From assembly GCA_947384955.1 (NCBI GenBank), contig CANDJC010000009.1, positions 1 through 55,269 on the forward strand: a stretch of 55,269 nucleotides of DNA, given 5' to 3'. Below the pieces are notes generated by a model. That model did no database searches, was not told where the DNA came from, and saw only the letters and a program-made list of their open reading frames with translations. The position numbers and the translations under genes are program-made. This document shows, one piece after another, positions 1-55,269 of the stretch (position 1 is the first letter of the stretch; each line of letters begins with the position of its first letter). Origin of the DNA: an uncultured Eubacterium sp. GTDB lineage: Bacteria > Bacillota > Clostridia > Lachnospirales > Lachnospiraceae.

Positions 1-45
1 GAATGCTAAGGGATTCTAAACATTCTTCCGATGCCGCAGGAAGAC
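1..45. repeat. Partial copy of the palindromic intergenic element
   Basis: Bases 1-21 (GAATGCTAAGGGATTCTAAA and the next base) match the inner end of both arms of the large inverted-repeat element at 41001-41240. The following CCGCAGGAAG-like stretch also matches that element's right arm. Only a right arm is visible, so the left arm would lie before the window. The rest of 1-277 shows no credible gene. Confidence 0.45.
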
Positions 46-277
46 CGTGCAAATCTCCTCTCCCGGCTGTTTACTGGCAGGTGTTACGTGAGACATTCCG
101 GGAGCTGAATGGCTGTTTTCCGGCGTTCGAGGGGACGCAATACATATCCTATGTCTGAACTGTTGCCTGAGAGATGTACTGGCTTTCATTTTACATATGA
201 GACAGATTGATTTTAATGGCCGGATAGGATATGATAAGTGTAAAATATTTCAGGCAGCAGGGGAAAGGATGGGTGTT

Positions 278-508
278 ATGTTATTTCAAAAAAAGAAAGC
301 GGAAAAAAAGAAACTGGAAAAGAAGGAATATGACAGCGTGAACGAGAAACCTGTTTTGAGGTGCAGTATCTGCAACGGAGAGCAGGTAGCCGGATTTAAG
401 GATAAGCGTACAGGTAAGTTTCATGAGGTCATGTTTGTGCGAAATCAGCAGGATTTGCAGGAATTTATGGATATGTACGGGCTGAGTGAAGTTTCGAAAG
501 AGTATTAA
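278..508 (+). CDS. Small conserved CxxC protein, function unknown
   Basis: A 76-residue protein beginning MLFQKKK. The open frame extends upstream to 197, but AAAGGA at 264-269 lies 8 bases before the ATG at 278, so that start is chosen. It has a very lysine-rich head (residues 1-20) and then a compact domain with one C-x-x-C pair (CSIC, a possible metal or redox site), 'EQVAGFKD' and 'GKFHEVM'. I recall similar small proteins in Lachnospiraceae, some labelled aspartate dehydrogenase, which the length does not support. It is likely cytoplasmic. No partner is evident; a tandem repeat and an FNT channel gene follow. Confidence 0.6.
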   Translation: MLFQKKKAEKKKLEKKEYDSVNEKPVLRCSICNGEQVAGFKDKRTGKFHEVMFVRNQQDLQEFMDMYGLSEVSKEY

Positions 509-575
509 TATGGAAGCAGCGATGCCGGACTGGTGTGGGATATTGAGTAAAAAGCGGTGCGGAAAATTGGAAAAA

Positions 576-630
576 GTTATAGAATGTAAAGTTATAGAAT
601 ATAAGGTTATAGAATGTAAGGTTATAGAAG
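576..630. repeat. 15-bp tandem repeat, 3.7 copies
   Basis: GTTATAGAATGTAAG and close variants are repeated head to tail at 576, 591, 606 and 621. The tract lies in the short gap upstream of the FNT gene, so copy number changes would alter that gene's 5' leader. It sits just before the GAAGGAG ribosome site. Confidence 0.85.
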
Positions 631-657
631 GGATAACACAGAAGGAGCATCATACAG

Positions 658-1257
658 ATGAATAAGATTTTACATACATTTGCATTAGCTGTTTTGGCAG
701 GATTTGCAATCGGGATTGGCGCAGCGGTGTATCTGTCTATGGAAAACAAAACAGCCGGAGCGCTGATGTTTACCGTCGGGCTGTACACAATCTGCATTCA
801 CGGGCTGAATCTGTATACGGGGAAAGCCGGGTATCTGGTAAATCAGCCGGTTACTTATCTGGCTGAGCTTTTAATAATCTGGACAGGAAACCTGGCAGGA
901 ACCTGGGTGGCTGCAGCCGCCATACTGCGGACGAGAATCAGCGGCATTGCACAAACGGCAGAGGCACTCTGCGAAACCAAGCTGAAAGACGGGATGTTCA
1001 GTCTGTTTGTGCTGGCGGTATTCTGCGGGTTTTTAATGTTCGTGGCAGTGGATGGGTACAGGCAGACGAAAAATCCGGTTATTTTATTTATGGGCGTAGG
1101 GGCTTTCATTTTATGCGGGTTTGAGCACTGTATTGCCGATATGTTTTACTTTTCAGCCGCCGGAATGTGGTCCGGGAAGGCCGCAGCGGCTGTCTGTGTG
1201 ATTACGCTTGGGAATACTGCCGGAGGGATTATGATACCTCTGGTGAAAAAAATCTGA
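658..1257 (+). CDS. Short formate/nitrite transporter (FNT) family channel
   Basis: A 199-residue integral membrane protein with about six hydrophobic segments. Two FNT-like half-repeat signatures are visible: 'GNLAGTWVAA' near residue 78 and 'LGNTAGG' near residue 185. 'GFEHCIADMFYF' near residue 150 matches the conserved FNT helix. FNT proteins form pentameric pores for formate, nitrite, hydrosulfide or lactate; the substrate cannot be read here. It is shorter than classical members (about 250-280 residues), as in many gut Clostridia. The start is supported by GAAGGAG upstream. The DUF3990 gene begins 18 bases downstream, so the two may share a transcript. Confidence 0.8.
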   Translation: MNKILHTFALAVLAGFAIGIGAAVYLSMENKTAGALMFTVGLYTICIHGLNLYTGKAGYLVNQPVTYLAELLIIWTGNLAGTWVAAAAILRTRISGIAQTAEALCETKLKDGMFSLFVLAVFCGFLMFVAVDGYRQTKNPVILFMGVGAFILCGFEHCIADMFYFSAAGMWSGKAAAAVCVITLGNTAGGIMIPLVKKI

Positions 1258-1275
1258 CAGGACAGGAAAGGTATT

Positions 1276-1953
1276 ATGGGTAAGATAATTATATTTCATG
1301 GTTCCGAGGATATCCGGGAAAAACCAGCTTATGGCCTCGGGAAAAAATACAATGATTATGGACAGGGGTTTTACTGTACACAGGATATTGAATTAGCGAA
1401 AGAGTGGTCATGCACAGAGGGAGCAGATGGATATGTCAGCGAATATGAAATTGACACAGATTCTTTGAATATATTGAATTTATCTTCTGGTGAATATAAC
1501 ATTCTTTACTGGTTATCCTTATTGTTAAAATACCGAAGAATCCGCATTTCAACACCTGTTATGAGACGGGGAATTCAGTGGCTGGAAAAAAATTATTTGC
1601 TGGATATCAGCGGCTATGACGCAATTGTGGGATACCGGGCAGATGATTCCTATTTTTCTTTTGCACGCGCTTTTGTGAATAATGAAATCTCTCTGGAACA
1701 GGTTTCTTATGCAATGCGTTTAGGCAGACTGGGGGAACAGTTTGTATTAAAAAGTCCGAAGGCATTTTATATGCTGCATTTTTTATCTTATTATCGGATA
1801 AGTCACAGTGAATACTACTTTAAAAGAAAAACAAGAGATGAGGAAGCACGCGCAGCCTATCGTGAGCAGCTGGAAAAGGAAGATATAAATGGAATTTATA
1901 TGAGAGATATCATTCGCGGGGAGGTGCATGCAGATGAAACACGCATACAGTGA
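1276..1953 (+). CDS. DUF3990 family protein, ADP-ribosyltransferase-like toxin candidate
   Basis: 225 residues. The opening 'IIIFHGSEDI', then 'GKKYNDYGQGFYCTQDIELAKEWS' (residues 23-46), and later 'GYDAIVGYRADDSYF' match the DUF3990 layout. That family is related to ADP-ribosyltransferase folds (established family knowledge); the H-G and Y-x-T elements fit such a site. The next gene overlaps its 3' end by 20 bases and follows the usual pattern of a toxin and its partner. AGGAAAGG precedes the start. No enzyme assay can be inferred; the toxin role is a context-based inference. Confidence 0.65.
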   Translation: MGKIIIFHGSEDIREKPAYGLGKKYNDYGQGFYCTQDIELAKEWSCTEGADGYVSEYEIDTDSLNILNLSSGEYNILYWLSLLLKYRRIRISTPVMRRGIQWLEKNYLLDISGYDAIVGYRADDSYFSFARAFVNNEISLEQVSYAMRLGRLGEQFVLKSPKAFYMLHFLSYYRISHSEYYFKRKTRDEEARAAYREQLEKEDINGIYMRDIIRGEVHADETRIQ

Positions 1954-2380
1954 AATGTATCTGGATGATGCCATGCGCAATTTAGGGGAAGCAGTTGATT
2001 ATGCATCAGCCTGCTGCAGTCTGAATCCGGATGAATTTATGGAGATGTTTCTGAAAACAAATCTTGCGCTGCAGTTTGAACAGGGGTTTCCCAAAGTGGT
2101 ATCCGGCATGTCCGGTACAGAACTGGTATGGGAAATTGCCTGGCGGCTTGGCATTACGAAAGAATTTCCAGAACCGCAGACGGAGTATGATTACTCTATG
2201 GAATACTGGTGCGGGTGGATTCTGGCCTATTATCAATGGTATACAGGATACCGATTTGAAGAAATCCTTGCAAAGATGCCAATGAGGGAAATTGCGGAGC
2301 TTTATCCTGCACTGCATGAGTCACCAGAGGAAAAATTTGTGGAAGTGGCTGACAGGCGGATGAGAAAAAAGGCGCGTTAA
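1934..2380 (+). CDS. Probable partner (antitoxin-like) of the DUF3990 protein
   Basis: 148 residues from the ATG at 1934, placed 7 bases after GAGGTG. An in-frame ATG at 1928 is too close to that site. The gene overlaps the DUF3990 gene by 20 bases, so translation is probably coupled. The protein is acidic and mostly helical, with 'LDDAMRNLGEAVDYA', 'PKVVSGMSGTELVWEIAWR' and a lysine/arginine-rich tail. There is no DNA-binding helix-turn-helix that I can see. I recall this arrangement as a conserved DUF3990 companion in Lachnospiraceae. Antitoxin function is inferred from overlap and order only. Confidence 0.5.
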   Translation: MKHAYSEMYLDDAMRNLGEAVDYASACCSLNPDEFMEMFLKTNLALQFEQGFPKVVSGMSGTELVWEIAWRLGITKEFPEPQTEYDYSMEYWCGWILAYYQWYTGYRFEEILAKMPMREIAELYPALHESPEEKFVEVADRRMRKKAR

Positions 2381-2481
2381 CAGAGGATAGGCGCCGGTCC
2401 GTCCGTTCTCCCATTCCCCCTAAATCCCCCATCTCTTCCAGCCAAAAGTTTGTCTTTTTTTTAACACATTACAGCGACGTA
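2381..2481. other. Intergenic DNA with a fragment of the palindromic element
   Basis: The stretch GGCGCCGGTCCGTCCG at 2390-2405 is identical to part of the central region of the palindromic element at 8415-8694 (8595-8610). No arms are present here. Nothing else is recognisable up to the panB promoter. Confidence 0.35.
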
Positions 2482-2510
2482 TTGAAATTTCCCCCCGCAT
2501 GTGATATATT
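2482..2510 (+). promoter_or_regulatory. Sigma-A promoter for panBCD
   Basis: TTGAAA at 2482-2487 and TATATT at 2505-2510 are separated by 17 bases. Predicted transcription start is near 2517. Confidence 0.65.
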
Positions 2511-2516
2511 GTCAGA

Positions 2517-2795
2517 CGAACGGTATTCTAAAGAAACTGTATCAAAGAATCAGACGCTATCATTTTCATCCGCTCTATCGTGAGCAGACACTTCCAGGAA
2601 GGCCTGACTTACATCAAGAGAGAAAATAAATGATAACAGAAAAAGAGTTCATTTTCATTATAGCAAATTCAAAAAATCTTATTCAGTTTATATCAGGAAT
2701 TCAGGATGCCATGTGGCAGTGTTATCCTATTCATCCAATGTTACCGTTCAGTAACGAACTTTCAACGAGGGCTTTTAAGAAAGGAAAATTGGATT
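2517..2795 (+). other. Long 5' leader of panB
   Basis: About 280 bases lie between the predicted transcription start and the panB ATG. A 63-codon open frame (2630-2821) runs through it and overlaps panB, but its residues suggest no family and it may be chance. No known riboswitch motif is recognised. Confidence 0.4.
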
Positions 2796-3623
2796 ATGAA
2801 AAACACATCGGTTACATTTAAGGAGGCAAAAGCAAAGGGTCAGAAGCTGTCTATGCTGACAGCATATGATTATACGACGGCGAAACTGGTGGATGAAGCC
2901 GGAATTGACGCAATTCTGGTGGGAGATTCACTTGGAATGGTTATGCTTGGTTATGAAGATACACTGTCTGTGACAATGGAAGATATGATTCATCATACTG
3001 CAGCGGTGGCAAGAGGAGCTAAGAATGCGCTTCTGATTGCGGATATGCCGTTTATGTCCTATCAGACCTCTGTTTATGACGCAGTGGTCAATGCGGGACG
3101 GCTTGTAAAGGAAGGACATGCCCAGGCTGTCAAATTAGAAGGAGGACTGGATTTTTGCGAGCATATCCAGGCGATAGTAAAAGCCTCGATTCCGGTATGC
3201 GGCCATATCGGGCTGACCCCGCAGTCGGTGAATGCGTTTGGTGGTTTTAAAGTACAGGGCAAAGGCGAGGAAGCGGCGCAGAGGATTTTAGATGAGGCGC
3301 GGGCGTTAGAAAAAGCAGGGGCGTTTGCGGTTGTGCTGGAATGTGTGCCGGCGGCGCTTGCGGATAAAATTACCAAAAGCATCGGAATCCCGACAATCGG
3401 AATCGGTGCCGGAGCCGGATGTGACGGACAGGTGCTGGTATATCAGGATATGCTTGCCATGTATTCTGATATGGCGCCTAAATTTGCCAAACAGTATGCA
3501 CAGCTGGGCAGTCAGATGAAAGAAGCATTTGCTGCATATAAACAGGAAGTTGCAGACGGAGTATTTCCGGCGGCAGAACATACATTTAAAATGGATGAAA
3601 CGATTATCGATAAATTATATTAG
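2796..3623 (+). CDS. panB: 3-methyl-2-oxobutanoate hydroxymethyltransferase
   Basis: 275 residues. It catalyses transfer of a hydroxymethyl group from methylenetetrahydrofolate to ketoisovalerate, giving ketopantoate, the first step of pantothenate synthesis. Visible family landmarks are '[17 protein letters not shown]' (20-36), the metal-binding '[16 protein letters not shown]' (42-57), 'VKLEGG', '[10 protein letters not shown]' and '[20 protein letters not shown]'. The ATG at 2796 is chosen over the upstream in-frame codon at 2706 because AAGGA lies 10 bases before it and the family normally starts near here. It is first in the panB-panC-panD order. Confidence 0.95.
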
Positions 3624-3692
3624 GCAATTATTAAATTGGGAAACTGCCAAAGCGCGAAGCGCTTGCATGGAATGCAGGCAGGAGGAGAGAAT

Positions 3693-4538
3693 ATGGAAAT
3701 ATATGGTGAAGCTGCTAAGATTAGAAATCAGGTCCGGGAATGGAAAAAAGCCGGACTGACAATCGGATTTGTTCCGACGATGGGTTATCTGCATGAGGGA
3801 CATAAAAGTCTGATAGATGCTGCCAGAAAAGAGAATGACCGTGTTGTAGTCAGCATTTTTGTCAATCCGATGCAGTTCGGGCCGAATGAAGACTTAGCAA
3901 GCTATCCGAGAGATTTGGAGAAAGATGCAGCATTATGCGAAGCAGCCGGAGTGGATTTGATTTTTCATCCGCAGCCGGAAGAAATGTATGCACCGGATTT
4001 TTGTTCTTATGTGGATATGAACGGGCTGACAACAGAGCTGTGTGGAAAAAGCCGTCCGGTTCATTTCAGAGGCGTGCAGACGGTTGTTTTGAAGCTGTTT
4101 CATATTGTGACGCCGGACCGTGCATATTTCGGGCAGAAGGATGCGCAGCAGTTAGCGGTGATTAAGCGCATGGTCAGGGATTTAAATGTAGATACCGAAA
4201 TCATAGGATGCCCGATTATCCGAGAAGCAGACGGGCTGGCAAAGAGCTCCCGAAATACTTATCTGAATGATAAAGAGCGTCAGGCGGCGCTGATACTCAG
4301 CCGCAGTCTGAACGCCGGAAAAGCGCTGATAGAATCCGGTGAAAAAAGCGCGTCGGCAGTGCGCCAGGTTATTACAGCAGAGATTGAAAAGGAACCGCTG
4401 GCAAAGATTGACTATGTCGACGTAGTTGATTTTGAAACGATTACTCCGGCTGAAACGATTGAAGGAACGGTGCTGGTGGCAATTGCTGTATTTATCGGAA
4501 AGACCAGGCTGATTGATAACTTTATTATACAGAAATAG
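3693..4538 (+). CDS. panC: Pantothenate synthetase (pantoate-beta-alanine ligase)
   Basis: 281 residues. It joins pantoate and beta-alanine using ATP through a pantoyl-adenylate. The nucleotidylyltransferase signatures are clear: '[17 protein letters not shown]' with the HxGH-type motif near residue 32, '[19 protein letters not shown]', '[11 protein letters not shown]' and the KMSKS-like '[11 protein letters not shown]'. The ATG at 3693 follows GGAGGAG by 6 bases; the open frame runs 57 bases further upstream without support. It is second in the operon, 69 bases after panB and 10 bases before panD. Confidence 0.95.
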
Positions 4539-4548
4539 GGAGGCTTTT

Positions 4549-4959
4549 ATGAATCTCACAATGTTAAAAGGAAAAATTCACCGTGCAGTAGTAAGGCAGG
4601 CAGAGCTTCATTATGTCGGCAGTATTACTGTGGATACAGATTTATTAGAGGCTGCCGGGATTTTAGAATATGAAATGGTGCAGATTGTCGATATAGAAAA
4701 CGGAAACCGTTTCGAAACATATACGATTGCCGGAGAAGCAGGTTCTGGCATGATTTGCTTAAACGGCGCTGCAGCCAGACAGGTAGCAGTGGGCGACCAT
4801 ATTATTCTGATGAGCTACGCACAGATGACGCCGGAAGAAGCAGGAGAGCATAAGCCGAATGTTGTATTTGTCGATGAGGATAACCGGATTGTCCGGGTAA
4901 CGAACTATGAGAAATACGGGGAGCTTTCCGAAAAATATATACAGCCGGATAAGGAATAA
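4549..4959 (+). CDS. panD: Aspartate 1-decarboxylase proenzyme
   Basis: 136 residues. It makes beta-alanine from aspartate, the other substrate of PanC. The proenzyme cleaves itself between Gly24 and Ser25 ('HYVGSITVD') to create the pyruvoyl cofactor. 'MLKGKIHRA', the catalytic Tyr in '[13 protein letters not shown]', and '[10 protein letters not shown]' are all present. The ATG at 4549 follows GGGAGG. Gene order gives a complete beta-alanine and pantoate route to pantothenate in one operon. Confidence 0.96.
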
Positions 4960-4987
4960 CAGGCACCCGTTACAGACAAAGCCGGAA

Positions 4988-5036
4988 GTTTACAGTTCAC
5001 ATTTCAGCCAGTCAGGCTGTGCTGTGAACTGTAAAC
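4988..5036. terminator. Stem-loop between panD and a convergent gene
   Basis: A perfect 14-bp inverted repeat, GTTTACAGTTCACA (4988-5001) and its complement (5023-5036), sits between convergent genes. There is no clear U-run, so it may be a bidirectional or Rho-type end rather than a canonical intrinsic terminator. Confidence 0.6.
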
Positions 5037-5050
5037 GTAAGGAACCATGC

Positions 5051-5449
5051 TTAATCCTCCGCAGCTTCCGGGTGATGCTTGTTGCTGATGTGAAGGTATC
5101 TGCGCAGAAGAAATAACATCGTGACGCTGATTACAGATACTAAATCTTCATACGGGGTAGTTGTTTCAACTATCATATGACGCGCTACCAGAAAGATTAA
5201 TACCTGTATGACGTTATCTGAATTCGGATGACAGAGCATTTCCAAAAATTCAATACCAATGACAATGATAAAAACTTTTTCCAGATAATGCCGGAATACG
5301 GTTATGTCATTGAGCAGTTCCTGAAAAATCTTGATATCGTCTTTCAGCAGACTCATAATTGCAAGTACAATTCCCCCCAGTACAAATAATGCAACAATAA
5401 GTTCTAAAACCCGGCAGATATTTTGCAGTGACTTTACAAATTTCTTCAT
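5051..5449 (-). CDS. PsiE-like small integral membrane protein
   Basis: 132 residues with about four hydrophobic segments: 'VLELIVALFVLGGIVLAIM', 'VFIIVIGIEFLEML', 'VIQVLIFLVARHMIVE' and 'LVSVISVTMLFLLRRYL'. The 'IEF...R-x-MIVE' spacing resembles the phosphate-starvation-inducible PsiE family. The start at 5449 follows AGGAGAGG; the longer frame up to 5551 is unsupported. It lies 82 bases downstream of spoVAF on the same strand, so the two are probably co-transcribed in the forespore. It may be a membrane partner of SpoVAF, as FigP is in Bacillus. That role is inference. Confidence 0.55.
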   Translation of the reverse strand: MKKFVKSLQNICRVLELIVALFVLGGIVLAIMSLLKDDIKIFQELLNDITVFRHYLEKVFIIVIGIEFLEMLCHPNSDNVIQVLIFLVARHMIVETTTPYEDLVSVISVTMLFLLRRYLHISNKHHPEAAED

Positions 5450-5531
5450 GTACCTCTCCTTTCCCCCATTGTTCTGAAGTTTTCTAGTTTCTATTAAATA
5501 TGATGTTTGTCCGAATGTCAAGAGGAAGCTG

Positions 5532-6947
5532 CTATCTGCTGACATCTTCAAGGCTGACTCGAAACAGGCGTCTTAACAGTTCTTTTCCATGAAACGGAAT
5601 GAGCGGATATAAATACCCGATTCCCGACAGAGTCTTATTTCGCACAACTGTAATGATACAGAATAATATACCGCCGATATAACCGTATATTCCGAATATG
5701 CCGGTAGTGATTAAAAGTATCACGCGCATGAACTTTAGCGCATATCCTAATTCATAGCTGGCCTGTGAATAATTAGCGATGGCCACAAATGCCATATACA
5801 GCATGGTTTCCGGATTGAACCAGCCGGATTTTGAGGCAAAATCACCAAGCACAATACCGGCAATCACACTTAGCGGCGTACTCAGCATTTCCGGTGTATT
5901 TAAAGCAGCCAGTTTCATTCCGTCAATTGCAAATTCCAGAATGAGCAGCTGGATTAGAATGGGAACATGCACGGTATCTTTGACACTGATAAAGGCCAGC
6001 GCATCGGGAAGCCACTGCGGATACTGTAAAAACAGCAGCCAGGTAGGAGTCAGCAGCAGCGCAGTAAAATTCACAGCGAGCCGTGACAGTCGCAGATAAG
6101 TTCCGGTAACTGGCGGCAGGTAGTAATCGTTTGCTTCTTCGGTCAGTTCAAATAAAGTAGCAGGAAGGATAATGGCAGAAGGTGAATTATCCACCAGCAG
6201 TACAATACTTCCTTCTAATATGGCAGAGGCAGCAGTATCCGGCCGTTCGGTGTATTTATACTTTGGAAAAGGATTTATCCAGTGGTGCGGGCAGAGTGCT
6301 TCAGCCAGGCTTTCACAGTTCATAGTCAGAGAATCCGCTGAAATTTCCGCCATCCGTTTTCTGATATTTTCTAAAAAATGTACATCTACACGTTTGCTCA
6401 TATAAGAAAGCACAATGTCTGTATGGGAACTTGTGCCCGCGGATGTAATTTCCATTACCAGGTCAGGACTGCGTATGCGGCGGCGGATTAAAGCCGTATT
6501 AAATACAATCGTTTCTACAAAGCCGTCTTTGGAGCCGCGCAGAACTTTTTCTTTAGAAGGCTCTTCGATGCTCCTGGACGGATAGGTTCTGAAATCGATA
6601 GCCAGCGCCTGGCTGTAACCATCGATAATAAGCAGCGGAACGCCGGACAGGAGCGTTGTGGACAGCTCCCCGGTCTCCTGCATCAGGCTGACCTCTCCGT
6701 ACGGAATCATAAGTTTTGAAAACTGTTCTGCATTTTCAGGCATGTTCGGCGGAGTAATTTGAAAAAAACTGTCCATAATTTTCTCGAGAATATCGTCCTT
6801 GTTCAGCCCGTCTATCATATAAAAACAGGCTGGCTTTCCGGCAATGGAAAACCTGCGTACAATCAGGTCGTAATTTAATTCCGGGCGGAAAAGCTCGTTC
6901 ATAAGTTTCTGACTGCTGCTGAAATCAGAAGATAGCTGTGTATTCAT
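5532..6947 (-). CDS. spoVAF: Spore germination protein SpoVAF (GerA family)
   Basis: 471 residues. The N-terminal soluble domain (about 1-290) has 'KVLRGSKDGFVETIVFNTALIRRRIR', followed by 'WINPFPKYKYTERPD', 'LEGSIVLLVDNSPSAIILP' and 'YYLPPVTGTYLRL'. These match SpoVAF more closely than the GerAA receptors. The C-terminal half has five or six membrane segments ending 'YLYPLIPFHGKELLRRLF'. GerA-type A subunits form ion channels in the spore inner membrane that start or amplify germination. No GerB or GerC subunits, and no other spoVA genes, are adjacent, so it is a stand-alone copy with a PsiE-like protein behind it. Confidence 0.88.
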   Translation of the reverse strand: MNTQLSSDFSSSQKLMNELFRPELNYDLIVRRFSIAGKPACFYMIDGLNKDDILEKIMDSFFQITPPNMPENAEQFSKLMIPYGEVSLMQETGELSTTLLSGVPLLIIDGYSQALAIDFRTYPSRSIEEPSKEKVLRGSKDGFVETIVFNTALIRRRIRSPDLVMEITSAGTSSHTDIVLSYMSKRVDVHFLENIRKRMAEISADSLTMNCESLAEALCPHHWINPFPKYKYTERPDTAASAILEGSIVLLVDNSPSAIILPATLFELTEEANDYYLPPVTGTYLRLSRLAVNFTALLLTPTWLLFLQYPQWLPDALAFISVKDTVHVPILIQLLILEFAIDGMKLAALNTPEMLSTPLSVIAGIVLGDFASKSGWFNPETMLYMAFVAIANYSQASYELGYALKFMRVILLITTGIFGIYGYIGGILFCIITVVRNKTLSGIGYLYPLIPFHGKELLRRLFRVSLEDVSR

Positions 6948-7151
6948 ATTTTTGCTGCTCCTTCGATTCTGGATGAGATTTAGGGCGTATGAGGAGAATT
7001 TCTATATACGCGCTGTAGATAGTTTTAACCAAAACTGGAAAAATATACTTTTTTCAGATCAGTCAGTGCAGGCCGTTTTGAAAGACCATAAAGAGGTATC
7101 TGAACGGTTGCTATATTAAAATAATATTTAGAAAAATTTAATATTATAAAC

Positions 7152-7180
7152 TTGACAATGTGGAATAATAGGAATATCAT
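7152..7180 (+). promoter_or_regulatory. Sigma-A promoter for the hemolysin III-type gene
   Basis: TTGACA at 7152-7157 and TATCAT at 7175-7180 with 17 bases between. The predicted leader is about 90 bases, AT-rich, with GGAGG before the ATG at 7280. Confidence 0.6.
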
Positions 7181-7279
7181 ACATAGTAATCAAAACTATA
7201 TAATATATTGTTTGAATACATATAACAAAGAAAATAAAACCAAAATATGGAATCTATACATAATACAGGAGGTATCATT

Positions 7280-7930
7280 ATGGAAATTACTATCAGGGAA
7301 CCGGGAAGTGCAATCACTCATTTTATTGGCATGCTGCTTGCTGTATTTGCAACTGTGCCTCTGCTTGTAAAAGCGGGGATTTCATCGGGCATGCACTGCG
7401 TACTCGCTATGGGAATTTTTATGTGCAGCATGATTCTGCTGTATGGGGCGAGCACCGTTTATCATTCTGTTATTGTATCTGATAAAGTGCTTAAGATATT
7501 TCGAAAAGTGGACCACATGATGATTTTTGTGCTGATTGCAGGCTCTTACACGCCGGTATGTCTTATTGTACTGGGAGGAAAACAGGGATATACACTCCTT
7601 GCTGTAGTATGGGGAATCGCTGCAGGGGGAATGCTGATTAAAGCATTGTGGATAACCTGCCCGAAATGGTTTTCATCGGTGATTTATATTTCAATGGGAT
7701 GGGTATGTGTCGCAGTTTTTGGCACGCTGCTGAAGACTCTGCCACTGCAGGCATTTCTGTGGCTGCTGGCTGGAGGGATTATTTATACGATAGGCGGGGT
7801 TATTTATGCGCTGAAACTGCCGGTGTTTAACGGGAATCATAAGTATTTTGGGTCGCATGAGATTTTTCATTTGTTTGTGATGGCTGGGAGTGTGTGCCAT
7901 TTTGTGTTTATGTATCAGTATGTGGCATAG
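7280..7930 (+). CDS. Hemolysin III family (PAQR-like) membrane protein
   Basis: 216 residues with seven predicted membrane segments. The family's conserved polar residues are visible: 'SAITHFIG' near the start, 'STVYHSV' with 'KVDHMMIFVLIAGSYTP' in the middle, and 'GSHEIFHLFVMAGSVCHF' near the end, giving a potential metal site of His and Asp residues. Despite the name, the physiological role of bacterial HlyIII proteins is unsettled; a link to membrane lipid state has been proposed for the superfamily. The ATG at 7280 follows AGGAGGTATCATT. It converges on cysK, with the palindromic repeat cluster between. Confidence 0.85.
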   Translation: MEITIREPGSAITHFIGMLLAVFATVPLLVKAGISSGMHCVLAMGIFMCSMILLYGASTVYHSVIVSDKVLKIFRKVDHMMIFVLIAGSYTPVCLIVLGGKQGYTLLAVVWGIAAGGMLIKALWITCPKWFSSVIYISMGWVCVAVFGTLLKTLPLQAFLWLLAGGIIYTIGGVIYALKLPVFNGNHKYFGSHEIFHLFVMAGSVCHFVFMYQYVA

Positions 7931-7958
7931 GAATGGAGAGGGAATAGGGGGGTGGGAC

Positions 7959-8238
7959 GCTGGATGGAAAAATTTTTTCCTTCTGATGTTCCGCTTCCGA
8001 AAAGTAAGAAGTTCTAAGTTTTCTGCGGCAGGGGTGTGGCAGACGGACGGACCGGCGCCTGATGCCCTGGCGTTACTGGAAGGGTATAAGCTGTGTATCA
8101 GGCAGGCGCCTTTTGGGGCTGGGGAGTTTTTGGCAGCGGTAGTCCGTGAGCCCCAAATCCTGTGTGATGAGCAGAAAACTAAGAACTTCTAACTTTTCTC
8201 CAGAGTCACATCAGAAGGAAAAAGTTTTTCCATCCAGC
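7959..8238. repeat. Large palindromic intergenic element, copy A1 (complete)
   Basis: Two arms of about 68 bases, 7959-8026 and 8171-8238, are inverted copies. They begin at GCTGGATGGAAAAA and end at AAGTTTTCTGC. The 144-base centre has nested stems (GGCGCCTGATGCC against GGCAGGCGCC; TTTTGGGGCT against AGCCCCAAAT). Short open frames across it look like chance. Confidence 0.85.
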
Positions 8239-8414
8239 TGATAGTGGCTGAATTTACGTGGCTGTTTAGGGGCTGATGACAGTAATTAACTTTGGATTCA
8301 GCTTATAATGAGATTCAGCATTGGATTTACAAGACAGCCTGTAATTTTAGTTTCAGCTTATTAATGAAATTCAGCTTCGAATAACCACAATAAAAGTAAA
8401 TTCTGCCAAAGTCA

Positions 8415-8694
8415 GCTGGATACAGGCACGCTTTCCCGGCTGATGTGACTCTGGAGAAAAGTTAGAAGCTCTTAGTTTTCTGCTCAATACACAGGATTTG
8501 GGGCTCACGGACTATCGTTGTCAAAAACTATTCAGCCCCAAAAGGCGCCTGCCTGATACACAGCTTACACCAGCCAGTATCGCCAGGGCATCAGGCGCCG
8601 GTCCGTCCGTCTGCACATCCCTGTCGCAGAAAACTTAGAGCTTCTTACTTTTCGGAAGCGGAACATCAGCCGGGAAAGTGTGCCTGTATCCAGC
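8415..8694. repeat. Large palindromic intergenic element, copy A2 (complete)
   Basis: Arms at 8415-8483 and 8626-8694 are inverted copies bounded by GCTGGATACAGGC outside and TTAG-TTTTCTGC inside. The centre is closely related to that of copy A1 but in the opposite orientation: the GGCGCC, CCCCAAAAGGCGCC and CCGGTCCGTCCGTC blocks are shared. The 176 bases between A1 and A2 hold only short repeats of a GATTCAGCTTA-like word. Confidence 0.85.
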
Positions 8695-8722
8695 GTCCGG
8701 CATATCACAGAATCCCCATGGA

Positions 8723-8790
8723 GCAGAAAACTTAGCGTTTTTGATTCCAAAAAGCGAAACATCAGCCGGGAAAGCGTGCCTGTATCCAGC
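8723..8790. repeat. Single arm of the palindromic element, copy A3
   Basis: This 68-base segment starts GCAGAAAACTTAG and ends GTGCCTGTATCCAGC, matching the right arm of A2 (8626-8694). No left arm or centre is present. It ends 19 bases before the cysK stop codon. Confidence 0.75.
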
Positions 8791-8809
8791 GTCCGGCATA
8801 ATCACTCCC

Positions 8810-9739
8810 TCAATTATCAAACATAGGCGTAGACAAATACCTCTCACCCGTATCCGGAAATACAGCCACAATCGTCTTTCCCTTATTTTCCGCCCTCTTT
8901 GCCACTTCCGAAGCCGCCCATAAAGCTGCCCCGGAGGAAATTCCGACCAGAATGCCCTCGCATTTAGCTATCTCTCTGCCTTTTTCAAATGCATCTTCAT
9001 TCTCTGCTTTCAGAATCTCGTCATACACGCCCGTATTTAAAGTATCCGGCACAAATCCGGCCCCGATGCCCTGGATTTTATGAGGACCCGCTTTGCCTTC
9101 GGACAGCACTGGGGAAGAGGCTGGTTCTACGGCAATAACCTGGATATCCGGTTTTTTAGATTTTAAATATTCTCCGGTACCTGTAATGGTGCCGCCGGTT
9201 CCGACGCCTGCTACCAGAATGTCTATGTTTCCATTGGTGTCGCGCCAGATTTCCGGTCCGGTTGTTTCTCTGTGCATCTGCGGATTCAGCTGATTGATAA
9301 ACTGGCCTGGCAGAAAGCTGCCTTTGATTTCCGCTGCCAGTTCATCTGCTTTTGCAATCGCGCCTTTCATGCCTTTTGCGCCGTCTGTCAGTACCAGTTC
9401 TGCACCGTAGGCTTTCATCAGGTTCCGCCGTTCTACGCTCATGGTTTCCGGCATAGTAATGATAACACGGATTCCGAGTGAAGCGGCAATAGAAGCAAGG
9501 CCGATGCCGGTGTTGCCGCTGGTTGGTTCTATAATGACAGAATCCTGATTGATTTTTCCGCTTTCCCATGCGTCCAGGAGGATTTTTTTGGCGATACGGT
9601 CTTTGACGCTTCCGGCTGGATTAAAGTATTCCAGCTTTGCCAGAATAACAGCTTCCAGGCCGTTCTGCTTTGTATAATTGCCAAGCTCTAATAAAGGAGT
9701 ATTGCCGACAAGCTCTGTTATATTTTTATAAATACCCAT
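8810..9739 (-). CDS. cysK: Cysteine synthase A (O-acetylserine sulfhydrylase)
   Basis: 309 residues. This PLP enzyme replaces the acetyl group of O-acetylserine with sulfide to give cysteine. 'YFNPAGSVKDRIA' carries the PLP lysine (Lys46); 'EPTSGNTGIGLA' is the substrate loop and 'GVGTGGTITGTGEYLK' binds the PLP phosphate. The ATG at 9739 begins the standard 'MGIYKNITELVGNTPL'. The frame stays open upstream only because of a repeat tract, so a longer protein is unlikely. It lies downstream of metY on the same strand, a sulfide-assimilation operon. Confidence 0.95.
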   Translation of the reverse strand: MGIYKNITELVGNTPLLELGNYTKQNGLEAVILAKLEYFNPAGSVKDRIAKKILLDAWESGKINQDSVIIEPTSGNTGIGLASIAASLGIRVIITMPETMSVERRNLMKAYGAELVLTDGAKGMKGAIAKADELAAEIKGSFLPGQFINQLNPQMHRETTGPEIWRDTNGNIDILVAGVGTGGTITGTGEYLKSKKPDIQVIAVEPASSPVLSEGKAGPHKIQGIGAGFVPDTLNTGVYDEILKAENEDAFEKGREIAKCEGILVGISSGAALWAASEVAKRAENKGKTIVAVFPDTGERYLSTPMFDN

Positions 9740-9742
9740 GAA

Positions 9743-9861
9743 TAAATCCTTTCTTTGAAAATCCTTTCTTTGAGAATCCTCTCTTTGAGAATCCTTTTTT
9801 GATATTCTTTTTTGATAAATCCTTTCTTTAAAGAATCCTTTTTTTGATAAATCTTTTTTTA
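9743..9861 (-). repeat. Tandem SD-like repeat tract between metY and cysK
   Basis: On the minus strand the word AAAGGATT or a close variant recurs about every 15-18 bases, six or seven times, linked by TTTATC/TCTCAAAG-type spacers. The last copy serves as the cysK ribosome site. The purine-rich tract keeps the cysK reading frame open. Confidence 0.8.
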
Positions 9862-9872
9862 AGCGATTTTTA

Positions 9873-11180
9873 TTATCTGATGGCTTTAAATGCTTCTTCC
9901 AGGTCTTCAATGATATCGTCAATATGCTCGGTGCCGATGGACAGGCGTATGGTATTTGGTTTAATACCGGCATTTAAAAGTTCTGCTTCATTCATCTGGG
10001 AATGTGTTGTGCTTGCCGGGTGAATGACGAGTGATTTTACATCCGCTACATTTGCAAGCAGAGAGAACAGTTCCAGATTATCGATAAAATCTTTAGCCGT
10101 CTGGGCATCTCCTTTGATTTCAAATGTAAAAATTGAACCGCCGCCATGCGGGAAATATTTTTTGTACAATTCCTGTTGTTTTGGATTTGTGCTGACGGAA
10201 GGATGATGTACGGCTTCTGTCTGAGGATGTCTGCTTAAAAATTCAGCTGTTTTCAATGCATTTTCTACATGACGCTCTACTCTTAATGACAGTGTTTCCA
10301 GGCCTTGCAGGAATAAAAATGCATGGAATGGGGAAAGCGTGGCTCCTGTATCACGAAGGAGAATGGCGCGGATACTTGTGACAAATGCTGCCGGGCCTGC
10401 GGCTTTTGTAAAGCTGATTCCGTGATAGCTTGGATTTGGCTGTGTAATATGCGGGTATCTGCCGGATGCCTCCCAGTCGAATCTGCCGGAATCTACAATG
10501 ACGCCGCCAATCGCAGTGCCGTGGCCGCCGATAAATTTTGTGGCAGAGTGGACTACAATATCTGCGCCGTATTCAATCGGGCGGACAAGATAAGGGGTTG
10601 CAAACGTATTATCAATGACCAGAGGAATGTTATGGGCATGGGCAATTTTTGCGATAGCTTCAATATCCGTAACGTCAGAGTTTGGATTTCCAAGCGTTTC
10701 GATAAATATGGCCTTGGTATTTTCTCTGACGGCAGCTTCTGCTTCTTCCAAATCTGCCGGATTAAAAAACGTGGAGGTAATGCCGTAATGAGGCAGTGTA
10801 TGCTCCAGCAGATTATAGGTCCCGCCGTAAATATTGCTGGCCGCTGCGATATGGTCTCCGGCCAGCGCCAGATTCTGAAGTGTATAGGAAATTGCTGCAG
10901 CGCCTGAGGCGACGGCCAGTGCTGCGACACCGCCTTCCAGCTTCGCCATTCTCTGTTCAAAAATATCCTGGGTCGGATTGGTAAGGCGTCCGTATATATT
11001 GCCGGCATCTGAAAGGTTAAAACGTGCCTGTGCATGGCTGCTGTCATGGAATACATAAGAGGATGTCTGATAAATTGGCACCGCTCTTGCATCTGTAGCG
11101 GGGTCGGCGTGTTCCTGTCCTGCATGCAGCTGTATGGTTTCAAATTTTAATGCTCTGTCCTGATATGATTTTTTTGACAT
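9873..11180 (-). CDS. metY: O-acetylhomoserine sulfhydrylase
   Basis: 435 residues, full length for the family. It is a Cys/Met-metabolism PLP enzyme that makes homocysteine from O-acetylhomoserine and sulfide. 'FETIQLHAGQE', 'PIYQTSSYVF', 'IYGRLTNPTQDIFEQRMAKLEGG', and 'HSATKFIGGHGTAIGG' with PLP Lys215 are clear. The C-terminal 'LVIHPASTTHSQ' and 'TIRLSIGTEHIDDIIEDL' fit MetY rather than MetB. First gene of the metY-cysK operon, with a 190-base leader and a palindrome-covered promoter at 11378-11417. Confidence 0.94.
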   Translation of the reverse strand: MSKKSYQDRALKFETIQLHAGQEHADPATDARAVPIYQTSSYVFHDSSHAQARFNLSDAGNIYGRLTNPTQDIFEQRMAKLEGGVAALAVASGAAAISYTLQNLALAGDHIAAASNIYGGTYNLLEHTLPHYGITSTFFNPADLEEAEAAVRENTKAIFIETLGNPNSDVTDIEAIAKIAHAHNIPLVIDNTFATPYLVRPIEYGADIVVHSATKFIGGHGTAIGGVIVDSGRFDWEASGRYPHITQPNPSYHGISFTKAAGPAAFVTSIRAILLRDTGATLSPFHAFLFLQGLETLSLRVERHVENALKTAEFLSRHPQTEAVHHPSVSTNPKQQELYKKYFPHGGGSIFTFEIKGDAQTAKDFIDNLELFSLLANVADVKSLVIHPASTTHSQMNEAELLNAGIKPNTIRLSIGTEHIDDIIEDLEEAFKAIR

Positions 11181-11377
11181 GATTTTATCTCCTGACTGAA
11201 AGGTTTGTTAATGGCTGCTGATTGTATTGAATTTACAGTAACAGCACATTCGCTTTCGTATTTTGGATTCTGTATACCTCATACAAAGCGTATGCAGAGC
11301 GCTTTCGATACGGAAGGCTTTATAAGGAGTGTCGTTCATTTTTACATCCGCCTCTCTTTCCGATTTGTGATACGGAC

Positions 11378-11417
11378 ATCATATCCTACTTTTCCTATAA
11401 TGTCAATAGGAAAAGTA
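11378..11417 (-). promoter_or_regulatory. metY-cysK promoter with overlapping operator
   Basis: Reading on the minus strand, TTGACA (11401-11406) and TATGAT (11378-11383) are spaced by 17 bases. A perfect 12-bp inverted repeat, TACTTTTCCTAT / ATAGGAAAAGTA (11387-11398 and 11406-11417, 7-base centre), covers the -35 box. That placement fits a repressor site. The regulator is unknown; CymR-like Rrf2 proteins are candidates because they control cysteine genes in other Firmicutes. Confidence 0.7.
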
Positions 11418-11585
11418 TTTTTAATAAGAATATGAGATAATTTGTGAAATTTGTATTTTTGTGGCTGAGAAGAGAAATACATTTTGTGAAATGTATGGAG
11501 TAAAAAAGCAATTTGGAGTCTGTATTCAGGAAATCGGAAGAATATGCATAAGTGTTATCAGAAAACGGGATACTATATAAAGAAG

Positions 11586-11621
11586 AAAATGCAACATTTT
11601 GTATAAAATGTTGCATTTTTT
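11586..11621. terminator. Perfect palindrome P1: terminator or recombination site
   Basis: A perfect 15-bp inverted repeat around GTAT (arms 11586-11600 and 11605-11619) with a T-run on both strands, so it would work as a bidirectional terminator. Its core is also the mirror image of palindrome P2 at 12349-12380 on the other side of the recombinase gene. The adjoining 11181-11585 contains the metY leader and promoter; the remaining stretch holds nothing I recognise. Confidence 0.65.
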
Positions 11622-11710
11622 ATTTACACACTATATATCGGAGCATAGTGAAAATACTTTAGCGGTTTTTCTATATTTTTTGAAAATTTTACTGAGCAAT
11701 ATTTATTCCG

Positions 11711-12304
11711 CTATTTTAATTCCGGCTGTAAATCGAGTTTTAAATAGACATAGTCTTTTTCATCCTGGTCTATGCCGAGATAGCGTTTTGTAACCTGGTA
11801 CGAGGAATGGTTATAGATATCCATCAGCAGCACGGGCGAGATACCCTGCTGCCATGCATGATATCCGAATGTCTTGCGGAGTGAATGACAGCTGATGTGC
11901 TCGTTGTGCAGAGATTTGCAGGCAGCGTCTTTGATAATACGGAATGCCTGTGAGCGGCAGATTGGAGCAGCCGGGTTTGTGCTTTTCGAAAATATATAAT
12001 CGAAAGGCTGTGGAACGCGCTGTTTTTTGTAGTTTCCAAGTGCTTCTGTTACAGTGATGTTCAAAGCGACAGATTTCTGCTTCCCGGTTTTTTTCTCCGT
12101 CACATGCAGATGTGTCCGAAACTTCTGAATGTGAAAGTCGAATACATCTTTCCACTGCAGATTCAGAATATCGCTGATGCGCAGCGCTGTGTGCAGTCCC
12201 AAAACAATCATCGCATAATTTCTTGGCACAGGATGTTCTGTATGATAATATTCCATAAATTTTTTTAATTCCTCTTTGCTTTTTATCGGCTGTGTTGTTC
12301 CCAT
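11711..12304 (-). CDS. Tyrosine recombinase (phage-integrase family), catalytic domain only
   Basis: 197 residues. The catalytic set is complete: Arg42 in 'TALRISD', Lys72 in 'TEKKTGK', His140 and Arg143 in 'HSLRKTFGYH', His166 in 'YNHSS', and Tyr175 in 'TKRYLGI'. The core-binding N-terminal domain is reduced to about 20 residues, as in FimB/FimE-type invertases and other small recombinases. The gene lies between two related palindromes and beside csrA-flagellin. It may flip or excise local DNA, possibly its own segment. A housekeeping XerC/D role is unlikely given the size. Confidence 0.85.
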   Translation of the reverse strand: MGTTQPIKSKEELKKFMEYYHTEHPVPRNYAMIVLGLHTALRISDILNLQWKDVFDFHIQKFRTHLHVTEKKTGKQKSVALNITVTEALGNYKKQRVPQPFDYIFSKSTNPAAPICRSQAFRIIKDAACKSLHNEHISCHSLRKTFGYHAWQQGISPVLLMDIYNHSSYQVTKRYLGIDQDEKDYVYLKLDLQPELK

Positions 12305-12348
12305 AATCCCTGCTTTCCGGCATGTACTGCCTTTTTAGTATTTATTAT

Positions 12349-12380
12349 AAACGCAACAGTTTATACAAACTGTTGTGTTT
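12349..12380. repeat. Palindrome P2 upstream of the recombinase gene
   Basis: 14-bp arms (12349-12362, 12367-12380; one G/T wobble) around ATAC. Its core TTTATACAAA flanked by GCAACA and TGTTG is the reverse complement of the P1 core, so P1 and P2 form an inverted pair about 750 bp apart. It could also act as a terminator, since a short T-run follows. Confidence 0.65.
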
Positions 12381-12460
12381 TTCATACCGCAGACGTCCTG
12401 GAAGATTTCCGCAGAAAACCGGAAGGTCTGTCAGGACTGGAAAACAGGGAGGTTCTACAG

Positions 12461-12760
12461 ATGCTGAAGCTTACATTAAAGCCGGGCGACCATATAGATA
12501 TCGGCGAAGAAGTGAAGGTCGTGTTTTCCGGCGGTTCCGCAAACAATATTCATTTGCTTGTGGATGCGCCGAGGGAAATGAATATTGCAAGGAGCAGTGC
12601 GGGAGGGCGTAGAAAATCTCCGTATTATGCAGAAAAAGGCATATCCGGGGAAGCACAGAAGGAAATTGTCTCCATTCTGCGCAGAGAGCGCATGGCTGGC
12701 AAAGCGAAAGACCGTACGGCTGGCTGCCGGGAAAATATTTCGGACAGTCCGCGGGCATGA
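12461..12760 (+). CDS. csrA: Carbon storage regulator CsrA, long form
   Basis: 99 residues. The CsrA fold is readable: 'MLKLTLKPGDHIDIGEEVKVVF' (strands 1-2) then 'NIHLLVDAPREMNIARS' (strands 4-5 and helix), including the RNA-contacting 'APRE' and Arg. CsrA dimers bind GGA motifs in mRNA leaders; in Firmicutes the known target is flagellin mRNA, with FliW as antagonist. GGGAGG precedes the ATG. About 50 extra C-terminal residues, basic and helical, exceed the usual 60-75. Flagellin follows 94 bases later and carries CsrA-type sites. No fliW is seen in the window. Confidence 0.85.
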   Translation: MLKLTLKPGDHIDIGEEVKVVFSGGSANNIHLLVDAPREMNIARSSAGGRRKSPYYAEKGISGEAQKEIVSILRRERMAGKAKDRTAGCRENISDSPRA

Positions 12761-12780
12761 ATCAGAACAGGAACAAGGGC

Positions 12781-12846
12781 GGGGAAAGGATTCCCCAGAC
12801 AGCCGCGCTAAGGAAAGCAGCGGTTAAAAACAATACCACAAGGAGG
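12781..12846 (+). promoter_or_regulatory. CsrA-binding leader of the flagellin gene
   Basis: GGGGAAAGGATTCCCC (12781-12796) folds as a 5-bp stem with the loop AAGGAT, a textbook CsrA site with GGA in the loop. A second site, ACAAGGAGG (12838-12846), overlaps the flagellin ribosome site. Two sites 45-50 bases apart, the second over the Shine-Dalgarno, match the B. subtilis hag leader. Confidence 0.7.
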
Positions 12847-12854
12847 TACAGATT

Positions 12855-15443
12855 ATGGCAATGGTAGTACAGCACAATTTACAGGCAATGAACGCAAACA
12901 GGCTTTTGGGGATTACATCCGGGCAGCAGTCTAAATCCACAGAGAAGTTATCTTCCGGTTACAGGATTAACCGTGCGGCAGACGATGCGGCAGGGCTGAC
13001 AATTTCTGAGAAGATGCGCAGACAGGTCAGAGGTCTTTCACAGGCATCTACAAATGCACAGGACGGTGTTTCTTCTGTACAGACAGCAGAAGGCGCGCTG
13101 ACAGAAGTGCATTCCATGCTGCAGCGTATGAACGAACTGGCAACTCAGGCGGCAAACGGCACACAGAGCCAGAAAGACCGCGATGCGATTCAGGCTGAAA
13201 TCGACCAGCTGTCAACAGAGATTGACCGTGTTGCTGAAACAACGAAATTTAATGAAATTTATCTGCTGAAAGGTGACAGCGACACGAAGACGGTTAAGAT
13301 GGCTGCACATGATGCGGGCTTAAAGGGCGTGCTTACAGATAACGGCAACGGGACAGCAACGTTTGTTATGGATGAGCTGAAAGCCGGCGACAGCGTGAAT
13401 ATCGGCGGAAAGAACTATAAAATCGTTGCTGGCGAAGAGCAGACGGCTGCTGAAGAAGGTAAAGACTTTGAACTGGAAGGAACCAAGGCAAAGAGTGAAA
13501 TAGACCTGACTAACTGGGGTACAGGCGGAACCATAGATGTAAATGGCAAAACTTATACACAGGCTAATTTTAATACACAGGCAGACCTTGTAGCTGAAAT
13601 TAAGAAGGACCTTGGCGAAGACTGGACTGTATCAGAAAACGGTACGACACTTACTATCGAAGAAGCAAAAGTCGGCGGAGCAGAAGCAGTAAAGATTGAA
13701 AACGCAGATATGGACGGCGGTACTACAACACCGACAGCTACGACAGCAGACGGTGAAGTGACTGGTATTAAGACAGATGCCAAATTATATGCAAAAGACG
13801 GTACACAGGAGCTTAAGAGCGATGAGCTTCTGGCTGCTTATAAAAAAGACGGGGCATTGTATACTACAGCAGGAGCTGGAAGCCCTGGCCAGGCAAAAGA
13901 AGTAACAGCCGATGATTTTAAAGCAGAAGGAACCAAGGCAAAGAGTGAGATAGACCTGGCTAACTGGGGTACAGGCGGAACCATAGATGTAAATGGCAAA
14001 ACTTATACACAGGCTAATTTTAATACACAGGCAGACCTTGTAGCTGAAATCAAAAAAGACCTTGGCGAAGACTGGGCTGTATCAGAAAACGGCACGACAC
14101 TTACTATCGAAGAAGCAGAAGTCGGCGGAGCAGAAGCAGTAAAGATTGAAAATGCAGATATGGACGGCGGTACTACAACACCGACAGCTGCGACAGCAGA
14201 CGGTGAAGTGACTGGCGTAACGGTTGATAAGCCGGTATATGCAAAAGGCGGTACAAAAGCGCTGACGGATGAAGAAATCAAGGCTGCTTATGATAATAAG
14301 GAAACGCTCTATTTTGATAAGGCAGAAAGAGCAGATAATGAGATTACGGCTGCAGAAGCTTATGAACTGGCAAAGAAGGAACTGCTTGCTGCAAATCAGA
14401 TTGGCGATACAAATAAAACTGCCGCTGTAACAAACGGAGCCGGCGGCGCTGCAGGGAAGACAGAAGCTGACTATGCAGAAGGCGACAGTGTAACAATTAA
14501 CGGCAAGGCATATACAATTGGTGCTTCACTTGCCGATGCGTCCAAAAATATTGAGGATGCCATTGATCAAATTTGTGCTGATGGAACTGGCTCTGGTACT
14601 ACAGCTACTGCTGCAATGGGGAAAATCGGGACAGTCAGCATCGATGGAACGGATTACGACATTTATAAGACGCAGAATGCGACTGCTACGGATAAGGTAA
14701 TCTTTAAGAAAGGAGCCGGAGCGCCGAACCTTACTGCAAACCAGCCGCCAGCTGCAGACCAGGCTACCTATTTTACCAAAGCTGATATTCTGGCTGAAAT
14801 TAAGGCTGGCTCTTCCGTAACGGTTACAGGAGATACAGCTGATGCTGGTATTGCAGCAGCAGCTATTGAAGATGTAAATGCTGTGATAGCTGATGACGAT
14901 ACCGACACCAGTACGGTTATTTCTGCCGCAAAAGCAGCTGAATTAGAAAATGCAGCCGCAGCAGGCGGGGCAGATGCAAAACCGGCAGGCCCGAATGTAT
15001 TTAACATTACAACAGCCTCCGCAGATGTTGCAAAAACATTAAGCTTCAACCTTCATGTAGGCGCAGACGCAGACATGACAAATAAAATCCAGGTCGACAT
15101 CGAAACAATGAATTCCAGCTATCTTGGAATCAAAGGCCTTGATTTATCTGACCCAAGCGGAATTGGCGCAACATATGCGATTGACGCAATTCAGGATGCG
15201 ATTTCGAAAGTATCTGCACAGAGAAGCACGCTGGGTGCAATTCAGAACCGCTTAGAGCATACGATTGCAAACCTGGATAACGTTGTTGAGAATACAACAT
15301 CCGCAGAGTCCCGTATCCGTGATACAGATATGGCATCTGAAATGGTAGAATACAGCAAGAACAATATTCTTGCACAGGCCGGCCAGGCTATGCTGGCACA
15401 GGCAAATCAGTCTACACAGGGTGTTCTTTCCCTGCTCGGCTAA
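12855..15443 (+). CDS. hag: Flagellin, very large form
   Basis: 862 residues, against about 270-550 for most flagellins. The N-terminal D0/D1 region (about 1-140) has 'VVQHNLQAMNANRLL', 'STEKLSSGYRINRAADDAAGL' and 'NAQDGVSSVQTAEGAL'. The C-terminal D1/D0 (about 765-862) has 'AISKVSAQRSTLGAIQNRLEHT', 'NTTSAESRIRDTDMASEMVE' and 'QAMLAQANQ', ending 'GVLSLLG'. The centre is an Ala/Thr/Asp-rich variable domain with two 97-residue near-identical repeats. Secreted by the flagellar type III exporter, so it has no signal peptide. AGGAGG lies 7 bases before the ATG and overlaps a CsrA site. Confidence 0.95.
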   Translation: MAMVVQHNLQAMNANRLLGITSGQQSKSTEKLSSGYRINRAADDAAGLTISEKMRRQVRGLSQASTNAQDGVSSVQTAEGALTEVHSMLQRMNELATQAANGTQSQKDRDAIQAEIDQLSTEIDRVAETTKFNEIYLLKGDSDTKTVKMAAHDAGLKGVLTDNGNGTATFVMDELKAGDSVNIGGKNYKIVAGEEQTAAEEGKDFELEGTKAKSEIDLTNWGTGGTIDVNGKTYTQANFNTQADLVAEIKKDLGEDWTVSENGTTLTIEEAKVGGAEAVKIENADMDGGTTTPTATTADGEVTGIKTDAKLYAKDGTQELKSDELLAAYKKDGALYTTAGAGSPGQAKEVTADDFKAEGTKAKSEIDLANWGTGGTIDVNGKTYTQANFNTQADLVAEIKKDLGEDWAVSENGTTLTIEEAEVGGAEAVKIENADMDGGTTTPTAATADGEVTGVTVDKPVYAKGGTKALTDEEIKAAYDNKETLYFDKAERADNEITAAEAYELAKKELLAANQIGDTNKTAAVTNGAGGAAGKTEADYAEGDSVTINGKAYTIGASLADASKNIEDAIDQICADGTGSGTTATAAMGKIGTVSIDGTDYDIYKTQNATATDKVIFKKGAGAPNLTANQPPAADQATYFTKADILAEIKAGSSVTVTGDTADAGIAAAAIEDVNAVIADDDTDTSTVISAAKAAELENAAAAGGADAKPAGPNVFNITTASADVAKTLSFNLHVGADADMTNKIQVDIETMNSSYLGIKGLDLSDPSGIGATYAIDAIQDAISKVSAQRSTLGAIQNRLEHTIANLDNVVENTTSAESRIRDTDMASEMVEYSKNNILAQAGQAMLAQANQSTQGVLSLLG
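13476..14215 (+). repeat. 290-bp direct repeat inside the flagellin gene
   Basis: 13476-13765 and 13926-14215 are nearly identical and exactly 450 bases apart, so both are in frame. The encoded unit begins 'EGTKAKSEIDL' and ends 'TADGEVTG'. Only a few substitutions separate the copies, so the duplication is recent or maintained by conversion. Recombination would delete or add 150 residues. Confidence 0.9.
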
Positions 15444-15466
15444 TCAGAATATGCCTGGAAATTCAG

Positions 15467-15503
15467 AAAGCAGCGCTTTGCATTTTGCAAAGCGCTGCTT
15501 TGT
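15467..15503 (+). terminator. Flagellin terminator
   Basis: A perfect 16-bp stem (15467-15482 with 15486-15501) with a TTT loop and a short T-run, 24 bases after the flagellin stop codon. Confidence 0.9.
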
Positions 15504-15653
15504 AAGGGCTAAAATGGATTCAGCTGCAGGATGGGCAATCATACCTGGGATGCAGGGCAGAAGCTGCATGGAGATAATAAGAAAAAAATTATATCTTTAG
15601 ATGATAAAATATTGAATAAAATATGCAGTATATATAAAATAAGAAAAATATAA

Positions 15654-15682
15654 TTGCGTATTTAAAAAATAAGTGGTATAGT
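15654..15682 (+). promoter_or_regulatory. Sigma-A promoter for the ATPase/TOPRIM pair
   Basis: TTGCGT (15654-15659) and TATAGT (15677-15682), 17 bases apart, 35 bases before the ATG of the ATPase gene. It makes the pair an independent transcription unit. Confidence 0.6.
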
Positions 15683-15716
15683 AGGAGCGTGATAAAAAGA
15701 AAAGGAGTGTGTCGAA

Positions 15717-17003
15717 ATGAAGATACAGGCCGTATTAATTGATGGTTATAAAAATCTGTCAGATGTAAAAATAACTTTTAATAATATCACAGCTTTGGTA
15801 GCACTTAATAATTTTGGTAAGTCCAATGTACTTTCAGGTATTGATTTTGGCTTGATTTTTATAAAGGCATCCATTGATGAGAAAATGCAGCTGATGGCTA
15901 ATTCAAATCTTATTCCGATAAATTACAGTATGCTGGAAAGAAATTTCAAATTTGAGACAGAGGTATTAACAGAGGATGACGGAATGGAGTATCGAATACA
16001 GTATGGATATGAGTTTTCATGGCAGTGTGAGGAAGATGGAACACCTAAGATTATTCAGGAATATCTAAAAATGAAACTGGATCAAAAAGGACAGAAGTAT
16101 ACGCAGCTAATTATGAGAACAGCGCAGACAGCAGCATATAAAAGTTCTGAAACAGGCCGCTGTTCATCTAAGATAAATGTGGAACCAGCAGAACTGGTTA
16201 TTAATAAGCTTCGTGCCTTTGATGACATATATTATGCAGGGATTATCAGAAAATTAAACAGTATGAAATTTTATATGGAAAACAACCTAGATGCAAAGAG
16301 TTTTTATAAACCAGACCCTATTATCCGAAAGGGGATAGGGGATATGACGATTGATGCTGAGAATCTGCCGCGGGTTATTTATCATCTAAGAGAAAATCAT
16401 AAGGATAAATATGACCTTTTAATGAGTGTTTATACACAGCTGTTTTCTGACATAGAAGATATAATCGTAAAGAAATATTCGTTTAAAAATTTAAATAACA
16501 AGCAGATGCCAGATGATGTGCCGTTTACAGTTGCGAATTCGATTTATGTATTATATGTGGCTGATAAGAGTCTGATTCAGCCGATTGATTTTGCAATGAT
16601 GTCGGATGGAGCAAAAAGAGTGTTCATGATTTTAACAAGAATTATTGTGGCCAGCATTAGCAATATTTCACTGATTGCAATTGAAGAACCAGAAAATTCA
16701 GTTCATCCCAGGCTGTTTCAGGCATACTTGCAGATTATAAGCCAGCTGCTGGATGATTGTAAAGTGATAATAACAAGCCATTCACCATATATTGTCAGCT
16801 ACTTGAAACCTGAGTGGATTCATGTAGGAATGAATAGAAAACCCGGAGTAGCAGAGTTTTTTCCTTTTAAGAAGTCAGGGCAGAAACAGCTGCAGCAGGA
16901 TGCAGAAGAATTTCATATGAGTATGGGGGATTATTTATTCTCAATGCTGGCTGATACAGAGAGCAGTTTAAGTGATTACCTGGAGTGTTATACAGATGAA
17001 TAA
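15717..17003 (+). CDS. OLD-like AAA/ABC-type ATPase of a probable defence pair
   Basis: 428 residues. The N-terminus 'GYKNLSDVKITFNNITALVALNNFGKSN' is an SMC/OLD-type nucleotide-binding start with a degenerate Walker A (residues 29-37, LNNFGKS). 'MMSDGAKRVFMIL' resembles the ABC signature; Walker B is 'IAIEEPENSVHP' (about 320-331) and the switch His is in 'IITSHSP'. Such ATPases sense or load in two-gene anti-phage systems such as PARIS, Gabija and retron effectors. It overlaps the next gene by 8 bases (ATGAATAA). AAGGAG precedes the start. Defence is an inference from architecture. Confidence 0.75.
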   Translation: MKIQAVLIDGYKNLSDVKITFNNITALVALNNFGKSNVLSGIDFGLIFIKASIDEKMQLMANSNLIPINYSMLERNFKFETEVLTEDDGMEYRIQYGYEFSWQCEEDGTPKIIQEYLKMKLDQKGQKYTQLIMRTAQTAAYKSSETGRCSSKINVEPAELVINKLRAFDDIYYAGIIRKLNSMKFYMENNLDAKSFYKPDPIIRKGIGDMTIDAENLPRVIYHLRENHKDKYDLLMSVYTQLFSDIEDIIVKKYSFKNLNNKQMPDDVPFTVANSIYVLYVADKSLIQPIDFAMMSDGAKRVFMILTRIIVASISNISLIAIEEPENSVHPRLFQAYLQIISQLLDDCKVIITSHSPYIVSYLKPEWIHVGMNRKPGVAEFFPFKKSGQKQLQQDAEEFHMSMGDYLFSMLADTESSLSDYLECYTDE

Positions 17004-17598
17004 ATGTCTTGTTTTGTTTGCTGAGGGCGATACAGAGATTGAATTTTATAAGAAGGTAACTGCAAATGCCAGAATGCAGCATCCGGCAGGAAAATTTGAT
17101 ATAAATATTGAATTTAGAAATGTTGGCGGAATAGGCGGATTTAAAAATATTGCTCTTAGAAAATTTAAAAAAGAGATTAAGCCTAAATATAAAGCAGACT
17201 GTAAATTTATAATTGTGCTTTGCAGTGATACAGATGTATTTGATTTTTCGTCAAAACCGCCGATTAACTGGGATGAAGTAAAGAAAGAACTTTTGAATAG
17301 CGGAGCAGCCCAAATTATTCACGTGCAGGCAAGGCATTCGATAGAAGACTGGTTTTTGTATGACATGGAAGGAATTTTAAAGTTTTTGAGGCTGGGAAAA
17401 AGTGCAAAAGTATCTGGAAATAATGGATATGCTAAACTGCAGAGTCTGTACAAAAAAGCACACAAGGTTTATTATAAAGGGATTAGGAGCAATGGCATGA
17501 TAGAACGCCTGGATATAGAAAGGATTGCGGCTGAACCCGGAGTCCGTGACCAGCTGAATCCTTTGTATCAGGCGCTTGGGATATCTGACAGGCTGTAA
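16996..17598 (+). CDS. TOPRIM-like nuclease candidate (DUF4276/DUF4435-type) of the defence pair
   Basis: 200 residues. 'LVLFAEGDTEIEFYKK' (6-20) is the Glu-bearing first TOPRIM motif and 'FIIVLCSDTDVFDF' (71-84) the D-x-D motif. 'QARHSIEDWFLYD' follows, a signature I recall in RloB/DUF4276-type small proteins paired with ATPases. The translational coupling implies fixed stoichiometry with the ATPase. Proposed role: nuclease effector acting on nucleic acid or tRNA when the ATPase is triggered. The exact family assignment is uncertain. Confidence 0.65.
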   Translation: MNKCLVLFAEGDTEIEFYKKVTANARMQHPAGKFDINIEFRNVGGIGGFKNIALRKFKKEIKPKYKADCKFIIVLCSDTDVFDFSSKPPINWDEVKKELLNSGAAQIIHVQARHSIEDWFLYDMEGILKFLRLGKSAKVSGNNGYAKLQSLYKKAHKVYYKGIRSNGMIERLDIERIAAEPGVRDQLNPLYQALGISDRL

Positions 17599-17605
17599 AA
17601 AGGTT

Positions 17606-18040
17606 CTAAATACTGTAATCCCCCTCTTTCTGCAGCTTCCATCCCATCAGGTCAGCAAGCGTAATATGGTCGATAACATCATTGACAGCCTCGTTCATTT
17701 TCCTGTATACCAGAACGGTAACGCAGTCATCGCTTTTCTCGCAGCTTCCAATCTCAGAATCCAGGCATTCAACCGGAGCCAGGCTTCCTTCTGTGAGACG
17801 CAGAATCATCCCCACGGTATATTCTTCGGGAGGTCTGGTCAGCAGATAACCGCCCTGAGGGCCGCGGACACTTCGGACATAGCCGGCCTTATTTAATACC
17901 GCAATAATCTGCTCTAAATATTTATCAGATATTTCCTGCCTTGCGGCAATTTCTTTAATTCTGACCGGTGTTCCCGTATCATGCAGTGCCAAATCCAGCA
18001 TCATGCGCAGTGCATAGCGCCCTTTGGTCGAAATCCTCAT
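17606..18040 (-). CDS. Rrf2 family transcription regulator with three cysteines
   Basis: 144 residues. The winged-helix start 'MRISTKGRYALRMMLDLALH' and 'ISDKYLEQIIAVLNKAGYVRSVRGPQGGYLL' are classic Rrf2. Cys92, Cys100 and Cys106 ('ECLDSEIGSCEKSDDC') match the iron-sulfur ligand region of IscR, although the first spacing is longer (7 rather than 5). It could be an Fe-S sensing IscR-like protein or a CymR-type cysteine regulator; the cysteines favour the former. A 17-bp palindrome lies just upstream. No isc/suf genes are next to it. Confidence 0.88.
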   Translation of the reverse strand: MRISTKGRYALRMMLDLALHDTGTPVRIKEIAARQEISDKYLEQIIAVLNKAGYVRSVRGPQGGYLLTRPPEEYTVGMILRLTEGSLAPVECLDSEIGSCEKSDDCVTVLVYRKMNEAVNDVIDHITLADLMGWKLQKEGDYSI

Positions 18041-18058
18041 AACTGTCCCTCCGTGCTT

Positions 18059-18075
18059 TTGTGTAATTTACACAA
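18059..18075. promoter_or_regulatory. Palindromic operator upstream of the Rrf2 gene
   Basis: TTGTGTAATTTACACAA is a perfect 8-1-8 palindrome 18 bases before the Rrf2 start codon, between its start and a probable promoter. It fits autoregulation. It does not match the metY operator palindrome. Confidence 0.55.
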
Positions 18076-18146
18076 TTCCTGCTAATTAAATATGATACGC
18101 TAATCTGTAAGTAAAAGCAAGAAATTTTTACGCTTCCTGTCTTCCA

Positions 18147-19499
18147 TTATATTACATGATGCTCCATCCATTTTCCGCCGCAGAACCGAATCAGGAAGAA
18201 AATGCTTCTGCATATCCAGTCAATGCACATGCCGAGCCATACTCCCATAAGTCCCATATCCATTTTTAATACAAAGAAATAAGACAAAACTACCCGGAAA
18301 ATCCACATGCTCAGAATACTGACACTCATTGTATATTTTGCATCCCCTCCGCTGCGCAGAATCTGCGGCAGAGTAAAGCTCAGCGCCCAGAAAAAGATAC
18401 TGAAAATATCAAACAGACGGATGACGTCAATGCACATGATTTTTGCTGCCTGTGATAAATGGAAGATTTCCGTTATGCCGGGGATAAACAGCCAGACCAG
18501 GATATTTGCGGCTGCAAGTCCGAGGATAGCTGTTTTCATCAGCTGTTTCCCGTAATATTTCGCCTGGTTCTTATCTCCGGCGCCCAGACACTGTCCGATA
18601 ACCGGGATGACAGCAAGCCCCATGGTATTGCCCGGGATATTTGCCACGGTAGCTACGGTATTCGCTACAGCGTTTGCGGCAATGGCTGAGGTTCCAAGCG
18701 CTGCGGTCAGGCTGCTGACACACAGCTTCCCAATCTGGAACATTCCGTTTTCCAGTCCGCTTGGAATGCCAATCGAAAGAATCGGACGGATATGCTGCCG
18801 TTCGGGCTTTAAATCGGATATCTGGTCAATGCGGAACGGATTATCGGCCTTCTGCTGCTGCAGGGTGACCCATACGGCGGCAAAGATACGGCCTGCCAGA
18901 GTAGCCAGCGCCGCGCCCAGTACACCCATATGGAATCCGTAAATCAGCAGTGCGTTTCCCGCAATATTTATCACGTTCATAACAAGGCTTGCCTTCATGC
19001 TGATTTTGCTGTTGCCCTGAGCCCGGAATAAGGCGGCACCTGCATTATACGCGCCCATAAACGGATAGGATACGGCGCTGATTAGAAAATAAGTCTGGGC
19101 AAACGCCATGACATTATCATCAATGCGCCCGAAAATAAAACGCAGCATGCTCCGGCTGCCGGCTGCTGCGACAGCCATCAGCGCAATTGTACTAATCAGC
19201 AGTACACTGTAAAGCTGCGCTGCGCATTTTTTTGTCCGTTCTGTATTTTTCTGCCCTACGTACTGGCTGACAACGACCGCGCCGCCGGATGCAAGCGCGG
19301 AGAGAATCTGAAAAACCAGTACATTTATAGTATCTACCAGGCTTACGCTGGAAACAGCAGCTTCACCGACACTGGATACCATAAAAGTGTCTGCCAGCCC
19401 CATTGTAACGGCAAGGAACTGTTCGAGCAAAAGCGGCCAGATTAATTTAGCCAGCTGCTGTTTTGTATAAAAAAATTTTGTCCGGCTTTCCTGACCCAT
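18147..19499 (-). CDS. MATE family efflux transporter
   Basis: 450 residues with about twelve membrane segments in two homologous halves. Family marks are 'LIWPLLLEQFLAVTMGLADTFMVSSVGEAAVSSVS' at the start, 'GGAVVVSQYVGQKN' near residue 72, and 'GIPSGLENGMFQIGKL' at the second half. MATE proteins export cationic drugs or metabolites by Na+ or H+ antiport. The start is at 19499, 25 bases after the TraX-like gene on the same strand, so they probably share a transcript. Substrate unknown. Confidence 0.92.
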   Translation of the reverse strand: MGQESRTKFFYTKQQLAKLIWPLLLEQFLAVTMGLADTFMVSSVGEAAVSSVSLVDTINVLVFQILSALASGGAVVVSQYVGQKNTERTKKCAAQLYSVLLISTIALMAVAAAGSRSMLRFIFGRIDDNVMAFAQTYFLISAVSYPFMGAYNAGAALFRAQGNSKISMKASLVMNVINIAGNALLIYGFHMGVLGAALATLAGRIFAAVWVTLQQQKADNPFRIDQISDLKPERQHIRPILSIGIPSGLENGMFQIGKLCVSSLTAALGTSAIAANAVANTVATVANIPGNTMGLAVIPVIGQCLGAGDKNQAKYYGKQLMKTAILGLAAANILVWLFIPGITEIFHLSQAAKIMCIDVIRLFDIFSIFFWALSFTLPQILRSGGDAKYTMSVSILSMWIFRVVLSYFFVLKMDMGLMGVWLGMCIDWICRSIFFLIRFCGGKWMEHHVI

Positions 19500-19524
19500 A
19501 TCGTTTCACTTCCCTCCATTTTTG

Positions 19525-20367
19525 TCATACGGCTGGATAACCGCTGATTCCCAGAGCGATGCACAGCAGGTAAAGCAGGAGTATATGAACCGGATAGACA
19601 AGGTAAAAGAAATATTTTAATTTCAGCCCGCGTGAGCCGTTATAAAATCCAATCGGCACAAATGCCAGCGGCGCGGTTATTTCCCAGCAGAAAATAATGC
19701 ATCCGGTGACAATCTGCCATACTTTCTTCTTGCGGAATGTATATAGTACAATGATGCATGCGACACCGATTGCCGCATAATCCGTGTTTAAAATCTGTGC
19801 CGCAGCCATTCCGGCTATCGCGGTAAGGGCGGATGCGATTGTCGTAGTAAATTTCTTCCTGTCCATATGCTCTTCAATCCAGCGGAGTCCCATCATAACG
19901 GCCAGGCCGCAGAACAGTGTGAAAAATACATTCTGATAGCCGAATTCCAGTATCTTTCCCTTAAACAGCAGGTCGAAGGGAATTTCTGAAATCAGGGCGA
20001 AAATCAAAAGCCTCTGTGCATATTTGAGGCGGTTTCTTGTATGTTCAAAACCTTCTACAAGCGAAAAGCAGTAAATCGGAAATGCGATTCTGCCAATCAT
20101 GCGCATAACAGTATATGCTGTGTACAGCGTCTGGTTCTGCTGCAGCCACAGTACGACCGACGCGGTATCGGCTGTATTCATCTTGTACAGCCCGTTCATG
20201 GACAGATATCTGCCCAGAACACCGGCTCCAAAGTGGTCGATGACCATGGAAATCACAGCGATTAGCTTTAATGTGCTGCTGCTGATGCCTTTTCGGTGCG
20301 GCGAAGCTGCCGGATGCTGTGTGAATGAATCTGGTAAAGGTTTCCCGGGGTTTCCGTTTTGTTCCAT
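19525..20367 (-). CDS. TraX family membrane protein
   Basis: 280 residues. After a polar 30-residue head, 'STLKLIAVISMVIDHFGAGVLG' and 'RMIGRIAFPIYCFSLVEGFEHTRN' with 'RLLIFALISEIPFDLLF' are hallmarks of the TraX family, polytopic acyltransferase-like proteins. E. coli TraX acetylates F pilin; chromosomal homologues in Firmicutes have no settled role and do not imply conjugation. No conjugation genes are near. The gene precedes the MATE exporter on the minus strand. Confidence 0.85.
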   Translation of the reverse strand: MEQNGNPGKPLPDSFTQHPAASPHRKGISSSTLKLIAVISMVIDHFGAGVLGRYLSMNGLYKMNTADTASVVLWLQQNQTLYTAYTVMRMIGRIAFPIYCFSLVEGFEHTRNRLKYAQRLLIFALISEIPFDLLFKGKILEFGYQNVFFTLFCGLAVMMGLRWIEEHMDRKKFTTTIASALTAIAGMAAAQILNTDYAAIGVACIIVLYTFRKKKVWQIVTGCIIFCWEITAPLAFVPIGFYNGSRGLKLKYFFYLVYPVHILLLYLLCIALGISGYPAV

Positions 20368-20496
20368 AATAAGTATTCAGTCCTTTCGCTTTTCTCAGTT
20401 TCAGACAGAAGTAAAAAATGCAGGTTCGCATAGTTAAGCTGTCTGAACTGTTAACCTATCATACCACTATGGAATCCAGGATGCAATACGGGCATT

Positions 20497-21357
20497 CTAT
20501 TTTCTTTCCCATCTTCCAGATGCGCCGCATGGCAGTACAAGACCTGTAGAGGAAACAGGCAGTCCGATTTCCTGTGCATCAGTAATTCCGCCAAATTTCT
20601 TCATAGCGCTGCCAAGCATGTAAGCAAGTACCGCAGGCTGCAGTCCGGTCGTATAAGAATTTACCAGAAAAAACAGAGGCTCCCGGCTTAAAATCTGCGT
20701 ACATGCCTGAATAAGCGGAAAGACGGAGTCTTCAATTTTCCAGATTTCTCCTTTCGGGCCGCGTCCGTAAGACGGAGGGTCCATAATCACTGCATCGTAA
20801 GTTTTGCCGCGCCGGATTTCGCGTTCCACAAATTTCATGCAGTCGTCTGCCAGCCAGCGGATGGGTGCCTGTTCAAGCCCTGAGGCAGCCGCATTTTCCT
20901 TTGCCCAGCCGACCATGCCTTTCGAAGCGTCTACATGGGTGACTTCGGCGCCGGCTTTTGCAGCCGCTAAAGTCGCGCCTCCGGTATAGGCAAACAGGTT
21001 AAGGACTTTTGCCCGGTATCCGGCATTCTTAATTTTATCCGAAATCCAGTCCCAGTTCACAGACTGTTCCGGGAAAAGCCCTGTATGCTTGAAGCTGAAC
21101 GGTTTTAAATGAAATGTCAGCGCACCGTAACGGATATCCCACTGACTGGGCAGGTCAAAAAATTCCCACTCCCCGCCTCCTTTTGCGCTCCTGTGATAAT
21201 GGGCATTCAGCCTCTTCCAGCGAATGTCTGCCTTATTCGTGTTCCAGATGACCTGCGGGTCCGGACGCAGCAGCACATAACGCCCCCAGCGTTCCAGCTT
21301 TTCACCGCAGCAGCAGTCGATGACTTCGTAATCCTTCCATTTATCTGCAATCCACAT
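20497..21357 (-). CDS. Class I SAM-dependent rRNA methyltransferase (RlmI/RlmK-like)
   Basis: 286 residues from the ATG at 21357, 6 bases after AAGGAG; the frame extends 54 bases further upstream without such a site. SAM motif I is 'VLNLFAYTGGATLAAAKAGAEVTHVDAS' and the catalytic motif IV is 'VIMDPPSYGRGPKGEIWKIED'. The pattern resembles the 23S rRNA (cytosine-C5) methyltransferase RlmI, but the N-terminal PUA domain is absent. It is divergent from the S10 operon and probably acts on ribosomal RNA. Confidence 0.82.
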   Translation of the reverse strand: MWIADKWKDYEVIDCCCGEKLERWGRYVLLRPDPQVIWNTNKADIRWKRLNAHYHRSAKGGGEWEFFDLPSQWDIRYGALTFHLKPFSFKHTGLFPEQSVNWDWISDKIKNAGYRAKVLNLFAYTGGATLAAAKAGAEVTHVDASKGMVGWAKENAAASGLEQAPIRWLADDCMKFVEREIRRGKTYDAVIMDPPSYGRGPKGEIWKIEDSVFPLIQACTQILSREPLFFLVNSYTTGLQPAVLAYMLGSAMKKFGGITDAQEIGLPVSSTGLVLPCGASGRWERK

Positions 21358-21513
21358 TTGTATCTCCTTGTCAAGAAAAAATTGTATTTCGGGTTTTCTG
21401 CCTATCATCATAAAGGCGGTTCAGGGCAGTGTCAAGATATATAAACTCAAATAATTTTATTTCTTTCTGACAGTGATTGTACGAAAAAAAATACATAAAT
21501 TTCTCAAAAATTC

Positions 21514-21542
21514 TTGCATTTCCCCAATTTATCAGCTATAAT
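21514..21542 (+). promoter_or_regulatory. Promoter of the S10-spc ribosomal protein operon
   Basis: TTGCAT (21514-21519) and TATAAT (21537-21542) with a 17-base spacer. Transcription would start near 21549, leaving a leader of about 280 bases before rpsJ. Confidence 0.8.
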
Positions 21543-21548
21543 ACATAT

Positions 21549-21827
21549 CGCTGTGACATGATAGCTATGAAGCGTGAGGTTGCTGCCCGTCGTGGCAGGT
21601 TTTCCGTGGAGTGAATGTCAAGTTAGGAAACTGGCGACAAGTCACTGTACTATTAGAATATCTGTTTCATCCGAATTTCATCTTGGAAAACAGCAGAGCT
21701 GAAACAGAAATATGGTGTGTAGTCAAACAGACAGGAAGCATTTCCAAAAAGGACACACACGGGTTCGTGTACAGTCACCGCTTGTCGTACTGAATAATTA
21801 AGTGCGAATAAGGAGGCGACTTTTTTT
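21549..21827 (+). promoter_or_regulatory. Structured S10 operon leader
   Basis: The leader contains stems such as CTGCC-CGTCGT-GGCAG (21582-21598), and TGAAACAG-like and CACACACGGGTTCGTGT segments (21757-21773). In other bacteria S10 operons are feedback-controlled through their leader by L4. I recall a conserved leader of this kind upstream of rpsJ in Lachnospiraceae, but cannot assign an Rfam family here. Confidence 0.55.
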
Positions 21828-22139
21828 ATGGCAAGTCAGACAATGAGAATCATTCTCAAAGCTTATGATCATGAGCTGATTGATGCATCAGCAAAGAAAA
21901 TTATCGAAACTGTAAAGAAAAACGGAGCACAGGTGAGCGGACCGGTACCGCTTCCGACAAAGAAGGAAGTTGTTACGATTTTAAGAGCCGTACACAAGTA
22001 CAAAGACTCCCGCGAACAGTTTGAGCAGAGAACTCATAAAAGACTGATTGATATCATCGCACCGACACAGAAAACGGTAGACGCGTTAACCAGATTAGAG
22101 CTGCCGGCCGGTGTAAACATCGATATCAAAATGAAATAA
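21828..22139 (+). CDS. rpsJ: 30S ribosomal protein S10 (NusE)
   Basis: 103 residues, standard length. '[42 protein letters not shown]' and '[11 protein letters not shown]' are diagnostic. S10 sits in the 30S head and, as NusE, also links RNA polymerase antitermination factors to translation. It is the first gene of the supercluster; the usual upstream fusA-tuf genes are absent here. AGGAGG lies 12 bases before the ATG. A 161-base gap with a GCAGCC-GGCTGC stem follows before rplC. Confidence 0.97.
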
Positions 22140-22300
22140 TGATTTAGGCAATAATCCTGAAGGGTTTTTATCATAGAAGCAGCACTGAAAGCGGCAGCCC
22201 GGCTGCTGCGCAAAAAAACGGTGTTCCACTTATGTTACTAACTGTTCTAGGATGAACGCATAAACTAGCGTTCCGCTGTAGGATAACAGGAGGTAAAAGA

Positions 22301-22984
22301 ATGAAGAAAGCGATTTTAGCTACAAAAGTCGGAATGACTCAAATCTTCAATGAAAACGGAGAACTGACTCCGGTTACAGTATTGCAGGCTGGTCCTTGTT
22401 ATGTCACACAGATTAAGACAGTTGAAAATGACGGATACAGTGCAGTACAGGTTGGCTTTGTTGACAAGAAAGACAAAATCATCAACAAAGATGCAAACGG
22501 AAATAAAGAAATCAGAAACAGACATGGTGTCACAAAGGCTCAGAAAGGCCATTTTGACAAAGCAGGCGTTTCCGGCAAGAGATTTGTAAGAGAGTTTAAG
22601 TTTGACAATGCGCAGGATTACAAGCTTGCGGATGAAATCAAAGCAGATATCTTTGCAGAAGGCGACAAGGTAGATGCGACTGCGATTTCAAAAGGTAAAG
22701 GTTTCCAGGGCGCTATTAAGAGACATGGCCAGCACAGAGGGCCTATGACTCACGGTTCCAAATTCCACCGTCATCAGGGTTCAAACGGAGCATGTTCTTC
22801 ACCGAGCCGTGTATTTAAAGGAAAAGGAATGCCGGGTCATATGGGGCATGTGCAGGTTACCGTTCAGAATCTTGAAATTGTAAAAGTAGACGCAGAGAAC
22901 AATCTGCTGCTGGTAAAAGGTTCTGTACCGGGACCGAAGAAGTCATTAATTACCATCAAAGAAGCAGTAAAGTCTTACAAATAG
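22301..22984 (+). CDS. rplC: 50S ribosomal protein L3
   Basis: 227 residues, about 18 more than the Bacillus and E. coli proteins. '[14 protein letters not shown]' opens the protein; '[29 protein letters not shown]' (about 133-160) is the extension reaching toward the peptidyl transferase centre. The extra length is in the region after residue 55 ('[20 protein letters not shown]'), a feature seen in some Clostridia. An early assembly protein of the large subunit. AGGAGG lies before the ATG. Confidence 0.97.
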
Positions 22985-23014
22985 CGCATAATCAGGAAAG
23001 GAGGACTTACACAG

Positions 23015-23635
23015 ATGGCTAACGTATCTGTTTATAATATGGAAGGCAGCGAAGTGGGCACAATCGAACTGAATGATGCAATCTTCGGTGTAAACGTGAA
23101 TGAACATTTAGTGCATATGGCAGTGTTACAGCAGCTTGCCAATAAGCGCCAGGGCACACAGAAGGCTAAAACGCGCGGCGAAGTACGCGGCGGCGGCAGA
23201 AAGCCTTGGAGGCAGAAAGGAACAGGCCACGCAAGACAGGGTTCTACAAGGTCTCCGCAGTGGAAAGGCGGCGGCGTTGTATTTGCGCCGGCACCAAGAG
23301 ATTATTCTTTCAAATTAAATAAAAAGGAAAAGAGGCTGGCTTTAAAATCAGCGCTTACTTCCAGAGTAAATGAAAATAAATTTATCGTAGTAGACGAGCT
23401 GAAGCTTGACGAAATCAAGACAAAGAAAATGGTCGGTGTTTTAAAAGCGCTGCATGCAGAAAAAGCACTGGTTGTGATTCACGGAGAAGACAGCAATGTC
23501 GCATTATCCGCAAGAAATATTCCGACTGTCAAAGTATCTTATACAAACACGATTAACGTATATGACATTCTTAAATACAATACAATGGTTGTGACAAAAG
23601 ATGCTGTGGCAGCAATTGAGGAGGTGTATGCATAA
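23015..23635 (+). CDS. rplD: 50S ribosomal protein L4
   Basis: 206 residues. The long internal loop '[33 protein letters not shown]' (about 54-87) lines the peptide exit tunnel and contains positions linked to macrolide resistance. '[12 protein letters not shown]' follows. In E. coli L4 represses its own operon; the leader at 21549-21827 would be the place for comparable control. The stop codon overlaps the rplW start (TAATG), indicating translational coupling. Confidence 0.97.
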
Positions 23636-23934
23636 TGGCAAACGTACAGTATTATGATGTAATCCTCAGACCTGTGGTTACAGAAAAAAGCATGAATCTG
23701 ATGGCAGAAAAGAAGTATACCTTCTATGTCCATACAGAAGCAAATAAAGCAATGATTAAAGACGCTGTTGAAAAAATGTTCGAAGGCACAAAGGTGCAGA
23801 AGGTTTATACCATGAATCTTCCGGGCAAGAAAAAAAGACGCGGAGCCGTAACGGGCAAGACAGCAAAAAGAAAGAAAGCGATTGTCAAGTTAACAGAAGA
23901 CAGCGCTGACATTGAAATTTTCAGCGGCCTGTAA
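23635..23934 (+). CDS. rplW: 50S ribosomal protein L23
   Basis: 99 residues. '[43 protein letters not shown]' is the standard core; '[23 protein letters not shown]' is the basic loop that enters the exit tunnel wall. L23 is the docking point for trigger factor and SRP at the tunnel mouth. Starts on the last base pair of the rplD stop. The 128-base gap to rplB carries a TTCCGG...CCGGAA stem (about 23948-23979). Confidence 0.97.
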
Positions 23935-24062
23935 AACGGGCTTAAAACTTCCGGTATCAGATTTGCCCAAAAGAGATGATGCCGGAACGGAATACAGATT
24001 CATAAAATCTGAAAACTATGTGCAGCCTGCACGACAAGAAAGCATTGAAAGGGGAAACAACC

Positions 24063-24911
24063 ATGGGAATTAAAAGTTATAAGCCGTATACACCTTCCAG
24101 AAGGCATATGACTGGATCTGATTTCTCTGAGATCACAAAAAAGACTCCTGAAAAATCTCTGTTAGTTCCGTTAAAGAAGAATTCAGGACGTAATAATCAG
24201 GGTAAAATTACCGTCAGACATCGTGGCGGCGGAAATAAACGCAAATACAGAATTATTGATTTTAAAAGAAGAAAAGACGGTATTCCGGCAAAAGTGGCTG
24301 GTATCGAATACGATCCGAACAGGTCCGCAAATATCGCGCTGCTTCATTATGCAGACGGACAGAAAGCATATATTATCGCACCGGCCGGCCTGACAGACGG
24401 CATGAAGGTTATGAGCGGTCCGGATGCAGAAGTAAGAGTCGGCAACTGCCTGCCGCTTGAGAATATTCCGATTGGTACTCAGGTACACAATATTGAGCTT
24501 TATCCGGGAAAAGGCGGACAGTTAGCACGTTCAGCCGGCTTAAGCGCACAGTTAATGGCTAAGGAAGGCAAATATGCGACATTAAGACTGCCTTCCGGTG
24601 AAATGAGAATGGTTCCTCTGAACTGCCGTGCTACCATTGGTGTTGTAGGCAATGGCGACCACAACCTGATTAATATCGGTAAAGCAGGGCGCAAACGTCA
24701 TATGGGCATCCGTCCGACCGTCCGCGGTTCAGCCATGAACCCGAATGACCATCCGCACGGCGGTGGTGAAGGCCGTGCTCCGATTGGACGTCCGGGCCCG
24801 AGCACACCTTGGGGCAAACCAGCACTCGGCCTTAAGACGCGTAAGAAAAAGAAAGCTTCGAATAAGCTGATTGTAAGAAGACGTGACGGCAGAGCGATAA
24901 AGAGTAAATAG
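24063..24911 (+). CDS. rplB: 50S ribosomal protein L2
   Basis: 282 residues. '[16 protein letters not shown]' is the normal beginning, so the ATG at 24063 is chosen over the in-frame 24018. '[18 protein letters not shown]', '[17 protein letters not shown]', and the functionally critical '[29 protein letters not shown]' with its conserved histidine are present. L2 bridges the subunits and supports peptidyl transferase assembly. Followed 15 bases later by rpsS. Confidence 0.97.
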
Positions 24912-24926
24912 GAGGAATAGTTAGTA

Positions 24927-25211
24927 ATGGGTAAAAGATCATTAAAAAAAGGTCCTTTCGCAGATGAAAGCCTGTTAAAGAAGGTAGATGCTCTGAATGC
25001 TGCTGGCGACAATGCCGTAATTAAGACATGGTCCCGCCGTTCTACAATTTTCCCGTCATTTGTAGGACATACGTTTGCAGTTCATGATGGAAGAAAGCAT
25101 GTGCCGGTATATGTTACAGAAGATATGGTCGGGCATAAACTGGGTGAGTTCGTTGCTACAAGAACTTACCGCGGTCATGTAAAAGATGAAAAAAGGTCAA
25201 GAGTGAAATAA
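24927..25211 (+). CDS. rpsS: 30S ribosomal protein S19
   Basis: 94 residues. '[19 protein letters not shown]' and '[44 protein letters not shown]' are diagnostic. It binds the 30S head with S13 and contacts the large subunit through bridge B1. It sits between rplB and rplV in the standard order. AGGAGG precedes the start. Confidence 0.97.
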
Positions 25212-25241
25212 TTCGCTGGTTAGGAAAGGAGGCTCTATTTC

Positions 25242-25631
25242 ATGGCTAAAGGACACAGATCTCAAATTAAGAGAGAGAGAAATGAAAATAATAAAGAAAC
25301 CAGACCTCATGCAAAACTGTCTTATGCTAGAGTGTCGGTTACAAAAGCTTGCTTTGTATTAGATGCAATCCGCGGGAAAGACGTGAGGACAGCGCTTGCG
25401 ATTCTGGATTACAATCCAAGATACGCGTCTGAAATAATAGCTAAATTATTAAGGTCAGCTATTGCGAATGCAGAAAATAACAACGGAATGAATCCGGATA
25501 ATCTGTATATCGAGGAATGCTACGCAAACAAGGGACCGACAATGAAGAGAATCAGACCGAGGGCACAGGGACGCGCTTACAGAATCGAAAAGAAAATGAG
25601 CCATATCACCATTGTGCTGAATGAAAGATAA
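25242..25631 (+). CDS. rplV: 50S ribosomal protein L22
   Basis: 129 residues; the family core is about 110, with a charged N-terminal extension '[22 protein letters not shown]'. '[32 protein letters not shown]' and the tunnel-lining hairpin '[23 protein letters not shown]' are clear. The hairpin tip forms part of the exit-tunnel constriction with L4. Eleven bases separate it from rpsC. Confidence 0.97.
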
Positions 25632-25642
25632 GGAGGGAAAGC

Positions 25643-26299
25643 ATGGGACAGAAAGTTAATCCTCATGGCTTAAGAGTCGGTGTCATTGCTGACTGGGACT
25701 CTAAGTGGTACGCAGAGGGAGATTTTGCAGACTGTTTAATAGAAGATTATAAAATCAGAGAATTCCTGAAAAAGAAATTATACGCTGCCGGCATCTCAAA
25801 GATTGAAATCGAGAGAGCTTCCGAGCGTGTGAAGGTAATTATTTATACAGCAAAGCCTGGTGTCGTAATCGGCAAAGGCGGCGCTGAAATCGAAAAAGTA
25901 AAAGGCGAGCTTCAGAAATATACAGAAAAGAAGCTGATTGTAGATATTAAAGAAGTAAAGAAGCCGGATAAGGATGCGCAGCTGGTAGCAGAAAACATCG
26001 CGCTTCAGTTAGAGAACCGTATTTCTTTCCGCCGTGCAATGAAATCCTGCATGTCAAGAAGCCTGAAGGCAGGCGCTCTTGGTATTAAGACTTCTGTATC
26101 CGGACGTCTCGGCGGCGCTGATATGGCACGTACAGAGTTCTATTCAGAAGGAACGATTCCGCTTCAGACATTAAGAGCAGACATCGATTATGGTTTCGCT
26201 GAGGCAGATACAACCTATGGCAAGGTAGGTGTAAAGGTGTGGATCTACAAAGGCGAGATACTTCCTGCGAAAGGAAATAAGGAAGGAGGCGCTCAGTAA
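25643..26299 (+). CDS. rpsC: 30S ribosomal protein S3
   Basis: 218 residues. '[24 protein letters not shown]' opens the protein; the KH domain with '[20 protein letters not shown]' is at about 72-92; the C-terminal domain has '[31 protein letters not shown]'. S3 lies at the mRNA entry channel and contributes helicase activity with S4 and S5. The gene is two bases from rplP, so coupling is likely. Confidence 0.97.
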
Positions 26300-26301
26300 T
26301 T

Positions 26302-26742
26302 ATGTTAATGCCGAAAAGAGTAAAGCATAGAAAACAGTTTCGTGGGTCCATCAGAGGCAGAGCCACGAGAGGCAATAAAATCACAAACGGTTCTTTTGGT
26401 ATTGTAGCATTAGAGCCGGCCTGGATTAAATCAAACCAGATTGAGGCAGCCCGTATTGCCATGACGCGTTACGTAAAGCGTGGCGGTAAAATCTGGATTA
26501 AAATATTCCCTGATAAACCTGTAACTGCAAAACCGGCAGAAACCCGAATGGGTTCCGGTAAAGGCTCCCTGGAATACTGGGTAGCTGTTGTAAAACCGGG
26601 ACGCGTATTGTTTGAAATCGACGGAGTTGCGGAAGAAGTTGCAAGAGAGGCATTGCGTCTTGCTACGCACAAACTGCCTTGCAAATGCAAAGTTGTTTCG
26701 CGTGCAGACTTAGAAGGCGGTGAATCAAATGAAAGCAAGTAA
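26302..26742 (+). CDS. rplP: 50S ribosomal protein L16
   Basis: 146 residues. '[25 protein letters not shown]', '[43 protein letters not shown]' and '[29 protein letters not shown]' are the L16 signatures. It stabilises tRNA in the A and P sites. The 3' end overlaps rpmC by 14 bases. Confidence 0.97.
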
Positions 26743-26932
26743 ATATTTGGAAGAATTAAGAACAATGACACCGGCAGACTTAGATGCCAGGTTAACAGAA
26801 GCGAAAAAAGAACTTTTTAATCTGAGATTTCAGAATGCGACGAACCAGCTGGAGAATACAGGCAGAATCAAAGAAGTGAGAAAGAATATCGCCAGAATTC
26901 AGACAATTATTACAGAAAAAGCAAATGCCTAA
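26729..26932 (+). CDS. rpmC: 50S ribosomal protein L29
   Basis: 67 residues, two-helix protein. '[58 protein letters not shown]' is characteristic. The ATG at 26729, inside the rplP end, follows AAGGCGG; a GTG three codons upstream is possible but gives poorer spacing. L29 lies next to L23 at the tunnel exit. Confidence 0.95.
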
Positions 26933-26962
26933 TTCGAAAATCCGGAAAGGAGAACTATAATC

Positions 26963-27217
26963 GTGGAAAGAAATTTAAGAAAAACACGTGTCGGTGTTGT
27001 TGTAAGCGATAAAATGCAGAAGACGATTGTTGTAGCTGTAAAAGACAACGTAAGGCATAAATTATATAACAAAATCGTAAAAAGAACGTATAAATTAAAA
27101 GCGCATGATGAAAACAACGACTGCAGGATCGGTGATACTGTCAGGGTTATGGAAACAAGACCGCTGTCCAAAGACAAACGGTGGAGACTTGTTGAAATCG
27201 TTGAGAGAGCGAAATAA
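26963..27217 (+). CDS. rpsQ: 30S ribosomal protein S17
   Basis: 84 residues from a GTG start. '[49 protein letters not shown]' and '[23 protein letters not shown]' show the OB fold typical of S17. GGAGAA lies upstream of the GTG. An early binder in 30S body assembly. Confidence 0.96.
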
Positions 27218-27238
27218 TAATACAAGGAGGATTCCAGC

Positions 27239-27607
27239 ATGATTCAGCAGGAAAGCAGACTTAAGGTTGCTGACAATACAGGAGCGAAGGAATTGCTCTG
27301 TATCCGTGTTATGGGCGGTTCTACAAGAAGATACGGACATATCGGCGATATTATTACAGCAACGGTTAAAGATGCAACACCAGGCGGCGTTGTCAAAAAA
27401 GGTGATGTTGTAAAAGCAGTTATTGTGCGTACAAAGCGCGAGACAAGACGTAAAGACGGCTCTTATATCAGATTTGACGAGAATGCCGCAGTAATTATAA
27501 AAGATGACCAGACTCCAAGGGGAACCCGTATTTTCGGGCCAGTTGCAAGGGAGCTTCGCGAGAAGCATTTTATGAAGATTGTTTCTCTTGCTCCGGAAGT
27601 ATTATAG
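27239..27607 (+). CDS. rplN: 50S ribosomal protein L14
   Basis: 122 residues. '[50 protein letters not shown]' and '[28 protein letters not shown]' match throughout. L14 makes the inter-subunit bridge B8 and is the docking site of RsfS. AAGGAGG precedes the ATG. Confidence 0.97.
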
Positions 27608-27619
27608 GAGGTAGCAAAG

Positions 27620-27931
27620 ATGGCAATGTTAAAAATAAAAAAAGGCGATATGGTTAAAGTGATTGCCGGCAGAGATAAAGATAAAGAAGGTAAAGTCATT
27701 GCTATTAACCGCAAGAAGAACACGCTTCTTGTGGAAGGCGTAAATATGATTACCAAGCACACAAAACCATCTATGCAGAATCAGCAGGGCGGTATTGTGC
27801 ACCAGGAAGGACCAATTCATATTTCTAATGTAATGTATCTGCATAAAGGACAGCCGACAAGAATCGGATTTAAGTTTGACGGAGATAAAAAAGTCCGTTT
27901 TGCAAAATCTACTGGTGATATTATTGACTAA
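27620..27931 (+). CDS. rplX: 50S ribosomal protein L24
   Basis: 103 residues. The KOW motif is at the start ('KIKKGDMVKVIAGRDKDKEGKVIAINRKKNTLLVEGVNMITKHTKP'), then 'GGIVHQEGPIHISNVMYL'. L24 starts assembly of the large subunit near the tunnel exit. It is 12 bases after rplN. Confidence 0.97.
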   Translation: MAMLKIKKGDMVKVIAGRDKDKEGKVIAINRKKNTLLVEGVNMITKHTKPSMQNQQGGIVHQEGPIHISNVMYLHKGQPTRIGFKFDGDKKVRFAKSTGDIID

Positions 27932-27959
27932 GTACGAATAGAAGGAAGGAGGTCCAAAA

Positions 27960-28499
27960 GTGAGCAGACTAAAAGATCAGTATATGAATGAAATCATGGA
28001 TGCCATGATGAAAAAATTCGGATATAAAAACCGCATGCAAGTGCCGAAGTTAGACAAGATTGTGTTAAACATGGGCATTGGCGAAGCAAAAGAAAATGCG
28101 AAAATATTAGAAGCAGCTATGAGCGATATGGAGCTGATTACAGGCCAGAAGCCGATTAAAACCATATCCAAGAAATCAGTTGCAAACTTCAAAATCAGGG
28201 AGGGTATGCCGATTGGATGTAAGGTTACATTAAGAGGCGAGAAGATGTACGAATTCTTAGACCGTCTGGTAAACCTTGCACTGCCTCGTGTACGTGACTT
28301 TCGCGGTGTGAACCCGAACTCATTCGATGGCAGGGGAAATTACGCACTTGGCATTAAAGAACAGCTCATTTTCCCGGAAGTAGAATTCGATAAGATTGAC
28401 AAAGTCCGCGGCATGGATGTAATTATCGTTACAACAGCAAAGACGGATGAAGAGGCACGTGAATTATTAACGCAGTTTAATATGCCGTTTCAGAAGTAA
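27960..28499 (+). CDS. rplE: 50S ribosomal protein L5
   Basis: 179 residues from a GTG start. '[20 protein letters not shown]', '[43 protein letters not shown]' and '[33 protein letters not shown]' are diagnostic. L5 binds 5S rRNA and contacts the P-site tRNA and S13. AGGAGG lies 8 bases before the GTG. Confidence 0.97.
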
Positions 28500-28513
28500 T
28501 CAGGAGGGAAATT

Positions 28514-28699
28514 ATGGCAAAGACTTCTATGAAAGTAAAACAGCAGCGTAAACAGAAATTTTCCACCAGGGAATATACGCGCTGCAGAATCTGTGGTCGT
28601 CCACATTCTGTGTTAAAGAAATATGGCATCTGCCGTGTATGCTTTCGTGAATTAGCATATAAGGGCCAGATTCCGGGAGTAAAGAAGGCTTCCTGGTAA
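28514..28699 (+). CDS. rpsN: 30S ribosomal protein S14, zinc-binding type
   Basis: 61 residues. The two C-x-x-C pairs ('CRICGRPH' and 'CRVCFRELA') make the zinc ribbon, so this is the short C+ form; a zinc-free paralogue elsewhere cannot be excluded. It lies in the 30S head. Fifteen bases after rplE. Confidence 0.96.
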
Positions 28700-28740
28700 G
28701 CGTTGACACCCAGATAATATTTAAGGAGGAAAATTCAATC

Positions 28741-29142
28741 ATGACAATGAGCGATCCAATTGCAGATATGCTTACAAGAATCCGTAACGCAAATACTGCG
28801 AAACATGATACAGTAGATATTCCGTCATCCAAGATGAAGGTTGCCATTGCTGACATTCTTGTAAATGAAGGCTACATCGCGAAATACGATATCGTTGATG
28901 ATGGTAATTTCAAGGCTATCCGTGTCACTTTAAAATATGGCGCAGATAAGAATGAGAAGATTATTACAGGCATCAAGAGAATCTCCAAACCGGGTCTGCG
29001 TGTTTATGCAGGCAAGGAAGAAATTCCTTCTGTACTCGGCGGTTTAGGAATCGCTATCCTGTCTACAAATAAAGGCATCGTTACAGATAAACAGGCCAGA
29101 AAGCTTCAGGTAGGCGGAGAAGTATTAGCATTTGTATGGTAA
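28741..29142 (+). CDS. rpsH: 30S ribosomal protein S8
   Basis: 133 residues. '[38 protein letters not shown]' and the C-terminal '[47 protein letters not shown]' are the S8 signature. In E. coli S8 represses the spc operon by binding its mRNA near rplE; whether that happens here is unknown. Confidence 0.97.
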
Positions 29143-29181
29143 TTTAATGAACTATTTTCGGAATAAATAGGAGGTACGGGC

Positions 29182-29721
29182 ATGTCACGTATAGGAAGAA
29201 TGCCAATCGCTGTCCCGGCAGGAGTGACTGTTGAGATTGCAGAAAATAATAAAGTAACTGTAAAGGGACCGAAAGGGGAACTGAGCAGGGTTCTGCCGGC
29301 TGAAATGGAAATTAAGCAGGAAGAAGGGCAGGTTTTCGTTTCAAGACCGAATGACTTAAAGAGAATGAAATCCTTACATGGTCTGACCAGAACGCTGATT
29401 AACAACATGGTAGTCGGAGTTACCGAAGGCTACACAAAGCTGTTAGAGATTAACGGCGTCGGTTACAGAGCTTCTAAGGCAGGAAACAAGCTGACACTGA
29501 ATCTGGGATATTCACATCCGGTAATTATGGAAGACCCGGAAGGCATTGAGTCTGCTGTAGAAGGCAATAAAATCACCATCAAAGGTATCGATAAAGAAAA
29601 AGTAGGCCAGTACGCGGCTGAAATCAGAGATAAGAGAAGACCGGAACCGTACAAGGGCAAAGGTATTAAGTATGCTGATGAGGTTATCAGACGTAAAGTT
29701 GGTAAGACTGGCAAGAAATAA
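29182..29721 (+). CDS. rplF: 50S ribosomal protein L6
   Basis: 179 residues, two similar domains. '[18 protein letters not shown]', 'VKGPKGEL', '[31 protein letters not shown]' and '[25 protein letters not shown]' are present. It lies near the GTPase-associated centre. AGGAGG before the ATG. Confidence 0.97.
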
Positions 29722-29738
29722 TGAAAGGGTGACGAGAG

Positions 29739-30107
29739 ATGGTTAGAAAGGAATCAAGAGCTAAGGTTCGTGCAAATAAACACAGAAGACTGCGCAATCG
29801 TATTTCCGGGACAGCAGAAAGACCGCGTCTGGCAGTTTTTAGAAGCAATAATCATATGTACGCTCAGATTATTGATGATACAGCTGGCAATACCATCGCT
29901 GCAGCTTCTACTCTGGATAAAGATGTAAAAGAAGCAGTGGAAAAAACGAATAACGTCGCAGCAGCAGCACAGGTTGGTACTGTAGTCGCAAAAAGAGCAA
30001 TAGAAAAAGGTATTACAACGGTTGTCTTTGACAGAGGCGGATATATTTATCATGGCAAGGTTCAGGCTCTGGCAGACGCAGCCAGGGAAGCTGGTTTAAC
30101 ATTCTAA
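29739..30107 (+). CDS. rplR: 50S ribosomal protein L18
   Basis: 122 residues. '[39 protein letters not shown]' resembles the standard start (ORF start 'MVRKESRAK'), ending '[28 protein letters not shown]'. L18 carries 5S rRNA to the large subunit together with L5. A weak AAAGGGTGACGAG site precedes the ATG. Confidence 0.97.
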
Positions 30108-30125
30108 GTAGGAGGAAACATTTAC

Positions 30126-30635
30126 ATGAAACGTGAAATAATTGATGCTAGTCAGTTAGAGTTAACAGAAAACGTTGTAGCAATCAAACGTGTCACGAAA
30201 GTTGTAAAGGGCGGGCGCAACATGCGCTTTTCAGCTTTAGTAGTTGTTGGCGACAGCAACGGACATGTAGGCGCAGGAATGGGTAAAGCAGCTGAAATTC
30301 CTGAGGCTATCCGCAAGGGTAAAGAAGATGCTATGAAAAAACTCATTACTGTAAAATTAGATGATAATAAGAGTATAACGCACGACATTATGGGGAAGCA
30401 TACTGGTGCGTCCGTACTGCTTAAGAAGTCTCCGGATGGTACTGGTATTATCGCCGGCGGTCCTGCACGAAGCGTATGTGAATTAGCAGGCATCAAAAAT
30501 ATCCGTACAAAATCACTGGGGTCAAACAATAAGCAGAATGTTGTGCTTGCTACAATTGCTGCTCTGGCTCAGTTAAAATCTCCAGAAGAAGTTGCGAAGC
30601 TTCGCGGTAAATCTGTAGAAGAGATTCTAGGTTAG
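30126..30635 (+). CDS. rpsE: 30S ribosomal protein S5
   Basis: 169 residues. '[53 protein letters not shown]' holds the double-stranded RNA-binding domain and the spectinomycin-site loop (VKGGR); '[21 protein letters not shown]' follows. S5 supports decoding accuracy with S4. AGGAGG precedes the ATG. Confidence 0.97.
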
Positions 30636-30645
30636 GAGGCAGAAA

Positions 30646-30831
30646 ATGGCAGATAAAATGTTAAAGGTAACACTTATCAGATCAAAAATCGGGTCCGTGC
30701 CGCGGAATAGAAAGATTATTGAGTCTATGGGCTTCCGTAAGCTCAACCAGACCAAAACATTCCCGGACAACGATGCAACACGCGGTGCACTGCGCAAGAT
30801 TGCACCATATGTAAAAGTAGAAGAAGCATAA
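30646..30831 (+). CDS. rpmD: 50S ribosomal protein L30
   Basis: 61 residues. 'MLKVTLIRSKIGSVPRNRKIIESMGFRKLNQTKTFPDNDATRGALRKIAPYVKV' is the full L30 fold. Ten bases after rpsE with GGAGG in between. The ATG at 30646 is preferred to the internal Met codon because of its ribosome site. Confidence 0.96.
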   Translation: MADKMLKVTLIRSKIGSVPRNRKIIESMGFRKLNQTKTFPDNDATRGALRKIAPYVKVEEA

Positions 30832-30852
30832 TACAGATAAGGAGGTGTCACT

Positions 30853-31290
30853 ATGGACTTATCAACTTTAAAGGCTGCAGAAGGCTCTAGAAAAGACAGG
30901 TTCAGAAAAGGACGCGGACATGGTTCAGGTAACGGCAAAACAGCCGGCAAAGGACACAAAGGCCAGAAAGCCCGCTCAGGGGCTCCGAGGCCAGGCTTTG
31001 AAGGTGGCCAGATGCCATTATACAGAAGATTACCAAAGAGAGGCTTTAAGAATATTAATTCTAAGATAATCGTTGGAATCAATGTAAAAGAACTCGAAAG
31101 ATTTGACAATGATTCTACGGTTACCGTGGATACGTTAATCGAAACAGGAATTGTTAAAAATCCAAGAGACGGCGTCAAGATTCTTGGAAATGGAGAATTA
31201 ACCAAGAAGCTCACAGTTCAGGCCAATGCATTCAGTGCTGGTGCAAAAGAAAAGATTGAGGCTCTTGGTGGAAAAGCAGAGGTGATCTAA
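30853..31290 (+). CDS. rplO: 50S ribosomal protein L15
   Basis: 145 residues. '[51 protein letters not shown]' is the Gly/Lys-rich rRNA-binding head; the C-terminal '[11 protein letters not shown]' ends it. Its stop overlaps the secY start (TAATG), so SecY translation is tied to that of L15. Confidence 0.97.
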
Positions 31291-32606
31291 TGTTACAGAC
31301 GCTTCGCGGTGCATTCAAGGTTAAAGAGATTCGGGAGCGGTTAGTATATACGTTTATGATGCTGATTGTAATCCGTCTGGGCTCACAGCTTCCATGTCCG
31401 GGAATTGATTCCGCTCTGTTTTCAGAGTGGTTCAGTTCCCAGACAAACGGGGCGTTTAACTTTTTTGATGCAATCACTGGTGGCTCATTCAATGAAATGT
31501 CTGTTTTTGCACTGAGTATTACACCATATATTACTTCTTCCATTATCATGCAGCTCCTTACCATTGCGATTCCGAAGTTAGAGGAAATGCAGCGTGACGG
31601 GGAAGACGGCAGAAAGAAGATTGCCAGCATTACCCGTTATGTGACCGTGGCGCTCGCTTTAATCGAATCGATTGCCATGGCGGTTGGATTTGGAAGAATG
31701 GGATATCTGACGAATTTCAGCGCGTTTTCTGTGATTCAGGTAGTATGTATTCTGACTGCCGGCTCTGCAGTGCTGATGTGGATTGGCGAGCAGATTACAG
31801 AAAAAGGTGTGGGGAACGGGATTTCGATTGTATTAGTTATCAATATCGTATCCAGAATTCCGGCTGATATGTCTAATTTGTACGAGCAGTTCGTAAAGAA
31901 CCAGAAAATTGCAAGAGGCGTTCTGGCGGCGGTTATTATACTTGCGGTCATTCTGCTGACGGTTGTTTTCGTAATTTTGCTGCAGGATGCAGAGCGCAAG
32001 ATTCCTGTGCAGTATTCTAAAAAAATCCAGGGCAGGAAGCTGGCGGGCGGACAGAGTACGTTTATTCCGCTGAAGGTGAATACGGGCGGCGTGATTCCGA
32101 TTATTTTCGCACAGTCTATTATGGAATTTCCGGTTGTTATCTGTACTTTGCTGGGAGTTGACGGAGGGACGAGTATCGGAGGGAAGATACTGAATGGTCT
32201 GCAGCAGAGAAACTGGTGCGACCCGTCGAATCCGGTGCTGTCAATCGGACTTGCTGTGTATCTGGTGCTGGTTGTTGTATTTGCGTATTTTTATACGTCG
32301 ATTACGTTTAATCCGCTGGAGATTGCAGATAATATGAAAAAACAGGGAGGCTTTATTCCGGGCATACGGCCGGGGAAGCCGACGAGTGAATACCTTACGA
32401 AGATTTTGAATTATATCGTGTTTATCGGGGCTGTGGGGCTGTCGATTTGTGCGGTGATTCCGATTTTCTTTAATGGGGTGTTTAATGCGAATGTTTCGTT
32501 TGGAGGGACTTCCATTATTATTATTGTGGGGGTTGTGATTGAGACGATTAAGCAGATTGAGTCTAAGATGGTTGTGCGGTATTATAAGGGATTTTTGAGT
32601 GAATAG
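31290..32606 (+). CDS. secY: Preprotein translocase subunit SecY
   Basis: 438 residues with ten membrane segments. 'RLVYTFMMLIVIRLGSQLPCPGID', 'GGSFNEMSVFALSITPYITSSIIMQLL' (plug and helix 2 region), 'GEQITEKGVGNGISIVLVINI', 'VQYSKKIQGRKLAGGQSTFIPLKVNTGGVIPIIFAQSIM' and 'FIPGIRPGKPTSEYL' are diagnostic. It forms the protein-conducting channel with SecE and SecG. Here it is the last gene of the first ribosomal segment: an intrinsic terminator follows 11 bases after the stop, where adk would normally come. Confidence 0.97.
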   Translation: MLQTLRGAFKVKEIRERLVYTFMMLIVIRLGSQLPCPGIDSALFSEWFSSQTNGAFNFFDAITGGSFNEMSVFALSITPYITSSIIMQLLTIAIPKLEEMQRDGEDGRKKIASITRYVTVALALIESIAMAVGFGRMGYLTNFSAFSVIQVVCILTAGSAVLMWIGEQITEKGVGNGISIVLVINIVSRIPADMSNLYEQFVKNQKIARGVLAAVIILAVILLTVVFVILLQDAERKIPVQYSKKIQGRKLAGGQSTFIPLKVNTGGVIPIIFAQSIMEFPVVICTLLGVDGGTSIGGKILNGLQQRNWCDPSNPVLSIGLAVYLVLVVVFAYFYTSITFNPLEIADNMKKQGGFIPGIRPGKPTSEYLTKILNYIVFIGAVGLSICAVIPIFFNGVFNANVSFGGTSIIIIVGVVIETIKQIESKMVVRYYKGFLSE

Positions 32607-32616
32607 AGGATTTAGG

Positions 32617-32642
32617 AGATACAGCTTCGGCTGTATCTTTTT
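32617..32642 (+). terminator. Terminator after secY
   Basis: A perfect 9-bp stem AGATACAGC-TTCG-GCTGTATCT with a U-run. It ends the S10-spc transcript before the accessory DNA, so adk-map-infA need their own promoter. Confidence 0.92.
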
Positions 32643-32822
32643 GTGTATAGCAGGGTGGATGAAAAGTGCTTTTTTTGAGGGGGGGGGGGAGGCGGTGCAC
32701 TGGTCTGCAAAAATAGGACACTAAAATTGTATTTTTCACATACAATCTGCGGTTACTGTACAGTCGTATATGTTTCTCTATACTGCAATCGGAAAGTTCC
32801 AGGATTATTTCATATTCCAATT

Positions 32823-33083
32823 CTATCTGCGGGTTCCCGTTCGTGTCCCCCATCCCCCGGCAAGCAGCATCCCCTTATCCGTAAACCCGATATAATTTAC
32901 CATTGCAAACTGATAATAAGAAACCGCTTGCTCAAATGTCCAGAAGAAATCGTCTGCCGAAGTCATCAGCAGGGCACAGTCCTTAACCGGGTATTTTTCA
33001 TACCTGCCAAGCGGCCGCCCCCTGTACCATATCCTGCATTTTCCCTGTATCAAAACCACAAAAAGGATTGACAAATTTCCCAT
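32823..33083 (-). CDS. Hypothetical ORF, possibly a gene fragment
   Basis: Up to 86 residues. The C-terminal half ('TSADDFFWTFEQAVSYYQFAMVNYIGFTDKGMLLAGG') looks protein-like, while the N-terminus lacks a clear ribosome site. I recognise no family. It may be the 3' remnant of a longer gene lost at this insertion, or chance. A TTGACA-17-TATCCT promoter-like pair on the plus strand (33068-33096) overlaps its 5' end. The 180 bases between the secY terminator and this ORF hold a run of ten or more Gs (near 32681) but no gene. Confidence 0.3.
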   Translation of the reverse strand: MGNLSILFVVLIQGKCRIWYRGRPLGRYEKYPVKDCALLMTSADDFFWTFEQAVSYYQFAMVNYIGFTDKGMLLAGGWGTRTGTRR

Positions 33084-33129
33084 CCGATGGTATCCTTTTA
33101 AGCAAAGAGAGGCGGTTTTGTACCACTGG

Positions 33130-33657
33130 CTACCTGTTAGTCCTGAGTGGGTTACTCGCTTCTTTTTTTATATCTACCAAATCATACAGGTACAACTTCC
33201 CTTTCCCCGTACAGTTTACCACCAGGCAGCCGGAATAAATATTATAGTTTTCCGTTTTCACATCATTATCATATACCGGCATGGCAAACCGTGTCGTATA
33301 GTAATACCAGCCGTTAGCGGCATCACCGGAATGTTTCTCTTTCCGGTTCTCCCGGAACCGTTTATCCGATGCAATCCCCATCATTTCACGGATTCCCTGT
33401 GCCGCATTGGCTTTCGCCTTTGCCCTGCCGCCTTTCATCTTCCTTGTATATTTTGAACCGGCATATTCATTCGGGAAGTCTTTCCCCAGATAAATAACGT
33501 CGCCGGTCTCCGCTATTTCCACCAGTTCCCCGACAAAGCGTTCCAGATACTTCTCCACCTCATTCCAATCGATATTCTGTTTATTGGAAAAGATTATATC
33601 AGGCAGAACAACAACCTTACTGCCATTTTCATCCAGTGCAATTTCTAGTGTTTCCAT
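33130..33657 (-). CDS. Conserved hypothetical protein of Lachnospiraceae accessory DNA
   Basis: 175 residues. The ATG at 33657 follows GGGAGG by 6 bases; upstream in-frame codons to 33732 lack a site. It opens 'METLEIALDENGSKVVVLPDIIFSNKQNIDWNEVEKYL', then 'YLGKDFPNEYAGSKYTRKMKGGRAKAKANAAQGIREMM' and 'GWYYYTTRFAMPVYD', closing 'GKLYLYDLVDIKKEASNPL'. I recall close relatives scattered in gut Lachnospiraceae, often beside mobile DNA, but no established function. It is soluble, with mixed alpha/beta character. It lies alone between the secY terminator and the first CRISPR leader. Confidence 0.65.
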   Translation of the reverse strand: METLEIALDENGSKVVVLPDIIFSNKQNIDWNEVEKYLERFVGELVEIAETGDVIYLGKDFPNEYAGSKYTRKMKGGRAKAKANAAQGIREMMGIASDKRFRENRKEKHSGDAANGWYYYTTRFAMPVYDNDVKTENYNIYSGCLVVNCTGKGKLYLYDLVDIKKEASNPLRTNR

Positions 33658-33773
33658 GATATTCCTCCCTTGTGTTGAAATCATTGTAACACGCACAGAG
33701 AGCAATGCACAACCGGAAATTTCTTTATTCATACCGCTTGCGTATCTCCATCATCCTGTATGCTGTGGCGGTG

Positions 33774-33912
33774 GCAGGCGCCTTTTGGGGACTTCGGGGG
33801 TTTTGTATAGGGGAAGCTGTGTGTCCCCAAATCCTGGGTGCTGGGCAGAAAACTAAGAACTTCTAACTTTTCTCCAAAGTCACATCAGAAGGAACAAGTT
33901 TCTCCATCCAGC
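33774..33912. repeat. Half copy of the palindromic element, A4
   Basis: 33774-33844 matches the centre of element A1 (GCAGGCGCCTTTTGGGG ... CCCCAAATCCTG) and 33845-33912 matches its right arm almost base for base (GCAGAAAACTAAGAACTTCT ... CTCCATCCAGC). The left arm and half the centre are missing, so this copy cannot form the long hairpin. Confidence 0.8.
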
Positions 33913-33926
33913 TGGGTTTTGGAGGG

Positions 33927-34140
33927 ATTTCAGTGTCTGATTGTGTAGAGGAAAAGTTTTGTATATTTTGTTTATGGAGATGTTTTTTGGGATAGATTTC
34001 AGTATGAGATTGAGCAGAAGAATGGTTTTGTTTATGCAGGAGGTATTTGTATAGATTTCAGTGTTTGATTTTGTTGGAACAAGTTTCCTCACCGGGCAGA
34101 TTTTTGGAGGGATTTTGGTAACTGACAGTGTGGAAGGAAT
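33927..34140. repeat. Imperfect 57-69 bp tandem repeats
   Basis: Units beginning GATTTCAGT recur near 33927, 33996 and 34055, with a weaker fourth at 34112. Each is T/G-rich. Together with the region to 34270 there is no credible gene; a short minus frame here reflects the repeat composition. Confidence 0.5.
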
Positions 34141-34270
34141 AGGTCATTCTGTTTAGTTGTATTTGGCTGAAGGTCAGTAGATGCTTGTGCTGAGGGAAAA
34201 GATATGGCATCATTGAACAGTAAAAAATTTTGGCATATTTTTGGAGAGGTATCTGAACGGCTGCGTATTT

Positions 34271-34481
34271 ATTGACCAGTTTATAAAAATATTTTGAAAT
34301 ATTGCATATATTTTTATAATCAGTTATAATAGTAAAAGTAATTTGAATTGTATTAAATTCAGTACAATTTTTGAAAAGACGAAATTGTATGAATTAATCG
34401 CTTGTTTTTTAAATTGCCAGATAATTACATGCAGAATTGAACTCTGGAAGGCTTGAAAATAAAGGGATTGAGAAGTATAGG
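34271..34481 (+). promoter_or_regulatory. CRISPR leader 1 with promoter
   Basis: This AT-rich block is about 90% identical to 39676-39889 in front of the second array, which marks it as a leader. It carries TTGCAT (34302-34307) and TATAAT (34325-34330) spaced by 17, directed into the array. The last 40 bases (ACTCTGGAAGGCTTGAAAAT onward) are nearly invariant between the two leaders, as expected for an adaptation site. Confidence 0.85.
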
Positions 34482-34935
34482 GTAGAAATAAAAGAAGCCC
34501 GCTTAGGGCATTGACACCTGCTGTTCTTCTTTCTGGTTCGCCATTTCGTCAGGTAGAAATAAAAGAAGCCCGCTTAGGGCATTGACACTTTTTGCCAGCT
34601 TCACTGAAAATTTTCCCTCTACCGTGTAGAAATAAAAGAAGCCCGCTTAGGGCATTGACACAGCTTTAAGAACAGATATTCTTCCTCCCAGCAAACCGTA
34701 GAAATAAAAGAAGCCCGCTTAGAGCATTGACACCATATATTGGACATTTTTTTGTCATGTTTAGTTATCGTAGAAATAATAGAAGCTTGCTTAGGACATT
34801 GACACAGCATTAAAGAAAATACTATTTGAACAATAACTAAAAAGCAGAGATAAAAGAAGTCTGTTTAAGGCCTTGACACAATATATTTAACATTCTATAT
34901 TCCTTATAGAAATGATAAAAACCTGTTCAGGAAGC
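34482..34935 (+). CRISPR. CRISPR array 1 (orphan)
   Basis: 36-base repeats at 34482, 34553, 34626, 34698 (one change), 34770 and 34844 (decayed), with a last remnant near 34906. Spacers are 35, 37, 36, 36, 38 and 26 bases. The repeat starts GTAGAAATAAAAG, has the stem GCCC-GCTTA-GGGC and ends ATTGACAC. The leader-side repeats are intact and the far ones decayed, which sets the reading direction. No cas gene lies in the window. The stem followed by an 8-base ATTGACAC tail suggests Cas6-type processing (type I or III). Confidence 0.93.
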
Positions 34936-35070
34936 GGAAAAGTAAAACTGGATATGGGGTGCAAAACTGAATATAGTGATAAAATGGAATATACAAACAC
35001 ATGTCACCAATAGACAAGATGCACCAATGATTTTTGCTTTTAAGAGTACATTTTATCTATAAAAATGATT

Positions 35071-35588
35071 CTATGCTCTGTCCATTTTATCATGCAAAGA
35101 GTTTTTAAATAAAGATGCTGATCTGTATATTTGCTCATTTTCATATGTATCCGCCAAATATACAGAAAAATTTCCATTATCATTTGACAGCTTTAAAAGC
35201 CGGACTGGCTGATTATCCTTTGTATCTATTTTCAGCCGGTGATTTCTCATGTCAATTTCATAAACCATATTTTCAAACATTGTAGCAGATAATATCAGAT
35301 GACACTGCAGATTGTCCATTTCTTTTGCAACGACTGGCATATCTATATAAATTAAATCATTCAGTACAAAATTTACTCTGTACAGATTCCCAGCTGCATC
35401 TCCTCCGAAGCCACTGAATTTCACATCCTTTTTTATCAATCTTGCACCCAGTCCCATCAGTAGTTCATCACTGGCAACCCATATAGAAACAATGCTCCTG
35501 TGTCTTACATTGCGCGGCATCCGTGGAACCAGCTGATTTGTACAACCGGTCTTCTTGCTTCACTATCCAGATTTAACGTAATCTGCAT
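35071..35588 (-). pseudogene. Retropepsin-like protein gene with a frameshift
   Basis: The gene starts at the ATG at 35588, which overlaps the stop of the preceding gene (TAATG), and encodes 'MQITLNLDSEARRPVVQISWFHG' before a stop after 26 codons. The rest ('RNVRHRSIVSIWVASDELLMGLG ... HLILSATMFENMVYEIDMRNHRLKID') continues in another frame to 35071. Removing two bases in the GCGC run near 35514 joins the frames. The C-terminal 'LILSATMFENMVYEID' resembles the second half of a retroviral-type aspartic protease fold. It may be a dead gene, a phase-variable gene or a sequencing error. Confidence 0.6.
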
Positions 35589-35818
35589 TATATCACACCT
35601 GCCATTCCAAGCATCATTCCTTCTTCTGTCGTATACCACCCTATAATTCCATCAACACCTGAAATCTGCATTTTCAGCAGTTCTTCTTTTGATTTATCTG
35701 TATATACAATTTCGGCTGATTCTATTGTAACACCATCATCATTCTTATATATTACATTTTTTAGTCCTAACCACTGGTTCGGATATTTTTTTTCCATTTG
35801 TTTTCTCGTTAATCGCAT
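35588..35818 (-). CDS. Small hypothetical protein coupled to the retropepsin-like gene
   Basis: 76 residues from the ATG at 35818, directly after AAGGAGG; the longer frame to 35884 is unsupported. It opens 'MRLTRKQMEKKYPNQWLGLKNVIYKNDDGVTIESAEIVYTDKSKEELL' and ends 'GWYTTEEGMMLGMAGVI'. Its stop overlaps the next start, so the two genes form a fixed pair; I recall similar pairs in other gut Clostridia. Function is unknown. Confidence 0.7.
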   Translation of the reverse strand: MRLTRKQMEKKYPNQWLGLKNVIYKNDDGVTIESAEIVYTDKSKEELLKMQISGVDGIIGWYTTEEGMMLGMAGVI

Positions 35819-36061
35819 ATATCCTCCTTTTTTATTCCAGCTGCAGTCAAATACAATTACTATCTTAAATTTTATTATATCCATATTACAAATAAAAATA
35901 AACCCCCAATATGCTTCGGTTGTTATTTGCCTTTACAATGTATTACTGTACAATGAAATGCTCTGCCATCATTATTTATATGTACCGTCTGGCATGACTC
36001 TCCTTCGAGGGGACGGTACGTAACTTCCTCATACAAACTATCACCCACGATTCGTTACTTT

Positions 36062-36310
36062 TCACACCCACGCCAGATGTTGGTTATCCATAATTTTTCT
36101 CCAGTATTTGCGGATTGTTATGATTTCGCTGTGCACTTTAGCTGGCTCTTGCTTCATATGTTTCATTTCCTGGCTGTGAAAGCGCATCAGCTTTTTATAA
36201 TCCGCTTCCATATTTATATACTTTTCCCCAGATTTAAATGCTTCAGTTTGCCTGGACAGCCTCCTGTTCCTGTATTGCAGCGCTGAAAATGACTCAAAAT
36301 TTATCCGCAT
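36062..36310 (-). CDS. Small basic hypothetical protein
   Basis: 82 residues from the ATG at 36310 (GGAGG 5 bases upstream), 'MRINFESFSALQYRNRRLSRQTEAFKSGEKYINMEADYKKLMRFHSQEMK...'. It is basic and predicted almost wholly helical, perhaps coiled. It overlaps the 3' end of the DUF6809-like gene by 17 bases, so translation is coupled. No family recognised. The 177 bases before the next minus-strand gene hold a hairpin-like GTACCGTC...GACGGTAC (about 35983-36020). Confidence 0.55.
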   Translation of the reverse strand: MRINFESFSALQYRNRRLSRQTEAFKSGEKYINMEADYKKLMRFHSQEMKHMKQEPAKVHSEIITIRKYWRKIMDNQHLAWV

Positions 36311-36758
36311 GAACACCTCCGCTTTCTTCATGTTCCACTCTGCGCCGGATTTCAAGCAGGCTGCCGTCGGCCATTTCGGCCGCAACAGACCCGCCATGTT
36401 TCGGCACAGACCTTTTTATGGCAGACCGAATTTGGCCGCCGCCAGCACTGTCGCAGGCTTCCTGAAGATCTGCGCAGAACCGGAGCCCGGCAAGGAACCC
36501 CATTGCAGTATAAGTTTCCTGATGTGTCATAGAAAATTCCAGCACTGCACTGTACAGAGCGTCATTATCTCTGTCTGCAGACGGGAATATTTGTTTCAAT
36601 CTGTCAAAGAGTTCCTCAAATACAGCGTCAATCCGCTTCTGGTACGCATCCTTTCCATCATCCTTTATAGGAATGCGGCTAGTCTCCTCACCATATATAA
36701 TATACTCCATAAAGCTTTCCATGCCTGCCCGCTCCGTCATTTGTCTTAATTCTCCCAT
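36294..36758 (-). CDS. DUF6809-like hypothetical protein
   Basis: 154 residues. The start at 36758 is set by AAGGAGGG 8 bases upstream. The first 100 residues ('ESFMEYIIYGEETSRIPIKDDGKDAYQKRIDAVFEELFDRL ... GFLAGLRFCADLQEAC') have the helical pattern I associate with DUF6809 proteins of Lachnospiraceae plasmids and phage-like islands. The tail is polar. It is transcribed divergently from an XRE regulator across a shared region with an inverted repeat, so that regulator may control it. Confidence 0.5.
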   Translation of the reverse strand: MGELRQMTERAGMESFMEYIIYGEETSRIPIKDDGKDAYQKRIDAVFEELFDRLKQIFPSADRDNDALYSAVLEFSMTHQETYTAMGFLAGLRFCADLQEACDSAGGGQIRSAIKRSVPKHGGSVAAEMADGSLLEIRRRVEHEESGGVHADKF

Positions 36759-36773
36759 TTCCTTTCCCTCCTT

Positions 36774-36821
36774 ACATGCTTATACAGACCTCTTTATTAT
36801 AACCTGTTTATATAAGCATGT
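36774..36821. promoter_or_regulatory. Inverted repeat between divergent genes, candidate XRE operator
   Basis: ACATGCTTATA (36774-36784) and its exact complement TATAAGCATGT (36811-36821) lie in the 116-base region between the DUF6809-like gene and the XRE gene. The spacing suggests two half-sites or one looped site. Confidence 0.5.
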
Positions 36822-36886
36822 TTATAAAAAGAGCTATTTTTCAGTGATACTTTGTATAAAATAAGAATGAAAGGATGGATGCGGCA

Positions 36887-37099
36887 ATGAAATATTTACA
36901 CATGCGGCTTGAAGAACTGCTTACGGAAAGAGGTCTTTCAAAGAAAAAGGTATGCTCCGCCCTTGACATGGAACGTACCAATTTTAACAGGTATTACCGG
37001 GATGAATTTCAGCGGATTGACGCAAATCTGCTTTTAAAGCTGTGCGATTATTTTGGCTGCGAAGTCGGTGACCTGTTTGAAATAAGGGAAAAAGAATAA
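36887..37099 (+). CDS. XRE/Cro-type helix-turn-helix regulator
   Basis: 70 residues. 'LEELLTERGLSKKKVCSALDMERTNFNRYYRDEFQRIDANLLLKLCDYFGCEVGDLFEIRE' is a complete Cro/CI HTH. The ATG at 36887 gives a usable ribosome site (AAAGGA, 11 bases); the ATG at 36875 is too close to it. It resembles compact regulators of mobile islands and toxin-antitoxin loci. It is divergent from the DUF6809-like gene. Confidence 0.75.
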   Translation: MKYLHMRLEELLTERGLSKKKVCSALDMERTNFNRYYRDEFQRIDANLLLKLCDYFGCEVGDLFEIREKE

Positions 37100-37507
37100 T
37101 AACTTCGCGGAATGGGCGGGCTGCTGTGCCCGCCATTCCTGCGCAGGGCAGCCGCCTGCTTCTGCTTTCTTTTATATACCCTGGCCAGCCTTTCATACAG
37201 AAAATTGATGGCGGGAATGCGTTTATCATGCAGGAATAGCAGCTCATTTTCTTTATATTTTCAAAGTCGTAAGAACGGGTTATACTCTATAGGCGCGAAC
37301 GTAACTAAGCAGTCCTGGTAAAACTGCTGTATGAAACTTGGCATTCTGATTTATCTGCCGTCATTGAATTTCAAACCCTTAACCATTTTGTCACTCACTT
37401 TGTCTTAATTAAATTCTAAACCCACAAAAACTTTCCACATTTGACCAGGGCTTAATTCCATCGACTGACACCTCTAATCACATATTTTCGCTTCAGTTAT
37501 AGGTAAA
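37100..37507. other. Intergenic DNA with a possible minus-strand coding remnant
   Basis: On the minus strand, about 37263 to 37105 reads as protein-like sequence ('ENELLFLHDKRIPAINFLYERLARVYKRKQKQAAALRR'), but the frame is broken upstream by a stop and there is no start. It may be the tail of a dead recombinase or similar gene. The remaining stretch shows nothing I recognise. Confidence 0.25.
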
Positions 37508-37759
37508 TTATTCTGTCCAGCGAGCAACAAAAAAACCATCTGCCCAATTTGTCTGGTCAATTTTCATTCTAGATATTTCAAAACAGCTTACCGGGAAGTC
37601 TCGAAATCCTTCCTTGCACTTCAGCTGCTCAATCGCTTCACTTGCTTTTTTCTCAGAGGAAAAAACGCCAATTAATTTCGTTTCCTCATGTGTTCCAAAA
37701 TCATCGTTCAAGTTATGGGTATGCCATAAAAGAAAAACATCTGTCAGAGGTATGCTCAT
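37508..37759 (-). CDS. DUF7336 domain protein
   Basis: 83 residues. 'DVFLLWHTHNLNDDFGTHEETKLIGVFSSEKKASEAIEQLKCKEGFRDFPVSCFEISRMKIDQTNWADGFF' matches the DUF7336 pattern: an opening VFLLWH strand, K-x-IGVFSS and a closing DGF. It is a small domain common in bacteria, with no established biochemical role. It follows the next gene by 6 bases and is probably translated with it; such pairs often occur in accessory DNA with immunity-like genes. Confidence 0.7.
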   Translation of the reverse strand: MSIPLTDVFLLWHTHNLNDDFGTHEETKLIGVFSSEKKASEAIEQLKCKEGFRDFPVSCFEISRMKIDQTNWADGFFVARWTE

Positions 37760-37765
37760 ATCTAA

Positions 37766-38110
37766 CTATCCCTTCGTGTAGATATCTATCAGGTTTAGGT
37801 GATTGTCAAAAACTGCTGTGTACCGGGTACAGCAATCATTATCTTCATCAGAGATGTGGATGGTACAGGAAACAGTATCCATTGGCGGGTCAAAGTTGAA
37901 ATTTTTTGTAATGGAAACAAACTCATTGTGGAAATGGTATTTTTTCAACACGGCAGTCAAATCGCCCCGCATATCTTCCACAAACGTTTCTGCATCATCA
38001 CTATACCAATTTGTGAGATAGTCTCTCATAAACCGCCGTGTCATATCAAAGATTTTGGAATTATCTATAAACTTGGAAAACTGCTTCGGGTCGACTGGTA
38101 TAATGCTCAT
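37766..38110 (-). CDS. Hypothetical protein, partner of the DUF7336 gene
   Basis: 114 residues from the ATG at 38110, six bases after GGAGG; upstream codons to 38209 lack support. It is acidic, 'MSIIPVDPKQFSKFIDNSKIFDMTRRFMRDYLTNWYSDDAETFVEDMRG...' then a beta-rich end 'VSCTIHISDEDNDCCTRYTAVFDNHLNLIDIYTKG'. The acidity and small size suit an immunity protein, but no toxin gene is near. I do not recognise a family. Confidence 0.6.
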   Translation of the reverse strand: MSIIPVDPKQFSKFIDNSKIFDMTRRFMRDYLTNWYSDDAETFVEDMRGDLTAVLKKYHFHNEFVSITKNFNFDPPMDTVSCTIHISDEDNDCCTRYTAVFDNHLNLIDIYTKG

Positions 38111-38250
38111 AAGTAACCTCCATTGCTGCTCTGTATTCATTGAAAGCATAGCACAGGGATATGAACAAATCAACAGCAAATAGTAAATCCTGGTTCCGAC
38201 CCGGCACAATCTTCAGAAAATAGTGGACGCTCCGGCAAAGCTGTGGTAGA

Positions 38251-39240
38251 ATGAAGCGAAAGAAGGTGAGGACGGTGAGTGAGGAAACTACAATCGCCCA
38301 GGGGCTGCACGTCACGGATGACAGCGCGGGCTATGATGCCGCCTGCAAGCGTATCCTGTCTGAAAAGGCAATCCTGGCGCGGATTATGAAGTCCTGTCTG
38401 GAAGAATACAAAGACTGCGATGTTAACGATATTGCCGGGAAGTACATAGAGGGCCAGCCCCAGGTGTCTGCCGTTCCGGTGCTGCCGGACGAGGGTGATA
38501 CAGTCATCAGCGGCATGGACACCGAGGATAAATCGGTGCGTGAGGGGACAGTCACCTATGACATTCGCTTCCGGGCCATCGTCCCCGGCTCTGAGGAACG
38601 GATTGCCCTTATTATCAACGTGGAGGCGCAGAACGATTTTTATCCCGGCTATCCGCTGATAAAGCGTGGCATATACTACTGTTGCCGGATGATTTCTTCA
38701 CAGTATGGCCGGGAGTTCACCGGCCCGCGCTATGAGAAAATCAAGAAGGTCTGCTCCATCTGGATTTGCATGGACCCGCCGAAGTATCGGAAAAACACCA
38801 TCACACGGTATCGGCTGGTGGAGGAACACCTGGCAGGCGAGGCAGCGGAACCAGTCAAAAATTATGATTTGCTTTCTATCGTCATGCTGTGTCTTGGCGG
38901 GCCGGACGGGGGAAACTATAACGGCGTGCTGCGGATGCTGGATGTGCTTCTCTCCAACGAAACCAGCGAGGCGGAGAAGCGGAGAATTTTACAAGATGAC
39001 TATGACATTCCGATGACACAAAGTATGGAAGAGGAGGTATTGGTCATGTGTAATTTGAGCAAGGGCGTTAGAGAAAAAGGTCGTGCCGAGGGTCGTGCTG
39101 AAGGTATGGCTAACGGTATTTTGACCTCTATCAAAAACCTTACGGAAACAATGGGCCTGACGATTGAGCAGGCTATGGCGGCGCTGAAAGTCCCGGAGGG
39201 CGAACGTCAGAAATATATGGATTTGCTGGAACGGCAGTAA
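38251..39240 (+). CDS. PD-(D/E)XK nuclease-family transposase-like protein (Rpn-related)
   Basis: Up to 329 residues. The nuclease core is visible as Asp104 ('TYDIRFRAIV') and Glu125-x-Gln127 ('IINVEAQNDFYPGYPLIKRGIYY'), the D-ExQ variant of the Rpn/PDDEXK-transposase group. The C-terminal region has 'REKGRAEGRAEGMANG' and a helical tail. Rpn proteins help RecA-independent horizontal transfer in E. coli. A GTG at 38275 is an alternative start. The gene is visibly richer in GC than its neighbours, which suggests recent acquisition. Confidence 0.8.
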   Translation: MKRKKVRTVSEETTIAQGLHVTDDSAGYDAACKRILSEKAILARIMKSCLEEYKDCDVNDIAGKYIEGQPQVSAVPVLPDEGDTVISGMDTEDKSVREGTVTYDIRFRAIVPGSEERIALIINVEAQNDFYPGYPLIKRGIYYCCRMISSQYGREFTGPRYEKIKKVCSIWICMDPPKYRKNTITRYRLVEEHLAGEAAEPVKNYDLLSIVMLCLGGPDGGNYNGVLRMLDVLLSNETSEAEKRRILQDDYDIPMTQSMEEEVLVMCNLSKGVREKGRAEGRAEGMANGILTSIKNLTETMGLTIEQAMAALKVPEGERQKYMDLLERQ

Positions 39241-39244
39241 CATT

Positions 39245-39283
39245 GAAAACGCCACGGACTATCATTGTCCCTGGCGTTTTCTG
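39245..39283 (+). terminator. Terminator after the PD-(D/E)XK gene
   Basis: A 10-bp stem GAAAACGCCA / TGGCGTTTTC (39245-39254, 39272-39281), 5 bases after the stop codon. Confidence 0.75.
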
Positions 39284-39467
39284 TATCTGCTTTAGCTGGC
39301 TTGGACGGCTTTTATTTTCTGGCAGCACCCTTCCTGTTCTTTCAGCGCTTTTATCGTATAATTCCTGCTGTTTCATATACTGCTTTCTTTTGTCAAAAAG
39401 TATAGTGCCTTTATCTGGAGAATTCAAATGTGGATAACCCGGCATATTGGTAAAAATGAAAGGAAAA

Positions 39468-39489
39468 AGCCGGACACCGGCTGTTTTTT
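39468..39489 (+). terminator. Intrinsic terminator upstream of CRISPR leader 2
   Basis: AGCCGG-ACA-CCGGCT followed by GTTTTTT. It would insulate the second array from transcription coming from the left. The stretch from 39284 to 39675 otherwise holds no recognisable gene. Confidence 0.7.
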
Positions 39490-39675
39490 AAATGCATAGA
39501 AAGAGGTACAGAATTGGCAGATACAAGTGTTTTGTAAAAAATATCTACGCAAAATGAAATATAAAATGATATATTTGCAATTCCGTATTTTCCACGAATT
39601 TTTTGTGGATTGATTTATTTTTTTCAATTCATCATTATGCTCGAATCTGGTTTGGATGTGAAAAGTAACGTATCT

Positions 39676-39889
39676 ATTGACCAGTTTGTGAAATATATTT
39701 AAAAAATATTGCATATATTTTTATAATTAGTTATAATAGGAAAAGCAATTTGAAATTGTATTAAACTCAGTACAATTTTTGAAAAAACGAAATTGTACGA
39801 ATTAATTGGTTGTTTTTTAAATTGTCAGATAATTACATGCAGGATTAGACTCTGGAAGGCTTGAAAATAAAGGGATTGAGAAGAATAGG
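39676..39889 (+). promoter_or_regulatory. CRISPR leader 2 with promoter
   Basis: Near-duplicate of leader 1 (34271-34481). TTGCAT (39709-39714) and TATAAT (39732-39737) are again spaced by 17. The array-proximal 40 bases differ from leader 1 at only a few positions. Confidence 0.85.
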
Positions 39890-40285
39890 GTAGAAATAGT
39901 AGAAGCCCGCATAGGGCATTGACACATTCAATATGCTCTATTATATTATAGATGTCTTTTTCTTGTAGAAATAGTAGAAGCCCGCATAGGGCATTGACAC
40001 AGACATTTTCTTTCAAATACAGTTTCTGGCACTATTGCAGTAGAAATAGTAGAAGCCCGCATAGGGCATTGACACAATTCTTTCCGAATTGTAGAAGGAA
40101 TACTGTTAACCGGTAGAAATAGTAGAAGCCCGCATAGGGCATTGACATAGTGTTAAAGAAAATACTATTTGAAAAATAACTAATAAGTAGAAATGAAAGA
40201 AGTCCGTTTAAGTCTTTGATACGATATACTTAACATTTTATATTTTTTGTTCCCGATAGAAATGATGAAAGTCTGTTTGGTGAGG
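39890..40285 (+). CRISPR. CRISPR array 2 (orphan)
   Basis: 36-base repeats at 39890, 39965, 40040, 40113 (last base changed), 40187 (decayed) and a remnant near 40256. Spacers are 39, 39, 37, 38 and 33 bases. The repeat differs from array 1 at three positions: GTAGAAATAGTAG instead of GTAGAAATAAAAG, and the loop GCATA instead of GCTTA. The spacer at 40149-40186 is nearly identical to array 1's 34806-34843, and the downstream flank also matches, so the two loci are duplicates. The leader-proximal spacers are different. No cas genes are near. Confidence 0.93.
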
Positions 40286-41000
40286 TACAAAACGAAAACT
40301 GGATATGGGGTGCAAAAACTGAATATGTTGATAAAATTGAATATACAAACACATGCTATCACTGGACACAAATGCGCCAGACAATGTACAGAAGCTTTAT
40401 CAGCGGGGTACACGAAAAAGGAACGAGCGGATATTAGTCAACTGGTTTATGACGAAGACCTGATAATGGCAGAAGACCTGATATAATCCATCAGAACAGA
40501 CATGATGCATAAGATTTGAATTTTAACCGTTTAAAAATGTTACTGTTATTTAAAGTCAAAAATTCATATCCAAATTTTTCTGACAAATGCAATTTATTAT
40601 ACGAAGCAAAAATGAAGCAGAAGCTTGTTAACGAAAAATGATACTTTCAGCTTTTTGGAAATAAACATTCGATTGAAAAATTTTTCCATTTGCTGTCCGG
40701 CTAATCAATAACCATCATCTTTTCTCTCCCGCGAATATTCCTCCTTTAAGCCCGGATTATGATATAATCAAATCTCCCATTCTGCAAAACCGCATATCCA
40801 GAACTGTAACAGTTCAGGTAAGGTATTACATTTCTGAATACCTGGCAAATCCCCTCTTCCGGCGGAATTTCCAAAGCATTACATTAAAACATATCGGCGG
40901 CGCAGCATAAACATCCTTCCACCAAAAGTTTACTGCCCGCCTGCCCTATAAAAATTTCCCACACTAATTACAGCTCTTCACGTAAAACCTGCCAAAACCA
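40286..41000. other. Gene-poor DNA after array 2
   Basis: 40286-40385 is homologous to 34936-35030 after array 1 (both contain AACTGGATATGGGGTGCAAAA). A short plus-strand frame ending at 40486 crosses the array end and looks like chance or a remnant. 40802-40816 contains the palindrome GAACTGTAACAGTTC. Nothing else is recognised. Confidence 0.5.
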
Positions 41001-41240
41001 GCCGGGTGACGGGAAGATACACCGGCTTCCAGCGACATTGGAGGAGTGTTTAGAATCCCTTAGCATTCTGCAAGGAAACCAGGCGGCGAAGCCGAAGCGG
41101 CACCTTTAGCTTCTGGCTGCAGGCCAGGGCGAACCAGGTGCCGCGTCCGTCCGGTGCCACAGCGTAAACGCAGAATGCTTAGGGATTCTTAACACTCCGG
41201 AGCCGGAGCAGGAAGCCGGTGTATCTTCCCGCCACCCGGC
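41001..41240. repeat. Large palindromic intergenic element, copy B
   Basis: Two 71-base arms (41001-41071, 41170-41240) are inverted copies, from GCCGGGTG outside to GCATTCTGC inside. The 98-base centre has its own stem (GCGGCACCT...AGGTGCCGC) and a GTCCGTCCGGTGCC block like that of the A copies. The inner arm end TTTAGAATCCCTTAG aligns with GTTAGAAGCTCTTAG of A2. It lies about 190 bases upstream of adk. Confidence 0.85.
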
Positions 41241-41400
41241 GTCCGAGGGGCCAGCACATCCCCTCTTCATCCAGCCCGCCACCCACAATTCAGTTTCCCG
41301 CACATTTTCCAGATTTTATAGTGGAAAAATATGCTGTTTTATGGTATGGTTATAAAAGCAGTACAGTATTCCACACGAATAGATGAATATACTGTAATAA

Positions 41401-42072
<672 letters not shown>

Positions 42073-42075
42073 GCG

Positions 42076-42870
42076 ATGCCGGTATCAGTCAAATCTGCAA
42101 GAGAGATAGAGCTAATGCGGACAGCGGGCAGAATCCTGGGCAGGGTACATACGGAACTTGCCCGGGAAATTGTGCCGGGGATGTCAACATGGGACATTGA
42201 CCGTATTGGCGAGGATTTAATACGAAGCTATGGATGCATTCCTTCCTTCTTAAATTATGAGGGATTTCCTGCTTCTGTCTGTGTATCCGTAAATGATGAA
42301 GTAGTGCATGGGATTCCGGAAAAAGGACGGATGATAAAAGAAGGCGACATTGTAAGCCTGGACATGGGAGTAATTTATAAGGGGTATCAGTCGGATGCTG
42401 CCAGGACAGTAGGCGTTGGACGCATATCGCAGCAGGCGGCGGACCTGATAGAGCGGACAAAGCTCAGTTTTTTTGCGGGAATGCAGTATGCAAGGGCAGG
42501 CGGGCGCCTGTTTGATATTTCAGCAGCGATAGGAGATTATGCGCACCGGTTTGGATACGGCGTTGTCCGGGATTTAGTGGGGCACGGCATTGGCCGGAAC
42601 ATGCATGAACCGCCGGAAATACCGAATTACCGGCAGCGGTTCCGGGGAATGCGGCTGCGCGCGGGAATGACGCTTGCGGTAGAGCCGATGATTAATACCG
42701 GCACCTGGAGGGTAAACTGGTCGGAGAACGGCTGGACGGTAACCACGGCGGACGGTTCTTTATCGGCGCATTATGAAAACACGATACTGATTACTCCGAA
42801 CGGACCGGAACTATTGTCGGTTACAGAGGAAGAAGCAGAAAATTTAAGCCACAGGTACCTTGCGGTATAA
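42076..42870 (+). CDS. map: Methionine aminopeptidase, type I
   Basis: 264 residues. Removes the initiator methionine from new proteins. The five metal ligands are in '[18 protein letters not shown]' (two Asp), '[17 protein letters not shown]' (His), 'LAVEPMI' (Glu) and 'HYENTILIT' (Glu). It starts 3 bases after adk, so the two are coupled; the leader residues are '[18 protein letters not shown]'. A normal companion of adk and infA. Confidence 0.96.
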
Positions 42871-42911
42871 AGGCATATTTTAAAATTGTCATAATTAATG
42901 GAGGAATGAAA

Positions 42912-43130
42912 ATGTCAAAAGCAGATGTAATTGAAGTAGAAGGAAAGGTCATTGAGAAACTGCCGAATGCGATGTTTCAGGTAGAACTGGAAAACGGGCA
43001 TCAGATTCTGGCACATATCAGCGGAAAGCTGCGGATGAACTTTATCCGTATTCTGCCGGGAGATAAAGTGACGATAGAAATGTCTCCGTATGACCTGACA
43101 AAAGGGCGCATTATCTGGAGAGATAAATAG
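42912..43130 (+). CDS. infA: Translation initiation factor IF-1
   Basis: 72 residues, S1/OB fold. '[71 protein letters not shown]' is full length. ATG at 42912 is chosen because GGAGG lies 7 bases upstream; ATG 42906 is too close. It occupies the A site during initiation. It ends the adk-map-infA segment; a terminator follows. Confidence 0.97.
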
Positions 43131-43170
43131 TTTTAAACAGGAGCGAACAGATTATTAAATGAAGCAGGGG

Positions 43171-43210
43171 CAGGCTGTCTGGAAAATGGGATTTCGGACA
43201 GCCTGTTTTT
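43171..43210 (+). terminator. Terminator after infA
   Basis: CAGGCTGTC (43171-43179) pairs with GACAGCCTG (43197-43205), with further pairing inside, then TTTTT. It separates infA from the following accessory DNA. Confidence 0.9.
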
Positions 43211-43298
43211 GTGTCCGGCGGAGCAGCAAGTAACAGGTCAGCTTGTCTGAACTGTTACGATAAGTTTCAGCGTCAGAGCCGGACAATTCAATAAAGAC

Positions 43299-43327
43299 TT
43301 TACACCTTTTGTACAATCTGCTATAAT
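43299..43327 (+). promoter_or_regulatory. Strong sigma-A promoter for a 50-codon gene
   Basis: TTTACA (43299-43304), 17 bases, TATAAT (43322-43327). It lies about 50 bases before the small ORF at 43378. Confidence 0.7.
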
Positions 43328-43377
43328 TTATGCAATGATAATCAATCATTTCATCTATACAAAAAGGTGGTGAGAAT

Positions 43378-43530
43378 ATGCCAATAAATGAAAAAGAATT
43401 TAATGGCAATCTTTTCGATCAGCTTACGCTTTTGGAAAGACTTGAAATCGAAGCTCAAAAAGACAATGCTGAAAATGTATTGAGACAAATTGCTTTTGAG
43501 AAAAAAGCGATTAATCGCAAATTATATTAA
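43378..43530 (+). CDS. Small 50-residue protein, function unknown
   Basis: ATG at 43378 follows AAGGTGG and a strong promoter. The product starts 'MPINEKEFNGNLFDQLTLLERLEIEAQKDNAENVL' and ends 'AINRKLY'; it is charged and helical with no membrane segment. I recall 'MPINE-EF-GNLFDQLT'-like openings in small Lachnospiraceae proteins but no function. The combination of promoter, ribosome site and protein-like composition supports a real gene. Confidence 0.6.
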   Translation: MPINEKEFNGNLFDQLTLLERLEIEAQKDNAENVLRQIAFEKKAINRKLY

Positions 43531-43622
43531 AAACCGCCATTAACGGAGAATTAAATATTAAAATTCAACAATTCACGGTGTAAATTTCTTATTGAATCGT
43601 CAGGGACTTTACACTTTACACT

Positions 43623-43832
43623 TTACACGAACTTTACTTTTACCAGCCCGGAGGGGCAGCTGTTCCCGGCAATGCGGATTGTCTTTCTCCGGGAGCAGAC
43701 GGTTTCAGGCATGAGGTCAGCGGTTTCGTCCTGCCTGTTCCCGTCAAAATTCATATCCTGCATGAGAATGTCATAGCCGATATTGTCTTTGATGCTCTCC
43801 CGGTAAGCTGTTAAGTCAGTTCTTTGTATATC
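43623..43832 (-). pseudogene. Fragment of a DUF6017 replication-initiator protein
   Basis: The minus strand reads 'LTAYRESIKDNIGYDILMQD', then 'NRQDETADLMPETVCSRRKTIRIAGNSCPS' and a stop at 43623-43625. This is the pattern of the DUF6017 region of RepA-type initiators from conjugative elements (YRE-IKENI-YDIL, VETVCSKRKTIRIAG). The N-terminal domains and a start codon are missing. It is a relic of a mobile element at the infA-rpmJ break. A 7-base tandem repeat (ACTTTAC) follows at its end. Confidence 0.6.
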
Positions 43833-43835
43833 TTA

Positions 43836-44897
43836 TTATGATATCGTATGTTTCGAATATTTTAAAGTTTTATAAACAGTAATACCAGTTTCAGCCACAG
43901 AAATCAGAATGATAACAGCCAGTATGATGTTATTGAAAAAATCACTGTTCCAGTAATACAGCAAATCGCCTGCCGAATAGCTGCTGATTCCAGAAGCCTG
44001 CATTAACTGATTCGCAAAATCCGGATTCCATAACGGCATAACCTTAAGCAGGACAGCAGCGATGATAAGCTGCAGCGTATTGCAGATAAGATTGCAGTAC
44101 ATCACGGTCCGGCAGTAGCATCCTGTGACAAGGCGGACAATTTCATCTATGATACAGGTAAAAAGCCAGAGCAGAAAAACAGGAAGAACCATCTGCCATT
44201 TATCCAGGTTAAAAACACACGAAACCGCCTGAACCTGGCCGTTTTCATAATGAAAAAAACCAAAAAGCTGTGGCTTAAATAACAGCAGCGCCGAAAATAC
44301 ACTTATCATAATAATAGAAACAGCACTGTCGCAGCGGCTGATAACAGCACGTTTGTCAGGAACCGGCGGCAGCTGAAATGGAGTCCAGGACTTGTTTAAG
44401 CCGCTGTTCTTTGTCAGCTCCTTTACAGACCAGTTTTTTTCTGCTTTTATGCTCAGCTTTACATTCTGACGCTCCAGCACCGCAAAAATAATCGTAACAA
44501 TGCCAGTCACACAATAGGCGCCGCTGATGGCTGTTGCAAACAGTTCTGTAAAAAAAGAAACAAAGAAATTCACAATACTGTCCGCATGAGAAAATCCGTG
44601 CATGAAACCGGAAAACGCAGCAGAAATACCAGTGCCGGCCAGAGCCAGTCTGATAACCCACAAATAATTATCATAATATTCCGGTCCAATCAGATAATTG
44701 CCGTCTCCGCGGTAGCGTTTTGCAAATTCCTCCGGTGCGCCTAATTTTTGCAGCGCCTCTTCAGCAGAAATCTGTTCCTCCATGCACATATCATCAATCA
44801 GAGTCTGCAGTTCCATACGGATATCCTCTCTGGAATCCTGAGGCACTCTTTTCACAACCTCATATATATAACGTTCTATCATTTCCTGTTCATTCAT
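43836..44897 (-). CDS. HAAS-domain membrane protein
   Basis: 353 residues. The first 80 residues ('MIERYIYEVVKRVPQDSREDIRMELQTLIDDM ... ALQKLGAPEEFAKRYRGDGNYLIGPEYYDNY') are the HAAS/DUF1700-type cytoplasmic helical domain; six or so membrane segments follow. Proteins of this type are found next to PadR regulators and are thought to transmit envelope or membrane signals. The PadR gene is just upstream on the same strand (59-base gap). Confidence 0.8.
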   Translation of the reverse strand: MNEQEMIERYIYEVVKRVPQDSREDIRMELQTLIDDMCMEEQISAEEALQKLGAPEEFAKRYRGDGNYLIGPEYYDNYLWVIRLALAGTGISAAFSGFMHGFSHADSIVNFFVSFFTELFATAISGAYCVTGIVTIIFAVLERQNVKLSIKAEKNWSVKELTKNSGLNKSWTPFQLPPVPDKRAVISRCDSAVSIIMISVFSALLLFKPQLFGFFHYENGQVQAVSCVFNLDKWQMVLPVFLLWLFTCIIDEIVRLVTGCYCRTVMYCNLICNTLQLIIAAVLLKVMPLWNPDFANQLMQASGISSYSAGDLLYYWNSDFFNNIILAVIILISVAETGITVYKTLKYSKHTIS

Positions 44898-44956
44898 TTT
44901 CCTTACCTCCTAATCAAGTCCCATTTATTTCTGTCCATTACAGCTGCCGCTTGTCT

Positions 44957-45298
44957 TTACTCATTTTCACTATCTTCTATCAGACGCCGGATTCCCGCAG
45001 ACATTATTTTCCACTGTGCAGCAAGCTCTGCATAAATCTGACTCCCATAATCCGTCCGCCTGTAATACTTCCTCGGCTTGCTTTCCGATGTATCCCACTC
45101 ACTGCATAACAGCCCCTGGCTTTCCAGCCTGCGCAGAAGCGGATAAAGTGTATTGGCATCGGCAGAAATCCCTTTTTCATTTAAAGCCTGCACCAGGGCA
45201 TATCCATAACAGGATTCATGCAGCTGGCTCAGAACACATAAAATCAGAGTGCCGCGGCGCAGCTCAGACACTAAACTTTCCTGTAAATCCTTTCCCAA
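44957..45298 (-). CDS. PadR family transcription regulator
   Basis: 113 residues. 'ELRRGTLILCVLSQLHESCYGYALVQALNEKGISADANTLYPLLRRLESQGLLCSEWDTSESKPRKYYRRTDYG' is a full PadR winged helix; the C-terminal helix gives dimerisation. It is the first gene of a two-gene unit with the HAAS membrane protein and probably represses it. Just upstream a TATTGTG...CACAGTATTGTC region (45323-45361) could hold the operator. Confidence 0.9.
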   Translation of the reverse strand: MGKDLQESLVSELRRGTLILCVLSQLHESCYGYALVQALNEKGISADANTLYPLLRRLESQGLLCSEWDTSESKPRKYYRRTDYGSQIYAELAAQWKIMSAGIRRLIEDSENE

Positions 45299-45523
45299 CC
45301 CAATATTTCTCCTTTCATATTATTGTGATATTCATTATACTGTATAATACACAGTATTGTCAATATAAAATCATCAAAAACCCCTGTCATCCCCCCTCAT
45401 CTTCAAACTTGCCACCGTCTTTATCTTCCATTTCGCAGACTAATGTGGTAAAATGTAAAAGATATGTAAAAACATGTAACTAATCAGTAAACGTTTCGCA
45501 CAGATGAAAAGGAAAATAACAAC

Positions 45524-47371
45524 ATGGAAGGATTCACACTAATCTTAACGCTTCTCAGCGGGGTAGCACTATTTCTATTCGGCATGTCTTTAATGGGAGA
45601 CGGTCTGAAGAAAGCAGCCGGAGAAAAATTAGAACTGATTCTGTACAGGCTGACAAACACTCCGCTCAAGGGCATCCTGCTAGGCACAGCGGTAACAGCG
45701 ATTATCCAGTCATCCTCGGCAACAACAGTCATGGTTGTCGGATTTGTAAATGCCGGAATGATGAAAGTATCTCAGGCAATCGGCATCATAATGGGAGCAA
45801 ACATCGGAACAAGCATCACAGGCTGGATTCTGTGCCTCTCTTATATAGAAGGAACAGGAGGAATCGCGCAGCTTCTATCCACAGCGACGATATCGGCAGT
45901 TGTCGCGATTATAGGTATCGTATTCAAGATGTTTCTAAAGAAGGCTTCCTATCATAACGTCGGAGACATCATGCTTGGGTTTTCGATTCTGATGGTCGGC
46001 ATGCAGACGATGAGCAGTGCGGTAGCGCCGTTAAAGAGCAACGAACACTTTGTAAACGCGCTGACGATGTTTAAGAATCCGTTTATGGGAATACTGGTCG
46101 GGATTCTGTTTACGGCAGTTCTGCAGAGTGCATCGGCCTCGGTTGGTATTATGCAGGCGCTGTCAGTAACTGGCGGAATTACGTTTGCGGCGGCGCTTCC
46201 GATTACGATGGGTATTGGCGTCGGCGCGGCATGTCCGGTGCTGCTGTCATCGATTGGGACAAATAAAAACGGCAGAAGAACAGCGCTCATTTACCTGCTG
46301 AATGATTTGTTCGGGATGCTGTTCTGGTCTGTGATATTTTATTCGGTCAATGCGTTTGCCCGGTTTGAGTTCATGGATATGGTGATGAATCCGGTCCGGA
46401 TTGCACTGCTGAATACCGTGTTCCGTATGGCCACCATTCTTGTTTTATGTCCGTTTATCAAAGGAATTGAGAAATTTGTATTCCTGCTGATAAGGGACAG
46501 TGAGGAAGATAAGGAAGACCAGGCAGATTTTGACCTGTTAGAGGAGCGTTTTCTGGCCTATCCGCCGCTTGCGATTGCACAGAGTCATCAGGCAATGAAC
46601 GGCATGGCCAAAAAAGTAAGGAAAAATATATCCTATGCACTGAATCTGCTGACAAATTATTCCGAAGAAAACTACAATAAGGTGCAGGAGAAAGAGAATC
46701 TTATTGATAAATATGAAGATAAGCTCGGTACATATCTGATGCAGCTGACCGGGCGGGAGATGACAATTGCGCAGAACAGCGAGGTTTCCAAATTTCTGCA
46801 TACGCTCAGTGACTTCGAGCGGCTTGGAGACCATGCCAGCAATATTTCAAAAGTCGCAAATGAACTTTATGAAAAAAAGACATCTTTTTCAAAAGAAGGC
46901 ATGTATGAGCTTGGGGTTCTGGAATCAGCGGTTTCGGAGATTGTAGATTTGACCGTAAATGCATTTATGGAGGACGATCAGAATACGGCATACCGCGTGG
47001 AGCCGCTTCGTGAGTTAATCGGCATTCTCTGTGATGAGCTGAAGCTCCGCCATATCAAGCGGCTGCAGCACGGCAAATGCGAGTTAAAGCAGGGGTTTGC
47101 GTTTAACGACCTGCTGGCGAATTTAGAGCGTATCGGCGCGCACTGTTCAAACGTGGCGGTAGCGATGATAGAGCTTGGATATTCTGAATTTGATATTCAT
47201 GGATATGTGAAAAGCGTGCGGGAACGCAAAAACTCAGATTACGCTGTCTATTTTGAAGAATACGAGGAAAAATACGATATTAATGGCTATAAGAAGATAA
47301 AAAAAGCCAGGAAAGAAGAAGAGGTGTTAAAATCCAAGAAAAATAAAGATGATACAAAGAAAAAGAAATAG
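45524..47371 (+). CDS. Na/Pi cotransporter family protein with PhoU-like tail
   Basis: 615 residues. The membrane half (1-315) contains the two inverted QSSS-type repeats: 'TAIIQSSSATTVMVVGFVNAG' near 62 and 'TAVLQSASASVGIMQALS' near 195, each with 'GANIGTSIT'- or 'GIGVGAACP'-like motifs. The C-terminal half (about 350-570) is helical with PhoU-like 'LGDHASNISKVANE' and 'LERIGAHCSNVAVAMIEL'. It imports phosphate with sodium or regulates phosphate homeostasis. The tail is very lysine-rich. Followed by the HipA-like gene 33 bases later. Confidence 0.92.
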   Translation: MEGFTLILTLLSGVALFLFGMSLMGDGLKKAAGEKLELILYRLTNTPLKGILLGTAVTAIIQSSSATTVMVVGFVNAGMMKVSQAIGIIMGANIGTSITGWILCLSYIEGTGGIAQLLSTATISAVVAIIGIVFKMFLKKASYHNVGDIMLGFSILMVGMQTMSSAVAPLKSNEHFVNALTMFKNPFMGILVGILFTAVLQSASASVGIMQALSVTGGITFAAALPITMGIGVGAACPVLLSSIGTNKNGRRTALIYLLNDLFGMLFWSVIFYSVNAFARFEFMDMVMNPVRIALLNTVFRMATILVLCPFIKGIEKFVFLLIRDSEEDKEDQADFDLLEERFLAYPPLAIAQSHQAMNGMAKKVRKNISYALNLLTNYSEENYNKVQEKENLIDKYEDKLGTYLMQLTGREMTIAQNSEVSKFLHTLSDFERLGDHASNISKVANELYEKKTSFSKEGMYELGVLESAVSEIVDLTVNAFMEDDQNTAYRVEPLRELIGILCDELKLRHIKRLQHGKCELKQGFAFNDLLANLERIGAHCSNVAVAMIELGYSEFDIHGYVKSVRERKNSDYAVYFEEYEEKYDINGYKKIKKARKEEEVLKSKKNKDDTKKKK

Positions 47372-47404
47372 TGATTGGAATAGTAAGAAGGTAGATGTGT
47401 TATT

Positions 47405-48523
47405 ATGTATTTGATGTTAAAAAATACAGAGGTGTTATATTTTAATCTGGAAGAATTTGTCGTAGAAGTAATCCGCAATGATTTGCTGCCGTTCTGTCTC
47501 AGGTCTAATATGAGGCCGCCTGTGAAAATGAAAGATATTTTACACAACATACAGGAGGTAAAAGCTTATTTAAGCAGCAGGGTGCTGTCTTTGTCGAGGG
47601 ATAATGCAAAGCAGATTTATGCGGCATTTCAGATTCCGCAGGTAGAATCGATTGAGAACAGGGTCAATATCTGTATCAGGTGCAAAGGAGTTTCCATCGT
47701 AGACAGCTACTGGGTAAAGAAGGACGATGAAAATGTGCTATGGGATAATATTAATATCCGCCAGAATAAGCTCAGGGATATTCTGGATTTGTCGTTAAGC
47801 GGGTTCAGCCCTTCGATTACGACCAATGCAATCTGTCCGGAGCTGACGACAAAGGGCCTGTTTCGAAAAGGGTGGGTTTACCTTGGAGACAGTCTTTACC
47901 TGCTAAAGTCTGACAAGACAAATGAGTATGTAAATACAAGAATGGAAGTGCTGGCTTCTGAAATACTTGAATGCTTTGATAACCGGCTGGACAGTATTGT
48001 GTATCTGAGCGATATCAAGGAGACAGCCCGCGGAACAGCTTATGTTTCTATCTGCCAGAATTTTGTAAGAGAGGAGCATTCTTTTGTAGAAGCCTGGGAA
48101 GTGATTGAATACTGTAAAAGAGAAGGTATTGATTTCCGAAAATTCTGTCTGGAAAAATGGGGGAGCAAGTTTGCCTGCATTCCGGTGCTGGACTATATTA
48201 TTATCAATACAGACAGACATACACAGAATTATGGATTTATGATGAATAATGATACCGGACATCTGGAAGCCGTAGCTCCGATGTTTGATTTAAACTGTGC
48301 GCTTGTGGCAGATTATTTTATGTGTGAAGCGGGGGATACGTTAAGCCAGATGTTTAATACAGCAGAAACGATTAAAAAGCTGGCATATGAATATGTGCCG
48401 TATACAGACCTCAAACTGAAAGAAGATGAATTTATCAGGCTGGCTGAGAATCGCACGTATAAAGAACTGCGGTATATCTTTGAACGGGTATATGGAAGAA
48501 TTCAGGAAATGGGTATCATTTAG
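47405..48523 (+). CDS. HipA-like kinase-fold protein
   Basis: 372 residues. The catalytic region is recognisable: 'IINTDRHTQNYGFM' with catalytic Asp270 and 'APMFDLNCAL' with metal-binding Asp295; 'GTAYVSICQNFVREEHSF' precedes. HipA kinases phosphorylate translation targets such as GltX. The N-terminal part lacks the usual HipA leader domain and no HipB-type antitoxin gene is adjacent. The gene lies between the Na/Pi transporter and a chemoreceptor. Toxicity is not established. Confidence 0.75.
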   Translation: MYLMLKNTEVLYFNLEEFVVEVIRNDLLPFCLRSNMRPPVKMKDILHNIQEVKAYLSSRVLSLSRDNAKQIYAAFQIPQVESIENRVNICIRCKGVSIVDSYWVKKDDENVLWDNINIRQNKLRDILDLSLSGFSPSITTNAICPELTTKGLFRKGWVYLGDSLYLLKSDKTNEYVNTRMEVLASEILECFDNRLDSIVYLSDIKETARGTAYVSICQNFVREEHSFVEAWEVIEYCKREGIDFRKFCLEKWGSKFACIPVLDYIIINTDRHTQNYGFMMNNDTGHLEAVAPMFDLNCALVADYFMCEAGDTLSQMFNTAETIKKLAYEYVPYTDLKLKEDEFIRLAENRTYKELRYIFERVYGRIQEMGII

Positions 48524-48538
48524 AAAGGACGGTTAGTG

Positions 48539-49972
48539 ATGAGATTTGGAAAAAAGAGTGCAGACAGGATTATGGATTCGATATCAAGGCTGGTAGATAT
48601 GCCTTACGAGCCGGCAAACGGAGAATGGAACGATGTCCATAAACGGCTGATGGATGGAAGGAAGAAATTTGAACAGGCTGCGACGAAAACGATGGATGCG
48701 GTAATTCATATGAGCTCTATGGACCTGACGCTGGCAACGAATGTCGAGACAGTCGAGCAGGTGAATGATTCGATTGCCACAGCAGTAGATACCATTCATG
48801 AATCGATTTCTTCAACGGCAAACATTGCTTCTGAAATATCAAAAGCGCATGAAAGCCTGACAGAAACAATGATAGAGGCCTCCGACGCATCTACGGGTAT
48901 TATGGATGAAATACAAAGCTGCGAGGATGAACTGACATCCATTACAGATTTATCAGCGTCTGCCATTGATACAGTTACAGAAATGAATACAGAAATGCAC
49001 GGGCTGCTCAATATCATTCAGAACATGAATGAAGCAATCAGCACAATCAGTTCGATTTCATCCCAGACAAACCTGTTAGCGCTGAATGCTTCCATTGAAG
49101 CCGCCAGGGCCGGCGAGGCCGGCAGAGGCTTTGCGGTCGTAGCAGAAGAAATCCGCAAGCTGGCAGAAGAAACAAAAACGCTGACCGGAAATATAGGCAA
49201 TTTTTTGATAAGCATACAGGATGCTTCCAAGAAAACCTCGGACAGCGTAGATACTACAGTGGCAAAGCTGGAGCATATTAATGAAAGAATTCAAAACGTA
49301 TGGAAAATTACCGGAAACAACCGCAACGGCATGATTCAGATTACGGATTCGGTATCTTCTCTGGCTGCTGTCAGCGAAGAAATCAGCAGCTCCATGGGCG
49401 AGCTGGATAATCAGATGCAGTATGTGACCACACAGTGCCAGAGCCTTAAAGGCAATACGGAATCACTGGAGATTTCCAGTCATTCGATAGCAGAGCTGGT
49501 AGAGCCTGTAAAAGAAATTGAGAAACATCTGGATGAATCAACAAAGATTATGGGCGCCATGGCACAGGATGCTTTTTATATGCTGGATAACCAGGTTGTG
49601 CTGGATTCCTTAAACAGTGCGGTGGATGCGCATCAAAAATGGCTGGAGACATTAAAAGAAATGTCGCGCAGCGGAGTTTTAAAGCCTCTGCAGACAGACT
49701 GTACAAAATGCGGGCTCGGACATTTTTACTATTCCTATAAACCGTTAAATCCAAAAGTAACGCCGATATGGAATGCTCTTGAGGAGAAGCACAAAACATT
49801 CCATTCTTACGGGACTAAGATGATAGATGCGATTCGTTCCGGCAGCAGCGGGCAGCTGGAGCAGATTTATAAAGAAGCGGAAAAATGCTCGAAAGAACTG
49901 ATATCAGATTTCCAGAAGCTGATACAGATTATCCGGGAGCTGACGAAGGAGCATATACGGATTTTTGAGTAA
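48539..49972 (+). CDS. Soluble chemoreceptor with CZB zinc-binding domain
   Basis: 477 residues without membrane segments. The signalling hairpin is '[40 protein letters not shown]' (about 175-215), flanked by long coiled coils. The C-terminal domain has 'HQKWLETL', '[13 protein letters not shown]' and 'HKTFHSYG', the His/Cys set of the chemoreceptor zinc-binding domain, which senses zinc or oxidants such as hypochlorite. ATG at 48539 is preferred over the preceding GTG. It fits a flagellated cell and would act on a CheA/CheW complex in the cytoplasm. Confidence 0.9.
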
Positions 49973-50070
49973 ACCTTCAGACAAGCATAGCAGCTGAGTG
50001 AAGGCACTACAGCTGCTGATTTTGGATAGAAATGCGAGAGGTATTCTCAACAGAAGGAGGGAATTTATTT

Positions 50071-50556
50071 TTGAAAAGAATATTATTTATATTTGCAAAC
50101 ATAATGCTTTGCTGTATATGGATTTCTTGCAGTGTTAAAAACAGTGGCAGTACAGTATCCCAGGAACTTGGTATTGATGCAGATGGTGGCAGCGAAATTT
50201 TGAATTATGATACTCATAGTGGAAACGGGGATGGAATTTCATGTATTGCAATGACATTTCGTGATGATAATGTATTACAGCAAATTGATAATAATTCTTC
50301 ATGGAAAGAATTCCCACTTGATAAAGCGGTGGAGACTTTGGTATATGGAATATCGAATGGTGATAGCAGTACAGGGCCATTTTTAACAGATAATAATGGA
50401 AAAACACTTGTACCTCAAATTTTAAATGGGTACTATATTTTGATAGACAGACAAAATAGCGATGCTGCTATATTGGAACGGAAGTCATTTAATTTGTCAC
50501 TGGGGCTTTATGATACTGACACAAAGACGTTATATTTCTGTAAACTTGATACATAA
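50071..50556 (+). CDS. Putative lipoprotein
   Basis: 161 residues from a TTG start 9 bases after AAGGAGGG. The signal sequence 'LKRILFIFANIMLCCIWISC' ends in a lipobox-like WISC with Cys20. The mature part starts 'SVKNSGSTVSQELGIDADGG' and is beta-rich and acidic, with 'IAMTFRDDNVLQQI' and 'YYILIDRQNSDAAILERKSFNLSLGLYD'. Probably membrane-anchored on the outer face. I do not recognise the family. The upstream codons from 50032 are in frame but would bury the signal peptide. Confidence 0.65.
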   Translation: MKRILFIFANIMLCCIWISCSVKNSGSTVSQELGIDADGGSEILNYDTHSGNGDGISCIAMTFRDDNVLQQIDNNSSWKEFPLDKAVETLVYGISNGDSSTGPFLTDNNGKTLVPQILNGYYILIDRQNSDAAILERKSFNLSLGLYDTDTKTLYFCKLDT

Positions 50557-50602
50557 ATAGGGGCTGTCGGGTAATAGCATTTTTTAGCCCTGTTTCCCCC
50601 AA

Positions 50603-50666
50603 AAAAGACATCTCCCGCAGAATTCTGTGCCTTTCGGCATGGACTCTTCTGCGGGAGATGTCTTTT
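50603..50666. terminator. Perfect 20-bp inverted repeat beside a transposase remnant
   Basis: AAAAGACATCTCCCGCAGAA (50603-50622) and its exact complement (50647-50666) enclose 24 bases. T/A tails on both sides allow termination in both directions. It lies immediately after the transposase remnant's stop codon, as strong terminators at IS ends do. Confidence 0.75.
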
Positions 50667-50681
50667 CCCCTGTTGTTTTTC

Positions 50682-50834
50682 CTATGCAGCTTTCTCCCTG
50701 GTTTTCCCTTCGAATTTATATATTTTATCGTGCAGAAAACGGTGGTATTTATTTATGTTTCGGACGATTGCATACAGCATGAATTTCTTGTATGCCTCTC
50801 CGTGGAACGGTAATTGAACCGCCGAAATTTTTTG
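50682..50834 (-). pseudogene. Transposase C-terminal remnant
   Basis: The minus strand reads 'VQLPFHGEAYKKFMLYAIVR' then 'NINKYHRFLHDKIYKFEGKT', 'REKAA' and stop. The 'RNINKYHRF' ending is typical of DDE transposase tails, possibly IS1182-type. The upstream 90% of the gene is missing. It marks an old insertion sequence in front of the rpmJ promoter. The 155 bases between it and that promoter are very AT-rich without a gene. Confidence 0.5.
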
Positions 50835-50989
50835 TTTTCCCTTACATCTCCTTTTTATGTATTAGGCTATAAAAGTAACATTGATACTTATTTTATATAA
50901 AATAGATGTATTTTGACATAGCCATAATAATAAACAATTGTAATTTAAATGTCAATACAAATATCATATTATTAAATTTTAATTTGTTG

Positions 50990-51018
50990 TTGCATTTTTT
51001 TGGACATAGTGGTATAAT
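50990..51018 (+). promoter_or_regulatory. Promoter of the rpmJ-alpha operon
   Basis: TTGCAT (50990-50995), 17 bases, TATAAT (51013-51018), about 120 bases before rpmJ. It gives the third ribosomal segment independent transcription after the interruption. Confidence 0.8.
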
Positions 51019-51140
51019 GCTAGCTGAACGCTTTGGAATGAACCCTGAAAAAGCTGGATAATAAGCAGATTTTCATCAGATTCGGATGAAAAATCAATGA
51101 TTGTACAGCGGATTCAGGCGTAAGGAAAGGAGGATTTACT

Positions 51141-51254
51141 GTGAAAGTAAGATCATCAGTTAAGCCAATTTGTGAAAAATGCAAGATAATCAAGAGAAAA
51201 GGAAGTATCCGGGTTATCTGCGAAAATCCGAAACACAAACAGCGTCAGGGCTGA
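51141..51254 (+). CDS. rpmJ: 50S ribosomal protein L36
   Basis: 37 residues from a GTG start after AAGGAGG. '[36 protein letters not shown]' has the zinc ligands C-x-x-C, Cys and His. It is the smallest ribosomal protein and binds 23S rRNA near L16. Normally it directly follows infA; here the two are 8 kb apart. Confidence 0.96.
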
Positions 51255-51612
51255 AAAAATCTGTGTAAAACAGGTTTTAGCCGGAATATTTCAGGTTATA
51301 TTATGGGCGGCTGTCAGCAGGTGATTCTGTAACGGCTCGGACAGGCGGCTGTTACATGGGAAATCCGTATTTTTACAGGCGGATTTGGCCTGCTGATTCA
51401 TAATAAACAGCGGATACTGCTGTATCCGGCATCTTTTATACCGAGGAGATGCTGGTAAAAAGTGTCATTCCGTTTTGCGGATATTATTATAAAAAAGGGA
51501 CAGGTGCATGCACACATTTCAGGCTGGTTTTCCAGAGCTGCGTGGATTTGTCTGCATATTTTTAATTATCACAAATTATACGAATTCAAGAAATTATGGA
51601 GGTGCAATACAC
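51255..51612 (+). other. Long rpmJ-rpsM spacer
   Basis: 358 bases, where most genomes have a few dozen. It contains small stems (AAATCCG...CGGATTT near 51360-51386; GGATACTGCTGTATCC at 51413-51428) but no gene. It could be a regulatory leader for rpsM-rpoA translation, since S4 controls the alpha operon in other bacteria. Confidence 0.5.
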
Positions 51613-51981
51613 ATGGCACGTATCGCAGGTGTAGATTTACCAAGAGAGAAACGTGTGGAAATCGGTTTGACTTATATCTACGGCATCGGCAGAACAAGTT
51701 CTAACCGTATTCTTGCAGAAGCAAAAGTAAACCCGGATACCCGCTGCAGGGACCTTACAGATGAAGAAGTAAAAAGAATCAGTGCAGTCATTGATGAAAC
51801 ACAGACTGTAGAAGGTGACCTGCGCAGGGAAATCGCTCTTAATATCAAGAGATTACAGGAAATCGGATGCTATCGCGGTATCCGTCACAGGAAAGGGCTT
51901 CCTGTCCGTGGTCAGAAGACAAAGACAAATGCCAGAACAAGAAAAGGTCCTAAGAGAACAGTTGCAAATAAGAAGAAATAA
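51613..51981 (+). CDS. rpsM: 30S ribosomal protein S13
   Basis: 122 residues. '[39 protein letters not shown]' fixes the start at 51613, with GGAGG 7 bases upstream; '[43 protein letters not shown]' ends it. It contacts the P-site tRNA and L5. The open frame upstream to 51508 is not translated by this logic. Confidence 0.97.
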
Positions 51982-52016
51982 TTTAAGAAGAAAAGAGAAA
52001 GTAGGTTAGTTTAGAA

Positions 52017-52412
52017 ATGGCTAAAAAAGTTGCAAAAAAAGTAACAAAAAAGCGTGTAAAGAAAAACGTTGAACGTGGTCAGGCACATATTCAGTCATCT
52101 TTTAACAATACGATTGTTACCATTACAGATACTGAAGGAAATGCCTTATCCTGGGCAAGCGCAGGCGGCCTTGGATTTAGAGGTTCAAAGAAATCTACTC
52201 CGTATGCAGCACAGATGGCGGCAGAGACAGCTACAAAGGCTGCTCTTGTACACGGTTTAAAAACAGTTGATGTCATGGTAAAGGGACCGGGCTCAGGCAG
52301 AGAAGCAGCAATCCGTGCGCTTTCTGCATGCGGTCTGGAGGTTACATCTATCAGAGACGTAACACCGGTGCCTCATAACGGATGCCGTCCGCCAAAACGC
52401 AGAAGAGTTTAA
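52017..52412 (+). CDS. rpsK: 30S ribosomal protein S11
   Basis: 131 residues. A lysine-rich head precedes '[49 protein letters not shown]' and '[44 protein letters not shown]'. S11 lies on the platform at the mRNA exit. Twenty bases to rpsD. Confidence 0.97.
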
Positions 52413-52431
52413 TTAGGAGGGATAGATTGAG

Positions 52432-53025
52432 ATGGCAGTAAATAGAGTACCTGTACTGAAAAGATGCAGATCGCTTGGTTTAGAGCCGAGCTATCTGGGA
52501 TATGATAAAAAATCCAGAAGAAGTCCGCAGAGGTCTAACAGAAAGATGTCTGAATATGCTCTGCAGCTTCGTGAAAAACAGAAAGCAAAATTTATTTATG
52601 GCGTATTAGAAAAACCGTTCCATAATTACTATGAAAAAGCTGACCGTATGAAAGGCATGACAGGCGAAAACCTGATGAGAATGTTAGAGTCCAGGCTGGA
52701 CAGCGTGATTTTCCGCATGGGCTTTGCAAGAACACGCCGGGAAGCAAGACAGATTGTAGGACATCAGTTTTTATTAGTAAACGGAAAACCGGTACAGATT
52801 CCGTCTTACCGTGTCAAAGCCGGAGATGTAATAGAAGTAAGAGAAAATAAGAAGAGCCTGCAGAGAATGAAAGACATCGTCGAGGTAACAGCCGGAAGGC
52901 TTGTGCCGGAATGGCTGGATGTGAATCTGGAGAATCTGCAGGGTACGGTAAAGGAACTTCCTTCCCGTGAGATGATCGATGTGCCGGTAAATGAAATGCT
53001 CATCGTCGAGTTATATTCTAAATAA
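52432..53025 (+). CDS. rpsD: 30S ribosomal protein S4
   Basis: 197 residues. 'PVLKRCRSLGLEP' lacks the zinc cysteines of some S4 proteins. The S4 RNA-binding domain is 'RLDSVIFRMGFARTRREARQIVGHQFLLVNGKPVQIPSYRVKAGDVIEV' (about 90-138), then 'VPEWLDVNLENLQGTVKELPSREMIDVPVNEMLIVELYSK'. It nucleates 30S assembly and in other bacteria represses the alpha operon. Confidence 0.97.
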   Translation: MAVNRVPVLKRCRSLGLEPSYLGYDKKSRRSPQRSNRKMSEYALQLREKQKAKFIYGVLEKPFHNYYEKADRMKGMTGENLMRMLESRLDSVIFRMGFARTRREARQIVGHQFLLVNGKPVQIPSYRVKAGDVIEVRENKKSLQRMKDIVEVTAGRLVPEWLDVNLENLQGTVKELPSREMIDVPVNEMLIVELYSK

Positions 53026-53067
53026 TTAATGTAATGCGCGCTTGATCCGAAAAGGAGGGACTTGGTA

Positions 53068-54027
53068 GTGTTCGATTTTGAAAGACCCAATATTGAAATT
53101 GCAGAAATTTCCGAAGACAAAAAGTACGGCCGTTTCGTCGTGGAGCCTTTGGAAAGGGGCTATGGTACGACGCTCGGTAATTCTCTGAGACGAATTATGC
53201 TGTCTTCCCTTCCGGGAGTGGCCGTAAGTCAGGTGAAAATTGATGGTGTTTTGCATGAATTCAGTTCGATTCCGGGCGTAAAGGAAGACGTATCTGAAAT
53301 CATTATGAACATTAAGAATCTGGCATTGAAAAATACCAGCAGTACAAACGAGTCTAAAGTTGCTTACATTGAATTTGAAGGTGAAGGTGTAGTCACGGCT
53401 GCAGATATACAGGTTGATTCTGATATATCGGTCTTAAATCCAGAGCTGGAAATTGCTCACTTAAACGGCGGGGCAGATTCGAAGCTGTATATGGAACTTA
53501 CGATTACAAAAGGCCGCGGGTATGTCAGCGCAGATAAGAATAAAAATCCAGAACTGCCGATAGGCGTTATTGCCGTAGATTCCATTTATACACCGGTAGA
53601 GCGCGTAAATCTGATTGTTGAGAATACGCGTGTCGGCCAGATTACAGACTATGATAAGCTGACGCTCCAGGTGTTTACAAATGGAACATTAGAGCCGGAT
53701 GAGGCTGTCAGCCTTGCGGCTAAGGTATTAAGTGAGCATTTGAATCTCTTTATCGACCTGTCTGAAAATGCGAAGACAGCGGAAGTCATGGTTGAGAAAG
53801 AAGATAATGCGAAGGAAAAAGTCCTTGAGATGAATATTGACGAGCTTGAGTTGTCTGTGCGTTCTTATAACTGTCTGAAGCGGGCAGGTATCAATACGGT
53901 AGAAGAACTGACCAACAGAACTCCGGATGACATGATGAAGGTTCGTAATCTGGGACGTAAGTCTTTAGAAGAAGTATTGGCCAAACTAAAAGAGTTAGGT
54001 CTTCAGCTGAATCCGGGAGATGAATAA
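53068..54027 (+). CDS. rpoA: RNA polymerase alpha subunit
   Basis: 319 residues from a GTG start, 8 bases after AAGGAGGG; an in-frame TTG at 53062 is less likely since the family begins 'MFDFE-PNIEIAE'. The N-terminal assembly domain has '[30 protein letters not shown]'. The C-terminal domain (about 250-310) has '[44 protein letters not shown]', which binds activators and UP elements. The 198-base gap to rplQ contains the stem CATACGG-AAAGA-CCGTATG. Confidence 0.97.
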
Positions 54028-54225
54028 AATCTACTGGCTTCAGCAGGCTGGGATGGTAAATCCATATGAGTGCAGCCCGGTCATTCTGTGCAAGGTACAG
54101 CCAGCCTTGCCAGACATACGGAAAGACCGTATGACAAGTGGCGAATTGACATGTAAATATCAGCATCTGGCAGGTAATTCCAAGGAGTGCTGCCAAATGT
54201 ACCACGAATTTGGAGGAAACAGAAA

Positions 54226-54783
54226 ATGGCAATGTATAGGAAATTAGGCAAATCTTCTGCCCAGAGAAAAGCTCTGCTGCGTAATCAGGTAACGCAGTTA
54301 CTGTACCATGGCAAAATCGTGACAACAGAAGCCAGAGCAAAGGAAATCCGCAAGATTGCAGAAAAGCTGATTGCTATGGCTGTCCGTGAAAAGGACAATT
54401 TTGATGAAGTGACAGTAAAAGCAAAGGTACCTCGCAAGAACGCAGAGGGCAGGAGAGTAAAAGAAGTGGTAGACGGCAAGAGAAAGACCGTTTATGATGA
54501 GGTTGATAAGACAATTAAGAAGGATCAGCCGTCACGTCTTCATGCCAGAAGAGAAATGCTGAAAATTCTCTATCCTGTAGTAAGTTCAGAAACAACTAGA
54601 AAAGATGGCAAGGTAGTTACTTCGAATAAGCGGAAAGATAAAAAGAAAGTGGACTTACCTGCTAAAATGTTTGATGAAATTGCACCAAAATACGTCGGCC
54701 GGAACGGTGGTTATACGAGAATTGTTAAGATTGGACCGCGTAGAGGAGATGGTGCAATGCAGGTAATTATTGAATTGGTATAA
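54226..54783 (+). CDS. rplQ: 50S ribosomal protein L17, long form
   Basis: 185 residues against about 120 in Bacillus. '[46 protein letters not shown]' is standard; an inserted segment '[44 protein letters not shown]' and a lysine-rich stretch follow, then '[23 protein letters not shown]'. I recall such insertions in Lachnospiraceae. ATG at 54226 follows TTGGAGG. Last gene of the cluster. Confidence 0.96.
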
Positions 54784-54814
54784 TTTTGTGACAATGAATC
54801 ATCGGTAAGAAAGG

Positions 54815-54860
54815 CTGCTGTAAGGGCGCGGGAACGAGGCGCTTTTGCGGCAGTTTTTTT
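54815..54860 (+). terminator. Terminator of the alpha operon
   Basis: A 15-bp stem (54815-54829 with 54839-54853, four G-U wobbles) and a run of seven Ts, 31 bases after rplQ. Confidence 0.9.
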
Positions 54861-54898
54861 GTATGCAGTTTTTTTAAGGATTCAATGCTAGCGCCTTT

Positions 54899-55267
54899 TC
54901 ATTCCGCCTCACCGTTCTCTGTCAGAGCATACAAACGGTGGACTGCCCCCATAACGGTGTTCCATTCCAGATTAGCCGCATAGGAAAATTTTCTGCGATA
55001 AGCGGACCAAAGTGCCTGCATCGCATGGCTGTTTTCCACTTCGGAAAACACTTCCTTAGCTTCTTTCAAATGCCCCTCAGTCCCGCGATTGCGGGCGGTA
55101 GCAAGGAGCGTGTGGCGGAGAATATCGGAATCCAGCGATTTTCCATGAAGCTGCTCCAGTATGCAGAGGTCATAAAAATCCCTCATGCGGGTGTTTGTTA
55201 TGGTCCGGGTAATAATTGTTTCCAGCTTTTCCGCAAGTACGGTTTCCAGATTGTACGCCCAAATATC
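54899..55267 (-). CDS. AbiEii/AbiGii-type nucleotidyltransferase toxin, C-terminal part
   Basis: The open frame enters from beyond the window, so only about 122 C-terminal residues are seen. 'DIWAYNLETVLAEKLETIIT' and 'NTRMRDFYDLCILEQLHG' are typical of the AbiEii nucleotidyltransferase fold, which acts as the toxin of type IV abortive-infection systems (AbiE). The antitoxin (AbiEi-like) would lie upstream, outside the window. An internal Met codon at 55186 is not the real start. It converges on rplQ. Confidence 0.75.
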   Translation of the reverse strand, partial: DIWAYNLETVLAEKLETIITRTITNTRMRDFYDLCILEQLHGKSLDSDILRHTLLATARNRGTEGHLKEAKEVFSEVENSHAMQALWSAYRRKFSYAANLEWNTVMGAVHRLYALTENGEAE

Positions 55268-55269
55268 AA

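Follow-up and report, generated by a model that had tools for sequence, protein, structure and literature searches.

Two CRISPR arrays between secY and adk appear to derive from one duplicated locus and are probably read out by a type III-D operon on another contig

The window, by which we mean the whole 55,269-nt stretch of DNA analysed, contains two CRISPR arrays, A (34482-34935) and B (39890-40280), inside the 8.8-kb gap between secY and adk (Table 1). Each array has a leader at one end and decayed repeats at the distal end, and spacer length in both is 34-39 nt. The first three good repeats of array A (36 nt) are identical and the fourth, at 34698, differs at one position; in array B the first three are likewise identical and the fourth, at 40113, carries one change. 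Every private spacer is confined to its own array among the loci compared. A sequence-only reading had identified these elements as CRISPR arrays and placed their repeats, leaders and trailers; re-inspection of the window bore out the positions, and the near-identical direct repeats separated by unique, regular spacers support the identification. De novo scanning of the window for at least 3 exact 18-mers spaced 50-95 nt apart returned arrays A and B only. A repeat pattern allowing up to 3 mismatches gave 9 matches in the whole assembly, all within the two arrays, while the reversed pattern, used as a control, gave 0. The genome-wide search for further leaders that had been proposed found 2 copies in the 5.06-Mb assembly, both at these arrays, indicating that the leader is not a dispersed repeat.

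Table 1. Coordinates of the features in and around the secY-adk gap
Feature	Position	Strand	Details
secY	31290..32606	+	Upstream border of the gap; Pfam SecY 1.1e-108
Leader A	34268..34481	+	Promoter-like TTGCAT 34302-34307, 17 nt, TATAAT 34325-34330 (by eye)
Array A, four good repeats	34482..34733	+	Starts 34482, 34553, 34626, 34698
Array A, four private spacers	34518-34552, 34589-34625, 34662-34697, 34734-34769	+	
Array A, decayed old end	34770..35030	+	Repeats 34770 and 34844, vestige ~34914, two old spacers, trailer
Region between the array copies	35031..39672	not assigned	4.6 kb; small ORFs and the three genes below
Cro/C1 HTH gene	36875-37099		Between arrays
DUF7336 gene	37508-37759		Between arrays
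PDDEXK_2-like nuclease/transposase	38251-39240		Between arrays; under Pfam cut-off
Leader B	39673..39889	+	Promoter-like TTGCAT 39709-39714, 17 nt, TATAAT 39732-39737 (by eye)
Array B, four good repeats	39890..40148	+	Starts 39890, 39965, 40040, 40113
Array B, three private spacers	39926..40112	+	39926-39964, 40001-40039, 40076-40112
Array B, old end	40149..40385	+	Spacer shared with A 40149-40186, decayed repeat 40187, vestige ~40258, trailer
adk	41428..42072	+	Downstream border of the gap; Pfam ADK 4.9e-61

The two loci are homologous over their leaders (196/214 aligned positions identical, 3 gap columns) and over the old array and trailer (34770-35030 against 40113-40385; 215/261 positions identical, 12 gap columns). 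The spacer at 34806-34843 is the counterpart of 40149-40186 (31-nt core, 97% identity), and the next old spacer shows a weaker correspondence (21 nt, 90%). Mismatches are rarer in the leader (18/214) than in the old array and trailer (46/261; Fisher p 0.004), as expected if the leaders remained in use. The leader is also conserved in genus relatives, and is 83-85% identical across 221-242 nt in the relative loci L030, L033 and L042. The candidate promoter of leader A was absent from the list of a promoter scanner because its -35 box is too weak.

Since leader, two old spacers and trailer are common to A and B, the previously suggested duplication of an array locus gains support, and the comparison suggests that one locus was duplicated and that each copy then gained spacers. 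In doing so, each seems to have used its own first repeat as the template, so that the good repeats are almost uniform inside either array but differ from one array to the other. An array pair that keeps such a record of its own duplication is mildly unusual, and would document on a small scale how arrays evolve in nature, from duplication to separate spacer gain. A literature search on array duplication (matching five of six terms) returned no papers, which does not show that the phenomenon is unpublished. Related arrays might instead have arrived separately, as they would if a hot spot had taken up two insertions: the secY-adk gap carries other insertions of ~1.3-6.2 kb in 4/10 other genus genomes, and the copies differ at ~8% of positions in the leader and ~18% in the old end. 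We consider this unlikely, however, as A and B lie in the same orientation 5.4 kb apart and their homology runs from leader through trailer, with both old spacers included. The gap had been called a very unusual place for arrays. None occurs there in the 10 other genus genomes that have both genes on one stretch, in keeping with this claim, but with other insertions at this place in four of them the claim holds in part only.

The 36-nt repeat is predicted to form a hairpin, GCCC-loop-GGGC. The predicted folding energies of good repeats are -8.1 and -8.5 kcal/mol, better than those of 197/200 and 200/200 shuffled sequences, respectively, while folding predicted no hairpin for the decayed array A repeats at 34770 and 34844. 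The pairs G16-C28 and C19-G25, which the search pattern left unconstrained, are retained in 37 of 38 array groups, a count in which one array (L026) is split into three and groups without a repeated unit contribute one arbitrary repeat. The repeat therefore resembles a Cas6-type hairpin repeat with a putative 8-nt tag, AUUGACAC. A class 2 (Cas12/Cas13) assignment was dropped because a repeat with this hairpin and an 8-nt tail suits cleavage by Cas6 and because a type III-D operon turned up in the genome, where the family searches covered RAMP and Cas1 proteins.

That operon lies on a short separate contig, C135, the only contig in the genome with matches to RAMP (Cas7-like) profiles. It codes for Cas6, a CARF-TIR protein, Cas10, Cas7 proteins, Csx10 and Csx19, the composition of a type III-D system. 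PADLOC recognised Cas6 (1.7e-64), Cas10d (6.8e-115), Cas5_IIId/Csx10 (5.1e-44) and Csx19 (3.5e-18), together with Cas7_IIId, a two-RAMP Cas7 and a large Cas7. Cas6, the Cas10 palm, the RAMPs (3/4 genes) and TIR exceeded the Pfam cut-offs; among NCBIfam models TIGR03986 (1.7e-93) was above its cut-off, and the other best matches of the C135 proteins fell under their curated cut-offs. The 692-aa CARF-TIR protein carries CARF first and TIR last (528-638), with matches to TIGR02221 (3.2e-11, under cut-off) and TIR_2 (5.6e-11, above cut-off). The Cas10 has no HD motif. Within the window, by comparison, we found neither a RAMP or Cas1 family match nor any protein homologous to the C135 Cas6 or Cas10, consistent with the observation that no cas gene lies near the arrays. 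The sequence-only reading had left them either dependent on distant cas genes or relics, and had called for a genome-wide search; the operon with its matching Cas6 family favours the first option, the arrays being orphan only locally.

A strict repeat search (up to 3 mismatches) was positive in 1/397 family genomes, this genome itself, and a looser pattern was needed before the family became visible. Repeats of this family are present in 30 public stretches, mostly from Lachnospiraceae, and as many as 23 of them stand in register (one stretch, L037, is partly masked, and L041 and L045 are neighbours on one contig); the looser pattern had 0 matches in viral contigs. A cas homologue was found on 17 of the 30 stretches, and no cas match on the other 13, which were scanned in fixed bins no longer than 8 kb. 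Near full-length Cas6 matches with 40-58% identity adjoin arrays in five (L026, L033, L039, L040 and L044), and L030 has a partial match. A literature search with the repeat core returned no papers, which does not show that the repeat is unpublished.

Within the genus, 5/13 genomes bear the repeat and all five match the C135 Cas6, one only by a fragment (in G406, 33 residues at a contig start). C135-type Cas6 occurs in 6/13 genomes, including G400, in which no repeat was recognised. The hypergeometric probability of this co-occurrence, calculated by hand, is 6/1287 = 0.005, a guide only because the species are related. G397 has the nearest genus relative of the C135 Cas10 (50-52% identity, in two pieces), and neither C135-type Cas6 nor the array repeat was found there; the effector operon is thus not tied to the repeat, and the link runs through Cas6. 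Absences in these genomes are soft because they are assemblies with estimated completeness of 88-97%. The pair shows how apparently orphan arrays can be linked to their machinery through Cas6 and leader instead of gene neighbourhood, and this repeat/leader family connects many Lachnospiraceae with type III-D systems.

Profile searches found no Cas1 (PF01867) in the genome, although the same model detects a relative's Cas1 at 8.8e-92. No RT::PrimPol homologue was found in this genome, G399, G400 or G403, and G401, G406 and G397 gave partial RT matches only. Because no Cas1 was found, the arrays look readable but not currently extendable, even though both seem to have gained spacers after the duplication. 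In none of the five repeat-bearing genus genomes was an intact Cas1 found, yet leader-end repeats are intact, and the leader/repeat/Cas6 core is paired in the genus with two or more distinct III-D effector operons. Such a unit with differing effectors and no intact Cas1 is mildly unusual. We suggest, quite tentatively, that in this genus leader, repeat and Cas6 persist together as a stable core and outlast the components they work with, with spacers gained through a Cas1 acting in trans or Cas1 lost very recently.

Searches of phage, plasmid and viral collections gave no convincing target for the spacers. The expectation that they are unique held, in that, among the loci compared, private spacers occur only in their own array; their best phage or plasmid match is at E 0.03. 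The viral_contigs collection had 0 matches for the 6/7 private spacers searched, all except A4 (five as back-translated patterns and A3 as an exact 25-mer). Among 100 family genomes, with at most 7 candidates scored per genome, the best match outside the window was that of spacer A1 in G016 (27/30 nt, E 2e-4 per genome, ~0.02 for 100). It lies antisense to an ordinary-looking gene that we take to code for a sigma factor, with no prophage genes visible in the 3 kb inspected, and may be due to chance.

We thus propose, with a probability of about 0.8, that these are two genuine type III-D arrays from one duplicated locus, read out by the Cas6 and III-D complex of C135. The promoter within each leader would transcribe its own array. 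Most likely the C135 Cas6 processes both transcripts in trans, cutting at the repeat hairpin to yield crRNAs that would carry the presumed 8-nt 5′ tag. Loaded into the Cas10/Cas7/Csx10/Csx19 complex, these would direct it onto complementary transcripts, upon which Cas10 would produce cyclic oligoadenylates and thereby activate the CARF-TIR protein. Once the locus had been duplicated, both copies would have added spacers at the leader end, each duplicating its own first repeat, and the adaptation genes would later have been lost, or are absent from the assembly.

The C135 operon could also be served by other arrays missing from the assembly, in which case A and B might be non-functional relics of a lost cas locus of their own. 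Their decayed distal repeats, few spacers, missing adaptation genes and lack of convincing targets would fit such a fate. Working CRISPR arrays, however, ordinarily show distal repeat decay, and here the repeats nearest the leader are undamaged and have stable predicted folds, the leaders have diverged less than the trailers, a matching Cas6 is present and the repeat has no other copy in the assembly, so that we judge relics distinctly improbable. A further concern is that C135 is a contaminant and that the genuine cas genes escaped assembly, given that the bin is estimated to be 4.67% contaminated and that this contig carries no copy of the array repeat or leader. Against this, both ends of C135 carry a dispersed element that is also in the window (1-67 and 41001-41272) and was found elsewhere only in loci of the same genus. 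Tetranucleotide usage of C135 and the whole window is compatible as well (r 0.926), a weak test since window pieces of the same size (0.83-0.93) overlap 12 relative loci compared with C135 (0.70-0.88). Contamination is therefore very unlikely. Two nearby copies could also suggest a dispersed non-CRISPR repeat family mimicking an array; we rejected this with near certainty, as all leader and repeat copies in the assembly lie here, the spacers are private, and relatives have long in-register arrays and cas homologues. The duplicated arrays served from C135 remain our preferred reading.

Components of the proposed system have counterparts in described ones. Cat1 is described as a CARF-TIR NADase with active-site residues S7 to E74, which places its TIR domain at the N-terminus (PMC12162218). 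The C135 protein likewise joins a CARF sensor to a TIR domain, but in the opposite order, and we do not claim membership in Cat1, for which NAD+ cleavage in filaments is characteristic. CART-CAPP proteins are described in PMC10415136 as CRISPR-associated RTs fused to a primase-polymerase and found with Cas1. No homologue was found in this genome, whereas repeat-bearing relatives have RT::AEP-like genes beside Cas1, recognised in L019 by domain search and in L023, L027, L028 and L035 by similarity to L019. Type III-D is the closest match overall: C135 codes for a Cas10 without HD motif, Csx10, Csx19, multi-domain Cas7 proteins and Cas6, and the repeats are 36-nt hairpins. The arrays differ in lying on another contig than the cas operon, in a ribosomal protein cluster, and in that no adaptation module was found; cas genes beside the array are usual for type III-D, not defining. 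By analogy with PMC12669027, the fused Cas7 and Csx19 suggest a III-D2-like system. According to PMC11229360, EGDD is one of the Cas10 palm variants that occur in effector-bearing loci, and HD domains are least common in III-D. The arrays thus appear to belong to an already known type of immune system, and the find is mostly ordinary.

The sequence-only reading described two orphan CRISPR arrays, derived from a locus duplication and lying inside the ribosomal protein cluster. Both arrays are real, and that interpretation is sound. They lie on the + strand in an 8.8-kb stretch between secY and adk (table). In the 5.06-Mb draft genome that holds them (271 contigs; estimated completeness 95.9%, contamination 4.67%), the repeat pattern at up to 3 mismatches has nine matches, every one within array A or B, and the reversed pattern, used as a control across the whole genome at the same limit, has none. 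The leader of about 215 bases is present in two copies and no further ones.

Coordinates of the features in the window, on the cas contig C135 and in the loci compared
Feature	Position	Remarks
secY	window 31290-32606	Pfam-confirmed; border of the 8.8-kb stretch
Degenerate direct repeats	window 33891-34151	just upstream of leader A; 50-64 nt, 4 copies in one family; unlike the CRISPR repeat
Array A	window 34482-34935	4 good 36-nt repeats (3 identical, 1 with a single change), 2 decayed, 1 vestige
Array B	window 39890-40280	4 good repeats (3 identical, 1 with a single change), 1 decayed, 1 vestige
Alignable span, A/B	window ~34268/39673 through ~35030/40385	
30-nt inverted pair (87%)	window 36049-36078 / 39645-39674	between the array copies; second arm ends where leader B starts; absent from the other loci compared
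adk	window 41428-42072	Pfam-confirmed; other border
Palindromic element, ~220 bp	window 1-67 and 41001-41272; C135 1-80 and 12435-12575	dispersed
TwoAYGGAY RNA	window 8450-8659	Rfam match
S10-Clostridia ribosomal leader	window 21559-21640	Rfam match
CARF-TIR gene	C135 2824-4902	TIR C-terminal
MYG1/UPF0160-like gene	L031 1556-2413; L044 4546-5340	immediately following a CRISPR array; called by Pfam (L031) and by sequence likeness (L044)
Gap insert of G404	L098 1026-6906	four genes of the 6.2-kb insert

The leader-distal spacers of A and B correspond, while those on the leader side are private to each array (four in A, three in B). Since the good repeats are nearly uniform inside each array and differ between A and B at three positions (10, A against G; 11, A against T; 22, T against A), the pattern fits spacer gain after the duplication, with the first repeat of each array serving as template for its new ones. 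Homogenisation by conversion would leave a similar uniformity within arrays. Continued use of the leaders after duplication would predict their lower divergence, as is found: A and B mismatch at 18 of 214 aligned leader positions and at 46 of 261 positions in the old array and trailer (Fisher P = 0.004).

A RAMP search of the whole genome matched C135 alone (six matches at E up to 1, five above the cut-off). On this 12,575-bp contig the cas genes are co-directional downstream of a PdaC-like gene, in the order Cas6, CARF-TIR, Cas10, Cas7, Csx10, two-RAMP Cas7, Csx19 and large Cas7 (TIGR03986). The best-fitting PADLOC models are of subtype III-D; TIGR03986 alone passes its NCBIfam curated cut-off, the remaining proteins matching families below theirs. 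Cas10 is devoid of an HD motif and its palm site reads EGDD; according to PMC11229360, HD domains are least common in III-D and EGDD is among the variants listed in effector-bearing loci.

Because C135 matches the dispersed palindromic element at both ends, its limits are those expected of an assembly interrupted at a repeated sequence. The element recurs in genus loci L100, L101, L110, L116, L120 and L138, and among the 30 repeat-bearing stretches of relatives only in L029 and L032, taken as contigs of genus genomes G399 and G403. In L110, L120 and L138 it sits at or near contig ends, and in L100 and L101 it lies within the secY-adk gap or next to it; it may both break assemblies and aid rearrangements. 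Tetranucleotide usage of C135 (r = 0.926 against the whole window, 0.83-0.93 against window pieces of the same size, 0.70-0.88 against 12 relative loci) is weakly indicative, being compatible with the same genome.

The arrays and C135 are connected through relatives. In the GTDB collection the repeat pattern found 30 stretches on 26 contigs, whose records are labelled as Lachnospiraceae (Blautia, Mediterraneibacter and others) or as unplaced Eubacteriales, Clostridiales or Eubacterium. Two base pairs of the hairpin that the search pattern left free, G16-C28 and C19-G25, are kept in 37 of 38 array groups, a count that takes in the window and treats one array as three groups; the exception is a decayed array in L034. 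A tblastn search gave some cas homologue in 17 of the 30 stretches and none in the other 13. A near full-length Cas6, 40-58% identical to that of C135, adjoins the arrays in L026, L033, L039, L040 and L044, and L030 has a partial match. Within the genus, the repeat is present in 5 of 13 genomes and C135-type Cas6 in 6, including all five repeat-bearing ones (in G406 as a fragment of 33 residues where a contig begins). This Cas6 precedes a GGDD Cas10 in G399, G403 and G406 and, where the contig runs on (G399, G403), a III-D set that differs from that of C135 and includes Csx10 and Csm2. Among the genus genomes, G397 has the effector operon most like that of C135, yet it lacks both this Cas6 and the repeat. 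Since the effectors beside Cas6 differ and the G397 operon stands without both, the link between arrays and C135 rests on Cas6, leader and repeat rather than on effector genes.

Loci L109, L110 and L111, set against C135, show a single Cas6 family paired, within one genus, with either of two III-D effector sets. A SAVED-domain effector is encoded in L110 as well; for it, a SAVED-TIR model (2.6e-10) ranks behind two endonuclease-type SAVED models. The MYG1/UPF0160 exonuclease-like gene of L031 and L044, which belong to different bacteria and both contain type III-D genes, is possibly an unrecognised accessory.

Cas1 has no match anywhere in the assembly, nor has the RT::PrimPol of relatives a homologue there. 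Among the other repeat-bearing genomes, G403 has no Cas1 match, G399 a sub-threshold match, G401 a fragment and a sub-threshold match, and G406 a stop-broken copy; in G401 and G406 these remnants are close to arrays with other repeats. That the genus arrays seem to have kept growing is puzzling given the state of Cas1 in these five genomes.

The secY-adk gap was compared in the 10 other genus genomes with both genes on one fetched stretch (G400, whose contig ends before secY, and G399, with no adk match, were excluded). It spans about 116-347 bp in six and about 1.3, 1.6, 1.9 and 6.2 kb in four, so the site takes insertions in the genus. Two genes of the largest insert match candidate defence models PDC-S72 and PDC-M26A. 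None of the 10 gaps holds an array, which leaves the genome of the window as the only one compared that has an array at this site.

Spacer searches gave no match better than E 0.03 in phage and plasmid collections and, for six of the seven private spacers, none in viral contigs, where five were searched as back-translated patterns and the sixth as an exact 25-mer. Across 100 family genomes, with at most seven candidates scored per genome, there was one weak match, in a gene reading like a sigma factor. As no good match emerged, the immune role rests on the family and not on targets.

Leaders A and B share TTGCAT, 17 nt and TATAAT, by eye, with those of L042, L119a and L033; the promoter scanner did not list this pair. 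Transcripts from this putative promoter would be cut by Cas6 and loaded into the III-D complex, which would target RNA; cyclic oligoadenylate synthesis would then activate CARF-TIR. An L044 protein similar to CARF-TIR carries a HEPN-like RNVMAH motif in place of TIR. The system is of a known kind, in which type III-D arrays are orphan in their neighbourhood and the effector genes lie elsewhere, and its CARF-TIR resembles Cat1, as described in PMC12162218, in its domains but not in their order, the TIR lying at the opposite end.
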